A stretch of DNA of 27,632 nt from a virus. Every line of letters begins with the position of its first letter. Position 1 is the stretch's first letter. The stretch covers positions 1-27,632 of IMG/VR virus record IMGVR_UViG_3300042861_000435; one strand, given 5' to 3'. Positions 1-27,632 of this stretch are shown piece by piece. Both the position numbers and the translations under genes were made by a program. The notes under the pieces are model-generated. The model worked only from the letters and a program-made list of their open reading frames with translations. It did not search any database and was not told where the DNA came from.

Positions 1-153
1 AACGGCCAACCCTTAAGCAAGGCCAAAGCGGGAGCGGAAGCCGTTAAAGCTGCACCGATCCAAGCGACAACCGTTAACGCTACCAATGCGAGAGCGAGAG
101 CAACCGAGAGCGCAACCGCTGAAGCGAGAGCAACCGAGAGCGGGAGCCGTTGA
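1..153 (+). CDS. Possible 3' end of a CDS, Ala/Thr/Arg-rich tail (5' end outside window)
   Basis: Frame 1 is open from the left edge to a TGA at 151-153, while the other two forward frames close early. The 50 visible residues are low complexity and rich in Ala, Thr, Arg and Glu. They include a ten-residue unit read twice (ARATESATAE, then ARATESGSR), encoded by a 19-bp direct repeat with a 30-bp period, so the repeat keeps the reading frame. The gene just upstream of a large terminase is often the small terminase, and a disordered charged tail would suit that. This is inference from position only, since no terminase-small domain is visible. The stretch is clearly more GC-rich than the rest of the window. 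It could instead be non-coding repeat DNA. Confidence 0.4.
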   Translation, partial: NGQPLSKAKAGAEAVKAAPIQATTVNATNARARATESATAEARATESGSR

Positions 154-180
154 GGCGTTTGAACTTTTGAAGTCGAGAGC
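89..180 (+). repeat. CGAGAGC repeat cluster upstream of the large terminase
   Basis: The heptamer CGAGAGC occurs six times, at 89-95, 95-101, 105-111, 125-131, 135-141 and 174-180. Five copies lie in two near-identical blocks, and a 19-bp direct repeat is seen at 94-112 and 124-142. The first five copies sit in the possible coding tail; the sixth is beyond its stop codon. The purine-rich, GC-rich composition stands out in an AT-rich genome. The site lies near the terminase genes, where packaging initiation sites (pac or cos) are often found, but that role is inferred. Confidence 0.6.
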
Positions 181-247
181 GGGGAGTGATATAAACACTA
201 AAATAATTTTTACCAATTTTGAGCTATATCTTTTTTTACTTTTTCCA

Positions 248-277
248 TTGTTATAACAAATATTATTTTTATATTTG
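248..277 (+). promoter_or_regulatory. Bacteroidota-type promoter for the packaging/head genes
   Basis: TTG at 248-250, a 19-nt spacer and TATATTTG at 270-277 match the flavobacterial consensus. The implied leader to the terminase start is about 95 nt. It contains a weak hairpin (286-292 with 299-305) and a GTAAATT/AATTTAC inverted repeat (321-327 with 353-359) close to the start codon. The structures are A/T-dominated and may not be functional. Confidence 0.65.
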
Positions 278-374
278 CACTTTAACTTTACTAAGAATAG
301 TAAGGGGATATTTCTATTGAGTAAATTGGTCTTTTTAAAATTTTTTTTTATAAATTTACACCAAATATTTTTTT

Positions 375-1832
375 ATGCTAAATGGTTTAAGTCCTTTACA
401 AATATTGCAAGCTAGGTTAATGGGAGATAGTTTGGCTTTTACAAAGTATTTCTTCCAAAAGAGGTTTAATAGAAGTTTTGTTGTAAATAGTCATCACGAG
501 ATTATTTGCAAGGCAATGGACAGAATATTGAGGGGAGAGTTAAAAAGGGTTTGTATAAGTATTGCTCCGAGATATGGTAAGACTGAGTTGGCTGTTAAGA
601 ATTTTATCGCTTTGGGATTGGCACATAATCCAAGTAGTAAGTTTATTCATTTGAGTTATAGTGGTAGTTTAGCTGAGGACAATAGTGAGAGTGTAAGGGA
701 TTTTGTTGATAGTGAGGATTATAGTGCTATATTCCCTTATGTTGAGTTAAGTAAGAGTAGTGCGAGTAAAAGCAAGTGGGCGACTACTGCGGGTGGTGGC
801 GTTTACGCTACTGCGACTGGTGGACAGATAACTGGATTTGGTGCGGGAGAGGTTGATAGAGATATTTTGGGAGCGATGCCAGATGAAAAGAAGAATAGTT
901 TTGCGGGTGCGATTATAATTGACGATGCGTTAAAGCCAGATGATGCCTTGTCGGATTTGAAAAGGCAGAGGGTTAATGAAAGGTTTGAGAATACGATTAG
1001 GTCAAGAACCAATAGTAGAGATACTCCGATCATTGTGATAGGTCAAAGATTGCACTCTAATGATTTGATTGGGTATTTAAAGGAAACTGAGGAAGATAAG
1101 TGGGAATTTATAGATATTCCTTGCATTACCGTTGATAAGTTTGGAGTTGAACACGCATTGTGGGAATTTAAGCAGACTTTGGCTGAATTGAACAATATTA
1201 GGCAAATTGACGAGAATGTATTTGAAACTCAGTACCAACAGAACCCACAAGACTTAAAAGGTAAGTTATTGCCGTTGCAGAGCTTAAAGTTTTGGAATTT
1301 GGCTAATATTCCATTTGAGAGTATAGTTTGGAAGTTTGCCGTTGGCGATCCAGCGAATGTTGGTGGAGATTACTACTCGATACCATTTATGCACGTTGCG
1401 ATTATTGAGGGTAAGTTGTTATGTTTTGTAAAAGCTATTGTTCACAGCAAAGAGGGTATTGAGGTTGTGAATGATAGGATGATTGACAAGACTAGGGAGC
1501 ATTTTATTGAGGAAGTGTTTTTGGAGGTAAATGGTATTGGTGCGGCAGCGTTTATGTTGTTAAAGCGGGATTTGAGTAATACGACTAAGGTTAAGCCGTT
1601 TACTGTAACGATACCAAAGGAGGCTAGGATATTAAGCAATAGTGAGTTTATAAGAAATCATTTTGTTTTTGACGAGAGATACAAGGAGGATCAAGAGTAT
1701 TCTAGATTTATTAATCACGTTACAAGTTACGATAGGGAAAGCAGTAATACGCATAAAAAGGATGCTATTGATAGTTTAGCGAGTGCCGCTAACATTTTAA
1801 AGATAAAATATAAGAATTTGTTATTTGGTTAA
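375..1832 (+). CDS. terL: Terminase large subunit (packaging ATPase/nuclease)
   Basis: This is the motor that pumps phage DNA into the prohead and cuts the concatemer. The 485 residues have the length and two-domain order of the family. The ATPase domain shows a Walker A variant, APRYGKTE, at about residues 64-71, a Walker B, AIIIDDALKP, at about 179-188, and a coupling-type segment, VIGQRLHSND, at about 221-230. The C-terminal RNase H-like nuclease shows acidic positions in GDPANVGGDYYS (about 324-335), LEVNG (about 383-387) and KKDAIDSLA (about 461-469). The ATG at 375 is the first in frame; a later Met (residue 16) is possible but would cut the N-terminal helix. It follows a promoter and precedes the portal gene, the standard order. 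Family assignment is firm; the packaging mode (cos or headful) cannot be read here. Confidence 0.95.
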   Translation: MLNGLSPLQILQARLMGDSLAFTKYFFQKRFNRSFVVNSHHEIICKAMDRILRGELKRVCISIAPRYGKTELAVKNFIALGLAHNPSSKFIHLSYSGSLAEDNSESVRDFVDSEDYSAIFPYVELSKSSASKSKWATTAGGGVYATATGGQITGFGAGEVDRDILGAMPDEKKNSFAGAIIIDDALKPDDALSDLKRQRVNERFENTIRSRTNSRDTPIIVIGQRLHSNDLIGYLKETEEDKWEFIDIPCITVDKFGVEHALWEFKQTLAELNNIRQIDENVFETQYQQNPQDLKGKLLPLQSLKFWNLANIPFESIVWKFAVGDPANVGGDYYSIPFMHVAIIEGKLLCFVKAIVHSKEGIEVVNDRMIDKTREHFIEEVFLEVNGIGAAAFMLLKRDLSNTTKVKPFTVTIPKEARILSNSEFIRNHFVFDERYKEDQEYSRFINHVTSYDRESSNTHKKDAIDSLASAANILKIKYKNLLFG

Positions 1833-1850
1833 TTAAATTTTATATATTTG
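1818..1850 (+). promoter_or_regulatory. Promoter before the portal gene
   Basis: TATATTTG at 1843-1850 lies 20 bp before the portal ATG, with a TTG at 1818-1820 (22-nt spacer) inside the end of the terminase gene. The -7 box is perfect and the spacing is at the long end of the range. It would give the head genes a separate transcript with a leader of roughly 15 nt. Confidence 0.55.
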
Positions 1851-1869
1851 TTGCAAAATATTATAATAA

Positions 1870-3132
1870 ATGGCGTGGTCATTATTTGGTAAAAAGAAAA
1901 ATTCTCCGCAAGGTTTTGCAGAAGTTCAGAATGATGGAGCTTGGCTGAGTTATTTTAATCAATATTTACAGAACGTTAATGGCGATAGGTTAATTAGGTT
2001 TGACCAAAGTAGAGCTTACGAGTTGGCAAATACTATTGCTGAGATATTTATACCAATTGATGCGATTGCTGAAAGATGTGCTAATATCAAATATGATATT
2101 ATAAACAGAACTACTCAAGAGATAATAACTCCACAAGGAAACTTAAAGAAGTTGTTAGATACTCCTAATCCTTTGGATAAGTTTAGTGATTTGATTTACC
2201 AAGAGGTGTTTAGTAAGTTGGCTGATGGCAATAGTTATTTTTACACAAAGACCGCAGATAGCATTGTTAATCCTACTTACGACAATATAAGTAACATTTG
2301 GGTGTTACGACCTAACTTAACAAGTCCAGTATTAAAAAAGAGCATTAGTAATCCTTTTTTAATGAAAAACATTGGGGATATAGTTGAGTATTACAAAACG
2401 TTCTTTTTTTATGAGCATCAGATACAGCCGAGATATGTATTGCATAATACGGCATTAGGTATTACACAAACTGGAATGGGTAGAAGTCCATTGTTTGCTT
2501 GTGAGAAAAACATAAATAACATATTGGCAGTTTATCAAGCGAGGTACAATGTGTATGCTAAAAATGGTAATGCTGGTATTTTGGCAAAAGCTCCAGTTGG
2601 TGGGGGAGGTGCTAGTTTGCAAGAAGCTATTGATCCTATCACTAGAGATACAATGCTTAAGGATTTGCAAGACAGAAATGGATTGACTGGCGATAAGAAC
2701 TTTATTGGAATGTCAAGTGTGCCTTTGCAGTTTATTAAAACATTAGGAACGATTAAGGAGCTAGAGCCATTTGATGAAACATTAGAGAACGCTATTAAGA
2801 TCGCTGGTGTTTTTGGTGTTAACAAAGAATTGATACCAAAGAAAGACAATGCGACTTTTAGTAATCAAATGATTGCAGAGAAAAGTTTTTGGCAGAATGT
2901 AATTAAGGGAACGGCTTATGATGTGGCTAAAAGTTTAAACAAGGCTTATTATTTGCCAGCAGAGTGGACTTTTGAGCCTAACTTTAGTGGTATTGAAGCA
3001 TTGCAAGAGGATAAAAAGGCTGGTTTTGAAGCAGATGGCTTAATGATTGATAACTTAGATAAGTTAAAGGCTAACGGAATAGATATGTCAGAAGCATATT
3101 TAAAAATACAAGAAAGATACAATGGAAAATAA
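1870..3132 (+). CDS. Portal protein, HK97 gp3-like family
   Basis: Portal proteins form the twelve-subunit ring at one capsid vertex through which DNA passes and to which terminase and the neck bind. The 420-residue length fits the HK97/phage_portal family. Family-like segments in order are AIAERCANIKYDI near residues 61-73, a central LLDTPNPLDKFSDLIYQEVF with LADGNSYFY, then GMGRSPLFACEKNINN followed by a helical stretch ending in AGILAKAP, and the clip/crown region near QNVIKGTAYDVAKSLNKAYY. A glycine-rich turn (VGGGGAS) follows AGILAKAP. The last 11 bases overlap the start of the protease gene, which suggests translational coupling. Identification rests on remembered family sequence plus position between terminase and protease. 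Confidence 0.9.
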   Translation: MAWSLFGKKKNSPQGFAEVQNDGAWLSYFNQYLQNVNGDRLIRFDQSRAYELANTIAEIFIPIDAIAERCANIKYDIINRTTQEIITPQGNLKKLLDTPNPLDKFSDLIYQEVFSKLADGNSYFYTKTADSIVNPTYDNISNIWVLRPNLTSPVLKKSISNPFLMKNIGDIVEYYKTFFFYEHQIQPRYVLHNTALGITQTGMGRSPLFACEKNINNILAVYQARYNVYAKNGNAGILAKAPVGGGGASLQEAIDPITRDTMLKDLQDRNGLTGDKNFIGMSSVPLQFIKTLGTIKELEPFDETLENAIKIAGVFGVNKELIPKKDNATFSNQMIAEKSFWQNVIKGTAYDVAKSLNKAYYLPAEWTFEPNFSGIEALQEDKKAGFEADGLMIDNLDKLKANGIDMSEAYLKIQERYNGK

Positions 3133-3799
3133 AATATTAGAATTTAAGGCGCAAAGGGATTTGTTTAAAAATCCAGTTTCACTTGGTCTTGATGCTGAGA
3201 GAGCAAGGTTAGAAATTACTGCTGACAGAAAGGTAAAAGGGTATGCTATTGTTTGGGGAAGCAAGAATGACTATAATGAGATTGTATTAAAGGGTGCAAC
3301 TCAAAATAGTCTTAATGCAAGGGGTGCTGGTAGCACAAGTGGCAACCCAATATTAGTTTTAAACCAACATAGACAGACTGAGCCGTTGTGCAGACCGACA
3401 ATATTACAAGAAGATGATTACGGTTTATATTTTGAGGGAGATATAATCGAGGGTGTAGGTTATGCAGATGAAGCGGTTAATCAAGTATCTCAAGGTGTTT
3501 TAAGACAATTATCTTATGGATTTAACTATATATGGGATAAAACAGAGTATGATGCTACAATGGATGCTTATATTCTTAAAGAAATAAAGTTAGGGGAGAT
3601 TTCACTTGTAACATTCTCTAGTGATGAAAATGCACAGTTAAGAAGTTTTAACCAATTACAAGAAAGAGCAGTATTGGACAAATTTAGTCCAGATCAAATT
3701 ACGGATTTACATAATCTTTTAGCGACAAGAGCCGTGACGAACACTCAGATAGAAGAAAAGATTATAGAGGTTGATAAAGGAAAAGTAACACTATTTTAA
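3122..3799 (+). CDS. Prohead protease, HK97 family (S78-type serine protease)
   Basis: This enzyme matures the capsid by cutting the N-terminal scaffold-like part from the major capsid protein and then digesting itself. The fold signature is visible: ADRKVKGYAIVWGS at about residues 34-47, the catalytic His in LNQHR (about H83), the nucleophile Ser in QLSYGF (about S131), and the conserved acidic residue in LGEISLVTF (about E159). The 225 residues are normal for the family. After the protease core is a charged tail with helical character that may be self-cleaved. It overlaps the portal gene by 11 bp and precedes the capsid gene by 11 bp, the canonical order. Confidence 0.93.
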   Translation: MENKILEFKAQRDLFKNPVSLGLDAERARLEITADRKVKGYAIVWGSKNDYNEIVLKGATQNSLNARGAGSTSGNPILVLNQHRQTEPLCRPTILQEDDYGLYFEGDIIEGVGYADEAVNQVSQGVLRQLSYGFNYIWDKTEYDATMDAYILKEIKLGEISLVTFSSDENAQLRSFNQLQERAVLDKFSPDQITDLHNLLATRAVTNTQIEEKIIEVDKGKVTLF

Positions 3800-3810
3800 A
3801 AAGAAAAAAA

Positions 3811-5076
3811 ATGGAATCATTAAACTTAAGAAGTGCGCTAGAAAAAAATGGCGCAACATTGGATGAAAACCAATTGAAGTTTGTTTCGGCTATTGAAAAC
3901 GAAATGAACGAAAGAGCAAAAAAACAAGAAGAAGCGTATTCAGCATCTTTGACAGAAGCGTTAAGAAGCGTATTAGGAGCGCAAGAAAAAAACGAGCAAG
4001 GACAAACAGTAACAGTTGCAGAGCAATTGCGTAACCTTGCAGAAGGATTAGAGAAAGTTGAAAAAAACAATGTTAGACAATTGTCTAATATGGAAAAATT
4101 CCAACTTCGTAAAATGGTAAAAGAGCAACACAAAGATATTTGTGAGGCTATTAGAAATGGTAATGACTTAGAGATTACTTTCAACGCAAAACGTGCCGCT
4201 GCTATTTACACAGCTTCAACTGCTGTTGCAAATGATACAGGTGTTTTATTGCCATTGAATGAGAACTTCGAGTTTGAAAGCGAAATTTCTAAAATTCGTT
4301 ACCCAGAGAATTTCATCTTAGATGTAATCTCTAACAGACAAGTTGCAAGAGTTCCACAACAAATTATCAAAAACGAGCAAGCTACTGCTGAGGGAGCTGT
4401 TGCTTTAGTTGCTGAGGGTGGTACTAAGCCATTAGTATCTGATACATTCTTGAGAACACTTACTTTGCGTAAGAAATATGCTGCTCACATTGAGTGGACT
4501 GAGGAATTTGAAGTTGACAACGAATTGTTGTACAATGAAATCCTTATGATGTTTGAAGAAAAAGTAATCAGATTTTGGAATAACGGATTGATTGGAACTA
4601 TTGTTTCAAACGGTACTGCTTACACTACTTCTGTAATGGATGACACTTTGGTTATTCCAGATAACGGACTTGCGGTTATTGCTGCACAATCTGTAATCAA
4701 CGGAATGAACTTTAACGCTGATTTAGTTCTTATGCACCCAAGTGATATTGTAACTACAATGTTCACACAAGATACAGAGGGTAATTCAAGATTATTGCCT
4801 TATATGCAAAATGGATCTATCAACGGAATGAGAGTTGTTTCTTCAAACGCAATTACTTTAGGTACTGCAATTGTAATGGATAGTTCAATCTACCGTGAAA
4901 TGCATTCTGAATTTATCTTGCGTTTTGGTACTTACAACGACCAATTTATCAAAAACCAGAAGTCAGCAGTTGGAGAAGTTTACTCTATCTTAAGAGTGGC
5001 TAAAAACAACTTGCCTGGAGCGATGGCGTTTAGCCTTGCAACAGTAAGAGCTGCGTTATTGAAACCAACACCGTAA
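3811..5076 (+). CDS. Major capsid protein, HK97 fold with N-terminal scaffold-like domain
   Basis: This protein builds the icosahedral head. The 421 residues divide into an N-terminal charged helical or coiled-coil region (about 1-115), which matches the delta domain removed by the prohead protease, and an HK97-fold core starting near residues 125-145 (AAIYTASTAVANDTG). Typical core features follow: PENFILDVISNRQVARVPQQ, a glycine/valine segment (AEGAVALVAEGGTKP), KYAAHIEWTEEFEVDN in the spine-helix region, and a C-terminal domain ending RVAKNNLPGAMAFSLATV. The gene uses many more C-ending codons (AAC, TTC, TAC, ATC) and CGT arginines than neighbours, as expected for a very abundant protein. 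The site of protease cleavage is not defined by the sequence alone. Confidence 0.93.
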   Translation: MESLNLRSALEKNGATLDENQLKFVSAIENEMNERAKKQEEAYSASLTEALRSVLGAQEKNEQGQTVTVAEQLRNLAEGLEKVEKNNVRQLSNMEKFQLRKMVKEQHKDICEAIRNGNDLEITFNAKRAAAIYTASTAVANDTGVLLPLNENFEFESEISKIRYPENFILDVISNRQVARVPQQIIKNEQATAEGAVALVAEGGTKPLVSDTFLRTLTLRKKYAAHIEWTEEFEVDNELLYNEILMMFEEKVIRFWNNGLIGTIVSNGTAYTTSVMDDTLVIPDNGLAVIAAQSVINGMNFNADLVLMHPSDIVTTMFTQDTEGNSRLLPYMQNGSINGMRVVSSNAITLGTAIVMDSSIYREMHSEFILRFGTYNDQFIKNQKSAVGEVYSILRVAKNNLPGAMAFSLATVRAALLKPTP

Positions 5077-5093
5077 TTTTTAAACTCTAATAT

Positions 5094-5315
5094 ATGTCAA
5101 ATTTTAGTATCAAAGAAGAAGAAGCAAAAATTGTAGGAACTGCTACATTCGATAAAGTATCGGATTACAAAGCAGTTGAACTAGATGGAAATACTTATTT
5201 ACTACACAAAGTTCACGCTGAAAAGTTAATCGCTAAGGGGGTTGCAAAATTGGCTAAGGATGTGAAAGTAAAAGAGAAAACTCCAGAAATGACTTCAACC
5301 GTAATAGAGAAATAA
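5094..5315 (+). CDS. Small lysine-rich structural-module protein, unknown function
   Basis: The 73-residue protein is rich in Lys, Glu and Val. The middle reads VELDGNTYLLHKVHAEKLIAKG, a pattern seen in small phage proteins encoded right after the capsid gene: a short beta stretch followed by a helix ending in a Lys-Gly turn. No signal or membrane segment is present. Its stop codon overlaps the first base of the next start. By position it could be a minor head or decoration protein, but nothing in the sequence proves this. Confidence 0.75.
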   Translation: MSNFSIKEEEAKIVGTATFDKVSDYKAVELDGNTYLLHKVHAEKLIAKGVAKLAKDVKVKEKTPEMTSTVIEK

Positions 5316-5950
5316 TGATAATAAATGCTCAATACTTTCAGACTAAGGAATTATATATTCCAAATGCAGTAGCGCAACCTAGCATTGGTAGTGTACTACC
5401 TACGGCTTCGGTTCAGTTAGCGCAAGAGATTGAAAGTATTGAGCAATCATTGTTACTTGATATTCTTGGTTACGAGCAACTACAAGAGTTAAATGCACAA
5501 TTTGAACCAAACGGAGATTGGATTGCAAATCCAGTTCAGAAATGGTTTGACCTAGTGGATGGTAAAGATGATTGGAAAGGTTTGAGATATACCATAGGAA
5601 CAAAGAAGATTAGCCTAATAGCTTATTACGTTTTCTTTTATTACTTAGGTATGGACTTTCAAACTTACTCTACAACTGGTATGCAAATACCACAAGCAGA
5701 AAATTCAGTTATGAATGATCCTAGTGTTAAGCAAGTTTCAGTTTGGAACAAGTTTGTAATGATGTATGTAGGTAGAGGAATGAATAATAATGGCGATGTT
5801 TCAAATAATTGGAACGGAGAATTTATTAGTTTTGGCAACACAAATATAGGGAACGAAGTTACTTTGTATGAGTATTTAAGCAGAAACAATGATGTTTATG
5901 ATATTACTTATTTTAGAAACAAAACTCCTTTAAACTACTTTGGTTTATGA
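5315..5950 (+). CDS. Putative head-tail connector (gp6-like position)
   Basis: The 211-residue protein starts with a motif reminiscent of Bacteroidota phage connector proteins: an N-terminal YFQTKELYIPNAV segment, a helical stretch with EIESIEQSLLLDILGYEQLQEL, then a hydrophobic aromatic helix (ISLIAYYVFFYYLGMD). The two-helix layout with a central LLxxxLG turn resembles gp6-type adaptors that sit below the portal. The family assignment is by pattern and position only. The gene starts at the A of the preceding stop and overlaps the next start by four bases. Confidence 0.65.
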   Translation: MIINAQYFQTKELYIPNAVAQPSIGSVLPTASVQLAQEIESIEQSLLLDILGYEQLQELNAQFEPNGDWIANPVQKWFDLVDGKDDWKGLRYTIGTKKISLIAYYVFFYYLGMDFQTYSTTGMQIPQAENSVMNDPSVKQVSVWNKFVMMYVGRGMNNNGDVSNNWNGEFISFGNTNIGNEVTLYEYLSRNNDVYDITYFRNKTPLNYFGL

Positions 5951-6420
5951 TAGTTGTAGAAGAATTTTTGAATGGATTGTTTGAGAATTTGCCTTTAATA
6001 GATGGTTACAAGACTATTTACAAATGGGGAAACAAGCAACATTTATTAAGACAACTAGAGCTATTTTCAAAGGAAGCCAGAACAATTTACCCTTTAATTT
6101 ATCAAACATCGAACTCAAGTGTTCAAGGAAAGCAAGAATGTGAAACTAAATTGTCATTAGTCCTAGCTTGTCAAAATACAAATGTAGATTTGACAAACGA
6201 ACAAAGATGGATGCTGAGTTACAAGAATATACTTTACCCTTTGGTAGAAAATATCGAAGAAATTTTTAGAATGAGCGGTAGCGTTACTTGGACAAATAGT
6301 TATACAATAACCGAGTTTCCAAATTACGGAAACGGAGAGGAAAATTTTACTATTGACAAGTGGGATGCTATATTATTAGAAACAACAATTAAAATAACTA
6401 ACGTACAAACGTGTAATTAA
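5947..6420 (+). CDS. Putative neck or tail-terminator protein
   Basis: The 157-residue protein has an alpha/beta layout. An N-terminal helix (VVEEFLNGLFENLP) is followed by a loop with YKTIYKWGNKQHLL, a central region with KLSLVLACQNTN, then ILYPLVENIEEIFR and a C-terminal beta part ending DAILLETTIKITNV. The strand-helix-strand arrangement and C-terminal strand resemble tail-terminator and tail-completion proteins. The gene sits immediately before the tail tube gene, where that protein is usually encoded. No direct motif settles it. Translation is probably coupled to the preceding gene through the ATGA overlap at 5947-5950. Confidence 0.5.
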   Translation: MIVVEEFLNGLFENLPLIDGYKTIYKWGNKQHLLRQLELFSKEARTIYPLIYQTSNSSVQGKQECETKLSLVLACQNTNVDLTNEQRWMLSYKNILYPLVENIEEIFRMSGSVTWTNSYTITEFPNYGNGEENFTIDKWDAILLETTIKITNVQTCN

Positions 6421-6432
6421 AAAAAAGAAATT

Positions 6433-7350
6433 ATGGCAATTATAACAGGTGTAGATTGCACCACAAGCAGATTTGGTAGCGGTTTAGAGGCTTGCCAAGC
6501 AATTGAAGGATTACCAAACGGTGTAATCTTAGTTCCAAAAGGATGGTCTTTAGAGAAAGCAACCGACACTTTTGATAAGGCTTATGTTCAAGAGCAATGT
6601 CAACTAGGGAATTTTATTCCATTAGTAGGTTGTTTTGAAATGATTTCAGAAACTCCAGATGCGACTACTCAAGAAAGTCAATCAGGTCTTTTGGAAGTAG
6701 TAAGACAAGGAAAACCAACTTTTACTGCTACATTCAAACAAGGATTAGCTTTCCAAAAGATTGCTTACTCTTACAACTCTTACCAACAATACGATACATT
6801 GATTACTTACGAAACTGGGTATATCAAATGTGCTGAAAGTGTTGATGGTACACAAATCAAAGGTTTAACAACTGGTATGTTAAACACTAATGGTTATACT
6901 GAAAACAATGGTACTAATTCGGCTTCAACTATCTTGATGTTCCAAATTACTAATCCATTTGAGTACAATCAATATGTAAACCTTTTGACTGATTTGGATT
7001 TTGATCCAAACTCTGAATTGTTTGGTATTACTGATGTAAACATTGTAGGTCGTGCTGATGCAAGTGAAAACAAAGTTTATGTTAAACCAACTTGGAAATG
7101 GAATGATTTGTTTACAATCACAGGTTTAGCTGCTGCTAATTTCAAACTTACAGTAGGTGGTGTTACTAATGCAATTGTAGGAGCTGTTACATACAACGCA
7201 ACTACTAAAGAGTACGCTATTACACCAACTGCTACTTTAGTTGCTGCTGATGTTGTTACAGTTACTTTAGCTGATGGAGCTATCAATACTGCAAAGGTTG
7301 GTAATAAATTTTACAGCGGAACTACTGGAAATGTAGTAACGGTAGCATAA
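6433..7350 (+). CDS. Major tail tube protein with C-terminal Ig-like domain
   Basis: The 305-residue protein is best explained as the tube subunit that stacks along the tape measure. Residues 1 to about 225 are beta-rich with the tube-like pattern LLEVVRQGKPTFTATFKQG and a long loop region. From about residue 230 the sequence becomes small and Thr/Ala/Val-rich (TGLAAANFKLTVGGVTN, then ADVVTVTLADGAIN). It looks like a bacterial Ig-like domain of the kind that decorates tail tubes. The C-ending codon preference is raised, as in the capsid gene, which supports very high expression. The start lies in an A-rich context ending ATTATG. A strong terminator follows the stop codon. Confidence 0.75.
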   Translation: MAIITGVDCTTSRFGSGLEACQAIEGLPNGVILVPKGWSLEKATDTFDKAYVQEQCQLGNFIPLVGCFEMISETPDATTQESQSGLLEVVRQGKPTFTATFKQGLAFQKIAYSYNSYQQYDTLITYETGYIKCAESVDGTQIKGLTTGMLNTNGYTENNGTNSASTILMFQITNPFEYNQYVNLLTDLDFDPNSELFGITDVNIVGRADASENKVYVKPTWKWNDLFTITGLAAANFKLTVGGVTNAIVGAVTYNATTKEYAITPTATLVAADVVTVTLADGAINTAKVGNKFYSGTTGNVVTVA

Positions 7351-7369
7351 GTTTATAGAGTTCATAAAA

Positions 7370-7397
7370 AGGCGTGCATTATTGTACGCCTTTTTTT
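7370..7397 (+). terminator. Intrinsic terminator after the tail tube gene
   Basis: A 9-bp stem AGGCGTGCA (7370-7378) pairs with TGTACGCCT (7383-7391) with one G-U pair. It has a four-base loop (TTAT) and is followed by a run of seven Ts. It sits 20 bp after the tail tube stop codon, separating head/tube expression from the tail assembly genes. Confidence 0.88.
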
Positions 7398-7406
7398 ATA
7401 TCTTTG
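7382..7406 (+). promoter_or_regulatory. Probable promoter overlapping the terminator, for tail assembly genes
   Basis: TATCTTTG at 7399-7406 matches TAnnTTTG and lies 16 bp before the ATG at 7423. The only TTG upstream (7382-7384) gives a short 14-nt spacer and lies inside the terminator hairpin, so the -33 element is poor. A leader of only about 12 nt is implied. Confidence 0.45.
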
Positions 7407-7422
7407 AATAAAATTTAATATT

Positions 7423-7731
7423 ATGACTATATTTAACATAGAATTATTTGGAAGTGATGCAGATTGGTTTTGTAATTTAACTGTATCTGAACAAGTAACT
7501 TGGATTAAGTCCAATACAAATCAAGTTAATGACGATTTGATTAGTGAGTTTTTAAAAGCACCTTTAAATAGTAAAAAGGAGTATTGTATTCCTTGCAGAG
7601 ATAAAAAACAAAAATTATCAATTGCTAAAATTGTAGAAGATGGGAATATCAGCAAAGGAAATGAGCAAGAGGTTGAACCGACTAGCGAACGAACAAACGT
7701 TAAAAATTCTCGTAAACGCAGAAATAGCTGA
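7423..7731 (+). CDS. Small protein in the tail-assembly-chaperone position
   Basis: The 102-residue protein begins with MTIFNIELFGSDADWF and has a helical middle. It contains CIPC (two cysteines) at about residues 54-57 and ends in a highly charged tail (TSERTNVKNSRKRRNS). The gene lies between the tail tube and tape measure genes, where siphophages encode assembly chaperones. Its last 92 bases overlap the next ORF in another frame, far more than other junctions here. The basic low-complexity tail suggests that the overlap codes mainly for the second protein. The function is not recognised. Confidence 0.7.
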   Translation: MTIFNIELFGSDADWFCNLTVSEQVTWIKSNTNQVNDDLISEFLKAPLNSKKEYCIPCRDKKQKLSIAKIVEDGNISKGNEQEVEPTSERTNVKNSRKRRNS

Positions 7732-8113
7732 AAACGAAGAAAGATTAATTGCTATTAAAAAAGACGAGTACGAGCAAGGAGATATTTATAGCAATGGAGT
7801 AAGAAGAACTTACGCTTGGAAAGCCTATAAAGAAGAAAAGCAGTTACTAAATCCTAGAGCCGATGGGTTTGTAGATTTGATTTATGGAGGTGCTTTTATT
7901 GGAGCATTTGAAATTACAACAAAAGGCAAAGGATATACTTTTATGTCAACAGATAGTAAGTCAAGTTTACTAAAATCTAAGTATAATAATAGTAAATCTG
8001 ATATTTTTGATTTAAACCAAGATGTTTTTAATCAATTTATAGATAAATACGTTAAGAAAGGCTTTGTAAAGGCAATTAAGACAGAATTAGGACAAAAATA
8101 TGGCAAAGTATAA
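7640..8113 (+). CDS. Conserved-looking minor tail or tail-completion protein, start uncertain
   Basis: The 157-residue protein has an N-terminal helical charged region with YAWKAYKEEKQLLN. Its core (DLIYGGAFIGAFEITTKGKGYTFMSTDSKSS, broken here only by composition) leads to IFDLNQDVFNQFIDKYV and a C-terminal helix. The core resembles small proteins of Bacteroidota siphophages that act in tail completion, but I cannot name a family. The frame opens at 7637 after a TAG. The ATG at 7640 gives a 92-bp overlap with the upstream gene, and a second ATG at 7661 after an AAAGGAA stretch is equally plausible. Because this frame is +1 to the first gene, a +1 or -2 ribosomal frameshift could also join them. 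Confidence 0.7.
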   Translation: MGISAKEMSKRLNRLANEQTLKILVNAEIAENEERLIAIKKDEYEQGDIYSNGVRRTYAWKAYKEEKQLLNPRADGFVDLIYGGAFIGAFEITTKGKGYTFMSTDSKSSLLKSKYNNSKSDIFDLNQDVFNQFIDKYVKKGFVKAIKTELGQKYGKV

Positions 8114-8684
8114 CTCGATAGAAAACATACCCGCAAAACTGTTCTTTGAGGTTTTAAACACAAGAAATTACACTCTTTTGGTTGCTGAACAAGAAAATGA
8201 GGACTTAGAAGAAGTTTTTACTGCTATTTACGATGATTTCTTTGTTAAAATTAATAATCCACAAGCTAAAATGTACTTAGAAATGACTTGGAGAGTTAAT
8301 TTTTTAAGTTATAAGATTGAAACTATAAGACAAGTGATGCACTTTTTATGGTATGAGAATGTAATTGAGGAACATAGATTAAAACTTTTAGATGCTTTAG
8401 AGAAAGGTTGTGGCATTTACGTTGACAAAAGTGCTAAATTTGCGGATGAAGTTCTTAGAGTTTTACAAGTTGAGTGCGGAATTATAGAGAATGATTTGAC
8501 GATGGCAACGCTAGAGTTAAATAATACATTTGGAAAACAAGGAACGGAAAAATTTGATTTTTACAAAACGATTGTTGGTTTGAGTAATATACACAATAGA
8601 AACATCGAAGACAATATTGTTTTGGCTATGTATGTTGCTATTGAAAATTCAGCAAAAGATATTATTAAGTCGCAAAAGAAATAG
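8100..8684 (+). CDS. Helical protein just before the tape measure, possible assembly chaperone
   Basis: The 194-residue protein is almost entirely helical by composition. It has segments such as IPAKLFFEVLNTRNYTLLV, a central KIETIRQVMHFLWYEN and a C-terminal NIVLAMYVAIENSAKDI. No membrane segment is convincing. Its place directly before the tape measure gene makes a tape-measure chaperone role likely, but the sequence has no recognisable signature. It overlaps the previous gene by 14 bp and ends two bases before the tape measure start, so the genes are probably translated together. Confidence 0.72.
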   Translation: MAKYNSIENIPAKLFFEVLNTRNYTLLVAEQENEDLEEVFTAIYDDFFVKINNPQAKMYLEMTWRVNFLSYKIETIRQVMHFLWYENVIEEHRLKLLDALEKGCGIYVDKSAKFADEVLRVLQVECGIIENDLTMATLELNNTFGKQGTEKFDFYKTIVGLSNIHNRNIEDNIVLAMYVAIENSAKDIIKSQKK

Positions 8685-8686
8685 TT

Positions 8687-11600
8687 ATGGCAAATGATGG
8701 TTTTATAGAGTTTTTAAGTCCTAATGCACTTGCAGAATTAAAACAAGCTCAAGCATTAGTTGATAGTTTAGCTTTAAAAATAGAGCAAATAAGTAAGTTT
8801 AAAGCTCCATCTACTCCAAGTGGTGTAAATAGTGCTTCAAAGCAAATAATTGATGATTTAAAGGTACAAGAACAAGCTATAAAGCAAACTACAAATGCTT
8901 TAATTCAAGAAGAAAAAGTTAAGCAGCAAGTATTAGCAACGGAAATAAAACAATCTAATGCTATAAAAGCTAATGTTGCTCAAAGAGAAGCTCAAAGAAA
9001 AGCAGCTTTAGCACAACAACAAGCAGATGAAAAGGCTGCTAAAGCCGCTGAAAGAAATGCTTTAGCAAACGAAAGACTTAATGATGCTTATAGCAAATTA
9101 AATTCACAAAGAAATCAAGCGGCTAGAACTTTACAAAATCTTATTGCTTCTGAAACTGCATCAAATGCTGAAATAAGAAAAGCGCAAAAAGAGTTTGATA
9201 CACTAAATAATAAAGTCAAAAAAGCAGATCAAGCAGTAGGTAATTTCTCTAGAAATGTAGGAAATTATGGAAGTGCATTAAGTGGAGCAACTCAACTGAT
9301 GGGTGCTTTTGGTATTGCTACTGGGGTTTATTTAGCAGCCGACTTAGTTAAAAATATATTTCAAACAACAAAAGAGTTACAATCATTAGATTTAGCGTTA
9401 AAGATGGTATCTGAAACGCAAGATAGATATGCTGCTAATACTTCTTTTGTAAGAGAATTGTCTGAGAAATGGGGTATTGAAATAAAAGGACTTACAGAAC
9501 AATTTACACAGTTTTATGTAAATGCTAAAGGCAAACTATCAGAAGATGCAATTAGAAAATCATTTGAGGGTATTGCAAAAGCTGGTGCGCTTATGGGTAT
9601 TAGCATTGACAAGCAAAACGATGCTTTTTATGCTTTTAACCAAATGTTATCTAAAGGAACGGTACAAGCGGAAGAATTGAAAAAGCAATTAGGTAACGCA
9701 TTGCCTGGAGCGATTAAAGCTGCAACAATGGCTTACCAAGAGTTAAACCCTAATTTGAAAGTTACAGAGCAAATGATGCTCGATCAAATGAAAGCGGGTA
9801 AACTTATTTCTAATGAAATGGTTCCAGCAATTATTCGTGCATATCAAAAGTTGTATGGAATTGAAAATGTAAATGCAGTTGACACTTTAGCGGCAGCTCA
9901 AAATAGACTTTCAAATAGTTGGACTGCTATGGTTAAAGCTATGAATGAGGGTAGCACAAGTGGTGTAAGTAAATTTTTTAATATTATACTAACTGGATTA
10001 ACAAATATATTAACCTTGACTGGAATGTTGTTTAAAGATGAAAAGCAATTACAAGAGTATTTTCAATCAGTTGGAGCTAGTCAAGCTGGACAAGAATTAG
10101 ATTCTTATAGAGAGAAATTTAAAACATTTGCAGAAGAAACTAGAACTTTTATGGATTCTGAATTTGCTGAAAAACAAAGGCAAAATATAAAAATGCAATT
10201 GCAAGTTATAAAAGAGCAACAAGCAGTAAGAAAAACTATTCTTGGAGGAGATAGAGCTCTTTTTCATTTGCAAACAAAAATTGAAGAAGATGCTTTAGTT
10301 TCTTTAGGAAAATCCCGAGCTATTTTAAATTTATTAAAAAAAGAAGCTGAGCCAGTTAGTACAGTTGCACCTAGCGTGTCTGGAGATGGAGAAACAAAAA
10401 TAAAAAAAGCCAAAAAAGATAAAATTGCATTAAATTTTAAAGAAATAGAAAGCGAGTATAATCTTAAAATAGCAATATTAGAAAGAAAAAAAGCTGAAAA
10501 TGCTGACGATGATCAAACATCTTATGAAGAAAGAATAGCAAAAAGAATAGCATTTAGCGAAGCTAGTATTGAGATTATTGATATGCAACTTCAAAAAGAA
10601 GCAGCTCTTATTAAATTTAAAAGAGATGAAGATTATGCTAAAAATGATTTAGCTTTAAAAAATAAAGAAATATCATTAAAACAACATTCTATAAATCAAA
10701 CTGATATTATTAATACATATATTAATAAAAATTTAACCGCAGAAATAAAAGCCTCTGACGATATAAAGGCTTTACAAAAACAAGATTTTAATTTTTTTAA
10801 AGCTATAAAATACAAACAACAAGATGAAGTTTTAAAATTAAATAAAATAATAACTACTGGAGAAATTGCTAAATATAAAATTATTGCAGATAATGAAAAA
10901 AACACATTAGTTGTTAGAGAAGCCGCTTTTCAAGCATATATACAATTAGAAAAAGATTTGTTAAAAGCGCAAAAATTATCTGATATTCAAAGAGCTGAGT
11001 CAAGAGGTGCTTCAAAAGAAGAAATTTCAGCAATAATAGCAGAATATAAAAATGCAATTGCAGCATTAGAAAATATTAAAAGTCCTAAAATATTAGCAAT
11101 AGAACAAGTTAATGCTGAAATGAAAGAGCTTACTTCTTCTTTTGCTGGAAATGCGGGACTTGGTGCTGCTTTTAAATTATTACAAGAGGGATTAGATAAA
11201 TATGGCGATAATGTATTAGCAAAAACTACTGTAATAGCTGAGGCATTTCAAGAAATGTATAATTTCATTAATAAAATATCTCAAGAAAATTTTGATGCAG
11301 AAAAACAAAGGTTAGAAGAACAAAAAAATATAGCATTAGCTTTTGCTGGCGATTCAGATACAGCGAAAGCAGAGATTGAAAGACAAGCAGAAGTTAGAAG
11401 AAAAGAAATAGCCGCTAGAGAATTTAAAGCTAAAAAACAACAAGCTATTTTTAATATTGCTATTGACACAGCACAAGCAATTATAGCAGCTGTTGCTCAA
11501 AGTCCTTTAACCTTTGGATTGCCTTTTTCTGCTATTGCCGCAGCTATTGGAGCAGCTCAAATAGCAATGGTTAATTCACAACAAATTCCAGCCTTTAAAG

Positions 11601-11989
11601 ATGGAGGGATTCACGATGGGGGTTTAATGTTAGTTAATGATGCTAAAGGTTCAAACTTTAAAGAAACTATTAAAACTCCAGATGGTAAACTTTACCAACC
11701 TAAAGAGCGTAATGTATTAATGAATGCACCAAAGGGAACTGAGATTTTTACTCCAGATCAATGGCAAAAGAATTTAGATAGTATGTTAATGGGTAATAAC
11801 ATAAGCTATGCTCAGCCTAATATAACATTAACTGCTGACTTTGATAAAGTAGGAAGTAAAATAGTTAATGCGATAAATAATAAGCAAGAGTACCATCAAA
11901 CCTTTGATAAAAGCGGTATTAAGAACTATATTTCAAACGGACACACTCAAAAAGAAATACTAAATAATCAAGTAACATTCGGTAGATAA
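8687..11989 (+). CDS. Tape measure protein
   Basis: The 1100-residue protein sets tail length and is packed inside the tail tube. Residues 10-190 form a long Gln/Ala/Lys-rich coiled coil. A glycine/alanine hydrophobic patch follows at about 198-220 (GALSGATQLMGAFGIATGVY). A typical tape-measure domain lies at about 235-390, including EELKKQLGNALPGAIKAA. A second coiled-coil region spans about 580-880. Near residues 918-961 is a hydrophobic segment (IDTAQAIIAAVAQSPL, then PFSAIAAAIGAAQIAMV), followed by PAFKDGGIHDGG and the NAPKGTEIFTP motif common at tape-measure C-termini. It is by length and pattern the tape measure, and it sits between small tail genes and distal tail genes. The ATG of the next gene overlaps its stop by one base. 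Confidence 0.93.
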   Translation: MANDGFIEFLSPNALAELKQAQALVDSLALKIEQISKFKAPSTPSGVNSASKQIIDDLKVQEQAIKQTTNALIQEEKVKQQVLATEIKQSNAIKANVAQREAQRKAALAQQQADEKAAKAAERNALANERLNDAYSKLNSQRNQAARTLQNLIASETASNAEIRKAQKEFDTLNNKVKKADQAVGNFSRNVGNYGSALSGATQLMGAFGIATGVYLAADLVKNIFQTTKELQSLDLALKMVSETQDRYAANTSFVRELSEKWGIEIKGLTEQFTQFYVNAKGKLSEDAIRKSFEGIAKAGALMGISIDKQNDAFYAFNQMLSKGTVQAEELKKQLGNALPGAIKAATMAYQELNPNLKVTEQMMLDQMKAGKLISNEMVPAIIRAYQKLYGIENVNAVDTLAAAQNRLSNSWTAMVKAMNEGSTSGVSKFFNIILTGLTNILTLTGMLFKDEKQLQEYFQSVGASQAGQELDSYREKFKTFAEETRTFMDSEFAEKQRQNIKMQLQVIKEQQAVRKTILGGDRALFHLQTKIEEDALVSLGKSRAILNLLKKEAEPVSTVAPSVSGDGETKIKKAKKDKIALNFKEIESEYNLKIAILERKKAENADDDQTSYEERIAKRIAFSEASIEIIDMQLQKEAALIKFKRDEDYAKNDLALKNKEISLKQHSINQTDIINTYINKNLTAEIKASDDIKALQKQDFNFFKAIKYKQQDEVLKLNKIITTGEIAKYKIIADNEKNTLVVREAAFQAYIQLEKDLLKAQKLSDIQRAESRGASKEEISAIIAEYKNAIAALENIKSPKILAIEQVNAEMKELTSSFAGNAGLGAAFKLLQEGLDKYGDNVLAKTTVIAEAFQEMYNFINKISQENFDAEKQRLEEQKNIALAFAGDSDTAKAEIERQAEVRRKEIAAREFKAKKQQAIFNIAIDTAQAIIAAVAQSPLTFGLPFSAIAAAIGAAQIAMVNSQQIPAFKDGGIHDGGLMLVNDAKGSNFKETIKTPDGKLYQPKERNVLMNAPKGTEIFTPDQWQKNLDSMLMGNNISYAQPNITLTADFDKVGSKIVNAINNKQEYHQTFDKSGIKNYISNGHTQKEILNNQVTFGR

Positions 11990-14559
11990 TGGCGCACCCA
12001 TACGATGATAAAGGATTTAGGCATTATTTAAAGTTTTACGACTTTAATATGGATTGGTATGAGATATGTGAGCCAATAGGTTTTGATGCCGCAAAGTACG
12101 TTAAAAAGCAATTAGATAACAGATGGACTAGAGATGTAGAGTATTTTGCTATTGAGGGTTTAACTTTTGCAGATACAACAGGTAAAAGATTATCAGCTCC
12201 AAGAGTATGTAATCCACAAGGAGATTTGTCTGAGTTTATGGATTATGGACTTTTGTACTTACTTGAAAACAGAAGAATAAGAGGTTCTGAAATGAAAGTA
12301 GGTTACAAAGTTTCACGAAATGGTGTTGACTTTAAAGAGTTTGAGTTAGACAATAGAGATGAGGATATAACAGATGGACTTACTTACTACAAATGCAAAT
12401 TAATTGAAATAGGTTTAGTAGCAGACCATTTTAGAAATTTAAAGAATACCTTTAACGCATTTTCAGATAAGAATTTTAGAGATGAAACAATAACTCCAAT
12501 TACAAGTTTTAATTATTTAGTAAAAGCAACTCCTTTAAATTTGGTAAGTGAATTTTCTATGGTAAGTCAATTTTATTATGACGCAAATTTTTTAAACTTT
12601 AATAGATTTTTTAACCCAGCTCAAACAATTTTAAAAGGCGAAGTTAATAACACATTGCTTTGGCTTGCAGTAAGAAGTAATTATTTTTCAGATTTTGGAC
12701 TTATAGAAGCTGCAAATGAGTTAACAGATATAACTGTTAGCATAGAAGTTGATATAGATTATAACGCTAGTAGTGGTAGTAGTATACGATTAACTATTGG
12801 AAATACAATTATAGGATTTCAAGATTTATTTTATTACGGACAAGGATCTGGAGTTGTAACTGATAATTATACAGTTATTTATAATTCAATTTTAACTGGA
12901 CAAAGATTATATTGTTTTTTTGAAGCTAATCAAGATTGTAATGTATTAGTAAAAAAATTTAAAATTAAAATTGAAGTAACAGAAACAGATTTAGATTTAG
13001 TTGTTCCAGCAGTTAGATACATTGACTTAATAAAACAAGGTTCTAAATTTGTAAATAATTTGCCAGTAGTTGCTCCTAAATTTGATGTAGCAGGTCAATT
13101 TTATAATCAAGCAGTATTTAGCCGTTCATTACTTGAGCAAAGAAAAGAGTTATATACTACTAACGAAGATTTACAACAATCATTACAAGAAGTATGTGCA
13201 GATATAGAATATTCAACTCAAAACATTAACATAAGACAACATCAAGACTTTTACGAAAATACTGAAATAGCTTCTTTTTTAGTTATACCTAGTGAAGATT
13301 ATAAAGAACCTTACGATGAATATTATTTAATCAATAAATATAGTTTTGGATATAATAATTTTGAGCAAGATAGAAATACTAAAAATACCATAAATTTATT
13401 TCATACAAATGCAGAGTGGTTGCCAAAAAACGAAAGATCTGATAAAGATAAAAAAATTGAAATTGATTTAGTTAGAGATCCTTTTTTAAAACAAACAACT
13501 TTTAATTTAGCAATTAGAACTCCAAGTACTTCAACTGAAAAAGACGAAAAATTGTTTATTGAAGATATGGTACAACTTGCTCCAAATACTTCAAATGAGT
13601 TTGTAAGAACGCTTTTAATGCGTTGGGAAAATGGAAAGTTAGAGATTTTAAACAGAAATACATTAGGTACTAATGAAAATGCAGTTTTAAATTGGAATAC
13701 ATTAGGTTTGGCATTAGGAGCAAGTTTTGAAATATTAAGCGGAGCAAATATAGGTAGCTATACAATATTTTCAATTAATATTGATGGAAGCATTTTAACA
13801 TTAACACCAATAGGTTCAATAAGTCAAGCAAGTGGAAATTATACAATAAGAATAAAACATATTTATTCTAATGTTTTATTTCAAACTAGAACCACAGAGG
13901 GTTTTAGCATTGCTCCTAAAGGTTATTCTAATCTAGCATATACTATTAAACGAAATATGAAATATTGGTATTTTTATCTTGCTACTGCTACAATTTATTG
14001 CAAGAAAGATATTGCAAATTCATTCTTTAAAAACTTTGGTAAGTTAGAAACGCAATTAGATACTGAAACAGAACCAGTAATTGAAGATGCTACTATTCTT
14101 TACGATAATTTACCAGCTCCATTAGTAGAGCCAATTACAATAAAAGCAAAAATTGTAGCTCAATATGAAGATGTAATTGATTATTTAGAAAATTACAGAA
14201 CTACAAAAGGATTTGTTAGAATATTTACACCAACTGGCAAAGTCTTAAGAGTATTTCCTAAATCATTTGAGTACACTTTAGCAACAAACGAGGCTGATAT
14301 AGATGGAGAAAAGAAATATGAAGATGAATTTTTAAAGATTACAATCGATGGAAATATAGTAAATGTAAACGATGCTCCTTATGATTTACAAGGCGTTGCC
14401 GAGTGGTTTATTACTAAAAATGACTACATACAATTGTACGATAAAAAAAGTAACCCATTGAGCAACTTTTATAGATATGATTTTGTAATTTTGAACGGCA
14501 TTAAATACGATAGTATTACCTTGCTAGTCGAAGCATTAAACGTTTACATATGGACTTAG
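11989..14559 (+). CDS. Large distal tail protein (tail tip/baseplate)
   Basis: The 856-residue protein lies directly after the tape measure, the position of distal tail and tail-associated proteins. The N-terminal 150 residues are compact, with KFYDFNMDWYEICEPIGFDA and the charged turn VGYKVSRNGVDFKEFELD. The middle and C-terminal parts are beta-rich with many aromatic residues, and a late segment reads VRIFTPTGKVLRVFP. No peptidase, lysozyme or sugar-binding motif is visible. In related Bacteroidota phages a protein of similar size follows the tape measure, but I cannot name its family. The start codon is formed by the TAATG overlap with the tape measure stop, and the end overlaps the next gene by 10 bp. 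Confidence 0.78.
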   Translation: MAHPYDDKGFRHYLKFYDFNMDWYEICEPIGFDAAKYVKKQLDNRWTRDVEYFAIEGLTFADTTGKRLSAPRVCNPQGDLSEFMDYGLLYLLENRRIRGSEMKVGYKVSRNGVDFKEFELDNRDEDITDGLTYYKCKLIEIGLVADHFRNLKNTFNAFSDKNFRDETITPITSFNYLVKATPLNLVSEFSMVSQFYYDANFLNFNRFFNPAQTILKGEVNNTLLWLAVRSNYFSDFGLIEAANELTDITVSIEVDIDYNASSGSSIRLTIGNTIIGFQDLFYYGQGSGVVTDNYTVIYNSILTGQRLYCFFEANQDCNVLVKKFKIKIEVTETDLDLVVPAVRYIDLIKQGSKFVNNLPVVAPKFDVAGQFYNQAVFSRSLLEQRKELYTTNEDLQQSLQEVCADIEYSTQNINIRQHQDFYENTEIASFLVIPSEDYKEPYDEYYLINKYSFGYNNFEQDRNTKNTINLFHTNAEWLPKNERSDKDKKIEIDLVRDPFLKQTTFNLAIRTPSTSTEKDEKLFIEDMVQLAPNTSNEFVRTLLMRWENGKLEILNRNTLGTNENAVLNWNTLGLALGASFEILSGANIGSYTIFSINIDGSILTLTPIGSISQASGNYTIRIKHIYSNVLFQTRTTEGFSIAPKGYSNLAYTIKRNMKYWYFYLATATIYCKKDIANSFFKNFGKLETQLDTETEPVIEDATILYDNLPAPLVEPITIKAKIVAQYEDVIDYLENYRTTKGFVRIFTPTGKVLRVFPKSFEYTLATNEADIDGEKKYEDEFLKITIDGNIVNVNDAPYDLQGVAEWFITKNDYIQLYDKKSNPLSNFYRYDFVILNGIKYDSITLLVEALNVYIWT

Positions 14560-15710
14560 GATTTATACGATTATACTTAAATGACTTTGCAAGTGCAAAG
14601 AAAGGCGATGATCCTAATACGGTTGAGATAACTAAACGACCTTTTATAGTTCAAACACCTTGCGAAACGTTTACGCAATTTAGCAATTGTAAAGATGGAG
14701 TTTCATTTGTCGGTGGTATTAAAGTTGAACTTATAACTTGTGATGGCGCTGTAAAATCAGATATATCTAATTTGTTTTTTTACGATACTTTAATTGTTGA
14801 TGGATTGCCACAGATTAGATTTGAGTTTGGTAATATTGGAGTTGATTATTGGACTACTCCATTATTTTTAAAGATTACCGATTTAATAAACGATAATGTT
14901 TACTATTCTAATTCGTTTTTAGTAACCAATTATAGAAGTCATTTAACTACTCGATGTGAGTATTCAAACTTTGGCAGATTTAAAGGCATACCATACGATT
15001 TAAAACCTACCACTCAAACAATACGTTTTTTTGATTGTTTCTATCAAGATTCAGCAAATACTAAGAATATAAAGTCATACACTCAAACAGATGGTAATAT
15101 CGCTAATTATAGAGATGTTACTACTTTTGGAAAAATGTATGTATTTAGTTTTTTAGATATAGCAATTGATAACAGGTTAAATGAAATGTTTAGCCACGAT
15201 ACAGTTTTTGTAGATGGCGAAAGAGTAAAGATTCAAACTTATGAGCCAGCAGAAATATTAGGAGATACTAATTTTAAAACTGCTACATTTAGCGTAAATA
15301 CACAAGGGCAATATTCAACACTTGGTTATCAATTATTTCAGCCTTTAAGTTTGTTATCATTTACGCCTAGTGGTCTTTATACTGCTGCTACTTTCCCAAC
15401 TGATATTATTGGCTTATTTAATCAAGATGTAACCTTAGGAGTTGGCACTTTAAAAATTTACGATGAATTTAATAATTTAATTATTACTTTTACTCAAAAT
15501 AACATTACCCTTGCTGACAATGAGTTTGTTATTGATAATTTAGGCTTTGATACTATTGTTAAAAAATACTATGTTATCATAAGCGATGGATTGTTTATAG
15601 GGGTAGGATGTAATGATTTTAGCATTAAGAATACAACTGATTGGACTTTTGAAATAGTAGGAGGACAATACGATCCAGAGGATTATGACACAACAAATGA
15701 TTATACATAA
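14550..15710 (+). CDS. Tail protein with C-terminal SbsA/Big_5-like Ig domain
   Basis: The 386-residue protein is mostly beta-strand by composition. Cysteine-bearing loops (TPCETFTQFSNCKDG; TTRCEYSNFG; RFFDCFYQ) are in the first half. From about residue 269 to 355 the sequence has the rhythm of a bacterial Ig-like domain of the SbsA/Big_5 kind: TFPTDIIGLFNQDV, then GTLKIYDEFNNLI, then KKYYVIISDGLFIGV. The role is probably structural in the tail tip. The ATG at 14550 lies inside the upstream gene (10-bp overlap). Function beyond a tail component is not recognised. Confidence 0.72.
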   Translation: MDLGFIRLYLNDFASAKKGDDPNTVEITKRPFIVQTPCETFTQFSNCKDGVSFVGGIKVELITCDGAVKSDISNLFFYDTLIVDGLPQIRFEFGNIGVDYWTTPLFLKITDLINDNVYYSNSFLVTNYRSHLTTRCEYSNFGRFKGIPYDLKPTTQTIRFFDCFYQDSANTKNIKSYTQTDGNIANYRDVTTFGKMYVFSFLDIAIDNRLNEMFSHDTVFVDGERVKIQTYEPAEILGDTNFKTATFSVNTQGQYSTLGYQLFQPLSLLSFTPSGLYTAATFPTDIIGLFNQDVTLGVGTLKIYDEFNNLIITFTQNNITLADNEFVIDNLGFDTIVKKYYVIISDGLFIGVGCNDFSIKNTTDWTFEIVGGQYDPEDYDTTNDYT

Positions 15711-15713
15711 GAT

Positions 15714-16223
15714 ATGAGTACACTAGCACAAATAACCGCAGCAATAGATGATGACATTCGTAATAAAACACCTTTAGTTGTAAAGACAGAACACGCAGAT
15801 GTTGAGCAGTTAATAACTGATGAAATGTTTCCAGATTCGGTTAAGATTGAATGGAATGGAACGGCATCGGTAAGTCCAATTACAGATATTCTTTGCAGTA
15901 CAGCAACTTTACCAAATTCTAAATGTCAATTTCAAATATATTTTACAAAGATAGGTAATAGAATTTTTTATAAAGGAGTTATCGGTTCTTATACTGGAAG
16001 TGTGCAAATAAATAATGCACAACTAGGTACTTTTGCTACTGAATTGTATAAACCATTAAATAACCTAAGTAGTAGATGTTTAATAATTAGTGATAATTCT
16101 TTAAATGTTGTGCCAAACGCAATAATTGTTTTTGATAGAGTTTTAGGAATTAAATTACAAGGAGTTTTAGCTCAAGGGGTTGTATCACTTCATTTTGAGG
16201 GTTCATATAAAGTAGCAAACTAA
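15714..16223 (+). CDS. Small beta-rich tail protein, unknown function
   Basis: The 169-residue protein starts with a helical segment (TLAQITAAIDDDIRNK) that could trimerise or dock. It continues as alternating hydrophobic strands (IYFTKIGNRIFYKGVIGSY, then IIVFDRVLGIKLQGVLAQG), ending VVSLHFEGSYKV. The compact beta-rich half resembles a jelly-roll-like fibre tip or adaptor. It begins three bases after the previous stop codon and precedes two further beta-rich tail genes. No named family is recognised. Confidence 0.72.
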   Translation: MSTLAQITAAIDDDIRNKTPLVVKTEHADVEQLITDEMFPDSVKIEWNGTASVSPITDILCSTATLPNSKCQFQIYFTKIGNRIFYKGVIGSYTGSVQINNAQLGTFATELYKPLNNLSSRCLIISDNSLNVVPNAIIVFDRVLGIKLQGVLAQGVVSLHFEGSYKVAN

Positions 16224-16234
16224 AAATAAATATT

Positions 16235-17233
16235 ATGGCAATAGAAGCATTATTAATACAACAACAACAAGCTAAGTATTCAGAGAATATACTTAACTCG
16301 TTTATGACTTTTGATGAGTTAGATTTTACTTATACTTTTACTAGCGGTGTTGGAAATTTAGAAGTAAGCAATTCAGACGAGTTTAAGCTAGGAGATGTAA
16401 ACGTTCAAAGAATACGTGCTTTAACAACTGATAGTGCAACATTTAACGCTGGAACTAGAACAAATACAACGATAAAAGAAAGCGGAATACACAATATACA
16501 ATTTCAAGCCTTTAAAACAGATCCAGAAGCTAATATACAAATGCGTTTGGAGGTTTTTGTAAATGGAACTTTAACTGCTGACAGAACAATAGAAGTTCAG
16601 ATGCGTTCTTCTCAAGGTTTTGTTGATGATAATTGGAATAATTACTTTCAATCTTTTACTGCCAATGAGGGCGATGTTGTATCATTAGCGTGGTACTTTG
16701 AATGTTCAGAAGTAGATTGCATTACATATTTAACTGGTTACAAACTAGAAAGAAGTAATCAAAACCTTTTTTCCCCAACTTTTTACACTAAACCTACTTA
16801 TGTAAATACAAAATGGCAAGAGGTTATTGACTTTACTAATACTTTAAATTTAGTAGAAGATACACCTACAAACTTTCAATTTTCTGGAACATCTACTAAG
16901 AACTATGTTGGAGATGACATAATAGGAGCTGATTTACAAGTTGATAGGTTAAATGATTTATTCACGGCAGAAGCTAACTTTATAATGAAAGTTCCAAGTG
17001 GTACTAATCTTCACATTGAAGTTCAATTTATTATTAACGGAACAACTTATAGAGGAGATGATATTCATATATTTAGAATAAGTGGCGATGATCAGTACGC
17101 TAATGTAGTTTTTAAATACCCAGTTACACAAGAGTTTATCGATAACAACGCCACAATCACTCTAACTGCCAGAGGTGCTACTATACAAATAAGAAAAAGG
17201 TCTTTAATAGCAACTTTACAAAGTAATTACTAA
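16235..17233 (+). CDS. Tail protein with two similar beta-sandwich domains
   Basis: The 332-residue protein appears to be an internal duplication. A first unit at about residues 22-172 has a strand pair IQMRLEVFVNGTLTADRTIE. A second unit at about 183-330 has LHIEVQFIINGTTYRGDDIH at the corresponding place. Both are followed by a strand-rich region with small polar loops. The fold type is likely a jelly-roll or carbohydrate-binding-like sandwich, which fits a tail-tip adhesion role, but this is inference. The start is in the context ATATTATG, shared by several genes here. Codon use is like that of its neighbours. Confidence 0.72.
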   Translation: MAIEALLIQQQQAKYSENILNSFMTFDELDFTYTFTSGVGNLEVSNSDEFKLGDVNVQRIRALTTDSATFNAGTRTNTTIKESGIHNIQFQAFKTDPEANIQMRLEVFVNGTLTADRTIEVQMRSSQGFVDDNWNNYFQSFTANEGDVVSLAWYFECSEVDCITYLTGYKLERSNQNLFSPTFYTKPTYVNTKWQEVIDFTNTLNLVEDTPTNFQFSGTSTKNYVGDDIIGADLQVDRLNDLFTAEANFIMKVPSGTNLHIEVQFIINGTTYRGDDIHIFRISGDDQYANVVFKYPVTQEFIDNNATITLTARGATIQIRKRSLIATLQSNY

Positions 17234-17236
17234 TAT

Positions 17237-20200
17237 ATGGATTTTATAATTAGAAAAGATATTTACGGAAGTTGGTGGCACGACTTTAACAATGATGCGA
17301 CAAAGATTAATATTAGCGACTTTGAGGCAGTAATTGATAGCGTTGCTAATACTTTTATCATTCAATGTAAGAACGGATCTAACGTTCCAACTATGGCGAT
17401 TTCTATTGCTAATGTAAAAGTTATCAATCAGATTGTTTCAAATACGCCAATATCTTTTAGTGGGGCGGTTGGTTTAAAGAACTTACTTACTAGCTTAAGC
17501 TACACTCCTTATTTACAAGGTACAATAACTGGTCAAGCAGTTGTTTATAGAGTTGGTCAAGTTGGTGTTTTTACAATGACACCTACTCAATTTACCAATA
17601 ACTTTGATGTTACTGGTTTAGGTACTAGCACAATGATAGGTTGGGCGTTAAGAAATGGAAATAACGGAACTAAAAATCAACAAGGCAAATTTTCATTAAA
17701 TAAAGGAGCTGCACCTTATGATGTTATTGGAACGCTTGGTGGTAGTGCTAATAGCGTTTTAATAGGACACGATCACGAATCGGCAGTATTTAGCAATGGT
17801 AGAAAAGGAGTAAATGAAGTTGGTACTGGAGGCACATTTAATGGTAATATATTAGTAGAAGCAGAAGCTAATCAAAAAATTGTAAAAACATCTATCAAAG
17901 GTCAATCAAATAATGGTGTTGATGTTCCTAGTGAGGATGGTGTTGGCAAAAATATGCCACCTTACTTAATTGATGTTTGGGTTGAAAGAGTTACAGATTT
18001 AATAATAACAACTAGCAGCGGTGGCGGTGGAGGCGGTGCAGTTGATAGTGTTAACGGACAGACTGGAGTTGTTGTTATTCCTTTAGACTATTTGCCTTTA
18101 GCTGGTGGTACAATGGATGCTGATGCAGATATATTCTTTGATAACGGATCAAAACTTAGTGAGGGTTTATATGATGAGGGTACATTTGGAAACAAAGGTA
18201 TTGCTAGAACGTGCGCTGTTGGATATGAGGATAAATGGGAAGCGGGAGAGCAATATATTACTGAAACTGGTAGTGGTATAATTCAATTTAGAAGATTTGC
18301 TTTTAACGTACCGACAGTTGATGACGATACTACTAAAAGATATGCAGTTGGAAGTTATTGGCAAATGCGAAATAACGATATTTACATTTGTACCGATCCA
18401 ACTACTGGCGCAGCAGTTTGGGAAATTTATAGCGTTGCTGGTATTCCTACACTTCAACAAGTTCTTACAGAAGATAATCAAACTGGTGGAATACCTATAT
18501 ATTCAAATGATGAAACTACATATTTATTAGTAGATAATGATGGTAATATTGTTTTATCTTCAAATTTTGGAGGACTAAAACAAATAATAATTTCTGAAGA
18601 TGCTTTTGAATTTCAATCAAATTTGAGATATACATTTTCAGGGAAAGGAATTATTATAAACACTGCCGATGATGGTTTTGGATTACCTAGATTAACTACA
18701 ACCCTAATGAATGATATACCATTTCCAACAGAGGGAATGATTGTTTGGAACACAACAGAATCATCAATTTATCAATTTAATGGTACTATTTGGGAAGCAT
18801 TAACTTCTGATATTCCAACAACAACATCACAACTTACAAACGATGGCGCAGATGGCGTTAATCCTTTTATTACTGCTTTAGATATACCAGCAGCTGGAGT
18901 TACTTCAGTAGGTTTAACTATGCCAAGTGCATTTACTGTTACAAATAGTCCTATAACATCAAGTGGCGATATAGCAGTTACAGGAGCAGGTTTAGTATCT
19001 CAATATGTTAGAGGTGATGGCACATTAGCTAACTTTCCAGCTTCAAGTGGTGGTGGTTCTTCATTATCTTTTTATCTTAATGGTTCAGTTTCGCAAGGCA
19101 CAATCGGAGGCGTTGCATTTAGAGAAATGGATAAAACGCCAATTTTAGGTGCAGGTACAGATTTTACAATAAATGCAAATGGATATATTCAATCTTTTAT
19201 AACTGATGCTGGAGTTCCAAATCAATTAGAGATACCAGCTGGGAATTGGAATTTTGAAACTTATTTTAGTGCTTCAAGTGGTGGTGGAAGTCCATCATTT
19301 TACATTGAGTTATACAAATGGGATGGAGCAACTCTATCTTTAATTGCAAGTAATTCAGCAAATCCAGAATTTATTACTGGTGGAACAAATACAGATTTAT
19401 ATGTAAGTGCTTTAGCAGTTCCACAAACGACATTATTAGCTACTGATAGACTAGCTGTAAGGATTTATGTAACGCATAGTGGAAGAACTATTACACTTCA
19501 CACAGAGAACAGCAATCTTTGCCAAGTAATAACAACTTTCTCAACTGGACTTACTGCATTAAACGGACTTACCGCACAAGTTCAAAATTTAGAAACTGGA
19601 ACAAGCGGAACTGATTTTGGTATTGTTTCAAGCGGTTCAACACACACCTTTAATTTACCAAATGCTTCTGCTTCAAATAGAGGTGCTTTAAGTGCTGCTG
19701 ATTGGAGTACATTTAACAATAAACCATCAACAGCTTATGTAAATTCATTAGTATCAGATGCTATTGTTAATGGAGTTACAGATGTTGCACCTAGTCAGAA
19801 TGCGGTATTTGATGCTTTGGCGTTAAAGCAAGAAGATTTATTTACATTTAAAAATAAAGGTGTTATTTTATTTGATGATTTTACAATTCTTGTTGGTGCA
19901 ACAGCTGCTGGTCAAACAATAGGTAATTACTATTATTTTTCTAGTGGTGCTGGTGCATCAATAGCAATTAACAACGCATATCCAAATAGAACAAATCAAG
20001 AGGGTGTTGTAGCTTTAAGAACTGGAACAACATTGAGTGGGGGTTGTGAAATTAGGCAAGATTTGTTTAACCCAAATATTTTTTTAGGAGCTGGAGCAAT
20101 ATCTTATGAAGTGAATGTAAACGTGGAAACATTATCAACTTTAGCACAAAGATTTTTTAATATGTTTGGGTTCATTGGAAATAATAGTTTTAATACTACA

Positions 20201-20551
20201 AATGGCGTTTACTTTTTATATGACGAAGGTGGAGTTATTACTGGTAACCCTTCTGGAAGTGCTAATTGGAAATGTGTAACTATAAGTGCATCAACAAGAA
20301 CATTTACAACAACGAGTGTCGCAGTAACGGCATCCGCTTGGGTAAAATTAAGAATAGAAATAAATGCAGCAGCTACAAGTGTAGGTTTTTATATTAATGA
20401 TGTATTAGTTGCAACACACACAACTAATATCCCAACATCTTCTGCCCCTATTTGTATTTATAATTTACATTTAAAACAAACTGGTTTAACTTCATTAACT
20501 ACTTATATTGATTACATAGCATATAGAAAAATCTTTACTTCAACACGATGA
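17237..20551 (+). CDS. Tail fibre / receptor-binding protein with collar-like and lectin-like domains
   Basis: The 1104-residue protein is modular. Residues about 131-251 look like a phage tail-collar domain: MIGWALRNGNNGTKN, then a histidine pair in GHDHES, and NMPPYLIDVWVERV at the end. A six-glycine hinge follows at about 260-266. Next is the tail-fibre signature VNGQTGVVV with LDYLPLAGGTM. The middle holds repeated beta segments and serine/glycine linkers (ASSGGGS twice), including TSVGLTMPSAFTVTNSPITS, which resembles Bacteroidota phage fibre repeats. ASNRGALSAADWSTFN marks another fibre motif near residue 815. The final 230 residues are beta-rich like a concanavalin/laminin-G type lectin domain and are the likely receptor-binding tip. 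Overall role is well supported; the ligand is unknown. Confidence 0.85.
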   Translation: MDFIIRKDIYGSWWHDFNNDATKINISDFEAVIDSVANTFIIQCKNGSNVPTMAISIANVKVINQIVSNTPISFSGAVGLKNLLTSLSYTPYLQGTITGQAVVYRVGQVGVFTMTPTQFTNNFDVTGLGTSTMIGWALRNGNNGTKNQQGKFSLNKGAAPYDVIGTLGGSANSVLIGHDHESAVFSNGRKGVNEVGTGGTFNGNILVEAEANQKIVKTSIKGQSNNGVDVPSEDGVGKNMPPYLIDVWVERVTDLIITTSSGGGGGGAVDSVNGQTGVVVIPLDYLPLAGGTMDADADIFFDNGSKLSEGLYDEGTFGNKGIARTCAVGYEDKWEAGEQYITETGSGIIQFRRFAFNVPTVDDDTTKRYAVGSYWQMRNNDIYICTDPTTGAAVWEIYSVAGIPTLQQVLTEDNQTGGIPIYSNDETTYLLVDNDGNIVLSSNFGGLKQIIISEDAFEFQSNLRYTFSGKGIIINTADDGFGLPRLTTTLMNDIPFPTEGMIVWNTTESSIYQFNGTIWEALTSDIPTTTSQLTNDGADGVNPFITALDIPAAGVTSVGLTMPSAFTVTNSPITSSGDIAVTGAGLVSQYVRGDGTLANFPASSGGGSSLSFYLNGSVSQGTIGGVAFREMDKTPILGAGTDFTINANGYIQSFITDAGVPNQLEIPAGNWNFETYFSASSGGGSPSFYIELYKWDGATLSLIASNSANPEFITGGTNTDLYVSALAVPQTTLLATDRLAVRIYVTHSGRTITLHTENSNLCQVITTFSTGLTALNGLTAQVQNLETGTSGTDFGIVSSGSTHTFNLPNASASNRGALSAADWSTFNNKPSTAYVNSLVSDAIVNGVTDVAPSQNAVFDALALKQEDLFTFKNKGVILFDDFTILVGATAAGQTIGNYYYFSSGAGASIAINNAYPNRTNQEGVVALRTGTTLSGGCEIRQDLFNPNIFLGAGAISYEVNVNVETLSTLAQRFFNMFGFIGNNSFNTTNGVYFLYDEGGVITGNPSGSANWKCVTISASTRTFTTTSVAVTASAWVKLRIEINAAATSVGFYINDVLVATHTTNIPTSSAPICIYNLHLKQTGLTSLTTYIDYIAYRKIFTSTR

Positions 20552-20778
20552 TAAAATATAGATACACAATCGAAAACCAAAGTATTGAAACTTTAAATTT
20601 GAATGATATTCCAAACGGACTTTCATTTGAAACAATAGAGTTTGAAATAGAAGTTGAGCAAGAAGTAACGCCACCAAGTTTAACACTTAACGAAGTTATA
20701 ATTGACCTTGTTACTAAACAAGTTCAAGTGATGAGCGAAGAAGAAAAAAGCGAATTATTAACTTTACTTAATGGATAA
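20548..20778 (+). CDS. Small acidic protein after the tail fibre, unknown function
   Basis: The 76-residue protein is acidic, with a beta-like N-terminal half (YRYTIENQSIETLNLNDIP) and a C-terminal helix ending MSEEEKSELLTLLNG. It overlaps the fibre gene by four bases (ATGA) and its stop overlaps the next start (TAATG). Small proteins in this place can act as fibre chaperones or attach to the fibre, but nothing in the sequence identifies it. Confidence 0.7.
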   Translation: MIKYRYTIENQSIETLNLNDIPNGLSFETIEFEIEVEQEVTPPSLTLNEVIIDLVTKQVQVMSEEEKSELLTLLNG

Positions 20779-21116
20779 TGAAAAAGATATTTAAGTCGAT
20801 TTTAAGAGACATTAAAAGTTTAGATATGATAATACTAAACCGTTGGCATTTACACGCTCCTATTGCCTTTATTGCAGGTTGTTTATTATATTTAGCAATT
20901 AGCGGAACAATTAGCTATACTTATATTGCAACTAAAATAGCATTTAAAATATTCGTTCCATCATTTATAGGGTTCATTTTTCTTTTTTCTTTTGAATCAT
21001 TCCAACAAAGCGGAAGAATTATAGGCGAACTTGAAAAATTTGAAAGCGATAAGGATTTGTGGGTAGGCGAGTTTTTTTTAATTATAGGGGTAATATTAAC
21101 ACATTTGTTATGGTAA
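20778..21116 (+). CDS. Small multi-spanning membrane protein, holin candidate
   Basis: The 112-residue protein has three hydrophobic segments: about residues 27-48 (HAPIAFIAGCLLYLAISG), about 53-74 (IAFKIFVPSFIGFIFLFSF) and about 96-112 (FFLIIGVILTHLLW). A basic N-terminus (KKIFKSILRDIK) and a charged loop lie between. The size, membrane layout and position two genes before an endolysin make it the leading holin candidate. Holins share little sequence, so this remains inference. It overlaps the previous gene by one base and the next by seven. Confidence 0.65.
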   Translation: MKKIFKSILRDIKSLDMIILNRWHLHAPIAFIAGCLLYLAISGTISYTYIATKIAFKIFVPSFIGFIFLFSFESFQQSGRIIGELEKFESDKDLWVGEFFLIIGVILTHLLW

Positions 21117-21460
21117 ATTTTTTTAGTGAATATTGGGAGGCAATTTTAGCAGCATTAAGCGCACCAGTTGCGTGGTTCTTTGGAGGTAGAGCAAAGCAAA
21201 AGCAAGATGCGGTTTCAACTATGAAAACGATGTACGATGATTTTCTTTTAGTTTACCAATCTCGAATGAATGAAGTAATGCAGGAAGTTACCGATTTGAA
21301 AAAACACAATCTTACCTTGCAAAGAGAATTTAATGATATTCAAAAACTACACGCAAAAGAATTGCAAAAATCTCAAAAGTTGGCAAAAGACTATGAGCAG
21401 TTGAAAGGGTTGTATGACCGATTAAAAACTGATTTCGATAACTACAAAAAATTAAAGTGA
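21110..21460 (+). CDS. Single membrane segment plus coiled coil, spanin-like or holin-associated
   Basis: The ATG at 21110 gives a 116-residue protein. An in-frame GTG at 21059 would add 17 residues that overlap the upstream membrane gene more deeply, so the ATG is preferred. Residues 8-24 (EYWEAILAALSAPVAWFFG) form a membrane segment. The rest is a charged coiled coil with heptad pattern (LKKHNLTLQREFNDIQKL, then LYDRLKTDFDNYKKL). One N-terminal membrane anchor and a long coiled coil is the layout of an inner-membrane spanin (Rz-like), but the true spanin may be the lipoprotein at 22947. It may also act with the holin. The stop overlaps the endolysin start (TGATG). Confidence 0.7.
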   Translation: MVNFFSEYWEAILAALSAPVAWFFGGRAKQKQDAVSTMKTMYDDFLLVYQSRMNEVMQEVTDLKKHNLTLQREFNDIQKLHAKELQKSQKLAKDYEQLKGLYDRLKTDFDNYKKLK

Positions 21461-21906
21461 TGAGTAAAGTTGTAGAAATTGCAAAAAAAGAAATAGGACA
21501 AGGCGAAGTGCCTTTAAACAGCAATAAAACAAAATACGGCAAATGGTTTGGATTTGATGGTGTAGCTTGGTGCGGTATGTTTGTAAGTTGGTGCTATGAT
21601 AAAGCGGGTTCGCCTCTTGGTAATATTGGTTTTAAAAAAGGATTTGCAGGTTGTCAAACAGCGGTTGCTCATTATCGTAAAACAAATAGAATTACAACTA
21701 ATCCAGTTGCTGGAAATATTGTTTTTTTTGATTGGAATAAAGATGGGAGACACGATCATACTGGGATATTTGTGCGATGGATCGAATTAAATAAAACCTT
21801 TGAATGTATCGAGGGTAATACCGCAGTAGGTAACGATTCAAATGGCGGCAATGTAATGTTAAGAAGTAGAAAAAATATAAACGTATTATTTGTCGATCCG
21901 TTTTAA
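21460..21906 (+). CDS. Endolysin with CHAP amidase/peptidase domain
   Basis: This enzyme would cut cell-wall peptidoglycan at the end of infection. The 148-residue protein starts at the ATG at 21460, which overlaps the preceding stop as TGATG; a GTG three bases upstream is less likely. The CHAP catalytic pattern is present: the nucleophile Cys in GVAWCGMFVSWC (about C38), the His in RHDHTGIF (about H100) and the acidic/Asn position in ECIEGNT (about E118-N120). The whole protein is one catalytic domain with no separate cell-wall binding domain. It has no signal peptide and so depends on a holin. It lies just after two membrane proteins and before the phosphoesterase. Confidence 0.88.
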   Translation: MSKVVEIAKKEIGQGEVPLNSNKTKYGKWFGFDGVAWCGMFVSWCYDKAGSPLGNIGFKKGFAGCQTAVAHYRKTNRITTNPVAGNIVFFDWNKDGRHDHTGIFVRWIELNKTFECIEGNTAVGNDSNGGNVMLRSRKNINVLFVDPF

Positions 21907-21922
21907 AACAAAAAAAAACATT

Positions 21923-22945
21923 ATGAGCGTAAAAGGAAACCAAAACGCGGCAACCTACAAAAAGGATATTATTTTATCGTATTTGCAAAAGTTTCCAAAA
22001 GCCACGACAATGGCGATTTGCAGAATGATTTTTACAGAAAACCCTTTGGACTTTAAAAGTTTGGAGGGAGTTAGGGGAATGGTTCGGCAATACAGATGCG
22101 AAAGTAAACAAAATTCAAAAGTATCTCCCACCGCAGTTAGAACACCCGAAGAAAAAAAATTGGCAATGCGTGGCATTAGCGAACTTCCCGAAACTGACTA
22201 CCAAAAGACAGAGCCTTTTATTATTCCAAGAGGTCAAAACAACATTTTAGTTTTATCCGATATTCATTTGCCTTACCAAGACAATGAAGCACTTACATTA
22301 GCTTTGAATTATGGACTTGAAAACAAGGTTAATGCGGTTTATTTAAACGGAGATACGATTGATATGTACCAAGCGAGCCGATTTACCAAAGATAGGAGAT
22401 TACGTGATCTGGCTGGGGAGTTGGAAATTACTAGGGGATTTTTAAAACTGCTGCAAGATATGTTTAAGTGTCCGATTTATTTTAAAATCGGTAATCACGA
22501 GGCGAGGTGGGAACATTTTTTGATGTTAAAGGCACCCGAGTTATTGGGAATTGATGATTTTAAACTCGAGCAGATTTTAAGGTTCAGAGAGTTTGGAGTT
22601 ACGCTTGTAAAAGACAAACAGATTGCAATGGCTGGGAAACTTCCAATACTTCACGGACACGAATGGTATGGAGGATTTGCGCCTCCAGTTAATCCAGCGA
22701 GGGGATTGTTCTTAAAAGCAAAAGAAAGCGCATTAGTCGGACATCACCATAAAACTTCAGAGCATACTGAAAAAACACTTAATGGAAATATAATTACAAC
22801 GTGGTCCACAGGTTGTTTATGTGGTTTAGAACCCGAATACGCTCCATACAATGGATACAATCACGGTTTTGCGCACGTAAAAACAGATAAAGATGGTACT
22901 TACAATGTAAAAAACATTAGAATTATTAACTACAAAATCGTTTAA
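21923..22945 (+). CDS. Calcineurin-like metallophosphoesterase with N-terminal helical domain
   Basis: The 340-residue protein begins at ATG 21923, in the context ACATTATG. An earlier in-frame start (21890) would overlap the endolysin and lacks this context. The metal-binding motifs of the metallophosphoesterase fold appear in order: SDIHLP (D113, H115), NGDTIDMY (D144), IGNHEARWE (N191, H192), HGHEW (H244, H246) and GHHH (about 273-276). Residues 1 to about 75 form a small helical, DNA-binding-like domain: ILSYLQKFPKATTMAICRMI, then VRGMVRQYRC. The substrate cannot be read from the sequence. Phages encode such enzymes in varied roles, including nucleic-acid processing. Here it lies oddly inside the lysis module. 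Confidence 0.9.
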   Translation: MSVKGNQNAATYKKDIILSYLQKFPKATTMAICRMIFTENPLDFKSLEGVRGMVRQYRCESKQNSKVSPTAVRTPEEKKLAMRGISELPETDYQKTEPFIIPRGQNNILVLSDIHLPYQDNEALTLALNYGLENKVNAVYLNGDTIDMYQASRFTKDRRLRDLAGELEITRGFLKLLQDMFKCPIYFKIGNHEARWEHFLMLKAPELLGIDDFKLEQILRFREFGVTLVKDKQIAMAGKLPILHGHEWYGGFAPPVNPARGLFLKAKESALVGHHHKTSEHTEKTLNGNIITTWSTGCLCGLEPEYAPYNGYNHGFAHVKTDKDGTYNVKNIRIINYKIV

Positions 22946-22946
22946 T

Positions 22947-23444
22947 ATGAGATCAATAATACTGGCAATTTTACTCGTTTCCTGCGGTGCAAAAACAATT
23001 AATAAAGACGATAAAAAAACAGATAGCATCGCCAAAACTATTGCAGTTACCAAAACAGATAGCACTTCCACCGATAGCACTTCGATTAAATTTGACGTTG
23101 TTAGTGAGGAAATAATTATTGAGGCAGTTGATAGCACCAAACCAATCGAGATCATAAATAATGAGGGTAAAGTAACTAAATACAAAAACGCCCGTATAAG
23201 CAAGAAAAAAAGAAAAGATAATACTATTGTAGTAAATGAGAAAACAGTCGCTAAAATCGTAGTTGATTCACTCACAAACGAGATTGAAGTCAATAAAGTT
23301 GAAAGCACAAAGATAGTTTACAAGGAGCAATTCAATTGGAGTACTTTTATAATTCAACTTTGGTGGTTGTGGCTGTTAATCCTATTGGCTATTTATCTAG
23401 CTTACCGAAGATTTAAAGGCTATCTTAAATTTCCGATGATTTGA
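22947..23444 (+). CDS. Unimolecular spanin candidate: lipoprotein with C-terminal membrane segment
   Basis: The 165-residue protein has a basic start, a hydrophobic run (IILAILLVSC) and a lipobox LVSC with the predicted lipidated Cys at residue 13. It then has a Thr/Ser-rich linker encoded by a repeated GATAGCACTTC, a charged beta-rich periplasmic part, and a C-terminal membrane segment at about residues 137-156 (WWLWLLILLAIYLAY) followed by basic residues. An outer-membrane lipid anchor plus an inner-membrane anchor on one chain is the definition of a u-spanin, which fuses inner and outer membranes in Gram-negative lysis. Position after endolysin supports this. The orientation and lipidation are predicted, not shown. 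Confidence 0.72.
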   Translation: MRSIILAILLVSCGAKTINKDDKKTDSIAKTIAVTKTDSTSTDSTSIKFDVVSEEIIIEAVDSTKPIEIINNEGKVTKYKNARISKKKRKDNTIVVNEKTVAKIVVDSLTNEIEVNKVESTKIVYKEQFNWSTFIIQLWWLWLLILLAIYLAYRRFKGYLKFPMI

Positions 23445-23560
23445 TACCGGAGTACGAATGGATTAAACAAGGCATTTATTGGGTGCGAGTTGAGAAGCCA
23501 GTCAACAAATGGAAAGGTATTCCTCCGATTGAAGATGAAATAAAAAAGCCGCTAGATTAA
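23441..23560 (+). CDS. Possible 39-residue protein with TTG start after the spanin
   Basis: The frame is open from 23429 to a TAA at 23558-23560. The best start is a TTG at 23441 that overlaps the spanin stop codon (TTGA); no ATG is in frame. The 39 residues (IPEYEWIKQGIYWVRVE, then NKWKGIPPIEDE) have a normal protein-like mixture with aromatic residues, not the poor composition of chance ORFs. The stop lies inside the loop of the terminator. No function is recognised. An unusual start and small size keep confidence low. Confidence 0.4.
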   Translation: MIPEYEWIKQGIYWVRVEKPVNKWKGIPPIEDEIKKPLD

Positions 23561-23571
23561 TAGCGGCTTTT
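23544..23571. terminator. Bidirectional intrinsic terminator between the spanin operon and minus-strand genes
   Basis: A perfect 11-bp stem pairs AAAAGCCGCTA (23544-23554) with TAGCGGCTTTT (23561-23571) around a six-base loop (GATTAA). The A-run on the left and T-run on the right make it work on both strands. It sits where the rightward lysis operon and the leftward small genes converge, so it can end both. Confidence 0.9.
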
Positions 23572-23621
23572 CTAATTATCAAACCAAAACATTATGAAAG
23601 GCAAATGTAATAGTTTTTTTA

Positions 23622-23705
23622 TTACCAACAAACTAAAAAGCCATAAGTTATTGCTAGTAAAATCATCGCTATTAAAATCACTATATCCTCGTTATTTTCT
23701 TTCAT
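23622..23705 (-). CDS. 27-residue single-pass membrane microprotein
   Basis: Read on the minus strand from ATG at 23705 to TAA at 23622. The protein reads MKENNEDIVILIAMILLAIT and then YGFLVCW: a short polar acidic start and a hydrophobic segment of about 18 residues, a clean one-pass membrane peptide. It overlaps the 3' end of the upstream minus gene by 14 bases. Too short for family recognition. The plus-strand reading of the same DNA gives a composition-poor ORF, which supports this strand. Function unknown. Confidence 0.6.
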   Translation of the reverse strand: MKENNEDIVILIAMILLAITYGFLVCW

Positions 23706-23841
23706 TGTATCTTTTAGTTAAATATTCATAAGCCAATCGGTTACATTCTTTTGTGCCTCCGATCACTTCGATTTTATACTTTTCAAGTTTGCCGTTATAC
23801 GGTTCTCGTTTCTCTATTCCTTTTTTTGGACGTCCAGCCAT
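23692..23841 (-). CDS. 49-residue basic protein with AT-hook-like N-terminus
   Basis: Read on the minus strand from ATG at 23841 to TAA at 23692. The N-terminus MAGRPKKGIEKREP contains GRPKK, the core of an AT-hook minor-groove binding motif, also common at the start of phage small terminases and small DNA-binding proteins. The remainder (KYKIEVIGGTKECNRLAYEY, then LTKRYNERK) is helical and basic. It overlaps the upstream gene by 28 bases and the downstream gene by 14, so the three minus-strand ORFs look like one unit. A role in DNA binding is suggested by the motif only. Confidence 0.65.
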   Translation of the reverse strand: MAGRPKKGIEKREPYNGKLEKYKIEVIGGTKECNRLAYEYLTKRYNERK

Positions 23842-24023
23842 AATATATTATTTGTTTGTTTATATTCCTTTGGTATTTTTTCGATGATCCTCACACGCCA
23901 ACAACCAATCGCATTTTCCTCCATAACTCTAAAATTACTCGGCAAAGTTACAATAGAATTATCATATTGGCGAACTATTATAAACTTCGGATTTTGAATT
24001 GTATTAATGTGAGATATTTTCAT
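23814..24023 (-). CDS. 69-residue first gene of a minus-strand unit, unknown function
   Basis: Read on the minus strand from ATG at 24023. The protein (MKISHINTIQNPKFIIVRQY, then NSIVTLPSNFRVMEENAIGC, and WRVRIIEKIPKEYKQ) has a plausible alpha/beta composition with three strand-like stretches. It has no membrane segment, and no family is recognised. A TAAGTTTG promoter box ends only four bases before its ATG, which implies a leaderless or almost leaderless transcript. The plus-strand ORF across the same DNA looks random. Confidence 0.62.
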   Translation of the reverse strand: MKISHINTIQNPKFIIVRQYDNSIVTLPSNFRVMEENAIGCWRVRIIEKIPKEYKQTNNILWLDVQKKE

Positions 24024-24027
24024 TTTG

Positions 24028-24035
24028 CAAACTTA
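24028..24035 (-). promoter_or_regulatory. Leftward -7 box (TAAGTTTG) for the minus-strand unit
   Basis: On the minus strand TAAGTTTG fits TAnnTTTG exactly and ends four bases before the ATG at 24023. No TTG lies at the expected distance, so the -33 part is weak or absent. If used, transcription would start at or next to the start codon. Confidence 0.45.
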
Positions 24036-24082
24036 CAAAGAAACTTTTATATAAAAAAATTTTTTTATTCCAATTTAGATTC

Positions 24083-24090
24083 TATATTTG
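24083..24090 (+). promoter_or_regulatory. Rightward -7 box (TATATTTG) for the small-gene/methyltransferase operon
   Basis: TATATTTG is followed by a 27-nt A/T-rich leader to the ATG at 24118. No TTG is present at 17-23 nt upstream; the space is an A/T run. This box and the leftward TAAGTTTG box diverge, separated by about 47 bp, so one intergenic segment may control both directions. Confidence 0.55.
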
Positions 24091-24117
24091 CCCTATCAAA
24101 CTTTAAAAAATAACATT

Positions 24118-24207
24118 ATGAACAGATTTCAAAAAAATGATTGGCAGTATTTAATTGCGTTTGGCGCAGCAGTATGGTTTTTAACCCAAATAATATTTAG
24201 ATACTAA
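24118..24207 (+). CDS. 29-residue membrane microprotein opening the early operon
   Basis: The ORF begins in the ACATTATG context shared by several genes here and ends TAA, with the last base shared with the next ATG (TAATG). The protein has a polar start (MNRFQKNDWQ), a hydrophobic segment (YLIAFGAAVWFLTQIIF) and RY at the end, a one-pass membrane peptide. The start context, promoter spacing and overlap support translation despite its size. Function unknown. Confidence 0.62.
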   Translation: MNRFQKNDWQYLIAFGAAVWFLTQIIFRY

Positions 24208-24455
24208 TGATTAACTACGACAACGATGTGATAGGAGTTGGAAACTCACTACACCCAGCGAACCAAGTTGAGAACAACGATCCAAACGGATACGAAGAAC
24301 TAGCAAACGAACTATTTAACGAAAAAATGGAGTGGATGAAAAAGGCAATTACCTTAGAGGTTTACATTAAAGAGATTAAATTTCTAGCGGATGGAATGTA
24401 CGACAATAACGGATTAGCAACAATAATATCAAACCTTTTAAAAGACGTAGAATAA
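24207..24455 (+). CDS. Small acidic protein, unknown function
   Basis: The 82-residue protein has an Asn/Asp-rich N-terminal part (MINYDNDVIGVGNS, then QVENNDPNGYEELANE) and a helical C-terminal half (WMKKAITLEVYIKEIKFLAD, then LATIISNLLKDVE). No membrane segment and no recognised family. It overlaps both neighbours by one base through TAATG junctions and so depends on coupled translation in an early-type operon. Confidence 0.72.
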   Translation: MINYDNDVIGVGNSLHPANQVENNDPNGYEELANELFNEKMEWMKKAITLEVYIKEIKFLADGMYDNNGLATIISNLLKDVE

Positions 24456-24700
24456 TGGAAGATTTAATAAGATTTCAAGCGCAACAATTAAGCGCAGTAA
24501 GAGCAGAAAACGAGCGTTTAAGAAACGAACTACAACAAGCTAGAGAATTAATGCAAGCACTTATTAACGAGTGGGAGGTGCAAGATGCGGAGGTATTAAA
24601 CTTCCCTCAACTTGATGAGGCTACAAAAGTCTTTGACGAGGCATTTCAGAACCCTATTGAACAACTAAACAACTTAACAGATGGATTTTATAGAAGATAA
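24455..24700 (+). CDS. Small coiled-coil protein
   Basis: The 81-residue protein is largely one coiled coil. The first 40 residues show heptad spacing of Leu and Ala with many Arg, Glu and Gln (IRFQAQQLSAVRAENERLRN, then LQQARELMQALI), as in leucine-zipper proteins. The rest is acidic with LDEATKVFDEAF. It could dimerise or partner another phage or host protein. Its 3' end overlaps the next gene by 20 bases. Function unknown. Confidence 0.72.
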   Translation: MEDLIRFQAQQLSAVRAENERLRNELQQARELMQALINEWEVQDAEVLNFPQLDEATKVFDEAFQNPIEQLNNLTDGFYRR

Positions 24701-24815
24701 TATAGTGCTTTGTAGTTTCATAGCGATTTACGTTTTAATGATGGTTATATTTTTAACTTGCATTTTGTTTTTTCCAAAAGAGATTATACAAGAATTTAAT
24801 GAGAACTGGGAATAA
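24681..24815 (+). CDS. 44-residue membrane protein
   Basis: The ATG at 24681 lies inside the previous gene in a different frame. The protein has a short acidic start (MDFIEDN), a long hydrophobic segment at about residues 8-31 (IVLCSFIAIYVLMMVIFLTC) and an acidic amphipathic tail (FPKEIIQEFNENWE). The stop overlaps the next ATG (TAATG). The clean layout and the chain of overlaps make it credible. It has no recognised family. It and the peptide at 24118 are both one-pass membrane proteins of the same operon. Confidence 0.65.
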   Translation: MDFIEDNIVLCSFIAIYVLMMVIFLTCILFFPKEIIQEFNENWE

Positions 24816-25021
24816 TGGATAGGAGAAAAGATTACAGCCGATTTAAAATAACCATTATCGAATTATGGTTTAGGTTCGAGTACTTCGGGCGACAAACATT
24901 CATCAATCGAATGGCAATATCATCTAAAAAGATTAACAGAATTTTAGACGAGTGGGAGGAAAATGATGAGTGCATTTTAGTAGAAAGTAAGTTAAATTAT
25001 ACCGCAAAAAGTTATTTATGA
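24815..25021 (+). CDS. Small basic protein with helix-turn-helix-like region
   Basis: The 68-residue protein is basic and aromatic at the N-terminus (MDRRKDYSRFKITIIELWFR). The later part reads FINRMAISSKKINRILDEWE then NDECILVESKLNYTAK, which resembles a winged helix: two helices, a turn and a beta hairpin. A DNA-binding or regulatory role is possible but unproved. Its stop overlaps the methyltransferase ATG by four bases (ATGA), so it could modulate that gene or be needed for its translation. Confidence 0.68.
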   Translation: MDRRKDYSRFKITIIELWFRFEYFGRQTFINRMAISSKKINRILDEWEENDECILVESKLNYTAKSYL

Positions 25022-25884
25022 ATGTATTAAGTCTATTTAACGGAATGAATACAGGTAGGCAAGCACTTGAAAACGTAGGAATCAAAGTTGACAAGTACTA
25101 TTCAAGCGAGATTAAGCCTTATGCAATAGAACTTACTCAACATCACTTTCCCGACACTATTCAAGTCGGTGATGTTACAAAGTGGCGTGAGTGGGATATT
25201 GACTGGAAAACTATTGATTTAGTTTTATCGGGTTCTCCTTGTCAAGATTTGTCAGCTGCTGGAAAACGTGATGGAATTAAAGGAAAAAAATCTTCTTTAT
25301 TTTTTACTTTTGTAGAGATATTGGAAAATATTAAAGCACTCAATCCCAAAGTTATTTTTTTTCAAGAGAATGTTGGTAGTGCAAATGTTTCTGACATAGG
25401 AATTATGAGCCGAGCATTGGGAGTTTACCCTGTTCGCATAAATTCTGAATTATTAGTTGCAGCTTCAAGAGATAGATATTACTGGACAAATATAAAAACA
25501 AAGGAAACTATGTTTGATGTAGTTACAGATATTCCACAACCTAAAAATAATAATAAAATTTTTCAAGATGTTTTAACTGATGGTTATACTGACAGAAAAA
25601 AAGCAAGAGCAGTTTTAGAAAGCGAGGAAAGGCAATTAGTTTCCAAAGAAAAACTTTATAAAAGATATAAAGAATTTGGAATGACAAATTTAGTATTTGA
25701 TAATTTTGATTGTTTACCAAATGAAAATGTTAGAATACTAAATAAAGTTGAATTATGTAGGCTTCAAGGCTTTCCCGATAATTACTGCGATATTCTTACA
25801 AGAAACAAAGCGGCTTCACTTCTTGGCGATGGTTGGACTTTACCAGTTATTGAGCATATTTTTTCTTTTATTGTTGCAGATTAA
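25018..25884 (+). CDS. Solo C5 cytosine DNA methyltransferase, DNMT3-like motif pattern
   Basis: The enzyme transfers a methyl group from S-adenosylmethionine to C5 of cytosine in a DNA site. Motifs are in order in 288 residues: motif I VLSLFNGMNTG (3-13), motif IV GSPCQDLSAAG with catalytic Cys 75, motif VI FQENVG (115-120), motif VIII AASRDRYYWTN (148-158), motif IX NVRILNKVELCRLQGFP (237-253) and motif X LLGDGWTLPVIEHI (268-281). Motif I (LFNGMNTG rather than DLFxGxGG) and the GDGWTLPV ending resemble the DNMT3-like phage enzymes. The target-recognition region between VIII and IX is short (about 80 residues). No restriction endonuclease is adjacent, so it probably protects phage DNA or alters regulation. 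The recognition site cannot be read. Confidence 0.92.
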   Translation: MNVLSLFNGMNTGRQALENVGIKVDKYYSSEIKPYAIELTQHHFPDTIQVGDVTKWREWDIDWKTIDLVLSGSPCQDLSAAGKRDGIKGKKSSLFFTFVEILENIKALNPKVIFFQENVGSANVSDIGIMSRALGVYPVRINSELLVAASRDRYYWTNIKTKETMFDVVTDIPQPKNNNKIFQDVLTDGYTDRKKARAVLESEERQLVSKEKLYKRYKEFGMTNLVFDNFDCLPNENVRILNKVELCRLQGFPDNYCDILTRNKAASLLGDGWTLPVIEHIFSFIVAD

Positions 25885-25903
25885 AAACTTTTTTTTATAT
25901 TTG
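25874..25903 (+). promoter_or_regulatory. Promoter for the gene at 26005
   Basis: TTG at 25874-25876 (inside the end of the methyltransferase gene), a 19-nt spacer and TATATTTG at 25896-25903 match the Bacteroidota consensus. The transcript would start near 25907, giving a leader of almost 100 nt with strong complementary segments. Confidence 0.7.
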
Positions 25904-25912
25904 CAAAACAAT

Positions 25913-25993
25913 CTGGTCAGAGATTGAAACAAAAACTATAATCGATCCTAATTTTGCCTACTCTGACCAGTAGGATTTAAGTTAGGATTTTTT
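25913..25993 (+). promoter_or_regulatory. Structured 5' leader A: pseudoknot or attenuator-like RNA
   Basis: CTGGTCAGAG (25913-25922) is the exact complement of CTCTGACCAG (25961-25970). Inside the loop, ATCCTAA (25945-25951) is the exact complement of TTAGGAT (25982-25988), which lies outside the first stem and runs into six Ts (25988-25993). The crossed pairing is an H-type pseudoknot: stem 1 of 10 bp, stem 2 of 7 bp, and loops of 22, 9 and 11 nt. ATCCTA can also pair with a closer TAGGAT (25971-25976), and CCTAC (25957-25961) with GTAGG (25970-25974), so alternative folds exist. The second stem plus T-run also resembles a weak terminator. The ATG at 26005 follows after AATTAAACATT. Confidence 0.6.
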
Positions 25994-26004
25994 AATTAAA
26001 CATT

Positions 26005-26448
26005 ATGAGTAAAGACCTTTTCCAATTAATGAGGGAGCAAGAAATTCAAACGAGCAATTTCCTGCCAAACAAGCTAGAGATCCAGCTATCTGCAAAAACA
26101 TTTATCAAAGAAGTGTTAGATGCTGGAGAGATTGACAAATTTGAACTATTAGCGCAAGCCAAAAGAATGGGCGAAGCGTTAGAAGTGATTAACGCTGAAC
26201 TAATTAAAGTTATCCCACAAGAGAACTTCGAGGGTTACGGACTAAAAGGTACATTCAGAAGCGGTGGCGAAACAATTAACTACAAAGATTGTGAAGTTTG
26301 GAACGACATCAACCGAGAATTAAAAGAACGTGAGGACTTACTAAAATTAGCTTTGAAATCGCATAATGAAATATACGATGAGGCTGGAGTACAGGTGCCT
26401 AAAGTATCAACAACGCCACGCAAAAGTAGTTTGGCTATATCATTTTAA
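26005..26448 (+). CDS. Unknown early-type protein with its own structured leader
   Basis: The 147-residue protein is mainly helical in its first half (LEIQLSAKTFIKEVLDAGEI, then FELLAQAKRMGEALEVINAE). It has a glycine turn (YGLKGTFRSGGETINYKD), a second helix (NRELKEREDLLKLALKSHNE) and a polar tail (STTPRKSSLAISF). No motif is recognised. The position immediately before an ssDNA-binding-type gene, with a strong promoter of its own, suggests a DNA-metabolism role. Two-helix phage proteins found next to ssDNA-binding proteins are a loose parallel only. The ATG lies in the ACATTATG context. Confidence 0.72.
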   Translation: MSKDLFQLMREQEIQTSNFLPNKLEIQLSAKTFIKEVLDAGEIDKFELLAQAKRMGEALEVINAELIKVIPQENFEGYGLKGTFRSGGETINYKDCEVWNDINRELKEREDLLKLALKSHNEIYDEAGVQVPKVSTTPRKSSLAISF

Positions 26449-26461
26449 TTTACTATTTTTA
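26430..26461 (+). promoter_or_regulatory. Probable promoter for the ssDNA-binding-type gene
   Basis: TTTG at 26430-26433, a 20-nt spacer and TATTTTTA at 26454-26461 resemble the consensus, though the last base is A rather than G. It lies across the end of the preceding gene. Predicted transcripts start near 26465, a dozen bases before the pseudoknot-forming segment. Confidence 0.45.
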
Positions 26462-26477
26462 CATATCATAATTAACC

Positions 26478-26509
26478 GATGCAAGGTTCGGGCATCTTAA
26501 CTCCGATCC
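26478..26509 (+). promoter_or_regulatory. Structured 5' leader B: compact H-type pseudoknot candidate upstream of the ssDNA-binding-type gene
   Basis: Stem 1 pairs GATGC (26478-26482) with GCATC (26492-26496). Its loop segment GGTTCGG (26485-26491) pairs with CCGATCC (26503-26509), six of seven pairs with one T-T mismatch. Loops are 2, 0 and 6 nt, a good geometry for a coaxially stacked H-type pseudoknot. It is followed by an A/T-only stretch to the ATG at 26528. A competing hairpin CCGA/TCGG (26476-26479 with 26488-26491) is possible. Confidence 0.55.
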
Positions 26510-26527
26510 ATAAATAAATATAATATT

Positions 26528-27232
26528 ATGAGTACTTCAAACCGCAGACAAGCGTTTGCACAACCACAAACAAACCCAGCCACTAAGTTTATTGAGTGGA
26601 AATCAAACGACAAGTGTTTTAACTACTACGACAAGGAAGCACAGAAAAATGTAGAGATACCTTTGCCTTTCAAGTTCTTAGTACTAGACGAACTACACAG
26701 TATTAAAGGTTGGAATGATGCAAGTTCAAGCAATATTTACTCCAACGAAGTGAAATTCATTTCAAAAGAAGTAATGACAGTTAAACCTTTCAAGGGTAAC
26801 GAGATTGCCAAAGGTTATTACAAAGACATTAAGGATAAAGTTGTTGCTGCTGGAGGACATTACACCAAGTCTATTTATGTTATGCTTGAGGATGGTTCAC
26901 TAGCAAACATATCACTAAAAGGATCTGGAGTTCAAAAGTGGGGAGATTTTACACAGAAAACACGCAACAGACTTGCAGACGAGTGGGTAATAGTTGCAAA
27001 AGCAGAAGATGGTAAAAAAGGAGCAGTTAAGTTCTCAACACCAAGTTTCTCTTTTGCAAACTCTATATCTGATCAAGAAGCTAATATGGCAGACGAAGCG
27101 TTTAACATATTAGAATCATACCTTAAAACATACTTAGCAAAAGCAGATATTGATGTTGTATTAAATGGAGATATAGCAAATGACTTTAATGATATGCAGG
27201 ATGCCGATGATGATGATGGATTAGACTTTTAA
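26528..27232 (+). CDS. Single-stranded-DNA-binding-type protein with acidic C-terminal tail
   Basis: The 234-residue protein would coat single-stranded DNA during phage replication or recombination. The core has a beta-rich, aromatic composition: IEWKSNDKCFNYYDKEAQKN, then FKFLVLDELHSIKGWND, YSNEVKFIS, GGHYTKSIYVMLEDGSLANI and KGSGVQKWGDF. The pattern resembles phage ssDNA-binding proteins. The end is strongly acidic and finishes in Phe (DMQDADDDDGLDF), as in SSB and T7 gp2.5 tails, which recruit partners and regulate DNA binding. No OB-fold can be proved by eye. The gene has its own promoter and structured leader and is followed by a strong terminator, so it is a single-gene unit, suited to autogenous control. 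Confidence 0.75.
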   Translation: MSTSNRRQAFAQPQTNPATKFIEWKSNDKCFNYYDKEAQKNVEIPLPFKFLVLDELHSIKGWNDASSSNIYSNEVKFISKEVMTVKPFKGNEIAKGYYKDIKDKVVAAGGHYTKSIYVMLEDGSLANISLKGSGVQKWGDFTQKTRNRLADEWVIVAKAEDGKKGAVKFSTPSFSFANSISDQEANMADEAFNILESYLKTYLAKADIDVVLNGDIANDFNDMQDADDDDGLDF

Positions 27233-27255
27233 ACGCCAGACAACACAACTACTTA

Positions 27256-27283
27256 AAGCCACCTTAATAGGTGGCTTTTTTTA
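27256..27283 (+). terminator. Intrinsic terminator after the ssDNA-binding-type gene
   Basis: AAGCCACC (27256-27263) pairs perfectly with GGTGGCTT (27270-27277) around TTAATA, followed by a T-run reaching 27282. It closes the single-gene unit. A second small hairpin, ATTGAC with GTCAAT (27283-27288 and 27299-27304), begins right behind it. Confidence 0.88.
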
Positions 27284-27528
27284 TTGACCGCTAAAGCAGT
27301 CAATGATATTAGTTTTTTAAAAGTACACAAGTACACTTTCACATACCTTTCTATATCATAGGAAATAAAAATAAATTGAAAATTATTTTTTAAAATAAAT
27401 TTTAGTCAAAAAAAATGAAAAAGTGTACTATTGACACGTTAAGTATTGATTTTATTGGGGTTTGAGTCAGTACACTTTTTTTTATTATAATTTATAAAAA
27501 AAAACATACTTATATTAAAAATAAAGTT
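27284..27528. promoter_or_regulatory. Intergenic regulatory region with GTACAC repeats
   Basis: No ORF of credible quality is present. The hexamer GTACAC or its complement occurs at 27323-27328, 27331-27336, 27423-27428 and 27470-27475. Three copies extend to AAGTACACTTT-like sites: 27329-27339, 27469-27480, and 27418-27429 in reverse. The last two form a 12-bp perfect inverted repeat (AAAAAGTGTACT with AGTACACTTTTT) separated by 39 bases. A hairpin ATTGAC/GTCAAT lies at 27283-27304. Spaced operator-like repeats in A/T-rich DNA suggest repressor or replication-initiator binding. Confidence 0.55.
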
Positions 27529-27536
27529 TATATTTG
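27529..27536 (+). promoter_or_regulatory. -7 box TATATTTG before leader C
   Basis: TATATTTG fits TAnnTTTG. No TTG lies 17-23 nt upstream, so an activator or the upstream repeats may be needed. Transcription would start near 27540, three to five bases before the first pairing segment of leader C. Confidence 0.5.
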
Positions 27537-27543
27537 TTCTCGG

Positions 27544-27623
27544 AGTGGTAGCCAATTATAAACTTATTACAGAACCTCATTACCACGCAACTACCACTGC
27601 TGGTAATGGGGTTTATTTTTTTT
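27544..27623 (+). ncRNA. Structured leader or small RNA C with terminator-like second stem
   Basis: AGTGGTAG (27544-27551) is the exact complement of CTACCACT (27591-27598). Between them lies a segment (27572-27585, core CATTACCA at 27578-27585) that pairs with 27601-27614 (core TGGTAATG): eight perfect core pairs extended to 14 with G-U pairs. A run of eight Ts starts at 27616. The second stem plus T-run is a good intrinsic terminator with the first stem's 3' arm in its loop. The two stems cross in pseudoknot order. With only two bases (27599-27600) between the 3' arms, both full stems may not coexist, so a switch is possible. The element could be a roughly 80-nt RNA or a leader; the downstream gene lies outside the window. 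Confidence 0.6.
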
Positions 27624-27632
27624 AACTAAATC

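Follow-up and report, generated by a model that had tools for sequence, protein, structure and literature searches.

The gene coding for an SSB-type protein of the family phrog_6706 is preceded, in the phage DNA analysed here, by an H-type pseudoknot which is real on comparative grounds and lies at the coordinates originally predicted for it. The alignment of homologous leaders establishes the structure of this element, its conservation, its position and its tie to the phrog_6706 gene. By analogy with gene 32 of phage T4, the leader seems likely to act as an autogenous translational operator, in which the SSB-type protein would nucleate on the knot, coat the A/U start region and repress its own translation.

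The leader and its gene

The window, by which is meant the whole stretch of DNA analysed, is the IMG/VR virus record IMGVR_UViG_3300042861_000435 (27,632 bases), and its relevant features are collected in Table 1. The window knot has the geometry 5/2/7/0/6, with the 5' strand of S2 directly abutting the 3' strand of S1 (gap 0), and its 3' edge lies 18 nt upstream of the start codon. The original prediction had described a crossed-pair element with loops of 2, 0 and 6 nt, followed by an A/T-only run leading into the ATG, and every coordinate of the stems, the loops and the run agrees with the sequence; the single mismatch mentioned for the stems is a U-U in S2 (26487/26507). When the window leader was folded with ViennaRNA, which cannot draw pseudoknots, S2 was retained in the nested fold and S1 was absent. 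Folding of a single sequence thus misses S1, and the evidence for the knot is comparative.

Table 1. Features of the phrog_6706 leader and of related elements, in window coordinates unless a locus is given.
Feature	Position	Strand	Basis or remark
Promoter -7-box-like element TATTTTTAC	26454..26462	+	Sequence; relatives have TATATTTAC/TATATTTG; presumably of the Bacteroidota TAnnTTTG promoter type
Putative transcript start	~6-8 nt beyond the -7-box-like element	+	
TCATAAT arm	26466..26472	+	Perfectly complementary to ATTATGA (26525-26531) around the start codon
Stem 1 (S1), 5' strand GATGC	26478..26482	+	Alignment, covariation
Loop 1 (L1), AA	26483..26484	+	2 nt in 132/132 knot-bearing leaders
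Stem 2 (S2), 5' strand GGTTCGG	26485..26491	+	Alignment, covariation
S1, 3' strand GCATC	26492..26496	+	Alignment, covariation
Loop 3 (L3), TTAACT, six bases	26497..26502	+	Alignment, common descriptor
S2, 3' strand CCGATCC	26503..26509	+	Alignment, covariation
A/T-only segment with UAAA repeats, up to the ATG	26510..26527	+	Proposed second part of the operator
SSB-type protein gene, phrog_6706, 234 aa, tail DDDDGLDF	26528..27232	+	ATG at 26528
Larger crossed-stem leaders	25896-25992 (before ATG 26005), 27529-27624; L021:4845-4938; L164, L177, L174, others		

The TCATAAT arm at the 5' end belongs to a wider pattern: of 61 distinct type-I leaders, 58 carry a complement of at least 7 nt (7-10 nt) to the start-codon region, whereas about 12% of shuffled flanks do. 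Leaders that do not adjoin their own promoter lack the TCATAAT form, as do the other leader types. Judging from this distribution, the arm may either be linked to the promoter or act against the start codon, possibly by forming an anti-start helix with it.

The function of phrog_6706 is listed as unknown, and the protein has no match in Pfam or NCBIfam. Its C-terminal end is nonetheless characteristic: the last residue is aromatic in 122 of the 129 proteins of the family, and at least four acidic residues are found among the last ten in 120/129. A DDDIPF-like acidic tail occurs in E. coli SSB, and SSB-like tails are also seen here, as DDDIPF in locus L321 and DEIPF in L145. The genes adjoining the ssb homologue code for a primase-helicase, an SF2 helicase and a VRR-NUC nuclease, and the homologues in mycobacteriophages adjoin a primase/polymerase. 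Because of the acidic, Phe-ending tail and the replication-gene neighbours, SSB activity of the phrog_6706 protein is well supported, if indirectly, which assigns a likely function to a family listed without one. With regard to an OB fold, AlphaFold models were of low confidence (pTM 0.21 and 0.38, with 20 and 42 homologues, respectively), fold searches gave no SSB at a significant score, and profile searches of the PDB with the protein gave no credible match.

Some further elements were observed close to the leader. A conserved 147-aa protein without a family match is encoded immediately before ssb in many of the phages (26005-26448 in the window). An inverted repeat at 27418-27490 of the window (AAAGTGTAC...GTACACTTT) has its arms about 50 nt from each other and a T-run after it, and GTACAC-type repeats resembling it occur in L167 and L172. 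By eye, sequences resembling tRNA genes stand directly before the ssb knot leader in L321 (upstream of 3001) and in L322.

Covariation and spread of the knot

Close homologues were collected by protein searches of IMG/VR, which gave 30 loci and then 80. Every full leader listed from these loci contains the knot, with stems that are altered in sequence yet still match: S1 occurs as GATGC/GCATC, GCTCG/CGAGC, GTTGG/CCAAC and AGGGT/GCCCT, and S2 in some 30 combinations. Over 49 distinct homologous cores, 99.1% of the 588 pair cells are standard pairs (100% paired in S1, 98.5% in S2), and compensatory changes are found in 10 of the 12 pairs (S1 5/5, S2 5/7), the remaining two S2 pairs being invariant G-C. 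Both sides are changed in 102 cells of these cores, where shuffling predicts 14.8±3.5, and the cores reach a covariation score of 0.605, compared with 0.160±0.015 for shuffled cores and at most 0.176 for slid registers; sliding the register by 1-3 columns reduces pairing to 31-55%. The original prediction had proposed covariation among leaders of homologous ssb genes as a check on the knot, and both stems clearly covary. G-U pairs on the mRNA strand account for 44 of the 588 cells, where the opposite strand would have A-C mismatches, which indicates that the element functions as RNA of the mRNA strand. The near-invariant bases of the type-I leaders are AA, GG/CC and the TAA in L3.

The whole of IMG/VR was also scanned with a pattern consisting only of L1-GG, TAA and CCATAAANAAA, so that neither S1 nor the inner pairs of S2 entered into it. 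Of the 99 matches obtained, 89 precede an ssb homologue, and in every one of these S1 is paired at 5/5 and S2 at no fewer than 6/7 positions. One match (L036) precedes a GIY-YIG homing endonuclease inserted in an ssb leader, and in the last nine both an ssb start and a full S1 are lacking. In L036 (1-1370, minus strand), the GIY-YIG/NUMOD3 endonuclease lies within the ssb leader with one knot each before the endonuclease and before ssb, and L082 and L325 look similar.

Two further scans reached homologues at about 40% protein identity, whose leaders have almost no sequence in common with type I and retain the knot geometry. Examples are the knots of L332 (GCCG-AA-GCGGTTA-CGGC-AATT-TAATCGT), L334 (GCCG-AC-GCGCTTA-CGGC-AAGAT-TAAGCGT) and L371 (GTAGG-AT-GCTTTCC-CCTAC-ATATTT-GGAAAGC). 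In total the knot was found in 132 of 135 distinct leaders, a count in which type I is over-represented since some type-I loci were retrieved through the motif pattern; among the divergent leaders obtained from protein searches it is present in 31/33, the rate of the descriptor in dinucleotide shuffles of divergent leaders being 0.7%. The 132 knots have an S1 of 4-5 bp, an L1 of 2 nt, an S2 of 7 positions, no L2 and an L3 of 4-6 nt, and 15-22 nt separate their 3' edge from the ATG. Distinct strand pairs number 25 for S1 and 55 for S2, and the knot occurs in all protein clusters, both at 70% identity (22/22) and at 60% (13/13). That the leader types share so little primary sequence fits recognition by shape.

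The distribution of the knot follows the gene. Among the other genes of the same loci, 14 of 1104 leaders (1.3%) match the descriptor, and the only strong case is the homing endonuclease within the ssb leader; the pool of control genes was enlarged with loci from a relaxed pattern scan, a scan that was itself kept out of the exclusivity counts. The knot is also retained in internal leaders, namely that of the second cistron of L036 and those of L021/L022, where it stands behind a crossed-stem U-run element. The protein family occurs on contigs of Flavobacterium and Bacteroidetes MAGs as well, again with the knot, while the same descriptor finds no pseudoknot with the mycobacteriophage homologues. 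In L387 (upstream of 2988), which is one of the three descriptor failures, the S2 arms (CTGAGG...CTGAGG) repeat in direct and not in inverted orientation, so that stem 2 seems to be naturally broken.

Possible mode of action and alternative explanations

The near-fixed distance to the ATG, the retention of the knot in internal leaders and the lack of it in front of other genes point to control of translation by the protein which the gene encodes rather than to a general enhancer, a 5'-end cap or a riboswitch, and we infer that the SSB-type protein binds the leader and represses translation. The mRNA would begin about 60 nt upstream of the ATG and fold into the H-type knot (5/2/7/0/6), with an A/U-only ribosome-binding region 3' of it. 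When the SSB-type protein is in excess of the available ssDNA, one protomer would nucleate on the knot and further protomers would cover the A/U run and the start codon, so that binding of the 30S subunit is blocked; ssDNA arising from phage replication would draw the protein off, and translation would restart. In type-I leaders, the 5' UCAUAAU arm paired with the start codon would form a second gate. Points against the operator are the shortness of the A/U run, which at a site size of about 7 nt would accommodate no more than 2-3 protomers, and the lack of the knot in the mycobacteriophage homologues.

Besides the knot, crossed-stem leaders of another, larger class, with a U-run at the end, occur in these phages (65 distinct elements). 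These have a TAnnTTTG promoter with the 5' arm of S1 usually 7-13 nt past the -7 box, the 3' arm of S1 within the loop of a terminator-like hairpin, then the U-run, and an ATG usually 10-24 nt further on. They precede genes for the primase-helicase, the 147-aa protein, HNH and GIY-YIG endonucleases, and small ORFs. Such elements were found at 34 of 1091 TAnnTTTG sites, compared with 4 after shuffling, and a test for a 5' hairpin gave a weak excess (80% vs 58% shuffled); their stems vary widely in sequence. The layout of the class resembles that of a conditional attenuator, in which a kissing loop may take part. As these larger leaders stand before other genes in the same phages, a leader pseudoknot alone is no proof of control by an SSB.

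The knot could alternatively enhance translation constitutively, serve as a standby or spacer structure, or stabilise the 5' end of the mRNA, keeping the start region open without being bound by the protein. Flavobacteriia depend little on Shine-Dalgarno pairing, which is compatible with such a role, as are the position of the knot 3' edge just beyond the expected ribosome footprint and, in most leaders, the proximity of the knot to the 5' end of the transcript. An enhancer should, however, be carried by other strongly expressed genes, and among the 1104 control leaders 14 match, the homing endonuclease being the single clear case; protection of a 5' end is ill-suited to a knot which is kept in L036 and L021/L022 at internal positions; we consider this explanation unlikely. 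Less likely still is that the knot is the target of some other host or phage protein (ribosomal protein S1 or a RegA-like repressor, for example) which times early versus late expression. Conservation of geometry above sequence would suit any shape-recognising protein, but a global regulator should have several targets, and confinement to one gene in 13 clusters most simply points to the product of that gene.

Compact H-type pseudoknots adjoining start codons are also known from the preQ1-I and SAM-II riboswitches, and the few near-invariant bases of the type-I leaders could be taken for a ligand site. The conserved bases differ between leader types, though, leaving no common binding pocket, and there is no Rfam match; a small-molecule riboswitch was rejected as the best explanation for want of a shared pocket, and we regard it as very improbable. 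We give as little credence to an element acting at the DNA level, be it an ssDNA fold-back at an origin or recombination site, or the target of a homing endonuclease. The GIY-YIG endonuclease inserted in the L036 ssb leader, comparable to segG, which lies before T4 gene 32, speaks for such an element; the tie of the knot to the ATG and the strand-specific G-U pairs speak against it, and it was on account of these pairs that a DNA element was rejected as the best explanation.

Comparison with gene 32 and other known systems

No description of the phrog_6706 leader knot was found in the literature searched, and Rfam, at gathering and E-value thresholds, returned nothing relevant, the covariance models of preQ1-I, SAM-II and STAXI being unmatched. 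In rpsO the ribosome is trapped by a pseudoknot that overlaps its binding site, whereas the phrog_6706 knot ends 15-22 nt upstream of the ATG. The operator of rpsO (ribosomal protein S15) is likewise autogenous, and its pseudoknot lies at the start region (PMC3014915). STAXI motifs (PMC2864571; Rfam RF01728) are also pseudoknots near genes including ssb, but they are arranged in tandem (2-3 repeats), often have UUCG loops and lie near various DNA-handling genes of enterobacteria, while the phrog_6706 leaders have a single knot at a near-fixed distance from one gene and no match to RF01728.

The closest resemblance is to gene 32 of T4, for which the mechanism is established: gp32 nucleates at the knot before coating the UUAAA/UAAA segment (PMC535899, PMC3014915). 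The same descriptor applied to T4 gene 32 gives TGCC-A-GCTATGA-GGTA-AAGTG-TCATAGC, that is 4/1/7/0/5, ending 39 nt before the ATG. The phrog_6706 leaders share with the gene 32 operator of T4, T2 and RB69 (PMC535899, PMC3014915) an H-type knot with a 7-bp S2 and no L2 gap, and S1 of 4-5 bp, L1 of 1-2 nt and L3 of 4-6 nt are ranges which span both. In both cases an A/U-rich segment with UAAA repeats extends to the start codon, and an SSB-type replication gene follows. A GIY-YIG homing endonuclease is found directly upstream in L036 and in T4, where it is segG, which adjoins gene 32 and whose reading frame overlaps the knot (PMC535899). The two differ in L1 (2 nt in phrog_6706 leaders, 1 nt in T4 gene 32), and the proposed likeness to gene 32 holds for the geometry, which is almost equal under one descriptor, and less well for the A/U run, which is 15-22 nt long as against 39 nt in T4. 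Operators of the T4 type have more than 40 nt of a less structured, A/U-rich UUAAA/UAAA segment, while in the phrog_6706 leaders the shorter run is A/T-only with UAAA repeats. Unlike gene 32, these leaders have no Shine-Dalgarno sequence and belong to phages of Flavobacteriia, and the proteins have no sequence relation (no Pfam match to support gp32 homology; hhalign probability 0.2%), which bears out the Bacteroidota phage and the unrelated SSB-type protein of the original prediction. Since the proteins are unrelated, the leader is not a member of the gene 32 operator family, which it would resemble in its mode of action from outside.

The same off-switch has thus probably evolved twice, in T4 and in Flavobacterium-type phages. 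More tentatively, two unrelated SSB families could have arrived independently at almost the same knot as autogenous operator, in which case its shape would offer ssDNA-binding proteins, themselves blind to sequence, a general means of picking out their own mRNA. According to a 2010 review, translational autoregulation through a viral pseudoknot may be confined to the T4-type gene 32 knot (PMC3014915), and how gp32 distinguishes its own mRNA from other nucleic acid is described as unclear (PMC535899). With a second, unrelated family that has nearly the same knot, at least 13 protein clusters and dozens of natural variants, this question of gp32-type discrimination becomes directly testable, and the constant features, namely the 2-nt L1, the lack of L2, the 7-bp S2 and the distance to the ATG, are the candidate determinants of recognition.
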